64,000 nt of DNA, from contig NZ_AQOR01000001.1 in NCBI RefSeq assembly GCF_009846755.1, positions 124,001-188,000 on the forward strand, written 5' to 3'. This stretch comes from Alcanivorax sp. S71-1-4 (GTDB taxonomy: Bacteria > Pseudomonadota > Gammaproteobacteria > Pseudomonadales > Alcanivoracaceae). Below the pieces are notes generated by a model. That model had not been told where the DNA came from. It saw only the letters and a list, made by a program, of their open reading frames with translations, and did not search any database. Shown here piece by piece: positions 1 to 64,000 of the stretch. Each line of letters starts with the position of its first letter. Position 1 is the first letter of the stretch. The position numbers and the translations under genes were made by a program.

Positions 1-1267
1 TGTGGGCGGCGTCACTGACCTGTTGTGGTGTGACTTGCGCCAGCGCTTCCGCCATGTTGGCGCTCAGGCGCCAGTCCTGGCCGATCATCGCCAGATACCC
101 CAGCTCCATGGCCTGGCCGAACACGGAGTCCTGCCCGAACACATAGCCGGAGAGCACCTGTGCGCGCACCCGGTCCAGTTCCGCCTGCTCCGGTGGCGTC
201 TCGGCGAGTTTGTGGATCTCGGCCTCGATGGCGGCCTGCAACTGGTCCAGCGTGACGCCGGGCACGGGCGTGGCGGTGACGGTGAACACGCCGTCTTCGC
301 GGGACAGGCCCTGATAGCCTGCACCAGCTCCGGCAGCCAGGCGCTGGCCGCGTACCAGACTGGATTCGATGCGGGCGCTGGTGCCGCCGTCGAGCACCCC
401 GGCGAGCATGTTCAATATGTAGTAGGTCTGCGGGTCTTCGGCGGTGGCCAGCGAGGGCACATTCCAGCCCAGATACAGCGAGGGCACCTGCACCGGCAGC
501 ACCAGATCCAGGCGGCGGTCGCCGGCCGGGTCGGCCATTTTCGGTGTCGGGCGGAACGGCACATCGCGGGCGTCGATCGGCCCGAAGAACTGTTTGACCA
601 AAGGCTCCACCTGCTCGCGGGTCACATCGCCGGCGATCACCAGCACGGCGTTGCCGGGGGTGTACCACTGCTGGTACCAGTCCATGGCGCGTTCCGGCTG
701 ATACTGTTCGATCTCGCGGCGCCAGCCGATCACCGGGTGGGCATAGCCGGTGCCGGGGCGCAGGATGCCGCTGAATTTTTCCCAGGCCAGGGCATTGGGG
801 TTGTCGTCGGTGCGCTGGCGGCGTTCTTCCAGCACCACCTGCACCTCGCGGCTGAATTCTTCCGGGTCAATGCGCAGGTGGGCCATGCGCTCGGCTTCCA
901 GCTCCAGCGCCAGTGGCAACCGGGTGGCTTCATAGGTCTGGTAATAGGCGGTGTATTCGTAGGAAGTGAAGGCGTTGGTCTGGCCGCCGAAGCGTGACAC
1001 CAGGGCGGCATAGTCGCCGGGGGTGAGGTGCCTGGTGTTCTTGAACATCATGTGCTCGAGCATGTGGCTCATGCCGGTCATGCCTGCCGGTTCGTCGATG
1101 CTGCCGACGCGGTACCAGATCATCACGGTGGCGACCGGTGCGCGGTGGTCCTCGCGTACCAGCACCGTGAGACCGTTATCCAGCGTGAATTCGTGGGTGG
1201 GCGGCAGCTCCTCTGCCAACAGACTGGCGCTGCACAATGTCAGCAGCAGCGAGAGCACGATACGCAT
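1..1267 (-). CDS. M16 family zinc metallopeptidase (partial, C-terminus outside window)
   Basis: Reading leftward from an ATG at 1265-1267, the protein begins with a signal peptide (MRIVLSLLLTLCSASLLAEE) and continues into an insulinase-type fold. The zinc motif HxxEH is visible as HMLEHMMF, near residue 75, followed by the conserved FGGQTNAFTSYEYTAYY stretch. About 422 residues are present before the frame runs off base 1, so the second half-domain is incomplete. Exported M16 peptidases of this type act in the periplasm. In Pseudomonas such genes lie divergently beside ftsY, as here. The start lies 137 bp from ftsY, so the two share a divergent promoter region. Confidence 0.9.
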   Translation of the reverse strand, partial: MRIVLSLLLTLCSASLLAEELPPTHEFTLDNGLTVLVREDHRAPVATVMIWYRVGSIDEPAGMTGMSHMLEHMMFKNTRHLTPGDYAALVSRFGGQTNAFTSYEYTAYYQTYEATRLPLALELEAERMAHLRIDPEEFSREVQVVLEERRQRTDDNPNALAWEKFSGILRPGTGYAHPVIGWRREIEQYQPERAMDWYQQWYTPGNAVLVIAGDVTREQVEPLVKQFFGPIDARDVPFRPTPKMADPAGDRRLDLVLPVQVPSLYLGWNVPSLATAEDPQTYYILNMLAGVLDGGTSARIESSLVRGQRLAAGAGAGYQGLSREDGVFTVTATPVPGVTLDQLQAAIEAEIHKLAETPPEQAELDRVRAQVLSGYVFGQDSVFGQAMELGYLAMIGQDWRLSANMAEALAQVTPQQVSDAAH

Positions 1268-1404
1268 TGCGATCCCCTTCGCGGCGCCGCAGCGTGCTGC
1301 GGCGCGTTTCTATGGTTGGTGCGGGATGATAGGATAGCCCGGCGCCGGACGCACATCCCGACAGCCTGCCCCTGGCCGGCTGACTACCCACGGAAAGACC
1401 TGTA

Positions 1405-2511
<1,107 letters not shown>

Positions 2512-2532
2512 GCCGAAGCTAAGAGGCGTTTG

Positions 2533-3214
<682 letters not shown>

Positions 3215-3225
<11 letters not shown>

Positions 3226-4231
3226 CGCCACCCCCCTCAAACCGCGCCGCCAGGCGCCGCCGCCACCGAAACCTCGTGCCGGCGCCCGCGCCGCGCGCAG
3301 CGCCTGGCACCACCGCTTCGAGGCCTGGCGCCTGCACCATCGCGATTCCGCCGTGGACGCGCTGCGCCGCATGCGTGCCACACCCACCGCCACTGCCATG
3401 ACCGTGCTGGTGATCGCCATTGCACTGGCGTTGCCGGCCGGCATCACCGTGCTGCTCGAAAACGCCCGCGCGGCGACCCAGGGCTGGGACGGCAACGCGC
3501 ACCTGTCCGTGTTCCTCAAGCGCGACATCGACAGCAGCCGGCAGCAGGCGCTGGCAGGCGCCTGGGGGGCGCGCGCCGATGTGGAACGGGTACAGGTGGT
3601 TACCCGCGAACAGGCACTGGCGGAATTCCGTGAACTGTCCGGCTTCGGCGAGGTGCTTGATGCCCTGCCCGACAACCCGCTGCCGCCGCTGGTCATGGTG
3701 TTTCCCCGCGACACCACGCCGGGGGCACTGGAAACCCTGCAAAAGCAGCTTGGCGAGGCCCGCGAAGTCGACCTGGTGCAGCTCGACGTGCAGTGGGTGA
3801 AACGCCTGCATGCCATGCTGGAGCTGGCCGGTCGCATCGTCGGCGCCCTGACCCTGGCGCTGGCGCTGGCCGTGGTGCTGGTGGTGGTGAACACCATTCG
3901 GCTGGCGATCGAAAGCCGGCGTGAGGAAATCGTGGTGGTGAAGATCGTCGGGGGCACGGATGGCTTCGTGCGCCGGCCGTTCCTCTATACCGGTTTCTGG
4001 TACGGCCTGGCGGGCGGCCTGGTGGCCGTGCTGTTGGTGCAGATCGCTCTGTTGTGGATCGGCTCGCCAGTGGATCAGCTCACGGCGCTGTATGAAAGTG
4101 AGTATTCGCTAATCGGCATGGGCTGGATAAATGCGGTGGTGCTGCCGCTGTTCGCCGGCCTGCTCGGCCTGATGGGCGCCTGGCTTGCGGTCTCCCGCCA
4201 CCTCCAGGACGTCGACCCCCACCTGCTTTGA
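3215..4231 (+). CDS. ftsX: Cell division protein FtsX
   Basis: This is the permease-like membrane subunit of FtsEX. The protein has 338 aa. It has a basic, proline-rich cytoplasmic N-terminus (~60 aa), a first membrane segment (TVLVIAIALALPAGITVLL), a large periplasmic domain, and three C-terminal membrane segments of the FtsX/MacB type (for example LTLALALAVVLVVVNTIRLA). The ATG at 3215 has GGGGAGGAT directly upstream and is preferred over an in-frame GTG at 3200. The gene overlaps ftsE. Confidence 0.95.
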
Positions 4232-4254
4232 GCCCTTCCGACCTCCCGCTCGTT

Positions 4255-4408
4255 GTAGGGTGCTGTTGAGCGCAGCGAAACGCACCATCCGGAGAGTGAT
4301 GTTCTCCCGGGCTTGCGGGAGTGAAGCGGGCTTGGATGCTCTCCCGGGCTTGCGGGAGTGAGCCGGGCTTGGGCGTGGTGCGTTTCGCTGCGCTCAACAG
4401 CACCCTAC
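4255..4408. repeat. Intergenic inverted-repeat element (type B) with internal 37-bp tandem duplication
   Basis: The ends form long inverted repeats. The left arm begins GTAGGGTGCTGTTGAGCGCA and runs to about 4290. The right arm, about 4377-4408, is its reverse complement, ending CAACAGCACCCTAC. Between them two 37-bp copies (4299-4335 and 4336-4372) differ at three positions. No open reading frame is evident. The GTAGGGTG start and the GCGAAAC core resemble the type A elements elsewhere in the window, but the arm sequence is distinct. The element fills most of the ftsX-rpoH gap. Confidence 0.85.
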
Positions 4409-4472
4409 CGGCCCCGTCGCATCCGGGCCGTTTCGCCATAGGCAGGGTCTCTTGCAGGAACCATTTTCCCCT

Positions 4473-4499
4473 TTAGCACTCCAACGCAGCGAGTGCTAA
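4473..4499. promoter_or_regulatory. CIRCE element (HrcA operator) upstream of rpoH
   Basis: TTAGCACTC (4473-4481), nine spacer bases, then GAGTGCTAA (4491-4499). This is a perfect match to the CIRCE consensus bound by the heat-shock repressor HrcA, ending 37 bp before the rpoH ATG. The right arm contains an extended -10-like TGCTAAGAT (4494-4502) and the left arm offers a weak -35 (TTAGCA, 4473-4478, 18-bp spacer), so HrcA would occlude the promoter. The site is read directly; promoter placement and repression are inference. Confidence 0.9.
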
Positions 4500-4536
4500 G
4501 ATCGACCTCAGCTCCAATGACTGGGAGAACGGGAAC

Positions 4537-5406
4537 ATGACCACACAACTGCAAAAGCTGGAAGCTCAGGCCCTGCAACTGAACGTGCCCGGCGCCAGCC
4601 TGGATAGCTACATTCAGGCGGTGAATGCCGTGCCGGTGCTCAGTGCCGAGGCCGAGCGAGAGCTCGCGGAGCGGTTGTTCTACGAAGAAGACCTGGATGC
4701 AGCGCGCAGCCTGGTGCTCTCGCACCTGCGCTTTGTGGTGCACATTGCCCGCAGCTACACCGGCTATGGCCTGCCGCTGGGTGACCTGATCCAGGAAGGC
4801 AACGTGGGCCTGATGAAGGCGGTGCGCCGCTTCGATCCGAACGTGGGCGTGCGGCTGGTCAGCTTTGCGGTGCACTGGATCAAGGCCGAGATTCACGAAT
4901 TCGTGCTGAAGAACTGGCGCATTGTGAAAGTGGCCACCACCAAATCCCAGCGCAAGCTGTTCTTCAACCTGCGTGGCGCCAAAAAGCGCCTGGGCCGCCT
5001 GACGCTGGAGGAATCCCAGCGCGTGGCCGACGACCTGGGCGTGAGCCTGAAGGACGTGCAGGAAATGGAAGGCCGCCTGGCCGCGTTCGACGCCTCGTTC
5101 GATGGCCCCATGGACGACGATGAAGACAGCCATATCGTGGCGCCGGCCCAGTACCTGCAGGCAGACGGTGGCGACCCGGCCGACATCCTGGCCGAGAGCG
5201 ACTGGCAGCAGCAGAGCAGCCGTCGCCTGGGGGCCGCCCTGCAGAGCCTGGACGACCGCAGCCGCGACATCCTTGAACGCCGCTGGCTGGCGGACGACAA
5301 GACCACGCTGCAGGATCTGGCCAACGAGTACGGCGTCTCCGCCGAGCGTATCCGGCAGCTTGAAAATGCCGCTATCGGCAAATTGCGCAACGCCATGATC
5401 GCCTGA
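4537..5406 (+). CDS. rpoH: RNA polymerase heat-shock sigma factor sigma-32
   Basis: Sigma-32 directs transcription of the heat-shock chaperones and proteases. The protein has 289 aa. Region 2 includes [20 protein letters not shown], the core-binding and -10 recognition segment. The RpoH-specific box QRKLFFNLR is at residues 138-146, and the C-terminal region 4.2 helix-turn-helix is near residues 250-280. The start is preceded by GGGAAC. It follows ftsYEX as in Pseudomonas but has its own promoter region overlapped by a CIRCE site, suggesting HrcA control of the sigma factor. Confidence 0.97.
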
Positions 5407-5423
5407 TTTTCGGGTAACATAAG

Positions 5424-5446
5424 CGCCGCCTCCGGGCGGCGTTTTT
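5424..5446 (+). terminator. Rho-independent terminator of rpoH
   Basis: The stem CGCCGCC/GGCGGCG with a four-base loop is followed by five Ts, 17 bp after the rpoH stop codon. Confidence 0.85.
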
Positions 5447-5508
5447 GTATGGGAAACGGGCCGCCCGTACGTCTTGAAGGTGATCCCCAGACAGGAGCCA
5501 GCCCGACC

Positions 5509-5877
5509 ATGAAAGCATTGCTCGTCCTTGGTGCCCTCAACGCTGCCCTCGCCGTGATCTGCGGCGCCTTTGGTGCCCACGGCCTGAAAGCGCGGGTGGA
5601 TGCCGCCCTGCTGGACACCTGGGCCACGGCCAGCGAATACCATTTCTATCACGCCCTGGGCCTGCTGCTGGTGGGAGTGCTGGCAAAACAGTTCGGCAGC
5701 ACCGGCATGGTGACGGCGGGCTGGATCCTGTTCGCCGGCATGCTGGTATTCAGCGGCAGCCTGTACCTGCTGGTGCTCAGCGGCCAGCGCTGGCTGGGCG
5801 CGGTCACACCGCTGGGCGGTACCGCGCTGATCATTGGCTGGCTGTGGCTGGCCTGGTCGTTGTACCGGGCTGCCTGA
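5509..5877 (+). CDS. DUF423 family inner membrane protein (YgdD-like)
   Basis: A 122-aa protein with four hydrophobic segments. The N-terminal GAFGAHGLK motif and the central YHFYHALGLL segment are hallmarks of the DUF423/YgdD family of small membrane proteins, whose biochemical role is not established. The ATG at 5509 follows a CAGGAGC ribosome site. It lies between the rpoH terminator and thiS, with no clear functional link to either. Confidence 0.88.
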   Translation: MKALLVLGALNAALAVICGAFGAHGLKARVDAALLDTWATASEYHFYHALGLLLVGVLAKQFGSTGMVTAGWILFAGMLVFSGSLYLLVLSGQRWLGAVTPLGGTALIIGWLWLAWSLYRAA

Positions 5878-5951
5878 CCCACCCTTCCGGGGGTTGTGCC
5901 CCCTGCACGGCGGGCGTTTCATTACATTCACCCCAACCATTGAGCAGGATC

Positions 5952-6149
5952 ATGCAGCTTCAGGTAAACGGTGACAGTCTTGAGTTCGAGGGCCGCACCA
6001 TCAGTGATCTGCTGGCGCGGCTGGAGATTCACGGCCGCCGGCTGGCGGTGGAAGTGAACCGCGACATCATCCCGAAAAGCGAGCACGCCGCGTACGCACT
6101 GAACGACGGCGACATCGTGGAAATTGTTCATGCCATCGGTGGCGGCTGA
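5952..6149 (+). CDS. thiS: Thiamine biosynthesis sulfur carrier protein ThiS
   Basis: A small ubiquitin-like sulfur carrier of 65 aa that, as its C-terminal thiocarboxylate, donates sulfur for formation of the thiazole ring of thiamine. The sequence begins [12 protein letters not shown] and ends in the required Gly-Gly (AIGGG). The start at 5952 (MQLQV) gives the family's usual length; longer frames upstream are not needed. thiG begins 25 bp after the stop, so the two are co-transcribed. Confidence 0.95.
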
Positions 6150-6174
6150 GCCGCCACCGTCACCAGGAGAGATC

Positions 6175-6957
6175 ATGACACCAGACACCTTCGAAATCGC
6201 GGGCCGCAGCTACCAGTCCCGGCTGTTGATCGGCACCGGCAAATACAAGGATTTCGAGGAAACCCGTGCGGCCATCGAAATGAGCGGCGCGGAAATCGTG
6301 ACGGTGGCGATCCGCCGCACGAACATTGGCCAGGACGCCAACGAGCCGAACCTGCTGGATTTCATCTCGCCGGACAAATACACCATCCTGCCGAACACTG
6401 CCGGCTGCTACACCGCCGTCGAAGCCGTGCGCACCTGCAAGCTGGCACGCGAACTGCTCGACGGCCATGACCTGGTGAAGCTGGAAGTGCTGGGCGACCA
6501 GAAAACCCTGTACCCGGAAATGCGCGAAACCCTGCTCGCTGCCGAAGAGCTGGTGAATGACGGCTTCAAGGTGATGGTCTACACCAACGACGATCCGATT
6601 GCGGCAAAGAAATTCGAAGAGATGGGCTGCGTGGCGGTGATGCCGCTGGGGTCACTGATCGGTTCTGGCCTCGGTATTCTCAACCCGCACAACATCCGCA
6701 TCATTCTCGAAGAGGCGAAGGTGCCGATCATCGTCGATGCCGGCGTGGGCACGGCCAGTGATGCCGCATTGGCGATGGAGCTGGGCTGTGAAGGTGTGCT
6801 GATGAATTCCGCCGTGGCGCACGCGAACAACCCGGTGCTGATGGCCAGTGCGATGAAAAAGGCCATCGAAGCCGGCCGCGAAGCGTTCCTGGCCGGCCGC
6901 ATGGAGAAAAAGGCTTACGCCAGCGCGTCCTCACCGCTGGGTGGCCTGTCCCGCTGA
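6175..6957 (+). CDS. thiG: Thiazole synthase ThiG
   Basis: ThiG condenses 1-deoxy-D-xylulose 5-phosphate, dehydroglycine and ThiS-borne sulfur into the thiamine thiazole phosphate. The protein has 260 aa and a TIM-barrel fold. Conserved segments include [11 protein letters not shown] at the N-terminus, VKLEVLGD (with the Schiff-base lysine region), [12 protein letters not shown] and [12 protein letters not shown]. The ATG at 6175 follows AGGAGA. It is the second gene of a thiS-thiG pair. Confidence 0.97.
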
Positions 6958-6958
6958 A

Positions 6959-7474
6959 TCATCTCAAGCGTGCCCGGATCAGTGTGCTGAGCCGGGTATC
7001 ATCCCAGTCTTCGAGCGCCAGCACTGCGGCATAGGGATCACCGGTCAAGCCCAGCACGTCAGCAATGGCCGGTTCGGTTTTCAGGCCCTGCTGCTGGCGA
7101 CAGCCACGCACCGCAGTTTGCAGTGGTTCGCCGCCAAGGGCGGACAGACGTTGCATAACGCGATAGTGCCGCATGGCGAGCTGTCTGGCGGGCGGCACAG
7201 ACGAGCCGTAAATCTCAAACACGAACCCCTCGTGGTGAAAGTGAGCCACGACATGCGCTGTGCGCCGATAGGCCTCGAAGCCCTGCATCCTGTTGAAGTG
7301 GACACTGACCTCGTGCAAGAAAAGATCCAGATCGGGACAGGTACAGATCACGTCAATGTCGCTGTCCGCCACATCGAAATGTACGAACAGAGTGCTGACG
7401 ATATGCGGCTGGTAAACAGCGAGGTGGGTGGTGATTCCGGCCTGTGCGATGGCCTGCTGCGCGTGATCAAACAT
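6959..7474 (-). CDS. DUF4269 family protein (nucleotidyltransferase-like fold)
   Basis: The segment HFDVADSDIDVICTCPDLDLF matches the SDLDII core of DUF4269 proteins, a nucleotidyltransferase-superfamily group without assigned function. Starting at the ATG at 7474 (MFDHAQQAIAQAG) gives 171 aa, close to the family's usual length, and avoids overlap with the divergent beta-lactamase. An in-frame start at 7618 would extend the protein into that gene's signal peptide and is less likely. The stop codon lies immediately after thiG, which converges on it. Confidence 0.7.
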   Translation of the reverse strand: MFDHAQQAIAQAGITTHLAVYQPHIVSTLFVHFDVADSDIDVICTCPDLDLFLHEVSVHFNRMQGFEAYRRTAHVVAHFHHEGFVFEIYGSSVPPARQLAMRHYRVMQRLSALGGEPLQTAVRGCRQQQGLKTEPAIADVLGLTGDPYAAVLALEDWDDTRLSTLIRARLR

Positions 7475-7560
7475 GCAGGGGGTTCCGTTGTGGTGCAGTG
7501 CAAAGCCTCGTTGCGGTGCCTGTGCCAGAATGTCCGCTACCGAAGCAAGAGAGTCAACGT

Positions 7561-8361
7561 ATGAAATGTCTTGCCGTTCTGTTTGGCGTCCTGTTTGGCA
7601 TTCTGACCGTGACGGCACAGGCCAGTACCTGGCAGAGTGCTCCGCAGGTGGCGACGCTGTTTGACGAAGCCGGTCTGGAAGGGACGTTCGTTGTGCTGGA
7701 TACGCAGGCGGATGTGTACATCGGCCATGATGAAACCCGCGCGCGCACCCGCTTTATTCCCGCCTCGACCTTCAAGATTCCCAACAGTCTGATCGGCCTC
7801 GCCAGCGGTGCGGTGGCCAGTGCTGATGAGGTGCTGCCCTACGGTGGCCAGCCGCAGCCGTTTCCGCAGTGGGAAAAGGACATGTCGCTGCGCGAGGCCA
7901 TTCCCATTTCCAACGTGCCGATCTATCAGGAACTGGCGCGACGCATCGGGCTGTCGCGCATGCAGGACGCTGTCACGCGGCTGGAATACGGTAATGCGGA
8001 CATCGGCACGCAGGTAGACCAGTTTTGGTTGCAGGGCCCGTTGAAAATCAGCGCTGTGGAGCAGACACAGTTTCTGTATCGACTGACGCAAGGGGCGCTG
8101 CCAGTGCCGCCGACGGTGCAGGCCACGGTGCGCGAGATGGTGTTGCTGGAACAGGGCGAGGACTGGGCACTGTACGGCAAGACCGGCTGGGCCATGGGCC
8201 AGGACCCCGAAGTGGCCTGGTGGGTGGGCTGGGTGACGCGCGGTGATGCGGTGTATCCGTTTGCACTGAACATCACCGTGCGGGACGCCAGCGATGGCGA
8301 GAAACGTATTCCTGCCGGCAAGGCGGCGCTGCGGGCGCTGGGCATTCTGCCTGCGCCCTGA
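7561..8361 (+). CDS. Class D (OXA-type) beta-lactamase
   Basis: A periplasmic serine beta-lactamase of 266 aa with a signal peptide (cleavage near TAQA-STW). All class D motifs are present: STFK at residues 69-72 (Ser69 acylated, Lys72 the carbamylated base), SNV at 117-119, YGN at 143-145, FWLQGPL, and KTG at 207-209. The family hydrolyses penicillins and sometimes carbapenems; the spectrum cannot be read from sequence. The ATG at 7561 places the signal peptide correctly. No mobile-element border is seen, so it looks like an intrinsic chromosomal gene. Confidence 0.93.
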   Translation: MKCLAVLFGVLFGILTVTAQASTWQSAPQVATLFDEAGLEGTFVVLDTQADVYIGHDETRARTRFIPASTFKIPNSLIGLASGAVASADEVLPYGGQPQPFPQWEKDMSLREAIPISNVPIYQELARRIGLSRMQDAVTRLEYGNADIGTQVDQFWLQGPLKISAVEQTQFLYRLTQGALPVPPTVQATVREMVLLEQGEDWALYGKTGWAMGQDPEVAWWVGWVTRGDAVYPFALNITVRDASDGEKRIPAGKAALRALGILPAP

Positions 8362-8365
8362 GCGG

Positions 8366-9277
8366 TCAGGCCGGGTTTTTGTCCACTTCGAAATACTCGA
8401 ACAGGCGATCCAGCACCGAACGCAACAAGCCGGCCTGCAGGATCAGGCGGGCCATCAGTTCGGCCAGCGCGTCGTCATCGCGCAGGTTGTCCAGGTTTTC
8501 CTGCACCAGATCCAGCGGCTTGATGCGCTTGAATTGCAGATCTTCGGTCACGTCGAATTCGAATTCGTCGTTCCAGCACAGGTTCAGTTTGACCGCCTGC
8601 ATGTCGGTGTCGAGCAGCTTGAGGATTTCCTCGCGGCTGAGGTCCATGGCGGTGAAGCGCACGCTGGCGCCTTCGTCGCCGGTGCCTTTGAGTTCGCAAC
8701 GGTCGCCGAGGGTAAAGCCGGCGGGCAACTGCGCGGGCTCCTTCAGCCACTGGCTCATGGCGGTGGCCGGGGAATGATTGGCAGTGGGGCGTTTCACCGG
8801 CAGTGAGCCGACTGCCTTGCGCAGCATGGCAATGGCCTGCTCGGCGCGCGCTTCCGAGGCGCTGTCGATCAGGATGCGGTGGTGGCGCATGTCGATCAGT
8901 ACGGTCGTGCGGCGTGACCGGGTGAAGGCGCGGGGCATCAGTTCAAAGGTGATCTGGTCCTTGAGCTCGGCGCGCTCCTTGCGGCCGGGTTTGCGGCCCT
9001 GCTCGGCTTCGATGGCCTGCACGCGTTCATCCAGCTCCTCTTTCACCACCGGGCCGGGCAAGAGGCGCGTGGTTTCCTGGTAAACGCAGTAAATCAGCCC
9101 TTCTTCCGCGTGCAGCATGGCGGCATGGTCTTTCAGCGGCGGCACGAAGCCTTCCACGCTCAGTGTCTGCTGGGTGATTTTCGGGCACTGCGCGGCGGCG
9201 AGGAAATCCTCCAGCTCCGCCACGCTCCAGGCAAAAGGTTCGGCGCTCTGGTAAACGCAGAGATTCTTGATCCACAT
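8366..9277 (-). CDS. rdgC: Recombination-associated protein RdgC
   Basis: A DNA-binding protein of 303 aa that forms rings around DNA and modulates RecA-dependent recombination. The N-terminus MWIKNLCVYQ and the segments TFELMPRAF and RTTVLIDMRHHRILIDSAS are characteristic, and the length matches the family (about 300 aa). It converges with the beta-lactamase gene, the two stop codons being 5 bp apart. Confidence 0.95.
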   Translation of the reverse strand: MWIKNLCVYQSAEPFAWSVAELEDFLAAAQCPKITQQTLSVEGFVPPLKDHAAMLHAEEGLIYCVYQETTRLLPGPVVKEELDERVQAIEAEQGRKPGRKERAELKDQITFELMPRAFTRSRRTTVLIDMRHHRILIDSASEARAEQAIAMLRKAVGSLPVKRPTANHSPATAMSQWLKEPAQLPAGFTLGDRCELKGTGDEGASVRFTAMDLSREEILKLLDTDMQAVKLNLCWNDEFEFDVTEDLQFKRIKPLDLVQENLDNLRDDDALAELMARLILQAGLLRSVLDRLFEYFEVDKNPA

Positions 9278-9379
9278 AAATGATGTATCCGAATGTCGGG
9301 CTGCGGCACCTTATCGGGTTGCCGCAGCCGGCTCAAGGCAGGAAAGGTAAAACTCAGCGCAGCGCGCGGGCGCCCGGCG

Positions 9380-9410
9380 GTAGGGTGGGAAGAGCGAAGC
9401 GAATCCCACC
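9380..9410. repeat. Half-copy of the interspersed type A repeat
   Basis: One arm only, starting GTAGGGTGGGAAGAGCGAAG and ending AATCCCACC. This matches the terminal arm of the four complete elements with a few substitutions. No second arm lies nearby. Confidence 0.6.
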
Positions 9411-9423
9411 GTAACCGGCTGGC

Positions 9424-10329
9424 TCAAAGCAATGCGCGGGCGCCCAGCCCCAGCACGCCCAGAATCACGGCCCATTTGCCGACGACGTAGGCGGTGCGGT
9501 TGCGCTTCTTGATGCGTTTCAGCCAGTTCTTGTAGGCCAGTACATATTGACCAATGCGGTTACCGACGCCGCTATAGCTCGTGTCCAGATTGTCCACGGC
9601 AAACAGGCGATTGAAAAACCAGCCGAACGCGTAATACACGCGCTGTACCAGCTTGCTGTACATCGGCCGGTCCACATCGGTCATCAGGATGATGCGCGGC
9701 GTCTCGGTGTTGTTGTAGGCGTGGTGCAGGTAGGTTTCGTCAAAGATGATGCTGTCGCCATCGCGCCAGATGTAGTCGGCGTCGTTCACGTACAGGCCGC
9801 AACCGGGATCGTTCGGCGTGCTCAGGCCGAGGGAGTAGCGCAACGTGTAGGCGAACGGGTCGTGATGCTTGTTCAGCTTCTTGCCCGGCATCAGCACCGC
9901 GAACAGTGCGATATTCATGTAGGGCACCTGCTCGATCAGTGCCAGTGTCTTCGGGGCCAGTGCGCGCGCGGAGGGAATCTCGTTGTCGTACAGCTTGAGG
10001 TAAAAGCTCTTCCAGCGGTTGTCCTTGTAAAAGGAACTGGCCGGCAGGTCTTCCTTGGTGGCGATGTGCCCGTGGGCATACAGGGCCAGGGCTTCGTCGC
10101 GGATCACTTCCCAGTTGTCGCTGATGAGCTTCAGCTCAGGAAAGTGTTCCGGGCCCACGCGAGGCGTGGTTGGCACTTTCGACAGCAGATAGGCGGGCAG
10201 ATTGAACGGCACCATGAAGGTGGAAAAATCGGTGAGCTGGCGCTTCAGGCTGAGCGTGTTGGCGCAACGCCAGCGAATGAACAGAATCGAACCGATATAG
10301 ATAGCCAGTGCGGCCAGGATGACGGACAT
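9424..10329 (-). CDS. Aspartyl/asparaginyl beta-hydroxylase family protein, LpxO-like
   Basis: A 301-aa Fe(II)/2-oxoglutarate dioxygenase-family protein with an N-terminal membrane segment (SVILAALAIYIGSILFI). Iron-ligand motifs are visible as HHDPF and, about 45 residues later, HHAYNNTETPRIILMTD with the 2-oxoglutarate-binding Arg. Length, membrane anchor and domain match LpxO, which 2-hydroxylates the secondary acyl chain of lipid A. The start at 10329 gives the canonical length; an ATG at 10356 is possible but lacks a ribosome site. Lipid A as the substrate is inference. Confidence 0.8.
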   Translation of the reverse strand: MSVILAALAIYIGSILFIRWRCANTLSLKRQLTDFSTFMVPFNLPAYLLSKVPTTPRVGPEHFPELKLISDNWEVIRDEALALYAHGHIATKEDLPASSFYKDNRWKSFYLKLYDNEIPSARALAPKTLALIEQVPYMNIALFAVLMPGKKLNKHHDPFAYTLRYSLGLSTPNDPGCGLYVNDADYIWRDGDSIIFDETYLHHAYNNTETPRIILMTDVDRPMYSKLVQRVYYAFGWFFNRLFAVDNLDTSYSGVGNRIGQYVLAYKNWLKRIKKRNRTAYVVGKWAVILGVLGLGARALL

Positions 10330-10480
10330 AACCTGGAGAAACCTCCCCCTGTGCATACGATGCGCGCGGCATCGTACTGTCCATGCCCGCGGCCCCCTGC
10401 CTGCACCGGGCGCAAACAAGCCGGGTGAGACAGGGCGAAGAATAGCCTGAGGACTCCAGTGCAGAAAGAGTCAGATGGGG

Positions 10481-11149
10481 TCAGCCCCCGAGAATCTGGT
10501 ACGGGCCGCCGCGTTCCAGCGCGCGCTGGTAGGCGGGCCGGTCGTGGATGCGGGACAGGAATGCTGTCAGGGCCGGGTAGCGGTCGCCGCCGGCGCGGGT
10601 GGCGGCGGCTTCCAGCGGGAAGCTCATCTGGATATCGGCGGCGCTGAAATCGTCGCCGGCGAACCAGGTCTGCTTGCCCAGGTGTGCCTCCAGCATGGCC
10701 AGGTGATCATGGATCTGTGGTTGCAGGAAGCTGCTGCGCACCTTGCCGCACAGGGCGCGGGCGATGGGCCGGGCAAAGAAGGGCATGGGCGATTTCGGGA
10801 TGCGGGTGAACACCAGCGACATCACCATCAGCGGCATCAGCGAGCCTTCGGCGTAGTGCATGAAGTAGCGGTAGTCGAGCCAGGCCGGGCTGTCCGGCGC
10901 TGGCGCCAGCGAGCCGCCGGCCTTCGCCACCAGATACTCGATAATGGCGCCGGATTCGGCGATCGTGCGGCCTTCGTCGGTGATGACCGGCGACTTGCCC
11001 AGCGGATGCACGGCTTTCAATTCGGCTGGCGCGAGCATGGTTTTCGGGTCGCGGGCGTAGCGTTTCACCTCATAGGGAAGCCCGAGCTCCTCCAGCAGCC
11101 ATAGGACGCGTTGCGAGCGGGAGTTTTCCAGGTGGTGGACGGTGATCAT
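10481..11149 (-). CDS. Glutathione S-transferase family protein
   Basis: A 222-aa protein with the N-terminal thioredoxin-fold domain (MITVHHLENSRSQRVLWLLEELG), the cis-proline segment GKSPVI, the glutathione-binding TIAESGAIIEYL, and a helical C-terminal domain (WFAGDDFSAADIQMSFPLEA). It conjugates or reduces substrates with glutathione; the substrate is unknown. It is divergent from trmB with a 74-bp gap. Confidence 0.9.
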   Translation of the reverse strand: MITVHHLENSRSQRVLWLLEELGLPYEVKRYARDPKTMLAPAELKAVHPLGKSPVITDEGRTIAESGAIIEYLVAKAGGSLAPAPDSPAWLDYRYFMHYAEGSLMPLMVMSLVFTRIPKSPMPFFARPIARALCGKVRSSFLQPQIHDHLAMLEAHLGKQTWFAGDDFSAADIQMSFPLEAAATRAGGDRYPALTAFLSRIHDRPAYQRALERGGPYQILGG

Positions 11150-11223
11150 GGGGGCTCCTGTTGGCGCTGTTACGGCGTGGCGCCTAGAATGGCGCCCTTC
11201 TGAGAGCGGGATGACGCTGAACC

Positions 11224-11943
11224 ATGCTTGATTTCATCAGACAGGACAAGGACCCCGTCACCGGCCGGGTGATGCGCAAGGTGCGCAGCTTTGTGCTGCG
11301 TGAAGGGCGCCTGACCCTTGGCCAGCAGAAGGCGCTGGATACCCTCTGGCCGGTCTACGGCCTGGAACGTGATCAGGGCATGCTGGACCCGCAGGCGGTA
11401 TTTGGCCGCGATGCCCCCAGAGTGCTGGAAATCGGCTACGGCATGGGCGCGTCACTGGCGGCGATGGCCGAGGCGGCGCCTGAGCAGGATTTTATCGGTA
11501 TCGAGGTGCACCGCCCCGGGGTTGGCGCACTGCTGATGGAGATCGAGGGACGCGGCCTGCGCAACCTGCGCAGCTATTGTGATGACGCGGTGGAAATTCT
11601 TGAGCTGTGCATCCCCGATGGCAGCCTGGCGCGGGTGCAGCTTTACTTCCCGGACCCCTGGCACAAGAAAAAGCACCACAAGCGCCGCATTGTGCAGCCG
11701 GCGTTTATCGATCTGGTGCGTCGCAAGCTGGCACCCGAGGGGGTGTTCCACCTGGCCACGGACTGGGAAGACTACGCGGTGCACATGCTCGAACATATGG
11801 AAGCGGCCAGCGGCTGGAGCAACAGGGCTGGCGCGGGGGCCTACTCGGAGCGGCCCGCCTGGCGTCCGGAAACCAAGTTCGAGCGTCGCGGTGCGCGGCT
11901 CGGCCACGGTGTCTGGGATCTGCTTTACTCGCGCGTTGGCTGA
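11224..11943 (+). CDS. trmB: tRNA (guanine-N7-)-methyltransferase
   Basis: TrmB methylates G46 in the variable loop of tRNAs using SAM. The protein has 239 aa. The SAM-binding motif is [11 protein letters not shown] (glycine-rich motif I), and the family signature [16 protein letters not shown] is present. The C-terminus has [14 protein letters not shown] and the [17 protein letters not shown] block. The 3' end overlaps the converging beta-barrel gene by 19 bp. Confidence 0.96.
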
Positions 11944-12497
11944 GCGCGCTGGCCGAACAGGAAGCGCACGCCCAGCGTCACAGTGCGCAAGTCGATGTCC
12001 TCCACGGCCTGATCGTCGTAACTCAGATGCAGGGCGGCCTGGGGAGAAGCCATGAATTCCAGGCCAGCACCGGCCACGCGATCATCGCCGGTAAAGTGGT
12101 CGGTGCCATGCTCCACGCTGGGCTTGATGTCCATGTCCCAACGCCAGACGCCATAGCGTGCGGTCAGTGCCCAGCGGGGCGAGAGCGGCATTCGGCCGAT
12201 CAGCGACAGACCGTAGCCGGAGCCGTTCACGTCCCGTTCCAGCACATCATCCAGCGCGAAGATATCCGTCGCCAGGCCGGTGGCCTCCAGGCCCAGCCAG
12301 CGATTGAACTGCCAGCCCAGACCTGCCGCCAGGGCGGCGTCAGTGTCACGGAGGTGGCTGGTCGATTCGGAACCCAGGTAATCGCCACGCGCTGTGGCGC
12401 GGGAAGCGCCGACGCCAAAACGGGCATAGAAATCCGCCAGGGCGGACAGCGGCAACAGACAAAGCAGCGTGACGGCAAGCGAATGGGTGCGGGGCAT
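11925..12497 (-). CDS. Outer membrane beta-barrel protein
   Basis: A 190-aa exported protein. A signal peptide ([21 protein letters not shown]) precedes alternating hydrophobic strands and glycine/aromatic turns typical of an eight-stranded OmpA/opacity-like barrel. The C-terminal strand reads [14 protein letters not shown], so the terminal aromatic is followed by a short tail. No specific family was recognised. It converges with trmB and overlaps its end. Confidence 0.75.
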
Positions 12498-12589
12498 GGC
12501 GCATCCTTGTGTCAGGAAGTCAGGGAGCGGTCTCGGGACCGATGAAATAATTTGTTACACCCTGACAGGCGTGCTTGCAGCCATCTATC

Positions 12590-13894
12590 TCAGTTTGATG
12601 ACACCGACACCTCTTTCAGTCGTATCGAGGCCAGTGTGCCGGCCAGTCCCATCGCCCCCAGCAGCCACAGCACCGCTGCCGTGGAGAGCAGCGACGCCAG
12701 CGCGCTGAGGCCGCCTGCCACCAGCAGCAACACGCCGATCACGGTATTGCTCACCGCCGTGTAGTCGGTGCGCTTGTTGCCACCGGCCATATCGACCAGA
12801 TAGGTTTTGCGGCCGATGCGCACGCCGGCGTGCGCCACCGACAGCACGAAGAACGCCAGCGGGAAAAACCACGGGTTGCCCTCCCCTGCCCACTGCGCAA
12901 AGCCGGCTGTGCCCAGGCAGGCCACACTCGCCAGCGCGCCGCCGCGAATCATTACCCGGCGCGACGAGGCATCGGCCATAAAGCCCCAGACACTGGCGCT
13001 CACCGCGCTGGCGAGGCTGGCAGCCATGACGAAGCTGCCGAGCAGCAGTGCCCCGCCGCCCTGCTGCTGTGCGAGGACCACGATAAACGGGGAGCCCAGC
13101 GCCGACGCCATCAGCAAGGCCCGCGAGATCACGAACCAGCGGAACGGCGCGTCATCGCGCAACAGCGTCAGGCTGCGCAGTGCCTGCGGCAGCGCGTGGC
13201 CGCCACCTTGTGTCTCGCCGTCGAACTCATCGATGCGTGAAAACAGCAGCGCGGCAGCGAACCAGGCAAGGGCGGCTGCCACCAGCAGGCCGGTATACAG
13301 CGCCAGCGACGGATCGTTCCGGTCGTTGAACAGGATTGCCGCCAGCGCCAGGGTGATCAGGCCGGAGAACGTGGCGGCCAGTCCGCCCAGCCGGCCGCGG
13401 CGTGACTTGGGAATGGTCTTGCCCTGCACATCTTTCATGGCCACCGAGCACAGGCCGCGTGCCAGTGAAAAGGCGGCCAGCAAGACAACAATGGCCAGCC
13501 CCGCGTGCAGGCCCTCCAGCAGCCACACGCTGGCGGCCATGCCGAGCACGGCGGCGCCCTGCAACAGGCTGCCGAGCACCCAGAAGGGTTTGCGGCGCGC
13601 GTGGCCACGCACCCAGGCGCCGATCATCAATTGCGGGATCATCGAACCGGATTCGCGGATCGGCACCAGTGCCGATACCAGCGCGGCGGGTGCACCGAGT
13701 GCCGGGATCAGCCAGGCCAGGATGGTTTTCGGATTGATCAGCAGATCGCCGATGCTGGTCAGCACCTGGCTGCAGAGCATCAGCAGAAAATTGCCCGGTA
13801 CTTCGCGGCAGGCATTGTCGGAAATATCGGTGCAGACGCGGGCGTCTTCTTCGTTGGCGACCAGGGCGTAGAGACGCTCTGTGGTGTCTTTCAT
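12590..13894 (-). CDS. Major facilitator superfamily transporter
   Basis: A 434-aa polytopic membrane protein with about twelve hydrophobic segments and a hydrophilic N-terminal ~45 aa. The central loop (RIDEFDGETQGGGHALPQA) separates two six-helix halves. RKPFWVLGSLLQG resembles the loop 2-3 region of MFS carriers. The substrate is unknown. The start at 13894 (MKDTTERLYALV) is chosen over an upstream in-frame start because that extension (MALPSHPPRAWN) looks non-coding. A type A repeat lies just upstream. Confidence 0.85.
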   Translation of the reverse strand: MKDTTERLYALVANEEDARVCTDISDNACREVPGNFLLMLCSQVLTSIGDLLINPKTILAWLIPALGAPAALVSALVPIRESGSMIPQLMIGAWVRGHARRKPFWVLGSLLQGAAVLGMAASVWLLEGLHAGLAIVVLLAAFSLARGLCSVAMKDVQGKTIPKSRRGRLGGLAATFSGLITLALAAILFNDRNDPSLALYTGLLVAAALAWFAAALLFSRIDEFDGETQGGGHALPQALRSLTLLRDDAPFRWFVISRALLMASALGSPFIVVLAQQQGGGALLLGSFVMAASLASAVSASVWGFMADASSRRVMIRGGALASVACLGTAGFAQWAGEGNPWFFPLAFFVLSVAHAGVRIGRKTYLVDMAGGNKRTDYTAVSNTVIGVLLLVAGGLSALASLLSTAAVLWLLGAMGLAGTLASIRLKEVSVSSN

Positions 13895-13915
13895 GCTATT
13901 CCACGCTCTGGGCGG

Positions 13916-14083
13916 GTGGGAGGGTAGAGCCAAAGGCGAAACCCACCATGGCCATGCCTGTTAATCACTCCCGCAAAATCATCGAAATCACCCGGCTTGG
14001 GAGGTGGGTAGTTTCGATGATTTTGTGCGAGCAGTACGCAACATGGTCCGGGTGGGTTTCGCCTTTGGCTCTACCCACCCTAC
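13916..14083. repeat. Type A interspersed repeat, copy 1 (inverted core orientation)
   Basis: The left arm GTAGAGCCAAAGGCGAAACC (from 13924) and right arm GGTTTCGCCTTTGGCTCTAC (through about 14073) are inverted repeats, extended by GTGGGAGG and CCACCCTAC outside. The core reads TCACTCCCGCAAAATCATCG on the left and TTTTGTGCGAGCAGT on the right, the reverse of the other three copies. The element lies between the MFS gene and the metF stop codon. Confidence 0.9.
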
Positions 14084-14086
14084 TGT

Positions 14087-14920
14087 TCAGAGTCCCAGAT
14101 TATCCAGCACTTTCAGTGTCGGTCCGGCCTGGTTCATGGTGTAGAAATGCAGGCCCGGCGCGCCCATCGCCAGCAGCCGTTCGCACAGCCGGGTCACGAT
14201 CTCGGTGCCGAACGCTTTCACCGCTGCGTCGTCGTCCTTGATATCGTTCAGCTTGCTGGCCAGCCAGCGCGGGATGTCCGCACCGCAGGTGCTGGAAAAA
14301 CGCAGCAGGTTGGCGACATTCAGGATCGGCATGATGCCGGGGTATACCGGCGCAGTGCAGCCTTTTTTCTGCAAGGCGTCGAGATAGAAACCGTAGGCGT
14401 CCGCATTGTAGAAATACTGCGTGATACCGTGGTTGGCGCCGGCGTCGATCTTGCGCTTGAAGTGCGCAATGTCGTCATCGAAGCTGCGTGCCTGTGGATG
14501 CATTTCCGGGTAGGCGGCGACTTCCAGCGTGAAATGATCGCCGCTGATCTCGCGGATCAATGCCACCAGATCGTCGGCGTATTTCAGCTCGCCCTGGGCG
14601 TACCCCATGCCCGACGGCAGGTCGCCGCGCAGCGCCACGATGCGCGTCACGCCGTTGTCGCGGTAGTGGTTGATCAGCTCGACCAGCTCCTCGCGGCTCT
14701 GGCCAATGCAGCTCAGGTGCGGCGCGGTGTCGGGGTGCTGTCCGCGCAGCCGGTTGACGGTGTTGATGGTGTTGTCGCGGGTAGAGCCGCCGGCGCCATA
14801 GGTGCAGGAGAAAAATTCAGGGTTTTTCGCCAGCAGTTTCTGCTGTACGCCGAGCAGCTTGTCCAGCCCTTCCGCCGTTTTCGGCGGGAAGAATTCAAAA
14901 CTGATGCGTTTGCCTGTCAT
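14087..14920 (-). CDS. metF: 5,10-methylenetetrahydrofolate reductase
   Basis: An FAD-dependent enzyme of 277 aa that reduces methylene-THF to methyl-THF, the methyl donor for methionine synthesis. The N-terminus RISFEFFPPKTAEG and the segments CTYGAGGSTRD, ALRGDLP and PGIMPILN are diagnostic. It is the last gene of the leftward sahR-metK-ahcY-metF operon and begins 48 bp after the ahcY stop codon. Confidence 0.97.
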   Translation of the reverse strand: MTGKRISFEFFPPKTAEGLDKLLGVQQKLLAKNPEFFSCTYGAGGSTRDNTINTVNRLRGQHPDTAPHLSCIGQSREELVELINHYRDNGVTRIVALRGDLPSGMGYAQGELKYADDLVALIREISGDHFTLEVAAYPEMHPQARSFDDDIAHFKRKIDAGANHGITQYFYNADAYGFYLDALQKKGCTAPVYPGIMPILNVANLLRFSSTCGADIPRWLASKLNDIKDDDAAVKAFGTEIVTRLCERLLAMGAPGLHFYTMNQAGPTLKVLDNLGL

Positions 14921-14940
14921 GGTGCGATGTCCCGTTCACG

Positions 14941-14960
14941 GGCCGGCCTGGTGGCCGGCC
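14941..14960 (-). other. Intercistronic hairpin between ahcY and metF
   Basis: A perfect 8-bp GGCCGGCC stem with a 4-base loop lies just after ahcY. No T tract follows in the leftward direction, so it is more likely an RNA-processing or attenuating hairpin than a full terminator. Confidence 0.4.
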
Positions 14961-14968
14961 CTGTGTCC

Positions 14969-16357
14969 TCAGTACTTGTAGTGATCCGGCTTGAACGGGC
15001 CGTCCACTGTCACGCCGATGTAGTCGGCCTGGGTGTCGGTCAGACGTGTCATGACACCACCGAAACCCTGCACCATATAACGGGCTACTTCCTCGTCCAG
15101 TTGCTTGGGCAGCACTTCCACTTTCAGCATGCGCTGTTTGACCGCGTCGCTGTGGTTGGCGTAACCCTGATCGAACAGGTACATCTGCGCCAGCACCTGG
15201 TTGGCAAAAGAGCCGTCCATGATGCGGCTCGGGTGGCCGGTGGCATTGCCCAGGTTGACCAGGCGGCCTTCGGACAGCAGCAGCAGGAAGTCGCCTTTGG
15301 CCTTGTCGCGCCACACTTTGTGTACCTGGGGTTTCACTTCTTCCCATTCCCAGTTCTTGCGCATCCAGGCGGTGTCGATTTCATTGTCGAAATGACCGAT
15401 GTTGCTGACCACGCAGCCCGGCTTCAGGGCTTTGAGCATGTTGGCATCACACACATTGACGTTGCCGGTGGTGGTCACCACCAGGTCGATCTGGCCAAGC
15501 AGCGCGGTATCAATGCTGTCGGCCTTGCCGGTGTTCAGGCCGTTGATGAACGGGCTGACCACTTCGTATCCGTCCATGCAGGCCTGCATGGCGCAGATCG
15601 GGTCAATCTCGGTGACGCGCACGATCATGCCTTCCTGGCGTAGTGACTGCGCAGAGCCCTTGCCCACGTCGCCATAGCCGATCACCAGTGCTTTCTTGCC
15701 GGACAACAGATGGTCGGTGCCGCGCTTGATGGCGTCGTTGAGCGAATGACGGCAGCCGTACTTGTTGTCGTTTTTTGACTTGGTGACGGAGTCGTTGACG
15801 TTCACTGCCGGTACTTTCAAAGTGCCTTTTTTCAGCATCTCGTACAGGCGGTGCACACCGGTGGTGGTTTCTTCGGTGATGCCGTGAATCTTGTCCAGCA
15901 TCTGCGGGTACTGGTCGTGGATGTGCGCGGTCAGGTCGCCGCCGTCATCCAGAATCATGTTGGCGTCCCACAGGTCGCCGTTGGCGTCACGGCAGGTCTG
16001 CTCGATACACCACATGTATTCTTCTTCGGTCTCGCCTTTCCAGGCGAATACCGGCACGCCGGCGGCGGCAATGGCGGCAGCAGCGTGATCCTGGGTGGAG
16101 AAGATGTTGCAGCTCGACCAGCGCACTTCCGCGCCCAGTGCTTTCAGTGTTTCGATCAGCACGGCGGTCTGGATGGTCATGTGGATGCAGCCGATGATCT
16201 TTGCGCCCTTCAGCGGCTGCTGTGCGCGGTACTTTTCACGGATCGCCATCAGTGCCGGCATTTCGGTTTCGGCGATCTCGATTTCCTTGCGGCCCCAGTC
16301 GGCCAGCGAAATGTCGGCGACTTTATAGTCTGCGGCGACATCGGTTTTTGCGTTCAT
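14969..16357 (-). CDS. ahcY: S-adenosylhomocysteine hydrolase
   Basis: NAD-dependent AhcY splits SAH to homocysteine and adenosine, relieving product inhibition of methyltransferases. The protein has 462 aa. Visible motifs are [31 protein letters not shown], the NAD-binding [13 protein letters not shown], and the C-terminal FKPDHYKY. The ATG at 16357 follows GGAGAAGCAC; an upstream in-frame ATG would lie on the ribosome site. An SAH riboswitch immediately precedes the gene and metK lies upstream in the same operon. Confidence 0.97.
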
Positions 16358-16382
16358 GTGCTTCTCCATTCGTTTTTGACGA

Positions 16383-16456
16383 ATGGGCGCCGTTGCATCA
16401 ATGATGCGCCCTGCCCCCGAGCCTCGCGGTCTGACCGCTGCAGCGCCCCTCGGGAA
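16383..16456 (-). ncRNA. SAH riboswitch in the ahcY leader
   Basis: On the minus strand the metK-ahcY gap holds all conserved parts of the S-adenosylhomocysteine riboswitch. CCCGAG (16454-16449) can pair with CTCGGG (16421-16416) as the pseudoknot. GGGCGC (16448-16443) pairs with GCGCCC (16390-16385) as P1. A GCGGT/ACCGC hairpin forms P2, GCATCA/TGATGC forms the variable hairpin, and the AACGGCGCCC 3' block is present. This class turns expression on when SAH accumulates. It lies between two genes of one operon rather than at the promoter. Confidence 0.9.
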
Positions 16457-16468
16457 CAGGGCGTGGTA

Positions 16469-17629
16469 TTACAGGCCGGCGTCGGCTTTCAGTGCGGCAG
16501 CCTTGTCGGTCTTTTCCCAGGTGAAGTTGTCACCTTCGCGGCCGAAGTGGCCATAAGCCGCTGTGGCACGGTAGATCGGACGGCGCAGGTCGAGCATTTC
16601 GATGATGCCGCGCGGACGCAGGTCGAAGTGCTTGCGCACCAGCTCGATGATCACCTCATCAGCGACCTTGCCGGTGCCGAAAGTGTTGACCGAGATGGAG
16701 GTCGGCTCGGCCACGCCGATGGCGTAGCTGACCTGGATCTCACATTTGCCGGCCAGCCCGGCGGCGACAATATTCTTTGCCACATAGCGGCCTGCGTAGG
16801 CGGCGGAGCGGTCCACTTTCGTCGGATCCTTGCCGGAGAACGCGCCGCCGCCGTGACGGGCCATGCCGCCGTAGGTGTCGACGATGATCTTGCGACCCGT
16901 CAGGCCGCAGTCGCCCATCGGGCCACCAATAATGAACTGGCCGGTCGGGTTGATGTGGAAGCGGGTCTTGTCGTGCAGCCACTCTTGCGGCAGCACCGGC
17001 AACAGGATTTCGTCCATCACCGCATCGCGCAGGTCGGCCTGGCTGATGTCCGGGCTGTGCTGGGTGGACAGCACCACGGCGTCGATGGCGACCGGTTTGC
17101 CGTTTTCATAACGCAGCGTCACCTGGCTTTTTGCATCCGGGCGCAGCCACGGCAGCACGCCGTTCTTGCGCAGCTCGGCCTGGCGCTCCACCAGACGGTG
17201 CGAGAAAAAGATCGGCGCGGGCATCAAGGTGTCGGTTTCGTTGGTCGCGTAGCCGAACATCAGGCCCTGGTCGCCGGCACCGATTTCCTTGTCTTCTTTC
17301 GCGTCCACGCCCATGGCGATGTCCGGGCTCTGCTTGCCGATGGCGTTGAGTACCGCACAGCTGGCACCGTCAAAGCCGACGTCGGAGCTGTCGTAACCGA
17401 TGTCCAGGATCACCTGGCGCACCACGTCTTCCAAGTCCACATAGGTGGAGGTGGTGACTTCGCCCGCAACCACGGCCATGCCGGTTTTCACCAGGGTTTC
17501 CACCGCCACACGTGCGTGCGGATCATCCTTGATGATGGCGTCGAGCACGGCATCCGAAATCTGGTCGGCCATTTTGTCCGGATGGCCTTCGGATACGGAT
17601 TCCGACGTAAAGATGGAATATTCGCTCAT
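16469..17629 (-). CDS. metK: S-adenosylmethionine synthetase
   Basis: MetK makes SAM from methionine and ATP. The protein has 386 aa, the family's usual size. Motifs are [13 protein letters not shown] at the N-terminus, [12 protein letters not shown], and the glycine-rich [19 protein letters not shown]. The ATG at 17629 (MSEYSIF) is the normal MetK start; a longer in-frame reading upstream would overlap the sahR-like gene and is rejected. It is the second gene of the SAM-cycle operon. Confidence 0.97.
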
Positions 17630-17657
17630 TGCTTTGGTGGCTCCCTGGTTGAGGGGT

Positions 17658-18680
17658 TTACGGATTGAGTGCGTCGTCCGCGTGCACAAAGCTGCACGCC
17701 TGGACCTGAAAACCATTGCGCTGGGCCAGAAACTGGATCTCCAGCAACCGCAGGCCGGCGCGCTGCGCCCAGCCTTCCAGCTCCTGCTCATCAAAACCCA
17801 GCCACTGATCGCCGCAGCGTTCCCGTGCCCAGGCCTGGTCGTGCCGGCACAGCTCGGTAATCACCAGCACGCCGCCCCGGCGCAGCCGGCGCGCGGCGGT
17901 GACAAAACAGTCTGCCGGTGTCGGCAGATGGTGCAGCACCATGTTCAGCACCACGGCGTCAAACTGGCGTGGTGGTGCGGCCTGCGGCCAGTCACCCCGT
18001 ATCAGGCGGACATTTTTCAGCCCCGCCTCGGTGACCCGGTGGCGGGCGTGGGCCAGCATCGCCTCGCTGCTTTCCAGCCCGCTGACCTGCCGGAAGCGCC
18101 CGGCGAGCCGGACCAGAAAGCGGCCATCGCCAGGGCCCACTTCCAGGGCTGCGTCGCCGCCGTCGGGCAGGGCGCGGGCCAGCAGCTCGTCCGCGAGGTC
18201 GCCATACTGGGCATAATCGGCGATCAAGTCGTCATGTGCGTCGAAATCGCCACCATTTCGCTCGAAAAATGCCCGGCTCTGCGCCGCGCGCTGTGCTTCG
18301 ATGCGGGCCAGGCGGCGGGCCACTGGTGGCGCCAGGTCCTGCGCATCCAGACGTTCCAGCAAGGCGCGGTGCAGGCTGCCGGTATCCGCCTGCGGGTCCG
18401 GCAACTGACGGCGGTAGAAGATGGTGTTGCCTTCTCGCCGCTGTTCCACCAGCGCGGCCTTCGCCAGCACTTTCAGGTGGTGGCTCATGCCGGACTGGCG
18501 CATGTCCAGAATCTCGGCCAGTTCCAGTACCGCGAAGCTGTTATAGCCCAGCACTTGCAGGGCCTGCAGGCGCAGCGGGTCGCCAGCGGCTTTCAATAGC
18601 GCCGCCAGTGCATCCAGCGTGGTGTCTTCGGCGTCCGGCGCCACCTGCAACAGGGTCATAAGGAGCGCAGTGTAGGGCAT
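17658..18680 (-). CDS. ArsR-family regulator fused to a SAM-dependent methyltransferase domain (SahR-like)
   Basis: A 340-aa two-domain protein. The N-terminal winged helix-turn-helix (about residues 20-95: [26 protein letters not shown]) is of the ArsR type. The C-terminal half is a class I methyltransferase fold with motif [13 protein letters not shown] and the later [12 protein letters not shown] segment. This architecture, heading metK-ahcY-metF, matches SahR, described in Proteobacteria as a repressor of SAM-cycle genes that responds to SAH. The ATG at 18680 lies 4 bp from a 32-bp palindrome; an alternative ATG at 18659 cannot be excluded. Confidence 0.85.
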
Positions 18681-18684
18681 GCGC

Positions 18685-18716
18685 AAACCTATATCAAAAT
18701 ATTTTGATATAGGTTT
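18685..18716. promoter_or_regulatory. 32-bp perfect palindrome, probable SahR operator
   Basis: The left half AAACCTATATCAAAAT is followed directly by its exact reverse complement. It is strikingly AT-rich in a GC-rich region and abuts the start of the sahR-like gene at the operon promoter. The position strongly suggests autoregulation of the sahR-metK-ahcY-metF operon; the binding protein is inferred. Confidence 0.85.
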
Positions 18717-18853
18717 CGGGTGGCCGGCGGGCTGCGATTGGCCAGGTCTGGGCAGGGCGGCAGCAGGGGGGGAGGGACGGGAGCCGGCGGGATCCGTCGA
18801 ACAGATGTTGCGTGCGCTGGGGTAGAGGTATTCGGCCGTGATGATCGCGGGCG

Positions 18854-19504
18854 TCAGCCTTCGATCAGCCAGGCCCGTTCGCGCAGGGTGTTCAGCCCGG
18901 CTTCTTCAAAGCGGGGCTGCCCGGATGACGCATCCTCGACCTCAAGCTGCCGCACGGCACAGCCGTGGAACAGCCGTTCCACTTCGTCGGCGCTGACAGA
19001 AAAGGGCGGTCCGTCCATTTTCGATTGATCGTATTCCAGTGAGACCAGCAGCATGCGCCAGCCGGCCGGCAGGATGCGGCGCAGGTGTGCCACATAGCGT
19101 TCGCGCATCAGGGGTGGCAGCGCGATCAGTGCGGCACGGTCGTAGACAGCCTGCACGTGGGCGATGTCATCGGCGGTGAGTGAAAAGAAGTCGCCGCAAT
19201 ACAGCGAGTAGCCGGGGGCGTGGGCCACTGTCAGGGCGCCGGCGGGTTGCCATGAGGCGGTGAGCTGGTGGGCACTCAGGAAGGCCTCCAGTGCTGCGCG
19301 TGACAGTTCCGCGCCGACCACCGGATGGCCCTGGCGCTGTAGCCAGTGCATGTCCTCACTCTTTCCGCACAGCGGCACCAGTACCGGGGCTTCGGGCGCG
19401 AGACCCAGCGCAGGCCAGTGACGGGGCAGCCAGCGATGGCCCTCGGGCTGATGGAACCCGATTTCGTTGTTCTGCCAGCGGCGGTGCCAGAATGCTGCTT
19501 CCAT
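18854..19504 (-). CDS. tpm: Thiopurine S-methyltransferase
   Basis: A SAM-dependent methyltransferase of 216 aa of the bacterial TPMT family, which methylates thiols such as thiopurines and, in some bacteria, tellurite or selenite. Family features are FWHRRWQNNEIGFHQPEGH at the N-terminus, VLVPLCGKSEDMHWL (motif I), VVGAELSRAALEAF and YDRAALIALPP. Its position beside the SAM/SAH operon may be coincidental; it has its own upstream region. Confidence 0.93.
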   Translation of the reverse strand: MEAAFWHRRWQNNEIGFHQPEGHRWLPRHWPALGLAPEAPVLVPLCGKSEDMHWLQRQGHPVVGAELSRAALEAFLSAHQLTASWQPAGALTVAHAPGYSLYCGDFFSLTADDIAHVQAVYDRAALIALPPLMRERYVAHLRRILPAGWRMLLVSLEYDQSKMDGPPFSVSADEVERLFHGCAVRQLEVEDASSGQPRFEEAGLNTLRERAWLIEG

Positions 19505-19576
19505 GACCTGCTCCTCGCCTGGGGCCGCGTCAGCGCGGCCAGTGCGTCGGCAAGTATATAGCGAAAGCGGAGAGGT

Positions 19577-19597
19577 GGGGCCGGTGAAGCCGGCCCC
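19577..19597 (-). terminator. GC-rich hairpin after the barrel protein gene
   Basis: The 8-bp stem GGGGCCGG/CCGGCCCC with a 5-base loop lies 9 bp beyond the 3' end of the gene at 19606. There is no clear T tract, so termination is uncertain. Confidence 0.4.
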
Positions 19598-19605
19598 GGG
19601 GCGGA

Positions 19606-20142
19606 TCAGAAATTGTAACGGGCGCCGAGTTCGAGAATCATGCCGTCGGCTTCGGTCGGGATGGACAGGCCACCGACCAGAGAGATTGTCTCGCTGGCAA
19701 AATAATTGGCTTCCACGATGAACAGCAGTTCTTCGTCGTCGGTGACGCCCGGTGCCGGGCCGTTGGCGGCATAGACTTCCGGCAGGTAGCGGATCGCACC
19801 ACGCAGTTCCATGGCATCGCCGGCCGCCAGGCGGGCGCCGCCTTCCAGGACCGGGTTCAGGCCGTCGCCGCTGTCACCCAGGCCGAGCTGGCCGTACAGG
19901 TGCAGGTTGTTCATCGGCGCAATGAAACCGACGCTGGCGTTGCGGAAATCGAAAATGCCACCGTCTTCTGCGGTCAGGTACAGGCTGTCATTGACCTGAT
20001 AGGAACCCTTGATCAGCCATTTGTGTACCTTCTCTTCCGTCCACACCTGATAGGTGCCCTGGACATAGGTGTAGTTGATTTCAGCCACAGAGATGGCGGG
20101 CAGCGCGAGGCAGGCCGCGGCAATAACAGAGCGAAGTTTCAT
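19606..20142 (-). CDS. Exported outer-membrane protein (YfaZ-like)
   Basis: A 178-aa protein with a clear signal peptide (MKLRSVIAAACLALPAISVA) followed by beta-barrel-like strands and a C-terminal aromatic strand ending GARYNF. The alternating pattern and terminal Phe fit an outer-membrane barrel. Similarity to the YfaZ family is suggested by segment pattern only. The ATG at 20142 follows AAGGA; an upstream in-frame start (MTLCTVLTRTFP) is not needed. Confidence 0.72.
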   Translation of the reverse strand: MKLRSVIAAACLALPAISVAEINYTYVQGTYQVWTEEKVHKWLIKGSYQVNDSLYLTAEDGGIFDFRNASVGFIAPMNNLHLYGQLGLGDSGDGLNPVLEGGARLAAGDAMELRGAIRYLPEVYAANGPAPGVTDDEELLFIVEANYFASETISLVGGLSIPTEADGMILELGARYNF

Positions 20143-20462
20143 CGGAAAGGTCCTTGTCAAAACAGTACAAAGCGTCATCTATGACGGGGTAAACAGCGTG
20201 TTATGTCAGATTCCTGACAGCGTCAGGCGCTGGGATACTAGCGTGCCGTGCAGAAACCGGGTAGAGCCGTAAACGGGGAGCAGGTCGCAAAATACGCAAC
20301 CGGAACGGCGCGCACCGCTGGATGGTATCGCCGGGCAATGGCACCGGCCGCATTTTCAGCGAATTTTGCACTCCCCCTGTTTCATGGCGCCGGGTTTTCC
20401 GCATAATGTGCCGCTTCTGAGGCCAACGCCCTCCCCCGGCGGGGTGGGTATCTCTTGCAAAC
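20143..20462. other. Divergent intergenic region between two envelope genes
   Basis: Divergent spacer of 320 bp separating the YfaZ-like gene from the DUF481 gene. It contains an imperfect inverted pair (TGTCAG near 20203, CTGACAG near 20213) and a CATAAT box near 20402, a possible -10 for the rightward gene. No coding sequence or RNA gene was recognised. Confidence 0.5.
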
Positions 20463-21473
20463 ATGATGCTGCGTCTGTTTCTTGCCCTGCTGGTGCTCTG
20501 CGCCGCCACCCCCTCATTGGCCGATACGGTCTGGCTGCTCAATGGCGACCGGTTGACCGGGCAGATGCGCCTGTTCGATGGCGGCACCCTGCTGCTGGAA
20601 ACCGAATTTGGCGGCATGGTGCGCATCAGTGGCAAGAGTGTCGCCACGCTGGAAACACGCCAACGCATGGTGATCCGTCATCATCGCTGGCGTGATCGCA
20701 AACAGTACGCGACCCTGCGTCCGGCGGAAGCGCCGGGCTACGTCACACTGCTTACCCAGGGCGAGCCGTTCACCGTGGCGCTGGCAGACATTTACCAGAT
20801 CATGCCCACCCGCAAGATGCTGGAAGACTGGATCTGGCGCGGTAACGTGGATTTCGCGCTGGATTTCCAGCGTGGCGACACCGATATCGATGACCGGGAC
20901 TTCACCCTGCTGACGGATTTCCGTCATAACAACTGGCGGCACAACCTGCGCGGCGAATACAACCGCGAGTACAAGGACGATGTGCGCTCGGTGGATAATT
21001 ACCTGGCCCAGTACTCGCTGGATTACTTTATTGACCAGCATTGGTTCTGGCAGGGGCGCTTGCAGTACCGCCGCGATGACATTGAGGAAATCTCCCGCCG
21101 GCGCAGCCTCGGTACCGGCCCCGGTTACCAGTTCTGGGACAACGAACTGGGTGCCTTTTCGCTGACGTCGCTGCTCAATCTGGATGATTACGAATACGCC
21201 GATGGCGGTGATGAGCGTACGGCGTCCATGGCGGTGCGCTGGGAATACAATCGCTTCCTGGTCGGCAAGACGCTGGAGGTCTTCACCAACGGCGAGGTGG
21301 GCCTGCCGCTGAGCAGCGAAGTGTCGGAGAAGCTGGATATACAGGGCGGTCTGCGTTTTCGGCTGACCAGTTGGGCCTCGTTCAATCTCAAGGCGGAGTG
21401 GGATCGCGTGGTGGGTGGCGACGGGCGCATCAACCAGCGCCGTTACACCATGGGCCTGGGCGTGGCCTGGTAG
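20463..21473 (+). CDS. DUF481 family outer membrane protein
   Basis: A 336-aa exported protein. A signal peptide (LFLALLVLCAATPSLA) is followed by an N-terminal region with the repeated motif DTVWLLNGDRLTGQMR, a segment typical of DUF481 proteins. The C-terminal ~200 aa form a barrel with many aromatic strands, ending MGLGVAW. DUF481 proteins are uncharacterised outer-membrane barrels. The start at 20463 (or the next ATG at 20466) is set by the signal peptide. Confidence 0.85.
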   Translation: MMLRLFLALLVLCAATPSLADTVWLLNGDRLTGQMRLFDGGTLLLETEFGGMVRISGKSVATLETRQRMVIRHHRWRDRKQYATLRPAEAPGYVTLLTQGEPFTVALADIYQIMPTRKMLEDWIWRGNVDFALDFQRGDTDIDDRDFTLLTDFRHNNWRHNLRGEYNREYKDDVRSVDNYLAQYSLDYFIDQHWFWQGRLQYRRDDIEEISRRRSLGTGPGYQFWDNELGAFSLTSLLNLDDYEYADGGDERTASMAVRWEYNRFLVGKTLEVFTNGEVGLPLSSEVSEKLDIQGGLRFRLTSWASFNLKAEWDRVVGGDGRINQRRYTMGLGVAW

Positions 21474-21602
21474 GCAAAAAGCCATCCTGACATATTTTGC
21501 TGACATTATTGCAGGCAATTCTGCAACATAAAGACCATGCGGCTGTCATGCTGGGCCGCTAGGGTGCTTCCCGCGACACACATCTGATCCGGGAGCACGC
21601 AC

Positions 21603-23456
21603 ATGTTCATATCACAACGCGCTGGTTGGCCAACGCTCTGGCTGGCCGTGCTGTTATCCGTGCTGCTAAGCGCCTGCGGCGGCGACAGCAGCTCTTCCCG
21701 TCATGACAATGGCGGTGAACCGCCGGTAGCAGAAACGCAGGGCTTTACCCTGGCCGTGCTGCCGGACACACAGAAATATTCCCGCTATTCCCCCGAACGT
21801 TATATCGTCCAGACGCAGTGGATTGCAGACCATTACGAGCAGGAAGAGATTGCGTTCACCGTGCATCTGGGGGACGTGGTGGATATCGCACGCGCCCCCG
21901 CGGAATGGGCTGCTGCGCGCGAGGCCATGCAGATACTGGAGGCCAATGCGGCGACGCCCTATTCGATCCTGGCCGGTAATCACGATGTGCTCAACAGCGG
22001 CCAGAACGACGATGTACGTGATCTGGCCAACGAGCCGTTCCTGCAGCATTTTTCACCCACGCTGCAGGCGGGTAACTTCACCACCTTCCAGGGTGCGGAC
22101 GACACCGGCTTCAACAGCTATCACATTTTCGAAGGCAATGGCCGCGAATACCTGGTGCTGGCACTGGACTGGCGCGTATCAGCGAACACCGCTGCCTGGG
22201 CACAGCACGTGCTCGACCAGCACCCGAACCTGCCGACCATCCTGACCACTCACCAGCTGATGAACATCGCCGGCGATGGTGAGAGCGCCATCTTCACCGA
22301 GCACGGCGCGATGCTGTGGGACACGCTGATCCGCAACAACGACCAGATATTCCTGACGCTCAATGGCCACCACCACGGTGAAGCCATGATGGTCGCCAAG
22401 AACGACTTCGGGCGCGATGTGGTGCTGGTTGTGGTCGATTACCAATCCGGCTTCTGGGGCGGTAACGGCATGATGCAACTGATCCGTTTCAACGAGACGG
22501 ACAACCTGCTGCAATTTCGCTCCTTCTCGCCCTGGGTGGCGGCGATGCCGGAAGAAGAGCGGCGGCCGCAGGACGAGCTGAGCCGCTGGGAATTCGACGT
22601 GCCGATGCATTTCGGCAGCCGCTTCGCCAACTTCGGTGACAATGCAGGGGCGGACGAGCCGGGCAACATTGACGGTACCGAAGCCTACTGGATCCTGGAC
22701 CGCGCGCACATGCTGACCAGCACCGACGGCAGCGTTCGTTTTGCCGATGCCTCGGGTAACGGCAACGCCATGACGCTGACCGCCTACAATGATCCGCAGG
22801 GCGATATGAGCGCATTCTTCGAAGTCATTGATGACAGCGCCCTGTTCGGTTTCGCCGAAGGCAGCGCGCGCTTCAAAGGCAGCAATGCCGACGGCGGTTA
22901 TTACCTGATGTCCGCGGGTGCCAGCCTGCTGTTCGAGACCAGCGCCGCTGGCAAGCGCGGTTATCTGCCGACCTACACGATTGAAGCGATCGTACGCTTG
23001 CCACAAGGCTGGATGCCGGCGCGCAACCAGTGGTCAGGTATCCTCAATCATCGCCCCGGCATCACTGCCGTCTGCACCTATCATGAAGTGACCTGTGGCG
23101 GTGGTGACGCATCGCTGGCCCTGAACGTATCTTCACTGAAAGAATTTCAGTGGGTCAGCACGTCACAGAATGGCAAGGGCCAGGACAACTGGTCCTGGGA
23201 AGTGGCCGATGAATACTGGTACCACATTGCGCTGGTGAACGATGGTGAGCGGGTGCAGATGTATGTGGACGGCTCTCTGGTAATGCGGACCGGCGTCGAC
23301 ACACAGCAGGGCCTGCTGGTGCAGCCGGGAGAGCCCTGGTCCATCGGGATCAACAGCTGGAACGGGTCCCCGGGTAACCTGTTCGCCGGTGACATTGCGG
23401 AAATCCGTATCAACAACCGGGTATTGCCGCAGAGCGAGTGGCTGTACAGCCAATAA
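21603..23456 (+). CDS. Lipoprotein with metallophosphoesterase and C-terminal LamG-like lectin domain
   Basis: A 617-aa lipoprotein. Its lipobox LLSACGG is near residue 25 and is followed by a Ser/Gly linker. Residues ~45-330 carry calcineurin-like phosphoesterase motifs: VLPDTQKYS, LGDVVD, GNHDV, LTTHQ and NGHHHG (metal-binding Asp, Asn and His). Residues ~350-617 resemble a concanavalin A/LamG fold (FADASGNGNAMTLT, TIEAIVRLP, WYHIALVNDGERVQMYVDG). This is a secreted or surface phosphoesterase with a carbohydrate-binding-like module; the substrate is unknown. A strong terminator follows. Confidence 0.85.
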   Translation: MFISQRAGWPTLWLAVLLSVLLSACGGDSSSSRHDNGGEPPVAETQGFTLAVLPDTQKYSRYSPERYIVQTQWIADHYEQEEIAFTVHLGDVVDIARAPAEWAAAREAMQILEANAATPYSILAGNHDVLNSGQNDDVRDLANEPFLQHFSPTLQAGNFTTFQGADDTGFNSYHIFEGNGREYLVLALDWRVSANTAAWAQHVLDQHPNLPTILTTHQLMNIAGDGESAIFTEHGAMLWDTLIRNNDQIFLTLNGHHHGEAMMVAKNDFGRDVVLVVVDYQSGFWGGNGMMQLIRFNETDNLLQFRSFSPWVAAMPEEERRPQDELSRWEFDVPMHFGSRFANFGDNAGADEPGNIDGTEAYWILDRAHMLTSTDGSVRFADASGNGNAMTLTAYNDPQGDMSAFFEVIDDSALFGFAEGSARFKGSNADGGYYLMSAGASLLFETSAAGKRGYLPTYTIEAIVRLPQGWMPARNQWSGILNHRPGITAVCTYHEVTCGGGDASLALNVSSLKEFQWVSTSQNGKGQDNWSWEVADEYWYHIALVNDGERVQMYVDGSLVMRTGVDTQQGLLVQPGEPWSIGINSWNGSPGNLFAGDIAEIRINNRVLPQSEWLYSQ

Positions 23457-23490
23457 GCTTCCTGGCTGGCCCGCTCGGGCCGGGTGACGG

Positions 23491-23517
23491 AACGGGGCCA
23501 TCTGGCCCCGTTTTTTT
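23491..23517 (+). terminator. Rho-independent terminator
   Basis: The stem AACGGGGCC/GGCCCCGTT with a four-base loop runs into seven Ts, 35 bp after the phosphoesterase lipoprotein stop codon. Confidence 0.9.
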
Positions 23518-23592
23518 ATGCATATCAGAGGCTTGTGTGGCACCGATGTGGGCAGGAAATGGATTGCTTGCCGAACATGGTTCGCGTGTGTA

Positions 23593-23620
23593 CTATTTGG
23601 TTCGTCAGCGAACCAAATAG
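23593..23620. promoter_or_regulatory. Inverted repeat in front of the MarR gene (probable operator)
   Basis: CTATTTGGTTCG and its exact reverse complement CGAACCAAATAG are separated by four bases and end 9 bp before the GTG start. This placement fits autorepression by the MarR protein. Confidence 0.8.
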
Positions 23621-23629
23621 GGGTAAAGC

Positions 23630-24046
23630 GTGGAGCGTCGGCTCTTTTTCCTGATCAACATGGCCCAGCGCAAGATGTTCCGTTACGTGGACAGCGAGTG
23701 CGAAACGCAACTGGGCTTTTCCGTGACGCAAGTGGCGGCCATGTTGTTTATCGCTCGCAATGAAGGTGGCCTGCAAAAAGAGCTGGGTGCCGCGTTGGGG
23801 CTGAACAAGCCTGCAGTGACCGGCCTGTGCAGCCGTATGGAGCAGAACGGCCTGATTGAACGCCGGCCGTGCCAACAGGATGGCCGTGCCTCCCGCCTTT
23901 ACCTTTCTCCGCAGGGCAAAGCCGTACTGCCAAAGGTCATGCCGTTGCTGACGCGCATGAATGCCATGCTGGCGGCAGATTTTTCCGAACAAGAACTGGA
24001 TGTGGTGGTCCGTTTCCTGAGCCGGGTGATGGACAACTTCGAGTGA
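23630..24046 (+). CDS. MarR family transcriptional regulator
   Basis: A 138-aa winged-helix regulator. The DNA-binding core is LQKELGAALGLNKPAVTGLCSRMEQNGLIERRPCQQDGRAS, with the typical recognition helix and the DxR wing. The GTG start at 23630 has AGGGG upstream; an ATG at 23660 would truncate the first helix. It is followed 25 bp later by the frameshifted hotdog gene, suggesting the regulator controls that gene and itself through the palindrome upstream. Confidence 0.88.
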   Translation: MERRLFFLINMAQRKMFRYVDSECETQLGFSVTQVAAMLFIARNEGGLQKELGAALGLNKPAVTGLCSRMEQNGLIERRPCQQDGRASRLYLSPQGKAVLPKVMPLLTRMNAMLAADFSEQELDVVVRFLSRVMDNFE

Positions 24047-24071
24047 TCAACTGACCAGAACGGTGACAGCG

Positions 24072-24511
24072 ATGGGTCAATTCCTGGCAATGTACAAGCA
24101 GATGGATGCGCAGACTTTCTCAAAAGGTATTGCGCAGGTGGCGCCATGCTTTTCGTCCATCGATCCGGAGATCGTCAACTACCGGCCGCGTTACTGCGAG
24201 CTGGTCCTGAAGAACCAGCCGAAGGTGCACAACCATCTGGGCACCATCCATGCGATTGCCATGTGCAATGCTGCTGAACTGGTGGCGGGCATGGCGACCG
24301 ACGCCTCGATTCCCGACGGTGCGCGCTGGATTCCGCAGGGCATGACAGTGAGTTATCTGGCCAAGGCGAAATCGGACTGAAAGTGGTGTGCGATGCGGAG
24401 CAGGTGGATTTTTCCCGGCCGGGGGATATTGCTGTGCCGGTAGCGGCCTACACCGATAACGGCACCAAATGTTTCTCTGCGCTGATCACCATGAATGTGA
24501 AGCACGCCTGA
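24072..24511 (+). pseudogene. DUF4442 hotdog-fold thioesterase-like protein, frameshifted
   Basis: The first 103 codons (MGQFLAMYKQMDAQTF to LAKAKSD) match the N-terminal part of PaaI/DUF4442 hotdog proteins (NHLGTIHAIAMCNAAELVAG). They end at a TGA at 24378-24380. The rest of the domain (LKVVCDAEQVDF to ITMNVKHA) continues in another frame to a TGA at 24509-24511. Inserting one C in GGACTGAAA would restore a normal ~146-aa protein. The break could be a real mutation, programmed slippage or a sequencing error. It is likely co-transcribed with the marR gene. Confidence 0.8.
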
Positions 24512-24547
24512 ACAGAGCGTGTGATTGCGCAAGTGTTCTTCCCCTTT

Positions 24548-24577
24548 GCGGAGCCCGGCAACGAGCTCCGCTTTTTT
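24548..24577 (+). terminator. Rho-independent terminator after marR-hotdog
   Basis: The stem GCGGAGC (24548-24554) / GCTCCGC (24565-24571) is followed by six Ts. Confidence 0.88.
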
Positions 24578-24614
24578 ATTTATTGTTGAATGCCGAAAAG
24601 TGCGGAAAGGAACC

Positions 24615-24782
24615 GTAGGGTGGGTAGAGCGAATGCGAAACCCACCGGGACCATGTCGTACACTGCTCGCACAAAACCATCGCGGCTACCTGCCTCCTAA
24701 GCGGGGGCAGTTTCGATGATTTTGCGGGAGTGAATACCGGGCATGGACGCGGTGGGTTTCGCATTCGCTCTACCCACCCTAC
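24615..24782. repeat. Type A interspersed repeat, copy 2
   Basis: This 168-bp element starts GTAGGGTGGGTAGAGCGAAT and ends with the complementary arm ATTCGCTCTACCCACCCTAC. The core has CACTGCTCGCACAAAA and TTTCGATGATTTTGCGGGAG. It differs from the others in the arm centre (GCGAATGCGAAACC instead of GCCAAAGGCGAAACC), and both arms carry the same compensating change. Confidence 0.92.
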
Positions 24783-24803
24783 GGCACAGCGCGTGGTGGA
24801 GCC

Positions 24804-25370
24804 TCAGGTCGCTGGCGCCCACAGATTCTGCAGGGTGCCCAGCAGATTCTGCTGCACACCCTGGCCGCCCAGAAATTGCAGCACCATCGGTGCGAACTGG
24901 CTGATCATGTCCGGGCTCAGCCCCAGGGCGCTGAACGCGGTTTGCACACCCTGCAGGCTCTGCACGTTGCCGAGCACTGTGCCCAGCATGCCGCCGCTGG
25001 ACTCGCCACTGCCGAGCAGGCCGGTCAGGCCGGACACCTTGTCTGTGATGGCGCCGAACTGGCTGCCGGAAAGCTGCGTCTGTGCCAGCGACATCAGCGC
25101 GGCCGTGCCGCCGGCGGCCTGGGTCTGAGTGACGCCCAGCTGGCTGCTGAGGCTGTTCACCAGATCGGCGGTGTCGCCGGCCAGGGCAAACTGGCTGTTG
25201 GCCTGGTCGAGCGTGGCCTGGGCACTGCCGGTGGCATCATCAGCGACCTTGGCGGCGTCATTGAGGGTCTTGCTGGCGGAATCCGACAGCGACTTGAAGT
25301 CAAAGGCCGATGCACTGGCGGCAACAGAGAACAAAGCGGCAGTCAGAGTGACTTTGGCAAAAGAATGCAT
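24804..25370 (-). CDS. DUF2780 family exported protein
   Basis: A 188-aa protein with a signal peptide (MHSFAKVTLTAALFSVAASASA). The mature part is rich in Ala, Gln, Ser and Gly, with a C-terminal domain (GLSPDMISQFAPMVLQFLGGQG) typical of the DUF2780/VcgC-VcgE group, whose function is unknown. The ATG at 25370 places the signal peptide; a longer in-frame reading upstream lacks one. Confidence 0.8.
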   Translation of the reverse strand: MHSFAKVTLTAALFSVAASASAFDFKSLSDSASKTLNDAAKVADDATGSAQATLDQANSQFALAGDTADLVNSLSSQLGVTQTQAAGGTAALMSLAQTQLSGSQFGAITDKVSGLTGLLGSGESSGGMLGTVLGNVQSLQGVQTAFSALGLSPDMISQFAPMVLQFLGGQGVQQNLLGTLQNLWAPAT

Positions 25371-25458
25371 GGAGAGCTTCCTTGGCTGGTCCGGGTAACG
25401 CGCCGGCATCGGGTGCCGGCGCGAGCGAACAATACCACGCGTTTTGATCGTGCTGGCA

Positions 25459-26334
25459 TCAGGTAAAGGGCCGATTGACGGTTTTGCGAACAAAATCAGC
25501 TATTCGCGCACGGGCGTCGGCGGCTTCCGGTATCGGCATCAGCGGCCAGACATGCACCATCTCCGGCGCATCCACCTGCTCCACGGTGCCGCCTGCCGCG
25601 CGGACCCCTTCCACCAGCCGCACTGCATCCGGCCACAGCACATCGCGCCCGGCGCTGAACACCAGCATCGGCGGCAGATCATTCAGCCCGCACAACAGCG
25701 GGTTGATGGCCGGGTCATCCAGCGCGCGCGGACCGGCGACGATGCGCCCGACCTGCGGCAACCCCGCCAGCGCCAGCATGGGATCGACGGCATCGCGTTC
25801 CTTTGAGCGTGGATCACTGAACGTCAGGTCCAGGCACGGGCTGATCAGCACCAGCGCGGCCGGCTGTGGTGCGCCGGCGTCGCGCAGCGATTGCGCCAGC
25901 CGCAGTGCCAGCAAGGTCCCGGCGGAATCCGCCACAATCACCGGTGGCTGTGGCCAGGTGTGGTCACGCCAGAATGCGCTGGTGAAGGTCAGCATATCGT
26001 CCAGAGTCTGCTCGGGCGCCAGCGGATACAGCGGCACATCGCAGGTGCCGCCGGTATCGCGCACGAGTTGGGTAATCAGGCGCCAGTGATGGCGGGTGAT
26101 GGGGTTTACGAAGGCGCCGCCGTGCAGGTAGAGCATGGTTGGCTCGGCACCGTGTCCGAGGCGCGATACGGGACGGCCGCGAAAGGCCCGCTGCGTTGCC
26201 GCGCGGGGAGGTGAGCAGGCCTTGCGTCGCCTGGCCAGCAGCGTGGCGGCGTCCAGCGGCGGCGCGTAGCGCTGCTTCATCTTCAGCCAGGGCATGACCC
26301 TGTTAAACAGCAGACGGGCACGCAAAGATGCCAT
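25459..26334 (-). CDS. Alpha/beta hydrolase (HSL-type esterase/lipase)
   Basis: A 291-aa protein of the hormone-sensitive-lipase group. The oxyanion motif is LYLHGGAF, the nucleophile elbow is VADSAGT (GDSAG variant with Ala at the first Gly), and the late acid/His region is DVLWPD...MVHVWPL. It is predicted to hydrolyse short-chain esters. The region upstream is degenerate (see 26335-27115). Confidence 0.87.
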   Translation of the reverse strand: MASLRARLLFNRVMPWLKMKQRYAPPLDAATLLARRRKACSPPRAATQRAFRGRPVSRLGHGAEPTMLYLHGGAFVNPITRHHWRLITQLVRDTGGTCDVPLYPLAPEQTLDDMLTFTSAFWRDHTWPQPPVIVADSAGTLLALRLAQSLRDAGAPQPAALVLISPCLDLTFSDPRSKERDAVDPMLALAGLPQVGRIVAGPRALDDPAINPLLCGLNDLPPMLVFSAGRDVLWPDAVRLVEGVRAAGGTVEQVDAPEMVHVWPLMPIPEAADARARIADFVRKTVNRPFT

Positions 26335-26614
26335 GTTGGTGAATCCTCAGGGCAAAGAGCAGGCAGTGTCCGCCAGACCGGCGGCGCTGCCAACCGGGCG
26401 GCTGGTAGGCCCGGCGCACTCGGAAGGGCCGGTCCGCTTCATGCTCGATGGCATTTGCCATTGTAACGAGCCGCTGCCCTGCGCCCGATTGTGCCAGGGG
26501 CATGCCTGGCTGTTTCCCGAACCGGACGAACTGCTGTCGTGCATTCGTGTGGGTGCACTGCGGGGCGAAACGCCGATGCTGGTGGTGTCCGGGCGCCTTG
26601 ATCGCCTGGCCAAA

Positions 26615-26930
26615 TCACTGTCCCGCGCGAACGAGCCTGACTCTGCGGTGGCTGGACTGGCTGCTGCCTTCAACAAAGCCATGCATGAAGGAAACATGCC
26701 ACGCATTGTCTTGGCTGTCGGCACGGGGCGAAGACGACCAGAACTCGTTTGACGGTGTACCGGGGAAAAATGCCCGTGTTGATGCTTGGTTGAGTACAGC
26801 GGAACTCAATAATGGAATCCAACTCCTTGATGTCGGGCAGCCGCCAGTCACTGTGGCCGGCGAAGTTATCCTCCTCTGCCTGCGCCAGTGCCTGCTGGCG
26901 GAGTCCGCCCAAGAGGCCATCGCCCTGCTG
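26615..26930 (-). pseudogene. DUF1566 (Lcl C-terminal) domain remnant, frameshifted
   Basis: The minus strand reads [20 protein letters not shown] and IKELDSII...PSINTGIFP in one frame. The domain then continues as [19 protein letters not shown] and ends VRLVRAGQ in another. These are the two halves of a DUF1566 domain. The frames switch within a T5C4 run near 26766-26774; one fewer T would join them. The 5' part of the gene (signal peptide and N-terminus) is missing. Confidence 0.75.
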
Positions 26931-27074
26931 GGGCCGGGGCAGCCCCTGCCGGAGCGCATCATCACCGGCGATACGGCGCCGGACCGGCTGCACGAAGCGC
27001 GCAGCAGCGATGCACAGCTACTGCACAAACCGGTTTCTGCGTGGCGCTTCAGCGGGCGCTTGCCCGATAAATGA
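26885..27074 (+). pseudogene. Response-regulator receiver domain fragment (hybrid kinase C-terminus)
   Basis: The plus-strand frame reads [20 protein letters not shown], then [14 protein letters not shown] and LLHKPVSAWRFSGRL before a stop at 27074. ITGDTAP followed by LLHKPV is the typical end of receiver domains in NahK-like hybrid sensor kinases. The Asp phospho-acceptor segment expected between EAIALL and ITGD is missing and no kinase lies upstream, so this is a truncated remnant. Confidence 0.65.
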
Positions 27075-27115
27075 TGGTGGTCTGGACGGCGGACGTTGTA
27101 CCTGCCTGGTCTCCA

Positions 27116-27763
27116 TCATGCACCATCATTGCCGGCTTCAAGCGCCTGGATTGCCGTACGCAGATTTTCACGCGCCTGCGCTTCCCGGTCTTCCTGAAAG
27201 GGGCGCGTGTTGTAGATGAACGGTCGGGCCATGAAGGACTCAAGGATTTCCCGCCGTTTCTGAACATAAAGTGGCTTCGGCACCCACTGATATTCCTGCC
27301 GAATCTGTCGATTGCTTTCCTCAAAACGGGCAGGCTCCGCACCAAGGATCGACAAATCGATATCGACCAGCAGTTTTTCGTCGTCTTGCCGGGCCAGGTT
27401 GTGATGGCGCGTCACCAGGATCAGCCTGTGCACCGCCTCTTGATCCGATTCCAGAGCGCCCGCTTCGGCCAGCGCCTCGCGTGCCCACGCTGCGCTGCGT
27501 TGTTCATTGTCGGATCGATTCACCGCATAGACGGCATCGTGGAACCAGAGGGCGAACAACAGTTGCCCCGCGTCCGGTGCCAGAGCAAGATGCTGCGCCG
27601 CCAGTGACAGGCACTCGGCCAGATGCTGAGCTGTGTGATAAGCGCGCTGCGGCTCGGCATACGCCTGCAGCAACGCGTCACGCAACCGATCAGGTGCCGC
27701 TATGCCGGAGCGGGTCACGGCGGTGCGCCAGGATGTGTCAAACAGGGCAGTGTCAGGCGCCAT
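27116..27763 (-). CDS. HD-domain predicted metal-dependent phosphohydrolase
   Basis: A 215-aa protein with metal-binding residues arranged as in COG4339-type HD proteins: [19 protein letters not shown] (the HD pair) and DIDLSILG. Conserved [15 protein letters not shown] and VTRHHNL lie between them. The substrate is unknown. It is divergent from tkt. Confidence 0.85.
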
Positions 27764-27940
27764 GCATGCGTCTCTGTGGGTCTGTATTCAAAGTGGGCCG
27801 ATGCTGACGGGACCGTCCACGGCCGCCGGGCTTCCCTATTTGCCGCCAACCCCCACCTAAGCGACAATACCGCCCCTTTATACCGGCGCCCACCCCCAAG
27901 GGAGGCGCCGTTGTTGATTCCCAGGTCAGGAGAACGCCCC

Positions 27941-29953
27941 ATGTCCGCCCATTCGCTGGCTTCACGCGAACTCGCCAATGCCATCCGTGCCCTGAGTATG
28001 GATGCCGTGCAGCAGGCCAATTCGGGCCACCCGGGGGCGCCCATGGGGATGGCCGATATCGCCGAGGTGCTGTGGCGGGGCTTTCTGCGCCATAACCCGG
28101 CCAACCCGCACTGGCCGAACCGCGACCGGTTCGTGCTCTCCAATGGCCACGGTTCGATGCTGCTTTACAGCCTGTTGCACCTGACTGGCTATGACCTGTC
28201 CATCGACGATCTGAAGAACTTCCGCCAGCTGCACAGCCCCACCGCCGGCCACCCGGAGCACGAAGAGTGCGTGGGCGTGGAAACCACCACCGGCCCGCTG
28301 GGCCAGGGCATCGCCAATGCGGTCGGCATGGCGCTGGCCGAGAAGATGCTGGCAAGCCATTTCAACCGGGACGGTTTCCCGGTGATCGACCACTTTACCT
28401 ACTGTTTCCTGGGTGATGGCTGCATGATGGAGGGTATTTCGCACGAAGTGTCTTCCCTGGCCGGCACCTTGGGCCTGGGCAAGCTGATCGCGTTCTACGA
28501 TGACAACGGCATTTCCATCGACGGTGAAGTGGAAGGCTGGTTCACCGACGATACGGTGGAGCGCTTCCGCGCCTACGGCTGGCATGTGATCCCGAATGTG
28601 AACGGCCACGACGCCCTGGAAGTGCAGGCGGCGGTGGAGAATGCCCGCAAGAACACGACCCAGCCGACGCTGATCTGCTGCAAGACCATCATCGGCTTCG
28701 GTTCACCCAACAAGCAGGGTAAGGAAGAGAGCCACGGCGCAGCCCTCGGCAATGACGAAATCGCCCTGACCCGCCAGGAACTGAACTGGCCGCACGGCCC
28801 GTTCGAGGTGCCGGACCACATCTACGCGGCCTGGAATGCCCGGGACGCAGGTGCTCAGGCTGAAGGCGAGTGGAATGAGCTGGTGGGCGCTTACACCCAG
28901 TCGCACCCTGAACTGGCGGGCGAACTCAAGCGCCGCCTGAGCGGTGAGCTGCCGGCAGACTTCAGCGACAAGGCCGATGCCTTTATTCGCGAGTGCCAGC
29001 AGAAGATGGAAAAGGTGGCCACCCGCAAGGCCAGCCAGAACGCGCTGGACGCCTACGGCCCGCTGGTGCCGGAGCTGATCGGCGGTTCGGCCGACCTGGG
29101 CGGCTCCAACAATACCTTCTGGAAGGGCTGCAAATCGGTCACCGGCACCGACGCCAGCGGCAACTACATTCATTACGGTGTGCGCGAATTCGGCATGACC
29201 GCGATCATGAACGGCATGCAGCTGCACGGCGGCGTGCGCCCCTACGGCGGCACCTTCCTGATGTTCATGGAATACGCCCGCAACGCGGTGCGCATGGCGG
29301 CGCTGATGAAGCAGCCCACCATGCTGGTCTATACCCATGATTCCATCGGCCTGGGTGAAGACGGCCCGACCCACCAGCCGGTGGAGCAACTGGCCAACCT
29401 GCGCCTGACCCCGAATGTCAGCACCTGGCGCCCCTGCGACACGGTGGAATCCGCCGTGGCCTGGAAGGCGGCCATCGAGCGCCAGGACGGCCCCACCGCA
29501 CTGGTCTTCAGCCGCCAGGGGCTGCCCTGCATGCAGCGTGACGACGCTACCCTGGCCAATGTGGCCCGTGGCGGCTACGTGCTGCACCAGACCGGCACCG
29601 GCACGCCGGAGGCGATCATCATTGCCACCGGCTCGGAAGTGGAGCTGGCCATGCAGGCCGCCGCCGCGCTGGGTGAGCAGGGCCGCAATGTGCGCGTGGT
29701 GTCCCTGCCGAGCGTGGACACCTTCCTGGCCCAGGACGCGGCCTATCAGGAAGCCGTGCTGCCGGCGGCGGTGCGCAATCGCGTGGCCGTGGAAGCCGGC
29801 ATTGCCGATTACTGGTACCGCTTTGTCGGCCTGGACGGCCGTATCGTGGGCATGCACACCTTCGGCGCCTCGGCCCCGGCCGGTGACCTGTTCAAACACT
29901 TCAACATTACCGCCGAGGCGGTGCAGCAGGCGGTGGCCGAGCTGATTGGATAA
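27941..29953 (+). CDS. tkt: Transketolase
   Basis: This thiamine-diphosphate enzyme of the pentose phosphate pathway moves two-carbon units between sugar phosphates. The protein has 670 aa. Motifs are [19 protein letters not shown], the TPP-binding [12 protein letters not shown], and the transketolase signature [17 protein letters not shown]. The ATG at 27941 follows CAGGAGAA; longer in-frame readings upstream are spurious. It heads a cluster with the GAPDH/Epd gene, pgk and fba. Confidence 0.97.
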
Positions 29954-29957
29954 CCCT

Positions 29958-30998
29958 ATGCGCGTGGCGCTCAACGGCTACGGCCGTATCGGCCGCTCTT
30001 TTGTCCGTGCTCTGCTGGAGCGGGAAGCGGGTGGCTGGCGGGCGCCCTTTACGCTGGTGGCGGTGAACGATCTCGGGCGCCCGGAAGACCTGTATTATCT
30101 CAGCCGTTTTGACAGCACCCATGGCCCCTGTCGGGTGCCGGTGGCGCTGGAGAACAGTGCAGACGGCCCGCAACTGCTGCTGGGTGCGCACCGGGCGCGC
30201 CTGCTCTCGGAAGCGGAACCGGCGGCGCTGCCGTGGCGGGCACTGGATGCCTCGCTGGTGCTGGAATGCACGGGGGTGTTCCGGGCGCACGATGAAGCGG
30301 CCCGGCACCTGTCTGCCGGGGCGGAACGGGTCATCATCGGCGCGGTGCCTTTTGATCACGCCGACGCCATGCTGGTCTACGGCATCAACCACACGCAGCT
30401 TCAGCCGGGGCAGCGGGTGCTGTCGGCGGCGTCCTGCACCACGCACGCCATCGCGCCGCTGCTGGCGACGCTGGATGAGGCGTTCGGCGTGGAACAGGTG
30501 TTGATGAAAGAGGTCCACGCCTATACCTCGGACCAGAGCCTGCTGGATCATGTGCACCGTGATCCGCGCCGGGGGCGGGCGGCGGCGCAGAACATTGTGC
30601 CCACCACCTCCAGTGCCATCGGCGCGGTGCAACAGATCCTGCCGCGCCTGAATGGCCGCATCAGCGGTGATTCGCTGCGGGTGCCGACACTGAACGTGGC
30701 GATGGTGGACCTGACGCTGCGGCTGACGCACACGCCCTCGGTGCCACAACTCAACGAGTTGTTCGCCCGGCGCGTTGACGAGGTGCCCTGGCTGATCGGC
30801 TACAATGCCGAGCCGCTGGTCAGTGTGGATTTCAATCACCGCAGCGAATCGGTGATTTTCGACGCCACCCAGACCCGTGTGCAGGGCGACATGGTGCGAG
30901 TGGTGGCCTGGTACGACAACGAATGGGGCTATGCCAACCGGCTGCTGGATCTGGTGAGCTGGATGGCGGGGCAACAGGAGGGCGCCGGCGGCGTCTGA
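29958..30998 (+). CDS. GAPDH/erythrose-4-phosphate dehydrogenase family protein
   Basis: A 346-aa NAD(P)-dependent aldehyde dehydrogenase of the GapA/Epd family. It has the Rossmann start VALNGYGRIGRSFVRAL, the catalytic Cys in SAASCTTHAIAP, the His in EVHAYTSDQ, and the C-terminal WYDNEWGYANRLLDL. By position (tkt-x-pgk-fba) it corresponds to epd, which makes 4-phosphoerythronate for PLP synthesis. PLVSVDFNHRSESV is Epd-like, but HAYTSDQSLLD and RRGRAAAQNIVPTT look like GAPDH. The usual CTTN is CTTH here. It starts 4 bp after the tkt stop codon. Confidence 0.85.
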   Translation: MRVALNGYGRIGRSFVRALLEREAGGWRAPFTLVAVNDLGRPEDLYYLSRFDSTHGPCRVPVALENSADGPQLLLGAHRARLLSEAEPAALPWRALDASLVLECTGVFRAHDEAARHLSAGAERVIIGAVPFDHADAMLVYGINHTQLQPGQRVLSAASCTTHAIAPLLATLDEAFGVEQVLMKEVHAYTSDQSLLDHVHRDPRRGRAAAQNIVPTTSSAIGAVQQILPRLNGRISGDSLRVPTLNVAMVDLTLRLTHTPSVPQLNELFARRVDEVPWLIGYNAEPLVSVDFNHRSESVIFDATQTRVQGDMVRVVAWYDNEWGYANRLLDLVSWMAGQQEGAGGV

Positions 30999-31073
30999 CG
31001 TGAACCTGCCGCGCGGGCCTGCCCCGACGGCTCTGTGCAACGAACGAACAAGCGATACTTGAGGTACACAACG

Positions 31074-32237
31074 ATGTCCATTCTTCGCATGACGGATCTG
31101 GATCTGAAAGGCAAACGGGTACTGATCCGCGAAGATCTCAACGTGCCGGTGAAAGACGGCAAAGTCACCAGCGACGCCCGCATCCGCGCGTCGCTGCCGA
31201 CCATCCGTCATGCGCTGGACGCAGGTGCCCGCGTCATGCTGCTGTCGCACCTGGGGCGCCCGGAAGAGGGCGTGTTCGATGAGGCTGCTTCGCTGAAGCC
31301 GGTAGCTGAACACCTGGGCATGCTGCTGGAGCGCAACGTGCCGCTGGTGCGTGACTGGCTGGATGGCGTGGACGTGGCGCCGGGCGAGCTGGTGCTGTGC
31401 GAGAACGTCCGCTTCAACAAGGGTGAAAAGAAGGATGACGAAGCGTTGTCGAAAAAAATGGCGGCGCTGTGCGACATCTTCGTGATGGACGCTTTCGGCA
31501 CGGCACACCGCGCCCAGGCATCGACCCACGGCGTGGCCAGGTTCGCCCCGGTGGCCTGCGCCGGCCCGCTGCTGGCCGCCGAGCTGGACGCGCTGGGCCA
31601 GGCGCTGAAAAACCCGGAAAAGCCCCTGGTGGCCATCGTCGGTGGCGCCAAGGTCTCCACCAAGCTGGAAGTGCTGGAGTCGCTGGCTGATAAAGTGGAT
31701 CAACTGATCGTCGGTGGGGGCATCGCCAACACCTTTCTGGCGGCAGCGGGCAAGCCGGTGGGCAAATCACTGTGCGAGCATGACCTGATCCCGTCGGCAC
31801 AGAAAATCGCTGAAAAAGTGCATATCCCCCTGCCGGTGGACGTGGTGGTGGCGAAGGCATTTTCCGCCGACGCGGAAGCGACCGTGAAAAGCGTCGACGA
31901 TGTGGCTGAAGACGACATGATTCTCGATGTCGGGCCGAAGACGGCGCATGTGTTCGCGGCACTGATGAAAGAAGCGCGCACCATCGTCTGGAACGGCCCG
32001 GTGGGTGTGTTCGAGTTCGAGCAGTTCGGCGGGGGCACCCAGGAAATGGCCGAGGCGATTGCCGAGAGTGACGCCTTCTCCATTGCCGGCGGTGGCGATA
32101 CGCTGGCGGCGGTGGACAAATACGGCATTGCCGACAAGGTGTCCTACATTTCCACAGGCGGTGGCGCGTTCCTCGAGTTCCTGGAAGGCAAGACGTTGCC
32201 GGCAGTGGCGATGCTGGAAGCGCGCGCAAAGGACTAA
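31074..32237 (+). CDS. pgk: Phosphoglycerate kinase
   Basis: A glycolytic/gluconeogenic enzyme of 387 aa that interconverts 1,3-bisphosphoglycerate + ADP and 3-phosphoglycerate + ATP. The N-terminal [16 protein letters not shown] signature, [31 protein letters not shown] and the C-terminal [15 protein letters not shown] are all present. The ATG at 31074 follows GAGG. It is in line with the dehydrogenase gene and fba. Confidence 0.97.
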
Positions 32238-32246
32238 TGATTCAGC

Positions 32247-32267
32247 GCCGGACATGATGTCTGGCGC
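32247..32267 (+). other. Hairpin between pgk and fba
   Basis: CGCCGGACAT and ATGTCTGGCG form a 10-bp stem with a single G-T mismatch and a one-base gap in the pgk-fba spacer. No T run follows, so it is more likely an mRNA-processing or stability element than a terminator. Confidence 0.45.
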
Positions 32268-32321
32268 TTCAAGACACAAGCGGTGCCCCGGCACCGTTCA
32301 CGGACAAGCGAGGGTATTGTT

Positions 32322-33386
32322 ATGGCACTCATCAGCCTGCGTCAGTTGCTGGATCACGCCGCCGAATACGGTTACGGCGTTCCGGCCTTCAACGTCAACA
32401 ACCTGGAACAGATGCGCGCCATCATGGAAGCGGCCGATGAGACCGATTCCCCGGTGATCGTGCAGGCGTCCGCCGGTGCCCGCAAGTACGCTGGCGCACC
32501 GTTCCTGCGCCACCTGATCCTGGCCGCCGTGGAAGAGTTTCCGCATATCCCGGTGGTGATGCACCAGGACCACGGCACCAGCCCGGCGGTGTGCCAGCGC
32601 TCCATCCAGCTCGGTTTTTCTTCGGTGATGATGGACGGCTCACTGGGCGAAGACGGCAAGACGCCGATGGACTACGACTACAACGTGCGCGTGACGCAGA
32701 CCGCCGTGGCCATGGCCCACGCCTGCGGCGTGTCCGTGGAAGGTGAGCTGGGTTGCCTGGGTTCACTGGAAACCGGCCAGGCTGGTGAAGAAGACGGCAT
32801 CGGTGCCGAAGGCACCCTGGACCACAGCCAGATGCTGACCGATCCGGAAGAAGCGGCCGATTTCGTGAAAGCGACCAAAGTGGATGCCCTGGCGATCGCC
32901 ATCGGCACCAGCCACGGCGCCTACAAGTTCACCCGCCCGCCGACCGGCGATATCTTGGCCATCGACCGCATCAAGGCGATCCATGCGCGCATCCCGGATA
33001 CCCATCTGGTGATGCACGGTTCGTCTTCCGTGCCGCAGGAATGGCTGAAAGTGATCAACGAATTCGGCGGCGAGATCCCGGAAACCTACGGCGTGCCGGT
33101 GGAAGAGATTCAGGAAGGCATCAAGCACGGCGTGCGCAAGGTCAACATCGACACCGACCTGCGTCTGGCCAGCACCGGCGCCATCCGCCGCTTCCTGGCG
33201 CAGAACACCGCCGAGTTCGATCCGCGCAAATACCTGGCGGTGGCCACCAAGGCGATGAAAGAGATCTGCCTGGCCCGCTACGAGGCCTTCGGCACCGCCG
33301 GCAACGCCAGCAAGATCAAGGCGCTGTCCCTGGAAGAGATGTTCATCCGCTACGAAAAAGGCGAGCTGGACCCGCGGGTTAACTGA
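32322..33386 (+). CDS. fba: Class II fructose-bisphosphate aldolase
   Basis: A zinc-dependent aldolase of 354 aa that interconverts fructose 1,6-bisphosphate and triose phosphates. Motifs are [12 protein letters not shown] at the N-terminus, the zinc-ligand segment [25 protein letters not shown], and the later zinc/phosphate segments GTSHGAYKF and MHGSSSVPQ. It closes the tkt-gap/epd-pgk-fba cluster. Confidence 0.97.
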
Positions 33387-33425
33387 GGCGGGTCAACCGC
33401 CTCCCCCCTTTCTTGACGGGGTGCG

Positions 33426-33594
33426 GTAGGGTGGGTAGAGCCAAAGGCGAAACCCACCATGTCCATGCGGCACACTGCTCGCACAAACACAGCGGAACTA
33501 CCCACCTCCAAAGCAGGGTAGTTTCGATGGTTTTGCGGGAGTGATTAACGGACATGGACACGGTGGGTTTCGCCTTTGGCTCTACCCACCCTAC
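33426..33594. repeat. Type A interspersed repeat, copy 3
   Basis: This 169-bp element starts GTAGGGTGGGTAGAGCCAAA and ends TTTGGCTCTACCCACCCTAC. The arms are perfect inverted repeats of about 33 bp. A second inner inverted pair (CATGTCCATG / CATGGACA) and the GGGAGTGA/TGCTCGC core make the whole unit a long imperfect hairpin. It lies between fba and the hydrolase gene. Confidence 0.93.
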
Positions 33595-33680
33595 GGCACG
33601 CTCGTTTGTATTGCTGCTGATCCATTGTTGTTTTCCCCGTGTGGCTTCCGTGCCTTGTCCGGCATGGTTATGCTATCCCG

Positions 33681-34637
33681 ATGAACCCGCCACCTTTCAA
33701 CGCCCAGCTCATCCAGCAGGCCTGGCGGCCGCTGGACTGGAAAACGCCGCAGGAAATCAGCGGCGAGGCGCGGCGCTATGCCGAGTATTACGGCATTCAC
33801 TTTGCGGATCGCTTCCCGGGTCTGTTGCACGGCTTTGGCTATTTCGAGGCGGCGGGCCACACCATTGCCATCCATGCCTGGATGCCGCCGAAAGCGCGCG
33901 GCACGGTACTGGTGCTGCACGGCTATTTCGATCATGTGGGTTTGTACCGGCATGTGATTGGCCATTTGCTGGAACTGAATTACGCCGTGCTGGCGTATGA
34001 CCTGCCGGGCCATGGTCTGTCATCCGGGCCGCGTGCGGCCATTGAGGACTTCCTGGTATATCGCGATGTGCTCAGCCAGTGCCTCGCGCATGAGCAAAAT
34101 CATTTCCCCCGGCCCTGGCATGCCATGGCGCAAAGCACCGGGGGGGCGATCATCATGGACTACCTGGTGAGTGGCGGCGGTGGTGGCGAGCCGGCGCCGT
34201 TCGAAAAAGTGATTCTGCTGGCGCCGCTGGTGCGGCCGATGGCCTGGCGTTCCGGCAAATTGCTGCACAGCCTGGTCAGCCCGTTCCGGGATTATATTCG
34301 CCGCGTGTTCACGGTGAATTCCAATGACCCGGACTTCCTGCATTTTCTGGAGCACCTGGACCCGCTGCAACATCGTGCGCTGTCGTCGCGCTGGGTGGGC
34401 GCTCTGAAAAAATGGGTGCCGGGTTTCGAGCGCGCCAGTTCCGTACGCATCAGCCCGGTGATCATTCAGGGCGACATGGACGAAACCGTGGACTGGCGCC
34501 ATAACCTGTCCATCATCGAAGACAAATTCAACCAGCCCGAGATTCACATCCTCCAGGGCGCCCGCCATCAGCTCGCCAACGAGCACCCGGACATTCGTGC
34601 ACAGGTCAACCGCATTCTCGACAGCCACCTCGGCTGA
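33681..34637 (+). CDS. Alpha/beta hydrolase, lysophospholipase (S33) type
   Basis: A 318-aa hydrolase. Motifs are GTVLVLHGYFDHVGLYR near the N-terminus, YDLPGHGLSSGPRA, the nucleophile elbow MAQSTGG, and the C-terminal acid and His (IQGDMDETVDWRHN, GARHQLANEH). This arrangement is that of monoglyceride lipase/lysophospholipase-type enzymes; the substrate is not established. The ATG at 33681 is favoured over an in-frame start at 33639. A type A repeat lies upstream. Confidence 0.85.
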   Translation: MNPPPFNAQLIQQAWRPLDWKTPQEISGEARRYAEYYGIHFADRFPGLLHGFGYFEAAGHTIAIHAWMPPKARGTVLVLHGYFDHVGLYRHVIGHLLELNYAVLAYDLPGHGLSSGPRAAIEDFLVYRDVLSQCLAHEQNHFPRPWHAMAQSTGGAIIMDYLVSGGGGGEPAPFEKVILLAPLVRPMAWRSGKLLHSLVSPFRDYIRRVFTVNSNDPDFLHFLEHLDPLQHRALSSRWVGALKKWVPGFERASSVRISPVIIQGDMDETVDWRHNLSIIEDKFNQPEIHILQGARHQLANEHPDIRAQVNRILDSHLG

Positions 34638-34701
34638 CGCGTCCGGATTTTCGATTGTTTTACAAGCCGTCTGACGCCTCGCTGACAGCCCGTGCAGTAC
34701 T

Positions 34702-34862
34702 CTAGCAGGGTGTTGAAGAAGTCTCCGTGAGGCTTTTTCAAGCCGCCTTTGTGGCGCAGGTCCACAAAGGTGGGCACGCACCCTCAAGCGCTTACTGGGC
34801 CTGAGGGTGATGACGGTTTGAGTGAACCGTTAAGCACAGGCTGTTTTTCAACAGTCTGCTAG
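34702..34862. mobile_element. MITE-like element or IS remnant
   Basis: The ends CTAGCAGGGTGTTGAAGAAG (34702 on) and, reversed, CTAGCAGACTGTTGAAAAAC (34862 back) form imperfect terminal inverted repeats of about 22 bp (16 matches). The TGTTGAA core resembles the ends of several insertion-sequence groups. Inside are a CCTTTGTGG/CCACAAAGG stem and no complete transposase; a short minus-strand frame (FVDLRHKGGLKKPHGDFF) may be a coding remnant. The element is 161 bp. Confidence 0.65.
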
Positions 34863-34900
34863 TGGCCAACAGGACTTCAAGCCAGCCGGAGGGACCACTG

Positions 34901-35194
34901 ATGAATAACCGCCTGAACATCACGCTGGCACTCGCGTTGGGGCTGTCACTGAGCCTCGGTGCGATGGCCAATACCGAGACAACCCGGGAGGACCGCCTGG
35001 AGCGCGTGCAGGCCGCTGTCAACGCGGCCAATGAACGTACCCGGTCCGACGATGCCCGCGAGTACATTGCCGAGCGCGGCTACGAGACGCGCAAGACGGT
35101 GGCGGAACGTAATCTCGGTGAAAACGCATCGTCGCCGTCGCGTGCATACGATGAAAGTGCCCAGCGGCCCAGTGCGCTGGAAACAACGCCATAA
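34901..35194 (+). CDS. Small exported protein of unknown function
   Basis: A 97-aa protein with a signal peptide (MNNRLNITLALALGLSLSLG, then AMA). The mature ~73 residues are charged, rich in Glu, Arg and Ala, and probably helical (EDRLERVQAAVNAANERTRS). The start at 34901 follows CGGAGGGA. It lies directly after the MITE-like element, which may provide its promoter. No family was recognised. Confidence 0.7.
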   Translation: MNNRLNITLALALGLSLSLGAMANTETTREDRLERVQAAVNAANERTRSDDAREYIAERGYETRKTVAERNLGENASSPSRAYDESAQRPSALETTP

Positions 35195-35245
35195 CAGGCG
35201 CCGGGAAGGCGACAAGGTTTCGTTCAGATAAGGAAGGACCAGACG

Positions 35246-35755
35246 ATGAAAACGTGGATGATGATTGCAGGTACGGCCGGCGCACTGACGTTCGTCGGGG
35301 TTGCCCAGGCACAGGAGGCCCGCCCTTATTTCGGTGCGCAGTATAACTTTGCCGAAGTGGATGGTGGGGGCGATGAGGCCGAGTTTGATGTCTTCAGTGG
35401 TCGCCTGGGTGTGGAGTTCAATCCGTTCCTGGCGCTGGAAGCGCGTGCCGGGTTCGGCGTGGGCGATGACCGCGTCAACGGCGTGAAAGTGGAGCTGGAT
35501 CACTACTACGGTCTGTATGCGAAACTGGCGCTGGCCAACGAGAGCCAGTTCACCCCCTATCTGCTCGGTGGCTACACCAAAGTGAAGACCGACCCGAAAC
35601 TGGGGTCGGATAACGAAGACGATTTTGGCTACGGTATCGGCGTGGATTTCAATCTGGACCAGGCGCTGGCCCTGAATCTGGAATATGCGCGCCTGCTGGA
35701 CGCCAGTGATGTGGATATGGATGCCATGTCGCTCGGCTTCACCTATCGGTTTTGA
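35246..35755 (+). CDS. Outer membrane beta-barrel protein (OmpA/porin-like)
   Basis: A 169-aa protein. Its signal peptide (MKTWMMIAGTAGALTFVGVA, then QAQ) is followed by eight predicted strands with YFGAQYNF, LEARAGFGVG and PYLLGGYTKV, and a C-terminal strand SLGFTYRF with the terminal Phe recognised by the BAM machinery. It resembles the outer-membrane beta-barrel domain shared by OmpW/opacity-type proteins. Its function is unknown. It is 51 bp downstream of the small exported protein. Confidence 0.8.
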   Translation: MKTWMMIAGTAGALTFVGVAQAQEARPYFGAQYNFAEVDGGGDEAEFDVFSGRLGVEFNPFLALEARAGFGVGDDRVNGVKVELDHYYGLYAKLALANESQFTPYLLGGYTKVKTDPKLGSDNEDDFGYGIGVDFNLDQALALNLEYARLLDASDVDMDAMSLGFTYRF

Positions 35756-35845
35756 TCCGTGCTTTGGCGCCGGCATTGCCGGCGCCGTCTCTTCACATTC
35801 CATGCTGCCGTCTGCGTTAAGCTCCAGGCAATGTGGAGGTGTGTC

Positions 35846-36199
35846 ATGAAGCGATACCTGTTGAGTGTTTTGCTGATCTGGCCGCTAGGTGTGTCGGCGC
35901 AGGGCACTTTATCACCGCGCCCGCTGTATCAGCCTGATCGTAACGCCGAGCAGGCGCGTGAGCACGCGCGGCAACGCAGTGAGGCCACCCAGAATGCCTC
36001 GCGGCTGCGGCAGCAGCGGCAAATGGATCAGGGAACGCAGCGCCAGCAGCAGCTCCAGCAGCGCGACACACAACGCAATGACGCGTATCAGCGCCGCATG
36101 GACGATGCCTCGCGACGGGCGGATGAACAATTGCGTGAGGTGGATGAAGAGACCGCGCGGCGCATGCAGCGGCTGAGGGACAACGCCGCAGGAGATTAA
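35846..36199 (+). CDS. Small exported Gln/Arg-rich protein
   Basis: A 117-aa protein with a signal peptide (MKRYLLSVLLIWPLGVSAQG). The rest is very rich in Gln, Arg, Asp and Ala with heptad-like spacing (RRMDDASRRADEQLREVDEE), suggesting a periplasmic coiled coil. The start at 35846 follows TGGAGGT at good spacing. No family was recognised. Confidence 0.7.
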   Translation: MKRYLLSVLLIWPLGVSAQGTLSPRPLYQPDRNAEQAREHARQRSEATQNASRLRQQRQMDQGTQRQQQLQQRDTQRNDAYQRRMDDASRRADEQLREVDEETARRMQRLRDNAAGD

Positions 36200-36213
36200 A
36201 AAGCGATGGTGCC

Positions 36214-36407
36214 GTAGGGTGGGTAGAGCCAAAGGCGAAACCCACCATGTCCATGCCGCGCACTGCTCGCACAAAAACAGCGGAACGACTCGTCCACAAA
36301 AACAGCGGAACTACCCGCCTCCAAAGCAGGGTAGTTTCGATGATTTTGCGGGAGTGATGAACGGGCATGGTCCCGGTGGGTTTCGCCTTTGGCTCTACCC
36401 ACCCTAC
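36214..36407. repeat. Type A interspersed repeat, copy 4, with 25-bp internal duplication
   Basis: Arms as in copy 3 (GTAGGGTGGGTAGAGCCAAA). It is 194 bp because the core segment ACAAAAACAGCGGAAC occurs twice (36271-36286 and 36296-36311), a 25-bp duplication. Confidence 0.92.
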
Positions 36408-36462
36408 TTCAAACCGGTCTTGGTCACTTTTCCCCTCTCTTGCTCAAGGAAGAGGGAAAGAC

Positions 36463-37746
36463 TCAATCCCAGCTGATCGGGGCTTCGGACGAACCGGGTG
36501 TCATGGGTCGGCCAGGGCCGCCCGGTCGGCGGGTCTCTGCCGGCACGTTGCGCACCACGGCCTGCTCGTTCAGGCTGCCGCGATCACCGTCCACCAGTTC
36601 TGCGACGGCATAGTCCTGCTGCACGCCCGTGACGCGCAGTGTGGCCAGCGGGGGTGTTTCCAGGCGAATGGCCAGGCCGGTGTCCGGATCTTTCATTTCG
36701 CCGTCGAGCTGGTGCACGGTGAGTTGCTGGCCCGTGCTCAGGCGGCCGCTGCCCTGGGTAATGTAAACCCGGTCACCTTGCACGCTCAGCACGCGTACCG
36801 GGTACAGCGCATCCATCACTTCGCCGGTCAGCGCGCGGGCCACGTCCGGGTACAGGAATTCGCCGATACGTTCCGGCTCGCGGTCCGGGTCGATGTCGGC
36901 GTCGCGCAGTTTGCTGCGCAGCGTGCCCGGTGCTTCGGTGTAATTGAAGGTGCCGGCGCGCAGCACGCCGCCCGTGGCGGTTTCCAGCAGGCGGTACTGG
37001 ATGCGAATGACGGGCTCAAGCGTATTGAATTGCGCACCGTAGTAGCTGCGGCCGGGGCGGCCAAGCTGGAACGATTCGATATCACCCACCAGCACCAGGT
37101 CCGCGCCCTGCTGACGGCCCAGGCGGACCTGCTCTTCCGGCATCAGGCTGCTGGCGCTGACGGCGCGCTCGCCGGCTACGTCGGCGCTGTAATCACGATC
37201 AAGAATGCGCAGGCGGCCGCTGTCGGCGAAGCTGGTGACCAGCGCGTTGCGCAGATTGTTGCGCACCGTGGCCGGCGGGATCGGCCGGCCCAGGTCATAG
37301 CTGCTGCCGCTGGTGCGCAGGGTGCCGATCACCAGTGATGGCAGCGCGCTGCGGTCCGGGCCGATGGATTTGTGTGTCAGTAATCGCGCTTCCACGCGCG
37401 CCTGCCACAGGTCTTCATTGACTTGTTTGGTATCGAGCACGCGATAGCTCTGCACGGGCGCCAGCGTCGGCAGGCGTGCCTCCGGCTCGCTGCGCCAGGC
37501 GCCGGTGGCGATTTGCTGGCTCACCACCCATTCGTAGGTCTGGCTGCGGAAGTCAGGGTCCAGCGTCACGGTCACGCCCAGCCCCTGTCGGGCAGCTTCC
37601 ACCAACGCGTTGGCGACAGCGGTCTGGGGCGTGCTGCCAAAGCCGGTGGCTTCGCGGGTCACGGTTTCGGTGGCGGCGAGGCTGTGTTGGGGCAACAGCA
37701 GTGCGAAAACAAAGGCGGAAATCAGGAAGCGATACAGGGTGCGCAT
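36463..37746 (-). CDS. CsgG/LpoB-like exported protein
   Basis: A 427-aa exported protein with a signal peptide (LYRFLISAFVFALLLPQHSL, then AA). An N-terminal block GFGSTPQTAVANALVEAARQ is followed by a CsgG/LpoB-like domain (RLRILDRDYSADVAGERA and the later RQQGADLVLVGDIESF) and a C-terminal beta-rich segment (VQGDRVYITQGSGRLSTGQQ) reminiscent of FlgT. It is the last gene of a four-gene leftward envelope operon with lpoB. Its exact role is unknown. Confidence 0.75.
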   Translation of the reverse strand: MRTLYRFLISAFVFALLLPQHSLAATETVTREATGFGSTPQTAVANALVEAARQGLGVTVTLDPDFRSQTYEWVVSQQIATGAWRSEPEARLPTLAPVQSYRVLDTKQVNEDLWQARVEARLLTHKSIGPDRSALPSLVIGTLRTSGSSYDLGRPIPPATVRNNLRNALVTSFADSGRLRILDRDYSADVAGERAVSASSLMPEEQVRLGRQQGADLVLVGDIESFQLGRPGRSYYGAQFNTLEPVIRIQYRLLETATGGVLRAGTFNYTEAPGTLRSKLRDADIDPDREPERIGEFLYPDVARALTGEVMDALYPVRVLSVQGDRVYITQGSGRLSTGQQLTVHQLDGEMKDPDTGLAIRLETPPLATLRVTGVQQDYAVAELVDGDRGSLNEQAVVRNVPAETRRPGGPGRPMTPGSSEAPISWD

Positions 37747-37802
37747 GGTGCCATCCTCTTGCTGCGCAAGCCGGCCCGGCGGGTGACGCCGGGCCGCCGA
37801 CG

Positions 37803-38390
37803 TTACAGCCCGAACAGGCTGCGGGAACGGGTCTTGCGGATTTCTTTCTCGCTGGACCATTCGATGATGCCGGTTTCCAGGTTCATCATGTTAAGCGTGA
37901 ACTTGTAGTACACGTCCTTGGTGCTGCTGTCGCGCTTGACGATGCTGGTCAGCGCGCCGTAGATCATGAACTCGGCGCCGATCTGGCGGCCCATGGTCAC
38001 GGCGGTAGCCGGGTCGACCATGCCGCTCTGGGTCTGGAAGTCCATCTGCTGGCGGACGCGCTCGACCACGGTCATGTCAACGAAGCGGAACTTGCCGGAC
38101 TGGATCAGCTTGGCGCGGATGCTGTCGGTCACGGATTCGGTATCGATGTGTTCCACGGTGCGGTTCTGCACGCGGTCCACAAACGCCACCGGGCGACGCT
38201 GGGCAGTGAGCTGCACCACCGGCGGGAAGGTCATCAGGTCGTCGACCATCTGTGACGCGATCATCTGCAGATCGGTGGAGCCGAAGTCCACAGTCACGGT
38301 TTCGGTGGCGGTGGCATCGCCGTATTGCACCCGGGTACAGCCGCTGATCAGCAGGGCGGCGCCCAGCAGGGCCATCATCAATACACGCAT
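37803..38390 (-). CDS. lpoB: Penicillin-binding protein activator LpoB
   Basis: An outer-membrane lipoprotein of 195 aa that in enterobacteria activates PBP1b. The lipobox is LLISGCTRV and the start at 38390 (MRVLMMALLG) gives a proper signal peptide. The mature protein has the LpoB core ASQMVDDLMTFPPV, FVDRVQNRTVEHIDT and GRQIGAEFMIYGALTSIVKR. It is flanked by a ycfL-like gene as in E. coli, supporting the call. Confidence 0.9.
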   Translation of the reverse strand: MRVLMMALLGAALLISGCTRVQYGDATATETVTVDFGSTDLQMIASQMVDDLMTFPPVVQLTAQRRPVAFVDRVQNRTVEHIDTESVTDSIRAKLIQSGKFRFVDMTVVERVRQQMDFQTQSGMVDPATAVTMGRQIGAEFMIYGALTSIVKRDSSTKDVYYKFTLNMMNLETGIIEWSSEKEIRKTRSRSLFGL

Positions 38391-38423
38391 CGACAAACTC
38401 TCCTTGAATAACATCGGGTTGGC

Positions 38424-38813
38424 TTATTCTTCACGCAGCCACAGTTCAAAGCGTGCCACGGCAGCATTGGGGGCCACCGCTTGCAGACGCACTTCGGCCT
38501 TGCCGGAGGCGCGCTGCGGACGCCATGGCTCGCCTTCCGGGGCAATCTCGAAACCGTTGCGGTCGTACCAGCGGAACTTGTACTGGTAGTCCACCGAGAA
38601 GGATGACTTGTTCCGCAGATGCACCTGGGCGCGCACGATGTCGCCGCTGGTGGCGCGGTTGACTTCCAGCAGTTCAAAGGCGCCGTCCAGTGAGGCGCTG
38701 TCGTAGCGCAGTACGGCCCGGTCCTCTTCGGACAGGGTGGTGTCGGGGTTCATGGCACAGCCGGCCAGCAGGGCGGTCACCAGCAGGGTCCATAACAGGG
38801 CGTAGCGTTTCAT
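38424..38813 (-). CDS. YcfL-like lipoprotein (DUF1425)
   Basis: A 129-aa lipoprotein with lipobox LLAGCAMN. The segment ATSGDIVRAQVHLRNKS and SVDYQYKFRWYDRNGFEI is the DUF1425 core seen in YcfL. The ATG overlaps the stop codon of the upstream gene by one base (TGATG), indicating translational coupling. The position next to lpoB matches E. coli. Its function is unknown. Confidence 0.85.
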   Translation of the reverse strand: MKRYALLWTLLVTALLAGCAMNPDTTLSEEDRAVLRYDSASLDGAFELLEVNRATSGDIVRAQVHLRNKSSFSVDYQYKFRWYDRNGFEIAPEGEPWRPQRASGKAEVRLQAVAPNAAVARFELWLREE

Positions 38814-40165
38814 CAGCGTTCCTCCAGAACGGGCATGACAGTAATGTGCAGCTGGCCCGTGTCGATCACCCGTACCAGGGTGGTGCCGCCCTGGGTGACG
38901 GGGATTTCCACGTTAGCACTGCCCCCCAGGCCAGACAACGCAAGCGCATGCGTGCCGGGGGGCAGGGTCAGGCGGGCAATCTGTGCGTTCGCCGGCAGGG
39001 TCAGCCAGCTGCGCAGGTCGGCCCGCTCGGACACCAGGTTGTAGATCTGGGTGGTCAGGGCACCGAGCAGGCCAAGTTCGTCGTTGGCTTTCTTCTGGGC
39101 GCCGTATTTGGCGGCGGCGCGCAATGTCTGTCGGACCAGCATGGCGGGAATCTGTTCCTTCAGTGCGCGCGCGGCCATGCCGTCGAAGCGGGTGATCACG
39201 GCCGACTGGGCGCTTTTGCCCCCCGCGCTGGCCTGCAAGGGCCTGGGCACCACCATGTCGGTGCCGTAGGTCGGGAACGACACCGCGAAATAGCCGTGGA
39301 TGGTCGGGATCGGCAGGCTGATCTCCTGGCGCGGCGGGATATAGCCCTGCTCGTAGGCAATCACCACCTGGCCCGTCCCATCGCTGCCGCGACGACCGCG
39401 CTGCAAGGTGCTGACCCGCTCGATATCGGCCTGCAACAGCGGCATCTCGGGCATGATCTCGTAGGCTTTCTTGAAGTCGACCAGCGCATCGTTGTAGTTG
39501 CCGGTGCCTTCGCGGAACACGCCGGCCAGATAATAGAAGTAGGGGTTCTGGATGCTGCTGCGCACGGTGGCGGCGGCGGTGTTCAGGCCGGCGAACTGGC
39601 TGTCGAAGTCGTCCATGGTTGGGGCGCCGGCGGCTTCTTCTTCAGCGCGGCCGATTTCCTGCTCGTGGCGTTGCTCCGCCACTTGCTGTTCGAGGGTGAC
39701 GCGGCGGAATTCCACAGCAGCGCCCTCGATGTCGCCCTGTTGCCAATAATTCATCGCCTGCAGGCCGTGCACTGCGATGCGCTCGTACTCATAGCCCCGA
39801 TACGGCAGCGCGTTGTCGTTCACCATCAGGGCGCCCAGGCCGCCCCCGGCACTGGAGAGGCGGACGCGTGCCTGCTCGTCCTGTGCATCGTACAGGGTGA
39901 TGATCTGGCTGAACGTCTGTTGGCTCTCGGCCGGCAGGTCGGTGATCTGCGCCACCCGGGCGCGCTCCTGCAGATACAGCAGCCGGTCGCCCCCCTCGGT
40001 GCCTTTCGCCAGACGGCTGAAGGCCGCCTCGGGCTGGCCTGCGGCGGCCGCCTGTTTCCAGTCGGCAGCCTGGTTCGGATAGGGATTGAACAGGGAATTG
40101 GTGGCGCAGCCAGTCAGCAGCGTGGCGGCGAGCAGCAGCGGGAAGCGGAACAGCATCCTTGTCAT
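38813..40165 (-). CDS. COG3014-like lipoprotein with TPR-like repeats
   Basis: A 450-aa lipoprotein with signal and lipobox LLLAATLLTGCATN. The N-terminal half contains helical TPR-like repeats (RVTLEQQVAEQRHEQEIGRA, YNDALVDFKKAYEIMPEMPL); the C-terminal part is beta-rich. The architecture fits COG3014, found beside ycfL-lpoB in several gammaproteobacteria. The start at 40165 (MTRMLFRFPLLL) is chosen for the signal peptide; upstream in-frame residues lack one. It is the first gene of the operon. Confidence 0.75.
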   Translation of the reverse strand: MTRMLFRFPLLLAATLLTGCATNSLFNPYPNQAADWKQAAAAGQPEAAFSRLAKGTEGGDRLLYLQERARVAQITDLPAESQQTFSQIITLYDAQDEQARVRLSSAGGGLGALMVNDNALPYRGYEYERIAVHGLQAMNYWQQGDIEGAAVEFRRVTLEQQVAEQRHEQEIGRAEEEAAGAPTMDDFDSQFAGLNTAAATVRSSIQNPYFYYLAGVFREGTGNYNDALVDFKKAYEIMPEMPLLQADIERVSTLQRGRRGSDGTGQVVIAYEQGYIPPRQEISLPIPTIHGYFAVSFPTYGTDMVVPRPLQASAGGKSAQSAVITRFDGMAARALKEQIPAMLVRQTLRAAAKYGAQKKANDELGLLGALTTQIYNLVSERADLRSWLTLPANAQIARLTLPPGTHALALSGLGGSANVEIPVTQGGTTLVRVIDTGQLHITVMPVLEER

Positions 40166-40256
40166 GGGCGGGCAGTTGGCCGGTCGAACGCTCAAGGTAG
40201 CGTTCAACCGGTCAACTGTCGAGGCATCCTTGCGTCGACCGGTCATAAGGAGCGGG

Positions 40257-41486
40257 TCAGAACAGGACGCGGGTGCGGATGGTGCCGTCGATATTGCGCA
40301 GTTTCTCCAGCGCGAGCTGGCTGTAGTCTGCATTGACATCGATCACCACATAACCAATCTCGGCGTTGGTCTGCAGGAACTGGGCGGCGATGTTGATGCC
40401 GTTCTCCGAGAACACCTGGTTGATCTGGCTGAGCACGCCAGGCACGTTTTTGTGGATGTGCAGCAGGCGGTGCATGTTCGGGTGCGCGGGCAGCGACACT
40501 TCCGGGAAGTTCACGGCGGACAGCGTGGAGCCGTTGTCGGAGTAGCGCACCAGCTTCTCGGCGACTTCGGAGCCGATGTTCTCCTGCGCTTCCTGGGTCG
40601 AGCCACCGACGTGCGGTGTCAGGATCACGTTATCAAATTCGCGCAGCGGGGAGATGAACTCGTCGTCGTTGGATTTTGGCTCTTCCGGGAACACGTCGAT
40701 GGCGGCGCCCAGCAGATGGCCGTCCTTAAGCGCCGCGCTCAGGGCGTCGATGTCCACTACCTTGCCGCGTGCCGCATTGATCAGATAGCTCTTCGGCTTC
40801 ATGGCACGGATCTGCGCTTCCTTGATCATCCAGCGGGTGCCGGCGGTGTCCGGTACGTGCAGGCTGACCACGTCGCTCATGCCGAGCAGTTCGTCGAGAC
40901 TGTGGACCTGGGTGGCATTGCCCAGCGGCAGCTTGGTGACCACGTCATAGAAGTACACCTTCATGCCCATCGATTCGGCCAGCACACTGACCTGGGCGCC
41001 GATGTTGCCGTAGCCGATGATGCCGAGGTTCTTGCCGCGCACTTCAAAGCTGTCCTTGGCGGATTTCAGCCAGCCGCCGCGGTGGCAGGAGGCATTGCGC
41101 TCCGGTACGCCGCGCATCAGCATGATCGCCTCGGCGATCACCAGCTCGGCTACCGAGCGGGTGTTGGAGTACGGCGCGTTGAACACCGGAATGCCCAGTT
41201 TGAGGGCGGCTTCCAGGTCCACCTGGTTGGTACCGATACAGAAACAGCCGATGGCCATCAGCTTCTCGGCGGATTCGATCACGTCTGCGGTGAGCTGGGT
41301 GCGCGAGCGAATGCCGACAAAATGGGCATCGCGGACCTTGTCTTTCAACTCGTCGCCGGTCAGGGCGCCCTTGAGCAGCTCGATGTTGCTGTAGCCACTG
41401 TTCTTCAGGGTCGCCACGGCGGATTCGTGGATGCCTTCCAGCAGCAGAATGCGGATCTTGTCCTTCTCGAGAGAAGTTCTGGCCAT
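40257..41486 (-). CDS. serA: D-3-phosphoglycerate dehydrogenase
   Basis: SerA performs the first step of serine synthesis, oxidising 3-phosphoglycerate and, in several bacteria, reducing 2-oxoglutarate to D-2-hydroxyglutarate. The protein has 409 aa. Motifs are FCIGTNQVDL, the NAD-binding LGIIGYGNIGAQVS, INAARGKVVD and LTPHVGGSTQEAQ, with a C-terminal ACT domain (about 340-409, VPGVLSQINQVFSENGINIA) for serine feedback. It is divergent from a D-2-hydroxyglutarate dehydrogenase gene. Confidence 0.97.
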   Translation of the reverse strand: MARTSLEKDKIRILLLEGIHESAVATLKNSGYSNIELLKGALTGDELKDKVRDAHFVGIRSRTQLTADVIESAEKLMAIGCFCIGTNQVDLEAALKLGIPVFNAPYSNTRSVAELVIAEAIMLMRGVPERNASCHRGGWLKSAKDSFEVRGKNLGIIGYGNIGAQVSVLAESMGMKVYFYDVVTKLPLGNATQVHSLDELLGMSDVVSLHVPDTAGTRWMIKEAQIRAMKPKSYLINAARGKVVDIDALSAALKDGHLLGAAIDVFPEEPKSNDDEFISPLREFDNVILTPHVGGSTQEAQENIGSEVAEKLVRYSDNGSTLSAVNFPEVSLPAHPNMHRLLHIHKNVPGVLSQINQVFSENGINIAAQFLQTNAEIGYVVIDVNADYSQLALEKLRNIDGTIRTRVLF

Positions 41487-41629
41487 GGTGAAGTCCCGGT
41501 AACCTGTCAAAGGGGCGCGTATGGTACCATAGCGCGCCCCCGGTAAGACCAGTCCCCGCGCCCCGTTCGCCGGGGCGCCCATGCCAGCCCGGCGGTACCC
41601 GAAAACGAACACCCGGAGAGATGCATCGC

Positions 41630-43018
41630 ATGAGCCAGACCGCTGTCGCAGACCTGTTCCGCCCCCTGCTGGGTGACAACCGCTGCCTGACCGACGCCGA
41701 CAGTCGCCAGCGCTACGGCGTGGACTGGACCAAGGTGTGGGCGCCGGCGCCGGCGGTGGTGTTATTGCCGGAAACCGTCGAGGAAGTGCAGCAGATCGTG
41801 CGGCTGGCGAATGAACATCATGTCGCGCTGGTGCCGTCCGGCGGCCGCACCGGGCTGTCCGCCGGCGCGGTGGCGGCCAGCGGTGAAGCGGTGGTGGCCT
41901 TTGACCGCATGAACAAGGTGCTGGCGTTTGATCCGTATGACCGGGCCGTCACGGTGCAGCCGGGTGTGGTCACCCAGCAGCTGCAGGAATATGCAGAACA
42001 GCAGGGGCTGTTCTATCCGGTGGATTTTGCCTCCGCCGGCTCGTCACAAATCGGCGGCAACATCGGCACCAATGCCGGTGGTATCAAAGTGATTCGCTAC
42101 GGCATGACCCGGGACTGGATCACCGGCTTGAAAGTGGTGACCGGCAAGGGCGACCTGCTGGACCTGAACAAGGGGCTGATCAAGAACGCCACCGGCTATG
42201 ACTTCCGGCATCTGTTCATCGGTTCGGAAGGCACGCTGGGTTTCGTGGTCGAGGCCACCGTGAAACTGGCGCGCCAGCCGAAAGACCTGGCAGTCCTGGT
42301 GTTGGGTGTGCCCGGTTTCAGTGAAGTGATGAACGTGCTGCATGCCTTCCAGCAGCAGCTCGACCTGACCGCGTTTGAATTCTTTTCCGACAAAGCTATG
42401 CACCATGTCCTGGCGCATGGCGTGCCGCGCCCGTTCGACACCGAGGCACCGTTCTATTGCCTGCTGGAATTCGAGCAGTTGTCCGACGCCGCGGGCGATC
42501 AGGCCATGGCGGTGTTTGAGCATTGCGTGGAACAGGGCTGGGTCGTGGATGGCGTGATGAGCCAGTCGCTGACGCAACTGGAGCAGTTGTGGCAACTGCG
42601 CGAGCGGATTTCAGAAAGCATTGCGCCGCACACCCCCTACAAGAACGATATTTCGGTGATGGTCAGCAAGGTGCCCGCGTTCGTCCAGGAAGTCGACGAC
42701 GTGGTGCAGCGAGAGTATCCGGATTTCGAGATCGTCTGGTTCGGCCATATCGGCGACGGCAATATGCACCTGAATATCCTCAAGCCGGCGAACCTGCCGA
42801 AAGAGGAATTCTTTGCCCGCTGCAACAACGTGTCGAAATGGGTGTTCGGGATCGTGCAAAAGTACAACGGCTCGATTTCCGCCGAACACGGCGTCGGCAT
42901 GACCAAGAAACCGTACCTTGAGTATTCCCGCTCACCGGAAGAGATCGGTTACATGCGCGCAGTGAAAGCGCTGTTTGACCCGAACGGCATCATGAACCCC
43001 GGCAAGCTGCTCGACTGA
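41630..43018 (+). CDS. FAD-linked D-2-hydroxyglutarate dehydrogenase-type oxidoreductase
   Basis: A 462-aa flavoprotein of the FAD-linked oxidase family (GlcD/D2HGDH group). The FAD-binding motifs PSGGRTGLSAGAV, AGSSQIGGNIGTNAGG and IGSEGTLGFV are followed by the C-terminal metal/substrate motifs FGHIGDGNMHLN and SAEHGVGMTKKPYL. Its divergent position next to serA matches the Pseudomonas SerA-D2HGDH pair, where the enzyme removes D-2-hydroxyglutarate made by SerA. The ATG at 41630 is favoured over 41621 by ribosome-site spacing. Confidence 0.9.
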   Translation: MSQTAVADLFRPLLGDNRCLTDADSRQRYGVDWTKVWAPAPAVVLLPETVEEVQQIVRLANEHHVALVPSGGRTGLSAGAVAASGEAVVAFDRMNKVLAFDPYDRAVTVQPGVVTQQLQEYAEQQGLFYPVDFASAGSSQIGGNIGTNAGGIKVIRYGMTRDWITGLKVVTGKGDLLDLNKGLIKNATGYDFRHLFIGSEGTLGFVVEATVKLARQPKDLAVLVLGVPGFSEVMNVLHAFQQQLDLTAFEFFSDKAMHHVLAHGVPRPFDTEAPFYCLLEFEQLSDAAGDQAMAVFEHCVEQGWVVDGVMSQSLTQLEQLWQLRERISESIAPHTPYKNDISVMVSKVPAFVQEVDDVVQREYPDFEIVWFGHIGDGNMHLNILKPANLPKEEFFARCNNVSKWVFGIVQKYNGSISAEHGVGMTKKPYLEYSRSPEEIGYMRAVKALFDPNGIMNPGKLLD

Positions 43019-43036
43019 TCCGAAAGAGAGCCTGAG

Positions 43037-43696
43037 ATGTACGCACACAAGTGGATTGACGGCAGCGAAATCGGGTTGCCGGTGGGCAAGGCGGTCTGTG
43101 TGGGGCGCAACTATGCGGAACACGCACGCGAGCTGGGCAATGACGTACCGACCGAGCCGCTGCTGTTCATCAAGCCGGCCACCGCGCTGTGCGATCTGAA
43201 TGAGCCGCTGGTGCTGCCGCAGGACCGTGGTGCGGTGCATCACGAAGTAGAGATCGTGGTGCTGCTTGGCGCGCCGCTGACGAATGCCTCGCCGGAAGAA
43301 GCGCATGCTGCGATTGCCGGCTATGGTGTCGGGCTGGATCTCACATTGCGTGACATGCAGAACGCACTGAAAGACAAAGGCCAGCCGTGGGAAAAGGCAA
43401 AAGCCTTCGACGGCGCGGCGCCGGTCTCGGGCTTCGTCGAGGCACGCGGTGTGTCCACGCGCCAGAACCTCAGCATCATGCTGGAAGTGAACGACGACGT
43501 GCGCCAGCATGGCCACAGCGGCCAGATGCTGTTCCCGATATTTCCGCTGGTGGCGGAAATCAGCCGGCACTTCACGCTGTTGCCGGGCGATCTGGTGTAC
43601 ACCGGCACACCGGCTGGCGTCGGTCCGTTGACCAGTGGTGACCGGCTTGTCGTGAAGCTTGGAAACTTTCTCGCTGTGCGCACCGAAGTGGCCTGA
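43037..43696 (+). CDS. Fumarylacetoacetate hydrolase family protein (YcgM-like)
   Basis: A 219-aa protein with the FAH fold. Metal-binding Glu residues lie in HHEVEIVVLLG, followed by GYGVGLDLTLRDMQ, and the C-terminal GDLVYTGTPAGVGPL motif is typical of acylpyruvases and oxaloacetate decarboxylases. It starts 18 bp after the preceding oxidoreductase gene and is probably co-transcribed. The substrate is not established. Confidence 0.9.
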   Translation: MYAHKWIDGSEIGLPVGKAVCVGRNYAEHARELGNDVPTEPLLFIKPATALCDLNEPLVLPQDRGAVHHEVEIVVLLGAPLTNASPEEAHAAIAGYGVGLDLTLRDMQNALKDKGQPWEKAKAFDGAAPVSGFVEARGVSTRQNLSIMLEVNDDVRQHGHSGQMLFPIFPLVAEISRHFTLLPGDLVYTGTPAGVGPLTSGDRLVVKLGNFLAVRTEVA

Positions 43697-43744
43697 TCTC
43701 AGGGCCTCACGGGAAAAATATCTAGAGACAGGAAGTTTATCAGT

Positions 43745-44602
43745 ATGAAGCCAATGCCTGCGCTACAAGAAGTCGAAACCTGTTTCGGTCACAAGATGCA
43801 TGTTGATCCCACCGACTACATTGGTCAGACCATTATCAGAGAAGGTGCTTTTGATCGGCCTGGTTTGGTATTTATGACCGGTTTGATGGATCGAATGCGG
43901 GCCCGTCAGGTGCTGGATATCGGCGGTAATATCGGTAATCACGCGCTGGTTTTCAGTCGCCACGCGCAGCGGGTCTGGACTTTTGAACCGAATCCGGCCG
44001 CGTGGCGTATTATGGAGAAAAACATCGAGATCAACGAAGTAAGCAACATCACTTTGTGTCGTTTCGGTCTTTCTGAGTCTGATGTTGATGCAGACATGTA
44101 TGTAAACACTTCCGGCAACCTTGGGGGGTCTACGCTTCGAGCGGAGAGCCGCGCCGAAAATCATGCCTACCACACAACAACTGTGCCGCTGAGAAGGGGG
44201 GATGCCTGGGCGGAAGAGCAGCTGGATGGTCCGATTGACTTTGTCAAACTGGACATTGAGGGACATGAAGGTGCGGCATTGACTGGTTTGCGTGAAACGA
44301 TACTTAAGCACCGTCCGGTAATTATCATGGAGTGGAATCAGATCTCTGACAGAGAAGGGGTTTGTGAGAGCGCCGTTTTCAAGGAAATTGCTGAGACCTA
44401 CATGGTGTACGGATTGTATAAGGCCAGCGAGAAGAAGTATTGGCGACAAAAGCCTATGGGTGCTCTGCGGCGTCTGTGGGCAAAACTGACGAGAGGGAAA
44501 GCACTGACGGCAATGCCGCTTGAAGAAGTGAGGTTGTATCCCGGTTTGAACGTACGTGATTTATTGCTGGTCCCGAACGAGAAGAACGGCCTTTTGTCTT
44601 AA
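43745..44602 (+). CDS. FkbM family methyltransferase
   Basis: A 285-aa SAM-dependent methyltransferase. Motif I VLDIGGNIGNHALVF and WTFEPNPAAWRIMEKN match the FkbM domain, with FVKLDIEGHEGAALTGLRET later. FkbM enzymes usually methylate sugars or polysaccharides. The gene is less GC-rich than its neighbours and stands apart from a glycan operon, which hints at horizontal acquisition. Confidence 0.88.
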   Translation: MKPMPALQEVETCFGHKMHVDPTDYIGQTIIREGAFDRPGLVFMTGLMDRMRARQVLDIGGNIGNHALVFSRHAQRVWTFEPNPAAWRIMEKNIEINEVSNITLCRFGLSESDVDADMYVNTSGNLGGSTLRAESRAENHAYHTTTVPLRRGDAWAEEQLDGPIDFVKLDIEGHEGAALTGLRETILKHRPVIIMEWNQISDREGVCESAVFKEIAETYMVYGLYKASEKKYWRQKPMGALRRLWAKLTRGKALTAMPLEEVRLYPGLNVRDLLLVPNEKNGLLS

Positions 44603-44984
44603 TGCCCTGGGCACGGGGAGCGTCTCTGATGGCTGCCGCTGTTGTGCCAGCGGCGGTAGGCGCTTCGTCGGAAGAGGCTGGTCCTGCCATTGCGAGTGGC
44701 GTAGCAAAGCATGAGCGGCGGCTAGGTCAGGGTGCGGCGTATCGTTTTGATCTGAGGCCTGAACACAACTTGCGCGTGGTGAGTCAGCGTTTTTTGTAAT
44801 GACGTTGACCGTCATTACGTCACAGAGAATTCATTTCCTGATGCCGAAGTCAGAATTGGCGAATCCTTTTGCGCCGCTGAAGGAAGCCGGTACGTGCCCC
44901 CCTCTGAGACATCCCCTTCCACCGGCCACAGCGAGCCTATGAAGGACTCCCCGATGGTGCTGCGGAGGAGTTTTCGGCTGTCCC
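44603..44984. other. Non-coding spacer after the FkbM gene
   Basis: A 380-bp spacer between converging genes. A 65-codon frame starting on the fkbM stop codon (44602-44799) is Ala/Gly rich and has no recognised homologue, so I do not call it. GTAATGACG/CGTCATTAC (44797-44819) forms a 9-bp hairpin without a following T run. Confidence 0.5.
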
Positions 44985-45638
44985 CTAGAATCGCTCCACA
45001 CCCTGTGCTGTGCCCAGCAACACCACATCCGCCGGCCGCAGTGCGAATAGCCCATTGGTGACCACGCCAGTAATATTGTTGAGCTGCTCTTCCAGCTTCA
45101 GCGGTCGAGAAATATCCAGGTTGTGCACGTCGAGAATGATGTTGCCGTTATCGGTCACGAATCCCTCGCGGTACTTGGGTTGCCCGCCCAGGCCGGCCAG
45201 GCGGCGGGCAACGTAGGAGCGCGCCATCGGAATGACCTCCACCGGCAGCGGGAACGCGCCCAGCCGTTCGACGCGCTTGCTGCCATCGGCCACGCAGATG
45301 AATTGATCCGCCACCGCCGCCACGATCTTTTCGCGGGTGAGGGCGCCGCCGCCGCCCTTGATCATCTCCCGGTGCGGGTTCACCTCGTCGGCGCCATCAA
45401 CATACACGGGCAGGTCGCTGACACTGTTCAGCTCCAGCACCTCAATGCCATGCTGGCGGAGGCGCTCGGCGGTGGCCTCCGAGCTGGCCACTGCGCCCCG
45501 GATGCGGTCCTTCAGTGTGGCGAGGGCGTCAATGAAATAGTTGGCAGTGCTGCCGGTGCCGACGCCGACCACGGTGCCGGGCTCGATATAGGCCAGAGCG
45601 GCTTCTGCGGCGGCCTTCTTCATTGCGTTCTGGTCCAT
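44985..45638 (-). CDS. rpiA: Ribose-5-phosphate isomerase A
   Basis: RpiA interconverts ribose 5-phosphate and ribulose 5-phosphate in the pentose phosphate pathway. The protein has 217 aa. Motifs are [17 protein letters not shown] (phosphate loop), [33 protein letters not shown], and the C-terminal [16 protein letters not shown]. The ATG at 45638 ([13 protein letters not shown]) gives the usual length. It is divergent from ilvA as in Pseudomonas. Confidence 0.97.
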
Positions 45639-45785
45639 GGGACGTCCTGTGCTGTGCAAACCGGGGAGTGGAGTATAGCAAAGAGGCTTTCCGGCGGGCA
45701 GGACGGGCTGGAGCGTGGACGCTGACGCGGCGCCCCCGTACCATTGTCGCTTTCCGCCCGCCAACCGCTGCTGATCGAGTCTTTG

Positions 45786-47303
45786 ATGCCTGACCGTTAC
45801 GTCAAGAAGATCCTCCAGGCCCGCGTCTATGACGTGGCCATCGAGAGCCCGCTGGACGATGCGCCGCTGATTTCCCGTCGCATCGGCAACCGCGTGCTGC
45901 TCAAACGGGAGGATCTGCAGCCGGTGTTCTCGTTCAAGTTGCGCGGTGCCTACAACATGATTTCGCGGCTGCCGCCGGAAGTCCGCGAGCGCGGTGTGAT
46001 CTGCGCCTCGGCGGGTAACCACGCCCAGGGTGTGGCGCTGGCGGCCAAGGCGCTGGGGCTGAAGGCGGTCATCGTGATGCCGCGCACGACGCCGGATATC
46101 AAGGTACGTTCCGTGCGCGAGCACGGCGGCAAGGCGGTGCTGTTTGGCGACAGTTTCGATGAAGCGCTGGCCCATGCGCAGGAATTGCAGGCGAAGGAAC
46201 AGCTCGCGTTTGTTCACCCCTATGACGATCCGGATGTGATCGCCGGCCAGGGCACCATTGGCATGGAGATCCTGCGCCAGCAGACCGGCGCGCTGGATGC
46301 CGTGTTCCTGCCGGTGGGCGGCGGCGGCCTGGCGGCTGGTGTGGCGGCATACATCAAGTATGTGCGGCCAGAAGTGCGCATCATTGCGGTGGAGCCCGAA
46401 GATGCAGCCTGCCTGAAAGCCGCGATGGAGAAAAAGCGCCGTGTTGAACTGCCGGAAGTGGGGCTGTTTGCCGACGGGGTGGCCGTGCGCCAGATCGGCA
46501 AGGAAACCTTCCGCGTGCTGCGCCAGTGTGTTGATGAAGTGATCACCTGTACGACGGATGAAATCTGCGCGGCCATCAAGGATTCCTTCGAGGATACCCG
46601 CTCGATTGCCGAACCGGCCGGCGCCCTGGCGCTGGCCGGCCTGAAGAAATGGGTGCAGGCGAATGATGTGCAGGGACAGACGCTGGTGGCTGTGCACAGC
46701 GGCGCCAACGTGAATTTCGATCGCCTGCGGCACATTGCCGAGCGTGCCGAACTGGGTGAGCAGCGCGAGGCCATTCTGGCGGTGACCATTCCCGAGCGGC
46801 CCGGCAGCTTCCGGCAGTTCTGCCAGACCCTCGGCCGGCGTGCGATCACCGAATTCAATTACCGTTACCGGGATGCCTCGGCGGCCACCGTGTTTGTCGG
46901 CGTGCAGATTCGCCCCGGTACGGACGACCTGCCGTCACTGGTCGAGGCGCTGGAGGAAAAAGGCTATCCGGTGCTGGACATGACGCAGAACGAAATGGCC
47001 AAGCTGCATATCCGTTATATGGTCGGCGGCCACACCCCGGTGACCGATACCGGTGAAGCACTGTACCGGGTGGAATTCCCGGAGCGTCCCGGTGCCCTGC
47101 TGAAGTTTCTGATGTCGCTGGGCGGGCGCTGGAATATCAGCCTGTTCCACTACCGCAACCATGGCGCCGCCTACGGCCGGGTGCTGGTCGGCTTCCAGGT
47201 GCCCAAAGGGGAGCACAAGCTGCTGAAGAAGGACCTTCAGGCGGTGCCTTACCCCATGGTCGAGGAATCGGACAACCCGGCCTACCGCCTTTTCCTTAGC
47301 TGA
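45786..47303 (+). CDS. ilvA: Biosynthetic threonine ammonia-lyase
   Basis: A PLP enzyme of 505 aa that deaminates threonine to 2-oxobutanoate, the first step of isoleucine synthesis. The PLP lysine lies in [25 protein letters not shown] and the phosphate loop [10 protein letters not shown] follow. Two C-terminal ACT-like regulatory domains (starting near [15 protein letters not shown] and [15 protein letters not shown]) bind isoleucine/valine. The ATG at 45786 ([10 protein letters not shown]) matches IlvA starts better than an upstream in-frame start at 45744. Confidence 0.96.
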
Positions 47304-47580
47304 ACATATGGACAGTTATGGGGCGCGGGTAAAGTAAATCCTCAGCGTTTACAGATAACCCATTGACTTTTGGTTGCCAATTGTTCATTTTTTGAACTCG
47401 TTCCGACCTGGTGCGTCACAAGTCGGTAATGTGGCACTTTCGTTGCTTTCCACCTTTTTGCTGATGCCGTTCAGGTATCAGATTTTGGGTCGCGCAGGGG
47501 AACTTGCGTGGCGCCTGTTGTCATTACATTGGCCGTTGCAGAGATCTTTGGATCTGGCTGGGGAAGAAGAGTTACAGGAA

Positions 47581-47730
47581 ATGAAGAAAAAACCGGATGC
47601 ATTAGTACTGTTGGCAGTCATTTTCGGGCTTGGCGTTCTCGTCAGTAGCCTGACGTACGGAGGAAATGAGGCGCGCCTGGACCAGATGGCCGCCAGTGCC
47701 GGGGTTAAAACGGTTGATGTGAACCGCTGA
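47581..47730 (+). CDS. Small single-span membrane protein (49 aa)
   Basis: A short frame starting MKKKPDALVLLAVIFGLGVL with a strong ACAGGAA ribosome site at the right distance. One membrane helix (about residues 7-26) is followed by a short polar tail ending VKTVDVNR. The same frame stays open upstream to 47374, but that part has no plausible start or ribosome site. No family was recognised. Confidence 0.6.
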   Translation: MKKKPDALVLLAVIFGLGVLVSSLTYGGNEARLDQMAASAGVKTVDVNR

Positions 47731-47740
47731 GCTGCAGCGG

Positions 47741-48325
47741 TCAGTCCGTTACCACACTGTCCATCGGGATATCCCACTCTGCTGCTTCCAGGCGTTCGAC
47801 GCGCTGGAACTGAAAGGCCGTGCCCAGCAATCTGGGTTGGCGCGGCCGTGCAGTGAACCTTGCCAGCGTGCGGTCATAGAAACCGCCGCCCATGCCCAGG
47901 CGCCGCCCGGCGTCGTCGAACGCCACCAGTGGCATCAGTATCACATCCAGCGTCCATGCTGCCGGTCGCCGACCGCGCAGGGCCGGTTCGGGAATGCCGA
48001 AGCGGTTGCGCGCCATGGGTTGCCCCGGGCGCCAGGGTACGAAGTGCAGCAGGCCGGGGTGGACCGGGTCCAGGGCCGGGAGAAAGAACTGCCAGCGGCG
48101 GCCGCGGCGGTGCTGCAACAGGCCGCCAGGGTCGATTTCACCGTCATTGGCCAGATACAGGGCGATGCGGCGTGCGTTGCGCAGGGACGGGTGTGTCGCC
48201 AGATGGCGACTCAGGCGCTGGTTCGCCTGGCGGCGCTGCCCTGCCGGCAGCGACCGGCGCCGGGTACGCATGCTGCGGCGCAGGGCGCGGCGGCGGGCGA
48301 GGAAATCCTGATCAGAGTCGGACAC
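47741..48325 (-). CDS. fau: 5-formyltetrahydrofolate cyclo-ligase
   Basis: An ATP-dependent enzyme of 194 aa that converts 5-formyl-THF to 5,10-methenyl-THF. The basic N-terminus (RRRALRRSMRTRRRSLPAGQ) and the ATP/folate-binding LVAFDDAGRRLGMGGGFYDR motif are diagnostic. It lies downstream of 6S RNA, the same ssrS-fau arrangement as in E. coli. Confidence 0.93.
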   Translation of the reverse strand: MSDSDQDFLARRRALRRSMRTRRRSLPAGQRRQANQRLSRHLATHPSLRNARRIALYLANDGEIDPGGLLQHRRGRRWQFFLPALDPVHPGLLHFVPWRPGQPMARNRFGIPEPALRGRRPAAWTLDVILMPLVAFDDAGRRLGMGGGFYDRTLARFTARPRQPRLLGTAFQFQRVERLEAAEWDIPMDSVVTD

Positions 48326-48359
48326 CGGGATATTCCGTGAAGTCAGGATAATGAAAGAA

Positions 48360-48549
48360 GAGGTGCTCCCCGATTGTGCCGCTGCTGTGGCTTGGCCCTT
48401 GAACCCTGCGGTTCAAGGCGGAGACGTCATGCAATGCTTCAGGCTTTCCGTCGCAACGGACATGCACACAGCATCGCCGTATTCGCCCCCAAGGTTTAAA
48501 GCATCGGCTCAGGGACATCGCCTTGCTGGCGAGCACACCAGGGAACACG
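48360..48549 (-). ncRNA. ssrS: 6S RNA
   Basis: The minus strand has the conserved 6S features. The closing stem pairs GTGTTCCC (5' end) with GGGGAGCAC (3' end). The 5' side has CTGGTGTGC and GATGTCCCTGAGCCGATG; the central bubble has GTGTGCATGTCCG and GACGGAAAGCCT; the 3' side has CGCCTTGAACC...GGTTCAAGGG. These match Pseudomonas-type 6S RNA, which binds the housekeeping RNA polymerase in stationary phase. Ends are approximate; the 5' end is set from the -10 box. Confidence 0.9.
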
Positions 48550-48555
48550 AGGTGG

Positions 48556-48561
48556 ATTATA
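48556..48561 (-). promoter_or_regulatory. -10 box of the 6S RNA promoter
   Basis: A perfect TATAAT on the minus strand, 7 bp before the inferred 6S RNA start. No good -35 hexamer is visible. Confidence 0.7.
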
Positions 48562-48678
48562 TCAGCTTCCCGGGGGCGCCTACGAGGGATGAAGCGGGGA
48601 TGAGGCGGCCCTTTTGTGCGTGAAAGTGTGTGTAAAACCGCTTGACGTTGCTGCAGTGAAAGGTCTACGCGGCGGTAC

Positions 48679-48993
48679 TCAGGCCTGGGCGTCGCGCAGC
48701 CGCTGGTGGGCACTGATTTCGTCATCCACTTTGCGCAGCAGGCGTGAAAGGCGGTCGCTGGTGTCGCTGCGGTTATCCAGCGCGGTGGACGTCTGCAGCA
48801 GTTCATGCGACAGGTTCAGCGCGGCCATCACGGCGATACGTTCCAGGCCAACCACATTGGCGTCGCGGACTTCGCGCATGCGGTCATCAAGAAAGCGCGC
48901 CGCGCGAATCAGATTTTCGCGCTCGCCCGGCGGGCAGGCCACGCGATATTCCTTTTCCAGCAGGTGTACGACCACGGAGGCGCTGTCGCTCAT
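48679..48993 (-). CDS. zapA: Cell division protein ZapA
   Basis: ZapA promotes FtsZ bundling at the division ring. The protein has 104 aa. The N-terminal SVVVHLLEKEYRVACPPGER beta-sheet domain is followed by the long C-terminal helix with AARFLDDRMREVRDANVVGL and ERIAVMAALNLSHELL. Its ATG overlaps the stop codon of the upstream coiled-coil gene by one base. The order matches the Pseudomonas zapA-ssrS-fau locus. Confidence 0.95.
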   Translation of the reverse strand: MSDSASVVVHLLEKEYRVACPPGERENLIRAARFLDDRMREVRDANVVGLERIAVMAALNLSHELLQTSTALDNRSDTSDRLSRLLRKVDDEISAHQRLRDAQA

Positions 48994-49202
48994 TATTCCT
49001 GCTCCAGGGATTTCAGGCGGGAGATGATGGCCTCGACCTTGGCCTTGGCAACATCGTTTTTCTTCAGCAGTTGGGCGCGTTCTTCCATCAGCCGCAACTC
49101 GCGGGTATGCAGAGTCTGGTTCTCTTCGCGCAGGCGGGCACTGATGCTCAGCAGCTCTTCGACGCGGGCTTCCAGTTGCCGTAATTGTTCGTCCGATTTC
49201 AT
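48993..49202 (-). CDS. TIGR02449-type coiled-coil protein (ZapB-like)
   Basis: A 69-aa all-helical protein (QLRQLEARVEELLSISARLR, LKKNDVAKAKVEAIISRLKS) with clear heptads. This is the small protein commonly encoded just upstream of zapA in gammaproteobacteria (TIGR02449). By analogy it may help organise the divisome, but this is not shown. It is co-translated with zapA through a one-base stop/start overlap. Confidence 0.88.
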   Translation of the reverse strand: MKSDEQLRQLEARVEELLSISARLREENQTLHTRELRLMEERAQLLKKNDVAKAKVEAIISRLKSLEQE

Positions 49203-49283
49203 GGCAAAATGCGCACAGTTAACCTAAGGTTGGCCCCCGTACCCGAGGCTGCTGCGCTGTGTCCCCGAGCGGGGAGAAAAGCG

Positions 49284-49313
49284 TTAACAGGCTCTGGAAC
49301 CCGCTTGTACTAT
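49284..49313 (+). promoter_or_regulatory. Probable sigma-70 promoter for ygfB-pepP-ubiH-ubiI
   Basis: TTAACA (49284-49289) and TACTAT (49308-49313) are separated by 18 bp, with a start site about 65 bp before the ygfB ATG. Confidence 0.5.
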
Positions 49314-49384
49314 AGAGAGAGGCCCAGACAGGGTCAACGCGCCCCGATTCGCGGCCTTCTTACCCGATTGATGGAAGCATTCCC

Positions 49385-49972
49385 ATGCCCGCAACCACCG
49401 CAGAGTATTTCGAACCGCTGGCTGATGCGCTGGCTTCCGCCGGGGTGCGACACAGCCCCTCGGAACTGCATGGCGTCATTTGCGGCCTGTTGAGCACCGG
49501 CGTTGGCAGCCAGGATGCCGAGCTGCTTGGTGTGCTGGCCGCCCACAGTGAAATGACGGGCCAGTGGCCGGCGCCAGCGAGTGGGGCCTTGCTGGCGGTG
49601 CGTGATCTGGCGCGGGAGGCTTATTCGGGCGAAGACATGGAACTGGCGCTGCTGCTGCCGGACGATGACGAAGAGCTGGGTACCCGTGTGGCGGCGCTCG
49701 CTCAGTGGTGCGAAGGCTTCCTGGTGGGCTTCGGTACCGGCAGTGCCGGCACCCGCGACGCTGACTTGGCGCCGGGTCTGCAGGAGGCATTGTCGGACAT
49801 CGCCGCCATCAGTCAGGTGGGTCTGCCGGAAGAGGGCAGCAATGAAGAGGAAGCGATGTTCGAGCAGGTGGCCGAGCACTGCCGCATGGCGGCGATGATG
49901 GTGTTTACGGAATTGGCGTTGACTCACCGCGCCGCCAGTGCGCCAAAGGGTAAGCCTCCGGTACAGCATTGA
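49385..49972 (+). CDS. ygfB: UPF0149 family protein YgfB
   Basis: A 195-aa helical protein. SELHGVICGLLSTG near the N-terminus and LAQWCEGFLVGFG in the middle define the UPF0149/YgfB family. In Pseudomonas aeruginosa YgfB affects beta-lactamase regulation, but the general biochemical role is unsettled. It is the first gene of the ygfB-pepP-ubiH-ubiI cluster. Confidence 0.93.
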   Translation: MPATTAEYFEPLADALASAGVRHSPSELHGVICGLLSTGVGSQDAELLGVLAAHSEMTGQWPAPASGALLAVRDLAREAYSGEDMELALLLPDDDEELGTRVAALAQWCEGFLVGFGTGSAGTRDADLAPGLQEALSDIAAISQVGLPEEGSNEEEAMFEQVAEHCRMAAMMVFTELALTHRAASAPKGKPPVQH

Positions 49973-49985
49973 AAGTGGAGTGAGC

Positions 49986-51314
49986 ATGTCGATAACGCGT
50001 CAGGAGTTTGCCCGTCGTCGCCGCGCGCTGATGGCGCAGATGGAAGACAACAGCATTGCCATTCTGTCCGCGGCGCCGGAGCGTACCCGTAACCGGGACG
50101 TGGAGCACCCCTATCGCCAGGACAGTGATTTCTGGTACCTGTCCGGCTTTCCCGAGCCGGCGGCGGTCATGGCGTTGATCCCCGGTCGTGAGCACGGCGA
50201 GTTCGTGCTGTTCTGCCGCGAACGCGACCGCACCATGGAAATCTGGAATGGTTACCGTGCCGGGCCGGAAGGGGCGGTGGAGAAATACGGCGCCGACGAT
50301 GCATTTCCGATCAGTGATATCGACGAAATCCTGCCGGGCCTGATCGAAGGCCGTGAGCGTGTCTACTATGACCTGGGGCGCGATCCGGAGTTTGACCGGC
50401 AGGTGATGAGCTGGGTCAACAGCATTCGCGCCCGCGTGCGCACGGGCGCACACCCGCCGGGTGAATTCCTGGCGCTGACGCACCTGCTGCATGACATGCG
50501 CCTGTACAAGAGCGCGGCAGAAATCAAAGTGATGCGCCGTGCCGCTGAAATCGCTGCCGGCGCGCATGTGCGGGCCATGCGCGCAGTGCGCCCGGGCATG
50601 TACGAATACCAGCTCGAGGCCGAATACCTGCACGAATTCATGTTGCATGGGGCGCGCTCGCCGGCCTACCCGTCGATTGTCGGTGGCGGCGCCAACGGCT
50701 GCATCCTGCACTACATCGAAAACAGCGAGAAACTGCGCGAAGGCGATCTGGTGCTGGTGGATGCCGGTTGCGAATACCACAGCTACGCCAGCGACATCAC
50801 CCGTACGTTCCCGGTCAACGGCCGTTTCAGCCGCGAGCAGCAGGCCCTGTACGAAGTGGTGCTGGCCTCGCAGTATGACGCCATTGAGGCGGTCAAGCCG
50901 GGCAACCACTGGAACGCCTTCCACGAAGCCGCTCTGAAAGTGCTGACGCAGGGGCTGGTGGACCTCGGCCTGTTGAAAGGCGAGCTCAACGAACTGATCG
51001 AAACAGAAGCCTACCGGCCCTTCTTCATGCACCGCACCGGCCACTGGCTGGGGCTGGATGTGCACGATGTCGGGGACTACAAGGTGCACGACCAGTGGCG
51101 CGTGCTGGAGCCAGGTATGGTCGTCACCGTCGAGCCAGGCCTGTACATCGCACCGGATGACACCAGTGTCGATGCGCGCTGGCGGGGTATCGGCATTCGC
51201 ATTGAGGACGATGTCGCCGTGACCCGCGACGGCTTCGATGTGCTGACCCGCGACGTGCCGAAAGACCTGGCCGATATTGAAGCCCTGATGAACGAGGCGC
51301 GTCAGAGCGCATGA
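49986..51314 (+). CDS. pepP: Xaa-Pro aminopeptidase PepP
   Basis: An M24 metallopeptidase of 442 aa that removes N-terminal residues next to proline. The N-terminal domain has PYRQDSDFWYLSGFPEP; the catalytic domain has VDAGCEYHSYASDITRTFP (metal Asp residues), HRTGHWLGLDVHD (His) and the late VTVEPGLYIA and GIGIRIEDDV (Glu residues). The ATG at 49986 follows GTGGAG. The stop codon overlaps the ubiH start by 4 bp. Confidence 0.95.
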   Translation: MSITRQEFARRRRALMAQMEDNSIAILSAAPERTRNRDVEHPYRQDSDFWYLSGFPEPAAVMALIPGREHGEFVLFCRERDRTMEIWNGYRAGPEGAVEKYGADDAFPISDIDEILPGLIEGRERVYYDLGRDPEFDRQVMSWVNSIRARVRTGAHPPGEFLALTHLLHDMRLYKSAAEIKVMRRAAEIAAGAHVRAMRAVRPGMYEYQLEAEYLHEFMLHGARSPAYPSIVGGGANGCILHYIENSEKLREGDLVLVDAGCEYHSYASDITRTFPVNGRFSREQQALYEVVLASQYDAIEAVKPGNHWNAFHEAALKVLTQGLVDLGLLKGELNELIETEAYRPFFMHRTGHWLGLDVHDVGDYKVHDQWRVLEPGMVVTVEPGLYIAPDDTSVDARWRGIGIRIEDDVAVTRDGFDVLTRDVPKDLADIEALMNEARQSA

Positions 51315-52501
51315 GCACGCCCACGCACAGCCCGGTGATTATCGTGGGCGGCGGCATGGCCGGCCTGGCGCTTGCGTTGTTGCTGCGTCATCACGGCCAG
51401 CCCGGCGTCACCCTGATCGAAGCCGTGACACTGGCGGACAGCGGCGACCCGCTGACACCGAGTTTCGATGCGCGCAGCACGGCGCTGTCCGCCGGCAGCC
51501 TGAACATTCTTGAACGTCTGGGCCTGGCTGCGCCGCTGCTGGCCCAGGCGGCGGCCATCGATATCGTGGATGTGTCCCGCCGGGGCCGGCTGGGCCACGC
51601 CCGCATGGTCGCGGCGGAAGAAAAACTGCCGCAGCTCGGTGCCGTGGTGGAGAACCGCTGGCTGGGCCGGGTGCTGCTGGATGCGGCGGCAACTGATCAG
51701 GGGATTGAGGTGATTGCGCCGATGCAGGTTCAGGGTGTGCGGCGGCTGACGTCGGGCTATCAGGTCGCCCTGCCGGAACGGGAACTCACCTGCGACCTGC
51801 TGGTGGCGGCCGACGGCGCCCAGTCGCGGGTCCGCGAATGGCTCGGCATTTCGGCCCACCATGACGACACCGGCCACGACGCCCTGATCGCCAATATCGG
51901 CTTGAGCCGCCCGCACCAGGGGATCGCCTGGGAGCGCTTCCTCGACACCGGCCCGCTGGCGCTGTTGCCGCTGACCGGCGAGCGTATGGCACTGGTCTGG
52001 ACTGGCACGCGTGCGCACATCGACCGGCTGGCGTTGCTGCCGCAAGATATGTTTCTAGACGAACTGCGCGACGCCTTCGGCGAAGACCGCCTCGGCGCTT
52101 TTACGCACATGGGCGAACGCCAGCGTTACCCACTGGTGCTGACACACGCCAGCGCCCAGGCCGTCCCGCATGCCGTGGTAGTGGGCAATGCCGCCCACAG
52201 CCTGCACCCGGTAGCCGGGCAGGGCTTCAACCTGACGCTGCGTGACCTGGCGCTGTTGGCGCAAACCCTGGGCGGGATCAAGGCACCGGGCGAACTGGCA
52301 GTATTGAATCGCTACGTGGCGGCCCGTACTGCTGACCAAGCGCTGGTCAGCCAGGCGTCGCGTTGGGTGCCGGAGTTGTTCCGGGTACGTTTTGGGCCGT
52401 TCGCACATACCCGCCAGCTCGGGCTGGTGGCACTGGATCTGTGGCCGGGGCTGCGCAGCGCCTTCGCGGCCCGGGCGATGGGGTTGGCACATGGCCAGTA
52501 A
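51311..52501 (+). CDS. ubiH: 2-octaprenyl-6-methoxyphenyl hydroxylase UbiH
   Basis: An FAD monooxygenase of ubiquinone synthesis, 396 aa. FAD-binding motifs are VIIVGGGMAGLALAL (N-terminal), LLVAADGAQSRVREWL (DG motif) and VVGNAAHSLHPVAGQGFNLT (GD-type motif, with GN in place of GD). It lies between pepP and a second UbiH-family gene, as in E. coli and Pseudomonas. It overlaps the next gene by 11 bp. Confidence 0.93.
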   Translation: MSTPTHSPVIIVGGGMAGLALALLLRHHGQPGVTLIEAVTLADSGDPLTPSFDARSTALSAGSLNILERLGLAAPLLAQAAAIDIVDVSRRGRLGHARMVAAEEKLPQLGAVVENRWLGRVLLDAAATDQGIEVIAPMQVQGVRRLTSGYQVALPERELTCDLLVAADGAQSRVREWLGISAHHDDTGHDALIANIGLSRPHQGIAWERFLDTGPLALLPLTGERMALVWTGTRAHIDRLALLPQDMFLDELRDAFGEDRLGAFTHMGERQRYPLVLTHASAQAVPHAVVVGNAAHSLHPVAGQGFNLTLRDLALLAQTLGGIKAPGELAVLNRYVAARTADQALVSQASRWVPELFRVRFGPFAHTRQLGLVALDLWPGLRSAFAARAMGLAHGQ

Positions 52502-53708
52502 TACCGAACGGGACATTCTGATCATCGGTGGCGGCATGGCTGGCGGCTTGCTGGCCGGCGCGCTGATGGGTAGCGGGTGGAGCGTAACGCTGCTGGACGC
52601 GGCACCGGCCCCGGCCATGCCGGACGGCCTGGGCCGCCCGCGCGTGTCCGCCCTGACCGAAGCCAGCCAGCAAATGCTGGTGCGCACCGGAGCCTGGGCC
52701 ATGCTGCCGCCGGCGCGCGTGCAGCCCTATCAGGACATGCAGGTCTGGGACGGCGACGGCACCGGCGAAGTGCATTTCAATGCCGCCTCAGTCGGCGCTG
52801 AGGCCCTGGGCTGGATTGTCGAAAACGACGCCGTAGTGGCCGCGCAGTACTCGGCAGTGACCGCGGCAGGCGACGTGCAGTGGCTCACCGGCGCGCGCGT
52901 GCAGAGCATGCGGCGCGAGCAGGGTCTCTGGCAGGTCACGCTGGCGGACGGCAGTACATTCAGCGCACCGATGCTGGTCGGCGCCGACGGCGCCCGTTCC
53001 GGCGTGCGCGACACACTGGGCATCCCCGGCGCGCACCAAGACACCGGCCATGTGGCCATCGTCGGCACGGTGCAGATGGCCCTGCCACATGAAGGCTGTG
53101 CCCGACAGCGTTTTATTCATACCGGCCCGCTGGCGTTGCTGCCGCTGTTCGGCGATGGCCACCAGTGCTCCATCGTCTGGTCGGTGTGGGCGGCGGAAGC
53201 CGAACGGCTGATGGCCCTGGAAGAGGACGCCTTCAATGACGCTCTGACCCAGGCCAGCCAGGGCTGTCGTGGCGCACTGCGCATGCTCGGCCCCCGCGCC
53301 GCCTTCCCGATCCGCGAACTCCATGCCAGCGACTACGTGCGCGACGGCGCCGCGCTGATCGGCGATGCGGCCCATGTGGTGCACCCTCTCGCCGGTCAGG
53401 GCATCAACCTCGGCATGCTCGACGCCGCCGTGCTGGCGGAAGAATTCACCCGCGCCCGTGAGCGCGGCCTGCCCTTTTTCCATCCCGCTGCCCTCGCCCG
53501 TTACCAGCGTCGGCGGCGCGGCCACAACGCGCTGACGCTCAATGCCCTGCGCGGTTTCAAAGTGCTGTTCGAGCAGCCGTCACTGGAAGTGCGGCTGCTG
53601 CGCAACGTCGGCATGAACCTCGTCAACCGGGCGACGCCAGTAAAGCGGTTTCTGGCGCAGCAAGCGCTGGGACGCGGCGGTGATATGCCAGCGCTGGCGC
53701 GGCGTTGA
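52491..53708 (+). CDS. ubiI: UbiH/VisC family FAD monooxygenase, probable UbiI
   Basis: A second ubiquinone-pathway hydroxylase of 405 aa. It has DILIIGGGMAGGLLAGALMG, the middle LVGADGARSGVRDTL and the late IGDAAHVVHPLAGQGINLGM. In this gene order it corresponds to UbiI (VisC), the C5 hydroxylase. The start at 52491 overlaps ubiH; upstream in-frame codons belong to the ubiH region. Confidence 0.88.
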   Translation: MASNTERDILIIGGGMAGGLLAGALMGSGWSVTLLDAAPAPAMPDGLGRPRVSALTEASQQMLVRTGAWAMLPPARVQPYQDMQVWDGDGTGEVHFNAASVGAEALGWIVENDAVVAAQYSAVTAAGDVQWLTGARVQSMRREQGLWQVTLADGSTFSAPMLVGADGARSGVRDTLGIPGAHQDTGHVAIVGTVQMALPHEGCARQRFIHTGPLALLPLFGDGHQCSIVWSVWAAEAERLMALEEDAFNDALTQASQGCRGALRMLGPRAAFPIRELHASDYVRDGAALIGDAAHVVHPLAGQGINLGMLDAAVLAEEFTRARERGLPFFHPAALARYQRRRRGHNALTLNALRGFKVLFEQPSLEVRLLRNVGMNLVNRATPVKRFLAQQALGRGGDMPALARR

Positions 53709-53910
53709 CGCAAACCCTCAGGACAGGTGCCGGGAATGCCGGGTGCTACGTGCAGAAGTTCGGCTGGCGACAGTGGAACGGGTCGCTGGTACAAGGCGTC
53801 TCATGAGGTGGCAAAACGGCCGTTGCGGAACGCGTGAGAAGACAGCGCTCTCCGGTGAGCTTGGGCGCTTCGCTTGCGGCAATACGAACTGCATGAAATG
53901 TAAGCGCTCA

Positions 53911-53938
53911 CGGCTTGTCTTGCACGGCTTGTCTTGCA
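53911..53938. repeat. 14-bp perfect tandem repeat
   Basis: CGGCTTGTCTTGCA occurs twice head to tail (53911-53924 and 53925-53938), 19 bp upstream of the Fur box. Confidence 0.8.
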
Positions 53939-53956
53939 TGTCCCTGCTTCCGTCCG

Positions 53957-53975
53957 GATAATGCGAATCATTCTT
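53957..53975. promoter_or_regulatory. Fur box upstream of the iron transporter
   Basis: GATAATGCGAATCATTCTT matches 15 of 19 positions of the Fur consensus and lies 42 bp before the start of the Fe(III)-binding protein gene. Iron-dependent repression is inferred from this. The rest of the 309-bp gap after ubiI shows only the 14-bp tandem repeat. Confidence 0.75.
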
Positions 53976-54017
53976 GACTGAATTTCATTTCTGTGACATC
54001 CCCCAGGAGATCGCTTC

Positions 54018-55037
54018 ATGAGTCCATGGCTGAAAGGTGGAATGCTGGCGCTTGCCGCGCTGGCGATCAGTGCGTGCAGTGAGCCGGAAGACACGCGCGA
54101 AGTGGTGGTCTACACCTCTCGCGGCGACCATCTGGTCAAACCCGTGTTCGACGCCTTCACGGCGGAAACGGGCATCAAGGTGAGCTACATCACCGACAAT
54201 GATGCGGCCCTGCTGACCCGTCTGGAGGCCGAAGGCAGCAACAGCCCGGCGGACATGCTGATCACCGTGGATGCCGGCAACCTCTGGCAGGCTGCCGAGC
54301 GTGGCCTGTTGCAGCCGGTGCACGACGACACCCTGAAAGCGGCCGTGCCGGCCAACCTGCGCGACCCGCAGGACCGCTGGTACGGTCTGTCCGTGCGGGC
54401 GCGCACCATCGTCTATTCCACCGAGCGCGTGAACCCGGAAGAAGAGCTGTCCACCTACGAGGCGCTGGCAGAGGAACCGTGGCGTGGCCGCCTGTGCCTG
54501 CGTACGTCGAAGAAGGTCTACAACCAGTCGCTGGTGGCGACCATGATCGAGCGCCTGGGCGAAGCACGCACGGAAGAAATCGTCCGTGGCTGGGTGGATA
54601 ACCTGGCCACTGATGTGTTCGCCAACGACAACGCCGTGATGGAAGCGATCATCGCCGGCCAGTGTGACGTGGGCATCGTCAACACCTACTATTTCGGTCG
54701 CATGCAACGTGACAATCCCGACATGCCGCTGAAACTGTTCTGGGCCAACCAGGGCGAAGGCGAGAGCGGCATGCATGTTAATATCTCCGGCGCGGGTGTC
54801 ACCGCGCATGCTCCGCACCCGGAGGAGGCGAAGGCCTTGCTGGTGTGGATGTCGCAGGAAGCCTCCCAGCGCGTGCTGGCCGACGGCAACATGGAATTCC
54901 CGGTGAACCCGGGCGTCAGCCCGGCACCGGCAGTGGCTGCCTGGGGTGAATTCCGCGCCGATGACCTGAACGTGGAAGTGGCTGGCCGCCGCCAGGTGCA
55001 AGCGGTGAAACTGATGGACCGTGCCGGGTATCGTTGA
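54018..55037 (+). CDS. Fe(III) ABC transporter substrate-binding lipoprotein (FbpA/FutA family)
   Basis: A 339-aa binding protein. The signal ends in a lipobox ([10 protein letters not shown]), so it is probably membrane-anchored. Family segments are [50 protein letters not shown], the iron-ligand region [10 protein letters not shown], and [19 protein letters not shown] Fur box lies upstream and the permease gene follows 159 bp later. Confidence 0.92.
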
Positions 55038-55196
55038 ACGATCCCGGCGGTGGTTCACCGGCCGCTGAATGAATGACTGCCGGCACGGGCGCCTTCGGGC
55101 GCCCGTTGCTGCATTAACGGAACCCTCAGATCAGACCATGATGGCCTTGTCCGCATCCCTGCCTTTACCGTTGCCCCGGCTGGAGTGTCCGCGCTA

Positions 55197-56813
55197 GTGG
55201 GGCTGCTCGTGCAAGCCCGTCCGCGCCGGCTGCGGCGTCCGGACCTGCCCGTGCTGGCGGTGCTGGTCATTGCGGCGGCGGTGTTGATGCCGGTCCTCGT
55301 GCTGGCACTGTCCTGGCTCGGTGATGAATCGGCGGTGTGGCAGCACCTGGCGCAGACGGTACTGGCGGATCTGGTGCTCAATACCCTGTTGCTGGTGATG
55401 GGTGTGACGGTGGGTGTGCTGGTGCTGGGCATCAGCCTGGCGTGGATGGTGTCCGCGCTGGACTTTCCCGGCCGGCGTTTTTTCGACTGGGCGCTGTTCC
55501 TGCCATTGGCGGTGCCGGCCTACGTGCTGGCGTTCGTGGCGCTGGATACCTTCGATTATGCCGGGCCGGTGCAGCGCTTGTTGCGCGAGACCCTGCCGGC
55601 GTTCAGCGGTGGCAGTGCCCGCCGCCCCTGGCTGGTCATCCTGACGCTCTCACTGGTGTTCTACCCCTATGTCTACATGCTTGCGCGGACGGCGTTCATG
55701 GCCCAGGGCCGTACGCTGATGGAACAGGCGCGCATTCTCGGGCTCGGGCCCTATGCGGCTTTCTGGCGGGTGGCGCTGCCGATGGCGCGGCCGGCCATTG
55801 CGGCGGGGCTGGCCCTGGCGTTGATGGAAACACTGGCGGACTTTGGCGCCGTGGCGGTGTTCAACTATGACACCTTCACCACGGCCATCTACAAGAGCTG
55901 GTACGGGTTATTCAATCTCAATGCGGCGGCGCAACTGGCGTCACTGTTGCTGGTGTTTGTGCTGCTCACGCTGGCGCTGGAGCGGCTGGGCCGTGGCCGT
56001 GCGCGGTTTGAGCAACAGGGGGCGCGGCAGGCCCATCGCGTGCGCCCGCGCGGCATTACGCCTTGGTTGCTGACAGGGTTTGCCGGCAGCGTATTTCTGC
56101 TGGCGTTCGCGCTGCCTGTCGGGCGATTGCTGTACTGGGTGGTCGACAGCGCCTGGCGCGATCTGGATGCGCGCTATTGGGGCCTGATCTGGCGCACGCT
56201 GGTGCTGGGCAGCGGCGCAGCGCTGGTGACGGTGCTGCTGGCCCTGCTGCTGGGTTATGTGCGCCGCACGCGCCAGCACCGGCTGCTGCATATCGCGGTG
56301 CGTGGCGCCACGGTGGGGTACGCGATGCCGGGGTCGGTGCTGGCGGTGGGCATTGTGCTCAGCTTCGCGGCGATAGATCGCTTTCTCACGCAGACGTTCG
56401 GGGTCGGCCAGGTGCTGATGGGCGGCTTGCTGGCCTTGCAGATGGCCTACGTGGTGCGTTTTCTGGCGGTGGCCTTCGGCCCGGTGGAGACGGCATTCGA
56501 ACGGGTGCGCCCGCGCCTGATCGACGCGGCGCGCACACTCGGGGCCAGCCCGGCAGAAACGGTGCGGCGCGTTTATCTGCCGCTGCTCACCCCCGGCGTG
56601 CTCACGGCCTTGTTGCTGGTGCTGATCGATGTGATGAAGGAAATGCCTGCCACACTGCTGTTGCGTCCGTTCGGCTGGGATACCTTGTCCGTGCGCATTT
56701 ACGAGATGACCGCCGAGGGCGAATGGGCTCGCGCGGCGCTTCCCTCGCTAAGCCTGGTGCTGGCCGGCTTATTACCGGTTTATTTGCTCATGCGGCGAAC
56801 GCGCGTGCACTGA
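55197..56813 (+). CDS. Fe(III) ABC transporter permease (FbpB-like)
   Basis: A fused two-domain permease of about 538 aa with roughly twelve membrane segments. EAA-type loops occur in both halves (EQARILGLGPYAAFWRVALP and DAARTLGASPAETVRRVYLP). GTG starts are available at 55185 and 55197; the second overlaps the stop codon of a 19-codon ATG frame (55138-55197) as TAGTG, suggesting coupling to that leader. No ATPase gene follows, so the ATP-binding subunit must be encoded elsewhere. Confidence 0.88.
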   Translation: MGLLVQARPRRLRRPDLPVLAVLVIAAAVLMPVLVLALSWLGDESAVWQHLAQTVLADLVLNTLLLVMGVTVGVLVLGISLAWMVSALDFPGRRFFDWALFLPLAVPAYVLAFVALDTFDYAGPVQRLLRETLPAFSGGSARRPWLVILTLSLVFYPYVYMLARTAFMAQGRTLMEQARILGLGPYAAFWRVALPMARPAIAAGLALALMETLADFGAVAVFNYDTFTTAIYKSWYGLFNLNAAAQLASLLLVFVLLTLALERLGRGRARFEQQGARQAHRVRPRGITPWLLTGFAGSVFLLAFALPVGRLLYWVVDSAWRDLDARYWGLIWRTLVLGSGAALVTVLLALLLGYVRRTRQHRLLHIAVRGATVGYAMPGSVLAVGIVLSFAAIDRFLTQTFGVGQVLMGGLLALQMAYVVRFLAVAFGPVETAFERVRPRLIDAARTLGASPAETVRRVYLPLLTPGVLTALLLVLIDVMKEMPATLLLRPFGWDTLSVRIYEMTAEGEWARAALPSLSLVLAGLLPVYLLMRRTRVH

Positions 56814-57003
56814 TTCGCTGTTTTACAGATTCTTACTCTCCCGTTACATCACAGATACGCTATTTAACAAAGCGCCGCAGACGTGCGTGCTCCCCTCTGC
56901 CACGCTCCTGAACCTTCACGTCCTGATTACATTTACAGGGCGTCGGGGTGGTTCCGATTACATACGGACACCGTTGAATAACAATTAATCAGGAGCAGTA
57001 CGC

Positions 57004-58353
57004 ATGTCTGCATCACTTCGCTATGGCCGTCTGGCCTGCTGTACGGGTGGTTTGTTGCTGAGCGTTATGACGACAGCCCAGGCAAACATGGGCAACACCG
57101 CCACCACTTACGGCGTTCTTCCTTCCGATATCGCTTCCGCTCAGGCGTTGTCGCTGTTCAACAGTCAGGTGTCCGCCACCTACTACAATCCTGCCTACCT
57201 CGCGGCTGATTCACGCGGTGAACTGACCGGTGGTCTGTTTCATGCAGACCATGAATTGCGGGTGAACAGCAAGGGCGGTCCGCAGCCGGTGATTCGGGCT
57301 GGCGGTGATGTGCTGGAGGACGATCCCTCGCAGCAGGTGCTGATCGGCATGAAAACCAACCTGACCTCGCTGACGCGCTATGACCGGCCGCTGTATCTCG
57401 GCTTCATGGCCGGGGTGGAGAAATACGGCAAGGAAATGCTCGCCTTTAATTCGCAGACCTCGCAGGAAGGCCAGTTCTTCAATTACGGGCGCCAGCCACT
57501 GTTCCTGAATATCGGTGGCGCGATGCAGCTCTGGCGCGGTATCGATGTGGGAGCGTCGGCGCGTATCACGCTGCACTCTTCTGCCGATCTGAGTGCGCGC
57601 ACTGACCTGGCCGGCAACACACAATACGAAGCGCTGTCGGTGGAGGCCAAGCCGGTGTTTCGCCCGATTGTCGGCGTCAACATCAACTGGGGTGAAACCC
57701 TTTGCTCGCAAACCGACTGCTGGCTCGACAATCTGGAGACGGCGTTTTCCTATCGCGGTTACTCCAACACGCACACCAGCGTCAAAGCCAACACCGTCAT
57801 CCCCGGCACCATTCCCTCGCCGGGCCTGACACTGGCGATCAAGACGCTGGATTCCTTCCAGCCGGAAATCATTGCTGCCGGTGTGCAATACCGCTTTGGT
57901 CGTGCGCGGGTCGGTTTCACGGGTGAAATTCAGCGCTGGTCCCGGCTGGAAGATGAATTCGAGCGCGACACGCTGAAAGACCAGGCGAACCTGTCGTTCC
58001 GGGACATCTTTATTCCGCGTCTGGGGGCCGAGTTTCAGGTGAACGACATTTTCTCTGTCACCACCGGTGTGGCCTACGAGAAATCCGCCCTGAAAAGCGA
58101 CCGCTCGCTGGATGTGAACTACCTCGATAACGACCGCCTCGTTGTCGGCCTGGGTGTCAGCGCTGAGTTCAAGAACGCGCCGATTCTTGCCTATCCGGTC
58201 CGGCTGGACGTGGGGTATCAGTACCACCACCTGCGTGACCGTGACTTCGATCTGGTGTCCAGTGATCCGAACGTGACGACCAACCCGTACGAGACCGTGA
58301 CCGCCGATGGCGAAGTACATGTGTTCAGCGGGTCGATCACGCTTAAATTCTGA
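57004..58353 (+). CDS. FadL/OMPP1-like outer membrane protein, copy 1
   Basis: A 449-aa outer-membrane protein with a signal peptide ending near TAQA-NMG. The mature N-terminus NMGNTATTYGVLPSDIASAQ leads to SATYYNPAYLA, the NPA-type plug motif of FadL family channels, and a 14-strand-like barrel ends in VFSGSITLKF. FadL channels import hydrophobic compounds such as fatty acids and alkanes. It is paired with the following lipoprotein gene (23-bp gap); the pair is repeated in tandem. Confidence 0.85.
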   Translation: MSASLRYGRLACCTGGLLLSVMTTAQANMGNTATTYGVLPSDIASAQALSLFNSQVSATYYNPAYLAADSRGELTGGLFHADHELRVNSKGGPQPVIRAGGDVLEDDPSQQVLIGMKTNLTSLTRYDRPLYLGFMAGVEKYGKEMLAFNSQTSQEGQFFNYGRQPLFLNIGGAMQLWRGIDVGASARITLHSSADLSARTDLAGNTQYEALSVEAKPVFRPIVGVNINWGETLCSQTDCWLDNLETAFSYRGYSNTHTSVKANTVIPGTIPSPGLTLAIKTLDSFQPEIIAAGVQYRFGRARVGFTGEIQRWSRLEDEFERDTLKDQANLSFRDIFIPRLGAEFQVNDIFSVTTGVAYEKSALKSDRSLDVNYLDNDRLVVGLGVSAEFKNAPILAYPVRLDVGYQYHHLRDRDFDLVSSDPNVTTNPYETVTADGEVHVFSGSITLKF

Positions 58354-58376
58354 TAGCGGGCAGCGAGGAGTCGATC

Positions 58377-61358
58377 ATGAAAAAGCACAGCATGACAGGC
58401 TGGGCCGCGTTGTTCGCGGCGACATTGCTGGTCAGTGCCTGCGGTGGTGGTGACACGCAGCGGACCAGTATCGACAACCGGGCCGGCGCCCGGCTGGAAT
58501 ACAGCTTTCCCTACGACACGCAGCAGGAAGTCTCCACTCGCGCGCCGGTGGCGCTGCGTTTTTCGCACGCATTGACGGATACCGCGCCGGAAGACGCCGT
58601 GCAGCTTCTGGACGCGGCGGACCAGCCGGTGGCGTTTGCCGCCGAGATGGTCGACGACGGTCGCAGCCTGGTACTGACGCCGGATACGGCGTTGGCGCCG
58701 GGCGCGGCCTATCACATCGAACTCGGCGCCCTGAATACCGCTGAAGGTGTGGTGCGTGTGCCGGCGGAGGGCATTCATTTTCGCACGCGCGCGGCCAATC
58801 GTGGCGGTGTTGATGCGGTCACGGTAGCGCCGGATGACAGCGGCGGCTTCGTCATCAACCGCGTGATTCCCGATGGCGACACCTTGCCGGTCATGGATTT
58901 TTCCAGCTTCCGGGTGCAGTTCAGCCAGCCTCTGGCGCGCGAGACGGTGCGCTACGGCGATACCGTGTCGCTGACCGACAGCGGCGGTAATCCGGTACCG
59001 GCGGCGGTGTTGGTGAAAGGGCACTACCTGACGCTGGACCCGCTGGAGGACCTGACGCCGGGCGAGACCTATCAATTCACCGTCAGCGCGGGCGTGCGCA
59101 ATGTCTTCGGCCAGCCGTTCACTGACACCAGCCTGACCTGGACACCGAAGGATTCCGCTCCGCGTGAAATTCTGGTGCAGCGTGCGGGCGATTCCGAAAA
59201 CGGCACCATCCTGTCACCACTGACCGGCATGCCGATCAACAATGTGCCGGTGAACGCGCTGCTGCTCGGCAACGAGTCGAGTTCGCAACAGCAGGGCGAT
59301 GTGCACGCGGAACTGGCGTTCGTGCCGAACTATCCGGAGGTGACACCGCTGCGCGTGCCGCGCGGCTCATTGCTGAGCGGTTCGTCGGTGTCGGTGGATA
59401 TTGCCGGGCAGGTGCCGGCCGGTTTCGAAACCGGCGACATCAGCGTGCGCTTCGTTTCCGATGCCAGTGGCTTCCTGTTGCCGAACCGCTATACGCAGGC
59501 AGAAGATTCCCCGCGGCATGTGCAGTTGTTCATGGATGTCGCCATGACGGCGGAAAATCCGGAAGCCAACGGTGCACTGAGTCAGGACCTGCTGCATCTG
59601 GAGCTGGCCGGCACGGCCATCGTCGAGGACGGCGTGCTGGTGATCAACGCCATCGGTGTGGTCGAACCGGAAGTGCTTGGCCTGGAGCAGGCCTGGGGCG
59701 TGCTGTCGTTCCGCCTGGAGGCGTATGCGGATCAGGAAAATGCACCGGCGCCGGTGATCGACAGCGAGGCGCCCACATTGCAATCCTGGGTGCCGGGTGA
59801 ACGCATCCGTCAGGTCAAGGGCGGCGATCCGGTGATCCTGAATTTCAGCGAGGCGCTTGACCCGGCCACACTGGAAGGCGCTATCGGTGTCAGCATCAAC
59901 GGCACCGCCACAGACGATGTGAGCTGGTATCTCGACGGCGCCTCGGTAGTGCTGCGTCCGCAGGGCGGGTTGGCCTACAACACCGATTACGCCGTCACCC
60001 TGAGTGACCAGATCACCGATCTGGCCGGCAACGCACTGGTGCCGGAAACGCTGACTTTCCGCACCGACAGTTATGTGGGTAACGGCGACAGGGCGCCGTT
60101 TGCCGTGACGGCCTACCCGGGCTTCCCGTGTGCCACCGAAAGTGGCAGTGCCGATCTGGCCAGCGGTATCCAGGGCACCTGTGTGACCAAGGAAAGCGGC
60201 ACTGCCGGTGATGTTCTGCCGGTCACCTCCTTGCCGGCCAACCGGGCCATCCGTGTGCGCTTCTCGCAGTCGATGCGGGCGGACAGCATCAACCTGGGTG
60301 AAAGCTGCGACACCGGCACCTTTCGTGTCGAGCGGGTCAACGACAGCGGTGCCTGCGAGGACGTGGTGCCGGGTGCCTTGTCTGTTGCCGAGCGTGGCGT
60401 GATATTCGAGCCGGACAGCGGCTGGGAAGAGGGTGTGCTGTATCGCTACGTACTGGTGTCCGACGGCTCGCCCACCTGCGGCAACAACGCCATCTGCTCG
60501 GTGTTCAACGCACCATTGCAGACGGCCATGCTGCGCGAGAACGATGCACTGGCGGGTGGCCCGCCGATGCGGGTGTACTTCCGCGGTGCACCGTCCACCG
60601 ACAGCGTCATGCAGACACTCGCCAATCTGCCGACAGCCGATGTGAATGCCAACTTCGTGCTGGATGCAGGTGAACAGGGTGCGGTGGAAGAACCGCCCGG
60701 CAGTGGCGTATTTCCGACGCCGGCCAATGCGACACAGGTGCTGGAAGTGTCCGGCGGCGGTCTGGTTGGCAAGGTCAATGTCGGGTGTGGTTTCTCCGGT
60801 ATCGGCAATAACCTGCAAAGCTGCCCCGGTGAAAAGTTCATCTACCTCACCGGCGCACTGGACGTGGATATCCTCGGCTGGGACGGGGCAGAGGGCGCGG
60901 TGCGGGTGGCGATCTATCCGACGCTGCTGATGACGTCCTCGATTCGTACCTTCGCCACCATCCTCGGCATCTCGCAGGAAATTCCCACCGGCCCGCAGGT
61001 GATGCGGATACGGTATGAGGAAGATGACGACGGCGACCGCACGCGCCCGGTCACCGGCTGGATTCGTACTGGCGCCAGCGGGCCGGTATTTGAAACGTCG
61101 CTGGACCTGTTTCTTGATGCGCCCTACCTGCACCCGCCGCTGGGGCTCTCGCACAACCTGAAGAGCTACCCGCTTGACGGGGTCAGCCTGAGCGGCCCGA
61201 TCACGTTCCTGGAAGACGGCCGCATGCAGATCGAACAGGTCAGCCTGGGTGAGCTGCCGATCAATGTCAGCATTGCCGGCGGTGCGGCCAGCGTGAACCT
61301 GCGCATCCCGGAAGGGGGTGTCAATCTCACCTACATCAGTGCGCCGGTAAAACAGTAA
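58377..61358 (+). CDS. Large lipoprotein with Ig-like (Big_5/SbsA-type) repeats, copy 1
   Basis: A 993-aa lipoprotein with lipobox LLVSACGGG. It contains several Ig-like domains with the signature PVALRFSHAL, RVQFSQPLARETV, VILNFSEALDPATL and RVRFSQSMRADSI, each followed by LTPGETYQFTV-like strands. Two Cys-rich loops (FPCATESG, SPTCGNNAICS) lie in the second half. It is co-transcribed with the FadL-like protein. The organisation recalls the AupA-AupB alkane-uptake pair of Marinobacter; function here is inferred. Confidence 0.82.
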   Translation: MKKHSMTGWAALFAATLLVSACGGGDTQRTSIDNRAGARLEYSFPYDTQQEVSTRAPVALRFSHALTDTAPEDAVQLLDAADQPVAFAAEMVDDGRSLVLTPDTALAPGAAYHIELGALNTAEGVVRVPAEGIHFRTRAANRGGVDAVTVAPDDSGGFVINRVIPDGDTLPVMDFSSFRVQFSQPLARETVRYGDTVSLTDSGGNPVPAAVLVKGHYLTLDPLEDLTPGETYQFTVSAGVRNVFGQPFTDTSLTWTPKDSAPREILVQRAGDSENGTILSPLTGMPINNVPVNALLLGNESSSQQQGDVHAELAFVPNYPEVTPLRVPRGSLLSGSSVSVDIAGQVPAGFETGDISVRFVSDASGFLLPNRYTQAEDSPRHVQLFMDVAMTAENPEANGALSQDLLHLELAGTAIVEDGVLVINAIGVVEPEVLGLEQAWGVLSFRLEAYADQENAPAPVIDSEAPTLQSWVPGERIRQVKGGDPVILNFSEALDPATLEGAIGVSINGTATDDVSWYLDGASVVLRPQGGLAYNTDYAVTLSDQITDLAGNALVPETLTFRTDSYVGNGDRAPFAVTAYPGFPCATESGSADLASGIQGTCVTKESGTAGDVLPVTSLPANRAIRVRFSQSMRADSINLGESCDTGTFRVERVNDSGACEDVVPGALSVAERGVIFEPDSGWEEGVLYRYVLVSDGSPTCGNNAICSVFNAPLQTAMLRENDALAGGPPMRVYFRGAPSTDSVMQTLANLPTADVNANFVLDAGEQGAVEEPPGSGVFPTPANATQVLEVSGGGLVGKVNVGCGFSGIGNNLQSCPGEKFIYLTGALDVDILGWDGAEGAVRVAIYPTLLMTSSIRTFATILGISQEIPTGPQVMRIRYEEDDDGDRTRPVTGWIRTGASGPVFETSLDLFLDAPYLHPPLGLSHNLKSYPLDGVSLSGPITFLEDGRMQIEQVSLGELPINVSIAGGAASVNLRIPEGGVNLTYISAPVKQ

Positions 61359-61374
61359 CCTCAGTGTAACTGGC

Positions 61375-61405
61375 GGCTCCTTTCCCGTGCTGCGGGAAAG
61401 GAGCC
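61375..61405 (+). terminator. Strong hairpin after cassette 1
   Basis: A perfect 13-bp stem GGCTCCTTTCCCG/CGGGAAAGGAGCC with a 5-base loop begins 16 bp after the lipoprotein stop codon. Only GTTAC follows, so it lacks a T tract. Confidence 0.55.
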
Positions 61406-61679
61406 GTTACATTCCGGCATGCGTTGTCATGCCAGCGCGTGACCCGAGTGCCGTCCACGCCATACCAATGCCCCAGGGTGCCGCCAGTCATTCGGCCGGC
61501 GTTATTACAATTCATTGCATGGCCTTACACGAAAGCGACAGGGGTTAATAATCTGCCGCTGAACAGGCGTGCACAGCGTGTCAGTCTCCCTCACAACCGT
61601 GTTCTGATCCCGGCTCTCACGCAGCGCCGGAGTGTACGACAGATAACGCGGCAGATAATAACGAGAGGGAGTGACTCCG
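61406..61679. other. Spacer between the two cassettes
   Basis: About 270 bp with no coding sequence or RNA recognised. The second porin gene has a good ribosome site (GAGAGGGA) at 61662-61670, but no clear promoter hexamers were found. Confidence 0.5.
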
Positions 61680-63053
61680 ATGTCAGCCAATGAATCCGTC
61701 CGCCGTGGCCCTGCGCGCCGCGCTACTCAACCACTGACCGCCATCGCCTGCGCGAGCCTGCTGCTGGGGGCCGTTGTGCCGGCGGCGGCCAATATGGGTA
61801 ACACCGCTACCACTTACGGCATTTTGCCGATGGACATTGCCTCCGCGCAGGCGATGTCGATGTTCAATACCCAGGTCTCAGCGACTTACTATAATCCGGC
61901 TTACCTGGCGCGTGATCAGCGCGGCGAACTGACCGGCGGCCTGTTTCACGCTGAACACGAATTGCGTGTGGAGAGCCAGGGCGGCAGTAATCCGCCGGTG
62001 CGCAGTGGTGGTGATGTGCTGGATGACACACCGTCGCAACAGGTGCTGATCGGTCTCAAGACAGATATTTCGTCCATCACGAAATATGACAAGCCACTGT
62101 ATCTGGGTTTCATGGCCGGCATTGAAGAGTTCGGCCAGGAGATGCTGGCCTTTACCTCCGAGACGTCCGATGAAGGCCAGTTTTTCAATTATGGTCGCCA
62201 GCCGCTGTTTCTGAATGTGGGGGCGGGGATGAATGTGTGGCGCGGCATCGATGTGGGCGCCTCGCTGCGTGTCACCCTGCATGCGGACGCGAGCATGCGC
62301 ACCCGCAGCACCCTGGCTGGCGAGACCAGCGCAGAAAGTCTGAAAGTGAAAGCCAAGCCGGTCATGCGGCCGATTGTCGGCATCAATATCCGCTGGGGCG
62401 AGACGTTCTGCTCACAAACACCCTGCTGGATGGACCCGATTGAAACCGCGCTCGTCTATAAGGGCTATTCCAATACCCGCACCAAGGTCAGTGCGAACGC
62501 GGTGATTCCGGGCACCATCCCGCCGCCGGGGCTGGACCTGGCGATCCAGACGCTGGATTCCTTCCAGCCGGAAATCATCAGCGCCGGCCTGTTGTACAAC
62601 TGGGGGCGCGCCCGCATTGCGCTGGCGGCAGAAATACAGCGCTGGTCGCGGCTGGAGGAAGAGTTCGAGCGCGATACGATCAAGAATCAGGCCAATATGC
62701 AATTCGAGGACATCGTGATTCCGCGCCTGGGGATCACCTATCAGGTGTCCGACATCATTTCAGTGACCACCGGCGTGGCCTATGAAAAATCACCGCTGGA
62801 GAATCGTGAGTCACTGGACGTGAACTATTTTGACAACGACCGCTATGTGTTTGGTCTCGGTGGCAGCCTGGAAATCAAAAACCCGCCGATCCTTGCGTTC
62901 CCGATGCGGCTGGACTTTGGTTATCAGTATCACATGTTGCGGGACCGTGATTTCGACCTGAGCCGCAGCGCGGAACCGAACAATCCGTACGAAACCATCA
63001 CGGCTGACGGGGACGTGCATGTGTTTGCCGGTTCCGTCACGCTGAAGTTCTGA
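61680..63053 (+). CDS. FadL/OMPP1-like outer membrane protein, copy 2
   Basis: A 457-aa paralogue of the protein at 57004, about two-thirds identical by eye. It has the same NMGNTATTYGILPMDIASAQ and SATYYNPAYLA starts and the same PGTIPPPGLDLAIQTLDSFQ and VFAGSVTLKF stretches. The ATG at 61680 follows a purine-rich ribosome site; the GTG at 61671 lies on that site. It is paired with a second lipoprotein gene 13 bp downstream. Confidence 0.85.
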   Translation: MSANESVRRGPARRATQPLTAIACASLLLGAVVPAAANMGNTATTYGILPMDIASAQAMSMFNTQVSATYYNPAYLARDQRGELTGGLFHAEHELRVESQGGSNPPVRSGGDVLDDTPSQQVLIGLKTDISSITKYDKPLYLGFMAGIEEFGQEMLAFTSETSDEGQFFNYGRQPLFLNVGAGMNVWRGIDVGASLRVTLHADASMRTRSTLAGETSAESLKVKAKPVMRPIVGINIRWGETFCSQTPCWMDPIETALVYKGYSNTRTKVSANAVIPGTIPPPGLDLAIQTLDSFQPEIISAGLLYNWGRARIALAAEIQRWSRLEEEFERDTIKNQANMQFEDIVIPRLGITYQVSDIISVTTGVAYEKSPLENRESLDVNYFDNDRYVFGLGGSLEIKNPPILAFPMRLDFGYQYHMLRDRDFDLSRSAEPNNPYETITADGDVHVFAGSVTLKF

Positions 63054-63066
63054 GGAGGACGGCATC

Positions 63067-64000
63067 ATGAAAACAATAACGCGCTATCTGCCGTTGCTGT
63101 TGGCCGGCCTATGGCTGGCCGGCTGTGGCGGCGACGGTTCTCAACGAGTCACTTTCCCCGGCAACAACCCCGGTGGCGAGCTGTTCTATACCTATCCCGA
63201 CGCCGGGCAGGACGGGGTGTCGGTGTACGCACCGCTGGTGTTGCGCCTGTCAAAACCCGTGGTCAATGGCGACAGCCTGGATGACAGCAACGTGCGCCTG
63301 AGCCGCGACGGTGATGACGTGCCGGTCAGCCTGGAACTGGTCAGCGATGACCAGAGCCTGGTGGTGCGTCCCATGGCGCCGCTGGCGTTCGGCACCACCT
63401 ACCGGCTGGATGTGACGGGCCTGCAGGGCGAGGCCGGTCCGATCAGCATTCCCGGTAACGGTTTCGAGTTCACCACGCGCCTGGCCGACAAAGGGCCGAA
63501 ATCGCTGCGCGTCTCCAGCGACCAGTTCACCCTGACAGAGATGTTCCCGGACGGCGACGCCTTGCCGCTGCTGGATTTCTCCACGCTGCGCTTCCAGTTC
63601 AGCCAGCCGATCGATACCGCCAGCATCGTCTACGGCGACAGCCTGGCGCTGGAAGACGCCGCCGGTACTCTGGTGCCGGCGACGGTCCTGGCGAAGGGAC
63701 GTTTCCTGACCATCGACCCACGGGACGACCTCATCGCCGGCAGGACCTACACGCTGCGCTTCAGTGGCAACGTCACCAGCCTGTATGAAGAAGCACTGCA
63801 GGCGCCGTTCGACGGCGGCTTCACCTACAGTTTCCAGCCGGGCGACACCATGCCGCGGGAAACCATGGTGCTGCGTGCGCCGGCCACCGGCGAGCCATCA
63901 CAACTGACCGGCGAGACCATCAATCTGGTGCCGGTCATCGCCACCCTGCTCGGCGATGAAACCCAGTCGCAACAGGAAGGCGACATCTACAACGAGCTGG
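63067..64000 (+). CDS. Large Ig-like lipoprotein, copy 2 (partial, 3' end outside window)
   Basis: 311 residues are visible. The lipobox is WLAGCGGDG, followed by the same domain signatures as copy 1 (PLVLRLSKPV, TLRFQFSQPIDTASIVYGDS, LTIDPRDDLIAGRTYTLRF) and the same DETQSQQEGDIYNEL segment found as NESSSQQQGDVHAEL in copy 1. It is more divergent from copy 1 than the porins are from each other. A strong AGGAGG ribosome site precedes the ATG. Confidence 0.85.
   Translation, partial: MKTITRYLPLLLAGLWLAGCGGDGSQRVTFPGNNPGGELFYTYPDAGQDGVSVYAPLVLRLSKPVVNGDSLDDSNVRLSRDGDDVPVSLELVSDDQSLVVRPMAPLAFGTTYRLDVTGLQGEAGPISIPGNGFEFTTRLADKGPKSLRVSSDQFTLTEMFPDGDALPLLDFSTLRFQFSQPIDTASIVYGDSLALEDAAGTLVPATVLAKGRFLTIDPRDDLIAGRTYTLRFSGNVTSLYEEALQAPFDGGFTYSFQPGDTMPRETMVLRAPATGEPSQLTGETINLVPVIATLLGDETQSQQEGDIYNEL

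Follow-up and report, generated by a model that had tools for sequence, protein, structure and literature searches.

A SAM-cycle operon of Alcanivorax with two probable SAH-responsive switches in series, a SahR-type repressor and an internal SAH riboswitch

Profile scans of the open reading frames in the window (the whole 64-kb stretch of Alcanivorax sp. S71-1-4 DNA that was analysed) identified the minus-strand gene order sahR-metK-ahcY-metF at 14087-18659. The features of the locus, from the promoter end onward, are as follows.

18685-18716, no strand assigned: perfect 32-bp palindrome, presumed SahR operator, core ATATC-N10-GATAT at 18691-18710
18669-18697, minus strand: sigma-70-like promoter, -35 TTGATA at 18697-18692, 17-nt spacer, -10 TACACT at 18674-18669
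17658-18659, minus strand: sahR, ArsR-type winged-helix plus class I SAM/SAH-binding methyltransferase domain, 333 aa from ATG 18659
16469-17629, minus strand: metK, methionine adenosyltransferase (TIGR01034, 630.1 bits)
16378-16457, minus strand: SAH riboswitch aptamer (RF01057, 54.6 bits)
16364-16386, minus strand: expression platform, hairpin CCATTCGT/ACGAATGG at 16386-16366
14969-16357, minus strand: ahcY, S-adenosylhomocysteine hydrolase (TIGR00936, 530.6 bits, curated cut-off 497.6)
14087-14920, minus strand: metF, methylenetetrahydrofolate reductase (TIGR00676, 314.6 bits, cut-off 293.7)

SahR proteins have an ArsR-methyltransferase domain make-up. An earlier note on this DNA had placed a SahR-like fusion of this kind at the head of the operon, and the profile matches bear this out: the protein joins an ArsR helix-turn-helix to a class I methyltransferase domain (NCBIfam NF033788 at 71.3 bits against a cut-off of 55, together with Pfam HTH_20/HTH_5 and Methyltransf_11), and its neighbours are the core regulon genes metK, ahcY and metF. 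It is the only full-length copy in the genome; three further proteins match weakly, and just over the methyltransferase part. A search of solved structures returned relatives of the ArsR or the methyltransferase part separately only, with a best E of 5e-9. Translation of sahR most likely starts at ATG 18659 and not at TTG 18686, and that of ahcY most likely at ATG 16357; the in-frame ATG 16369 upstream, with which the protein scored against TIGR00936 began, sits within the anti-Shine-Dalgarno (anti-SD) hairpin. Minus-strand terminator-like sites were not found in the intergenic gaps of the operon, while three weak ones within the sahR coding region count against the serial model proposed below.

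The 32-bp palindrome that had been noted at the promoter is indeed present and overlaps the -35 box, TTGATA lying within it. It consists of two 16-nt arms with 100% complementarity and no spacer. Located upstream of sahR and the SAM-cycle genes, it contains the ATC-10nt-GAT core described as common to the SamR and gammaproteobacterial SahR motifs (Leyn et al. 2014, PMC4239095), and it is kept upstream of sahR in relatives. A search of the 4.18-Mb genome for the 20-bp core of the palindrome gave one exact occurrence, and permitting up to three mismatches added a single site, with two mismatches. The sahR ATG lies 9 nt past the -10 box, so the sahR leader would be very short or absent. Because chance alone would yield 1.1 such promoter sites over both strands of the 5.6 kb, the stronger evidence for the promoter is its conservation in relatives: the pattern TTGAT-N16-18-TANANT-N3-14-ATG, and with it the layout of operator plus promoter, is found in 31 of the 32 assessable Alcanivoracaceae loci.

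A complete SAH riboswitch had also been proposed between metK and ahcY, and the covariance-model search was positive. The RF01057 match is full length (1-78), its 54.6 bits compare with a gathering score of 37, and its E is 2.6e-7 for the whole 64-kb window. Among the 150 of 1997 first-look candidates that were scored, no further SAH riboswitch was found in the genome. The pseudoknot strands, GGGCGC at 16448-16443 and GCGCCC at 16390-16385, are complementary as read from the sequence; the Rfam consensus has GAGCGC/GCGCUC. The P1 helix is kept by compensatory change, with 85.6% of cells pairing at positions 5-10 among 57 distinct sequences, against a maximum of 61.9% when shuffled and at most 51.2% when slid. 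In the expression platform, the 3' arm of the hairpin CCATTCGT/ACGAATGG contains the GG of the Shine-Dalgarno sequence GGAG (16367-16364), and the first two C's of the hairpin also belong to the pseudoknot. The complementary strands of these two mutually exclusive RNA helices, like the other parts of the locus with their positions and conservation, are observed features. Pairs 3-7 of the anti-SD hairpin are complementary in 52-54 of the 57 distinct relatives; since the arms are nearly invariant, covariation tells little about this helix. In folding calculations, the unpaired probability of the Shine-Dalgarno G's was 0.00/0.00 when the RNA folded freely and 0.32/0.34 when the pseudoknot strands were withheld. 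Against the serial model proposed below, the site is thus predicted to open just in part, with a hairpin of 6 bp left.

The reading that we favor, at a probability of about 0.68, is that two SAH-responsive switches act in series on this SAM-cycle operon. The roles of the parts are taken from the named families: SAH would be the ligand of both sensors, SahR an SAH-released repressor and the riboswitch an SAH-on switch. At low SAH, SahR bound to the palindrome would cover the -35 box and repress sahR-metK-ahcY-metF, its own gene included. As SAH rises, it would bind the methyltransferase-like domain and SahR would leave the operator, allowing a polycistronic mRNA to be made and metK to be translated. 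The metK-ahcY spacer of this mRNA would then fold into the SAH aptamer. Without SAH, the ahcY Shine-Dalgarno sequence would have its GG tied up in the hairpin; in the presence of SAH, the pseudoknot would claim two of the hairpin C's, opening the Shine-Dalgarno sequence and enabling translation of ahcY and, through it, of metF. Output of metK would follow one SAH response and that of ahcY-metF the product of two, which would make the recycling branch steeper and better shut. From this layout we infer a single transcript, coupling to metF and AND-type logic. The suggestion that metK could be tuned separately from ahcY-metF fits the same layout, which predicts one SAH-responsive step for the former and two for the latter.

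We then considered how widely this arrangement occurs in the Alcanivoracaceae, a family of oil-degrading marine bacteria. The riboswitch was present in 24 of the 36 genomes sampled, in all 24 between metK and ahcY and downstream of sahR, and it was kept in all seven sampled genomes of the window's genus. The two-sensor arrangement is a family trait and no peculiarity of this genome. A SahR operator within 400 nt upstream of the family riboswitches was not found. The riboswitch is dispensable in close relatives, as it is absent from 10 of the 34 family loci with sahR. These ten are scattered over the tree, and a laxer Rfam scan of all of them, addressing whether strict filters had overlooked a riboswitch, returned no SAH riboswitch at any E value up to 1. 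An element or open reading frame matching TIGR02436 replaces the riboswitch in seven of the ten, and the SahR operator is retained in nine, the nine that were assessable. Such loci would suit a fading riboswitch whose RNA contributes little while SahR alone governs the operon. We consider this highly improbable for the window, given that the core, the P1 pairing and the anti-SD hairpin are intact wherever the riboswitch is present and that all seven sampled genomes of the window's own genus have retained it. When presence and absence of the riboswitch were mapped on a tree built from the proteins of the operon itself, at least eight changes were required. Shuffled data gave a mean of 8.8 changes, with eight or fewer in 166 of 500 shuffles, and because eight changes resemble the shuffles a clean loss history cannot be claimed. 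There are only hints that riboswitch and element may have been swapped through homologous exchange.

Elsewhere in the Pseudomonadales the two sensors are arranged differently. Among 21 genomes of the order outside the family with both, 17 carried them on the same contig and strand, with the riboswitch 3.6-18 kb or, in one genome (G347), 132 kb from sahR, and three on different contigs. Atopomonas hussainii was considered as a second serial case and rejected, because its riboswitch is about 700 nt away from metK and an apparent terminator (a hairpin plus T run, judged by eye) lies between the two. These genomes favor a parallel arrangement for the window as well, in which ahcY-metF would have a promoter of its own, for example within the metK 3' end, and the riboswitch would act mainly on SahR-independent mRNA, as apparently in Pseudomonas. 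Of the 24 family loci with the riboswitch, 10 would have space for such a promoter, the riboswitch core starting 67-120 nt past the metK stop. In the window, however, the aptamer model starts just 11 nt past the metK stop, and a consensus scan of 13700-19300, of a type that misses many promoters, showed no minus-strand promoter-like site besides the sahR promoter. We regard a parallel arrangement as unlikely and retain the serial reading.

The Pseudomonadaceae riboswitches examined had no SahR operator-like site within 400 nt upstream. Among all riboswitches examined, a good operator match lay ahead of the riboswitch only in G134, a member of another family, where a SahR-like operator and promoter directly precede an SAH riboswitch and ahcY; its operator score of 24.8 is not far above the minimum of 23.0 in the training set, whose mean is 38.0. 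The chances are about even that a two-stage AND gate for SAH is family-wide and was reached at least twice in the Pseudomonadales, by the internal riboswitch in the Alcanivoracaceae and by an operator ahead of the riboswitch in G134, with the RNA stage repeatedly lost or exchanged for the TIGR02436 element.

A methyltransferase fold can accommodate either SAM or SAH, and the regulator might accordingly sense SAM, as proposed for SamR, with the riboswitch sensing SAH and the operon integrating both. We give this very little credence. The window SahR is 49-54% identical to single-copy proteins of the searched Pseudomonadaceae genomes, a family in which SahR is listed for 8/8 genomes (Leyn et al. 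2014, PMC4239095, Table 1) and in which PA0547 is named sahR (PMC7950407). SamR of the Xanthomonadales is described as about 30% identical to SahR, with regulons that lack SAM-cycle genes other than metK (PMC4239095), and is set apart by this description from the window operon, which has ahcY.

Like the window operon, the SahR regulons described for Desulfovibrio, alpha- and some gammaproteobacteria combine an ATC-N10-GAT palindrome with control of metK, ahcY and metF (PMC4239095), but the window operon additionally contains an internal SAH riboswitch. RF01057 ahead of ahcY-metF in Pseudomonadaceae and betaproteobacteria (Leyn et al. 2014) represents the same aptamer on the same targets, and the anti-SD platform is common to the window and the fetched Pseudomonadaceae loci. 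Those riboswitches lie in a leader of their own, whereas that of the window is flanked by two cistrons belonging to a SahR operon. Pseudomonadaceae genomes have both sensors and the same division of targets, but as separate units, sahR-metK and riboswitch-ahcY-metF, with ahcY kilobases from the sahR promoter. Table 1 of Leyn et al. (PMC4239095) gives an SAH riboswitch for 7/8 Pseudomonadaceae and for none of 12 genomes of Oceanospirillales and various gammaproteobacteria; its Results and Discussion do not describe the two in series, although single genomes may show it. The view that SahR and SAH riboswitches are alternatives in different lineages thus has to be amended for the Pseudomonadaceae, which can have both. 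Outside the Pseudomonadales the sampling of the class is in line with rare co-occurrence: of 150 genomes with the riboswitch, 6 encode a SahR-like protein, and that a distant one. Protein and RNA sensors also meet on the Oceanicaulis alexandrii hom-metXC operon, with SahR and a SAM_alpha riboswitch, but there the ligands differ (SAH and SAM; PMC4239095). In E. coli mntP, MntR and a Mn2+ riboswitch share a ligand on one gene, but what they sense is a metal ion, and early genes of an operon are not set apart from late ones (PMC9495176).

If the serial reading is true, one metabolite is sensed twice along the life of one mRNA, by protein and then by RNA, and the two SAH readings act on different enzymes of one cycle. 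Among close relatives, some operons have the RNA stage and others lack it, so that the contribution of a second sensor for the same ligand (steepness, lower leak, metK:ahcY ratio) would be measurable on natural alleles.

Three minor observations concern the family loci. Apparent tandem SAH riboswitches in Alcanivorax sp. S6407 (G027) are probably an assembly joint, because the repeat takes in the first ahcY codons and a single N marks the point where its copies join. A hint of exchange between riboswitch and element comes from G019, whose ahcY is, over its first fifth, more like that of the element-bearing G028 (94.6%) than like that of its close relative G026 (89.2%). Two strains named Alloalcanivorax marinus differ, SY10-13 having the operon with the riboswitch and NMRL4 with the element in its place.

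The genes sahR, metK, ahcY and metF lie head-to-tail on the minus strand, separated in that order by gaps of 28, 111 and 48 nt. The earlier note had placed a SahR-like ArsR-methyltransferase fusion at the head of this operon, a 32-bp palindrome at its promoter and an SAH riboswitch between metK and ahcY, and all three were borne out: the product of the first gene, sahR, carries an ArsR helix-turn-helix fused with a methyltransferase domain of class I, the palindrome is perfect and the covariance model found the RNA well above threshold. Genome searches returned a single copy each of full-length SahR, the SAH riboswitch and the operator core without mismatch.

18685-18716, upstream of sahR: perfect 32-bp palindrome, presumed SahR operator
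16457-16378, minus strand: SAH riboswitch RF01057, 54.6 bits (threshold 37), occupying most of the metK-ahcY gap

SahR and the SAH riboswitch are each known, as is their joint presence in one genome for Pseudomonadaceae, in which Leyn et al. 2014 give SahR in 8/8 and the riboswitch in 7/8 genomes (PMC4239095). Neither literature searches nor that paper's Results and Discussion yielded an account of the two placed in series on a single operon, and the searches gave no paper that mentions Alcanivorax together with the SAH riboswitch. A repressor and a riboswitch for the same ligand are already known as a pair from mntP, where MntR and the riboswitch both respond to Mn2+ (PMC9495176). That SAH is the ligand here and that SahR represses would follow by analogy with the named families.

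The right half of the palindrome supplies the -35 box TTGATA, which is followed after 17 nt by TACACT and would lie under SahR when the protein occupies the palindrome. The palindrome core, ATC-10nt-GAT, is the one that Leyn et al. (PMC4239095) give as shared by the SamR and gamma SahR motifs. The arrangement TTGAT-N16-18-TANANT-N3-14-ATG is kept in 31 of the 32 Alcanivoracaceae loci with upstream DNA; two of the 32 operators (genomes G010 and G012) matched only with patterns written for them, and the other two of the 34 sahR-bearing family loci (G016 and G017) fall outside the 32, their contigs starting inside sahR. The sahR ATG lies 7-10 nt past the -10 box in 31/32 loci (18657-18697 in the window, and relatives). 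Given the usual -10-to-start distance, the mRNA would start at, or a few bases ahead of, this ATG, and sahR is therefore probably translated leaderless or near-leaderless family-wide.

In the riboswitch, the hairpin CCATTCGT/ACGAATGG contains the GG of the ahcY Shine-Dalgarno sequence GGAG and has two C's in common with the 3' pseudoknot strand GCGCCC. Folding predicts the two Shine-Dalgarno G's to be unpaired with probability 0.00 when the RNA is free and ~0.33 with the pseudoknot strands withheld, a shift that fits an SAH-on translational switch with partial predicted opening. Hairpin pairs 3-7 are retained in 52-54 of 57 distinct riboswitches gathered by sequence pattern, in which the core and GGAG are thus fixed by construction. 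Across these 57, P1 pairing at positions 5-10 holds in 85.6% of cells, where shuffled sets averaged 57.0% and reached at most 61.9%, a contrast that the shuffles overstate, the sequences being related; a slid control gave at most 51.2%. Pairing was 79.2% for the 25 Alcanivoracaceae sequences alone (shuffled maximum 54.4%) and 90.6% for the other 32 (shuffled maximum 82.3%).

A first sample of 57 genomes, the window's own plus relatives, held RF01057 in 25 and SahR (E up to 1e-30) in 50, the riboswitch counts in this and all samples above 40 genomes being lower bounds since the RNA search used stricter filters, with 11-65 candidates scored per genome. Among the 36 Alcanivoracaceae genomes, 34 have SahR and 24 the riboswitch, which in all 24 is located between metK and ahcY with its core starting 10-120 nt past the metK stop. 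An apparent double riboswitch in Alcanivorax sp. S6407 (G027, locus L082) is probably a scaffold-joining artefact rather than a genuine tandem, as the copies meet at an N.

The riboswitch is absent from 10 of the 34 sahR-bearing family loci, and a laxer scan of these 10 found none either. In seven of them the metK-ahcY gap measures 441-471 nt and carries an ORF above the TIGR02436 cut-off (107-133 bits against 24 for the four gap ORFs scanned). The seven ORFs fall into three sequence types and lie after the metK stop codon and ahead of the Shine-Dalgarno sequence of ahcY.

L070, L076, L077, L078, L085, L087, L089 (loci in relatives): TIGR02436 ORF in the metK-ahcY gap

At the 24 loci with a riboswitch the metK-ahcY gap spans 78-201 nt (338 nt in G027) and is too small for such an ORF. 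The gap holds only repeat-like remnants in G029, which we take to be A. borkumensis SK2, is 18 nt long in G032 and has no recognised element in G017; in Alcanivorax sp. NORP25 (L168, outside the family sample) the element copy is interrupted by a stop. If A. borkumensis was one of the 12 Oceanospirillales-group genomes that Leyn et al. sampled, this would partly account for their counting no SAH riboswitch in those 12. Riboswitch absence is scattered on the operon-protein tree (at least 8 changes versus 8.8 in shuffles). Two Alloalcanivorax marinus strains, 93.6% identical in sahR DNA and 95.6% in metK, carry alternative alleles, with the riboswitch in SY10-13 (L069, G034) and the TIGR02436 element in NMRL4 (L070, G024).

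TIGR02436 is a four-helix bundle linked to 23S rRNA intervening sequences. Short-repeat arrays in inverted orientation, differing in sequence by copy, flank the TIGR02436 ORFs of Alcanivorax and Alloalcanivorax (gap loci and L236-L265). An inverted repeat of at least 14 nt was present at 22/22 scored loci (8 of 30 loci were unscored) versus 18/120 mostly coding control positions, and one of at least 17 nt at 20/22 versus 2/120. Copies number 0-4 per genome in 24 genomes searched, with none in the six of the window's genus. The ORFs and flanking repeats may be small mobile elements.

Across Pseudomonadales, RF01057 was found in at least 41/390 genomes. Outside the family SahR is present in 21 of 28 riboswitch genomes, and only in G252 are the two less than 1.5 kb apart, with ~245 nt from the metK stop to the riboswitch and no gene seen there. 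In 17 of the 21 both lie on the same contig and strand, 3.6-18 kb apart (132 kb in G347), and in three they are on different contigs. In G134, from another family of the order, the riboswitch and ahcY are directly preceded by a SahR-operator-like site with TTGGAT-17-TATACT, which may be a second way of placing ahcY under dual control; this site's score of 24.8 is little above the training-set minimum of 23.0 (mean 38.0). The Gammaproteobacteria sample had RF01057 in at least 154/369 genomes. Of all 150 of these riboswitch genomes that lie outside the order, six gave a SahR match (E up to 1e-20; 29-35% identity), and in three of the six, those with a riboswitch position on record, riboswitch and regulator are on different contigs.

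Weak terminator-like sites occur on the minus strand within sahR. Two further features were recorded in the window.

14940-14961, short ahcY-metF gap: strong hairpin with a GC-only stem, GGGCCGGCC-ACCA-GGCCGGCCC, without a T run
48363-48547, minus strand: 6S RNA gene, 113.9 bits

The hairpin might damp or stabilise metF mRNA. Between metF and an MFS gene, 13922-14076 contains nested inverted repeats, e.g. GGTGGGTTTCGCCTTTGGCTCTACCC and its complement, which look like a small MITE-type repeat.
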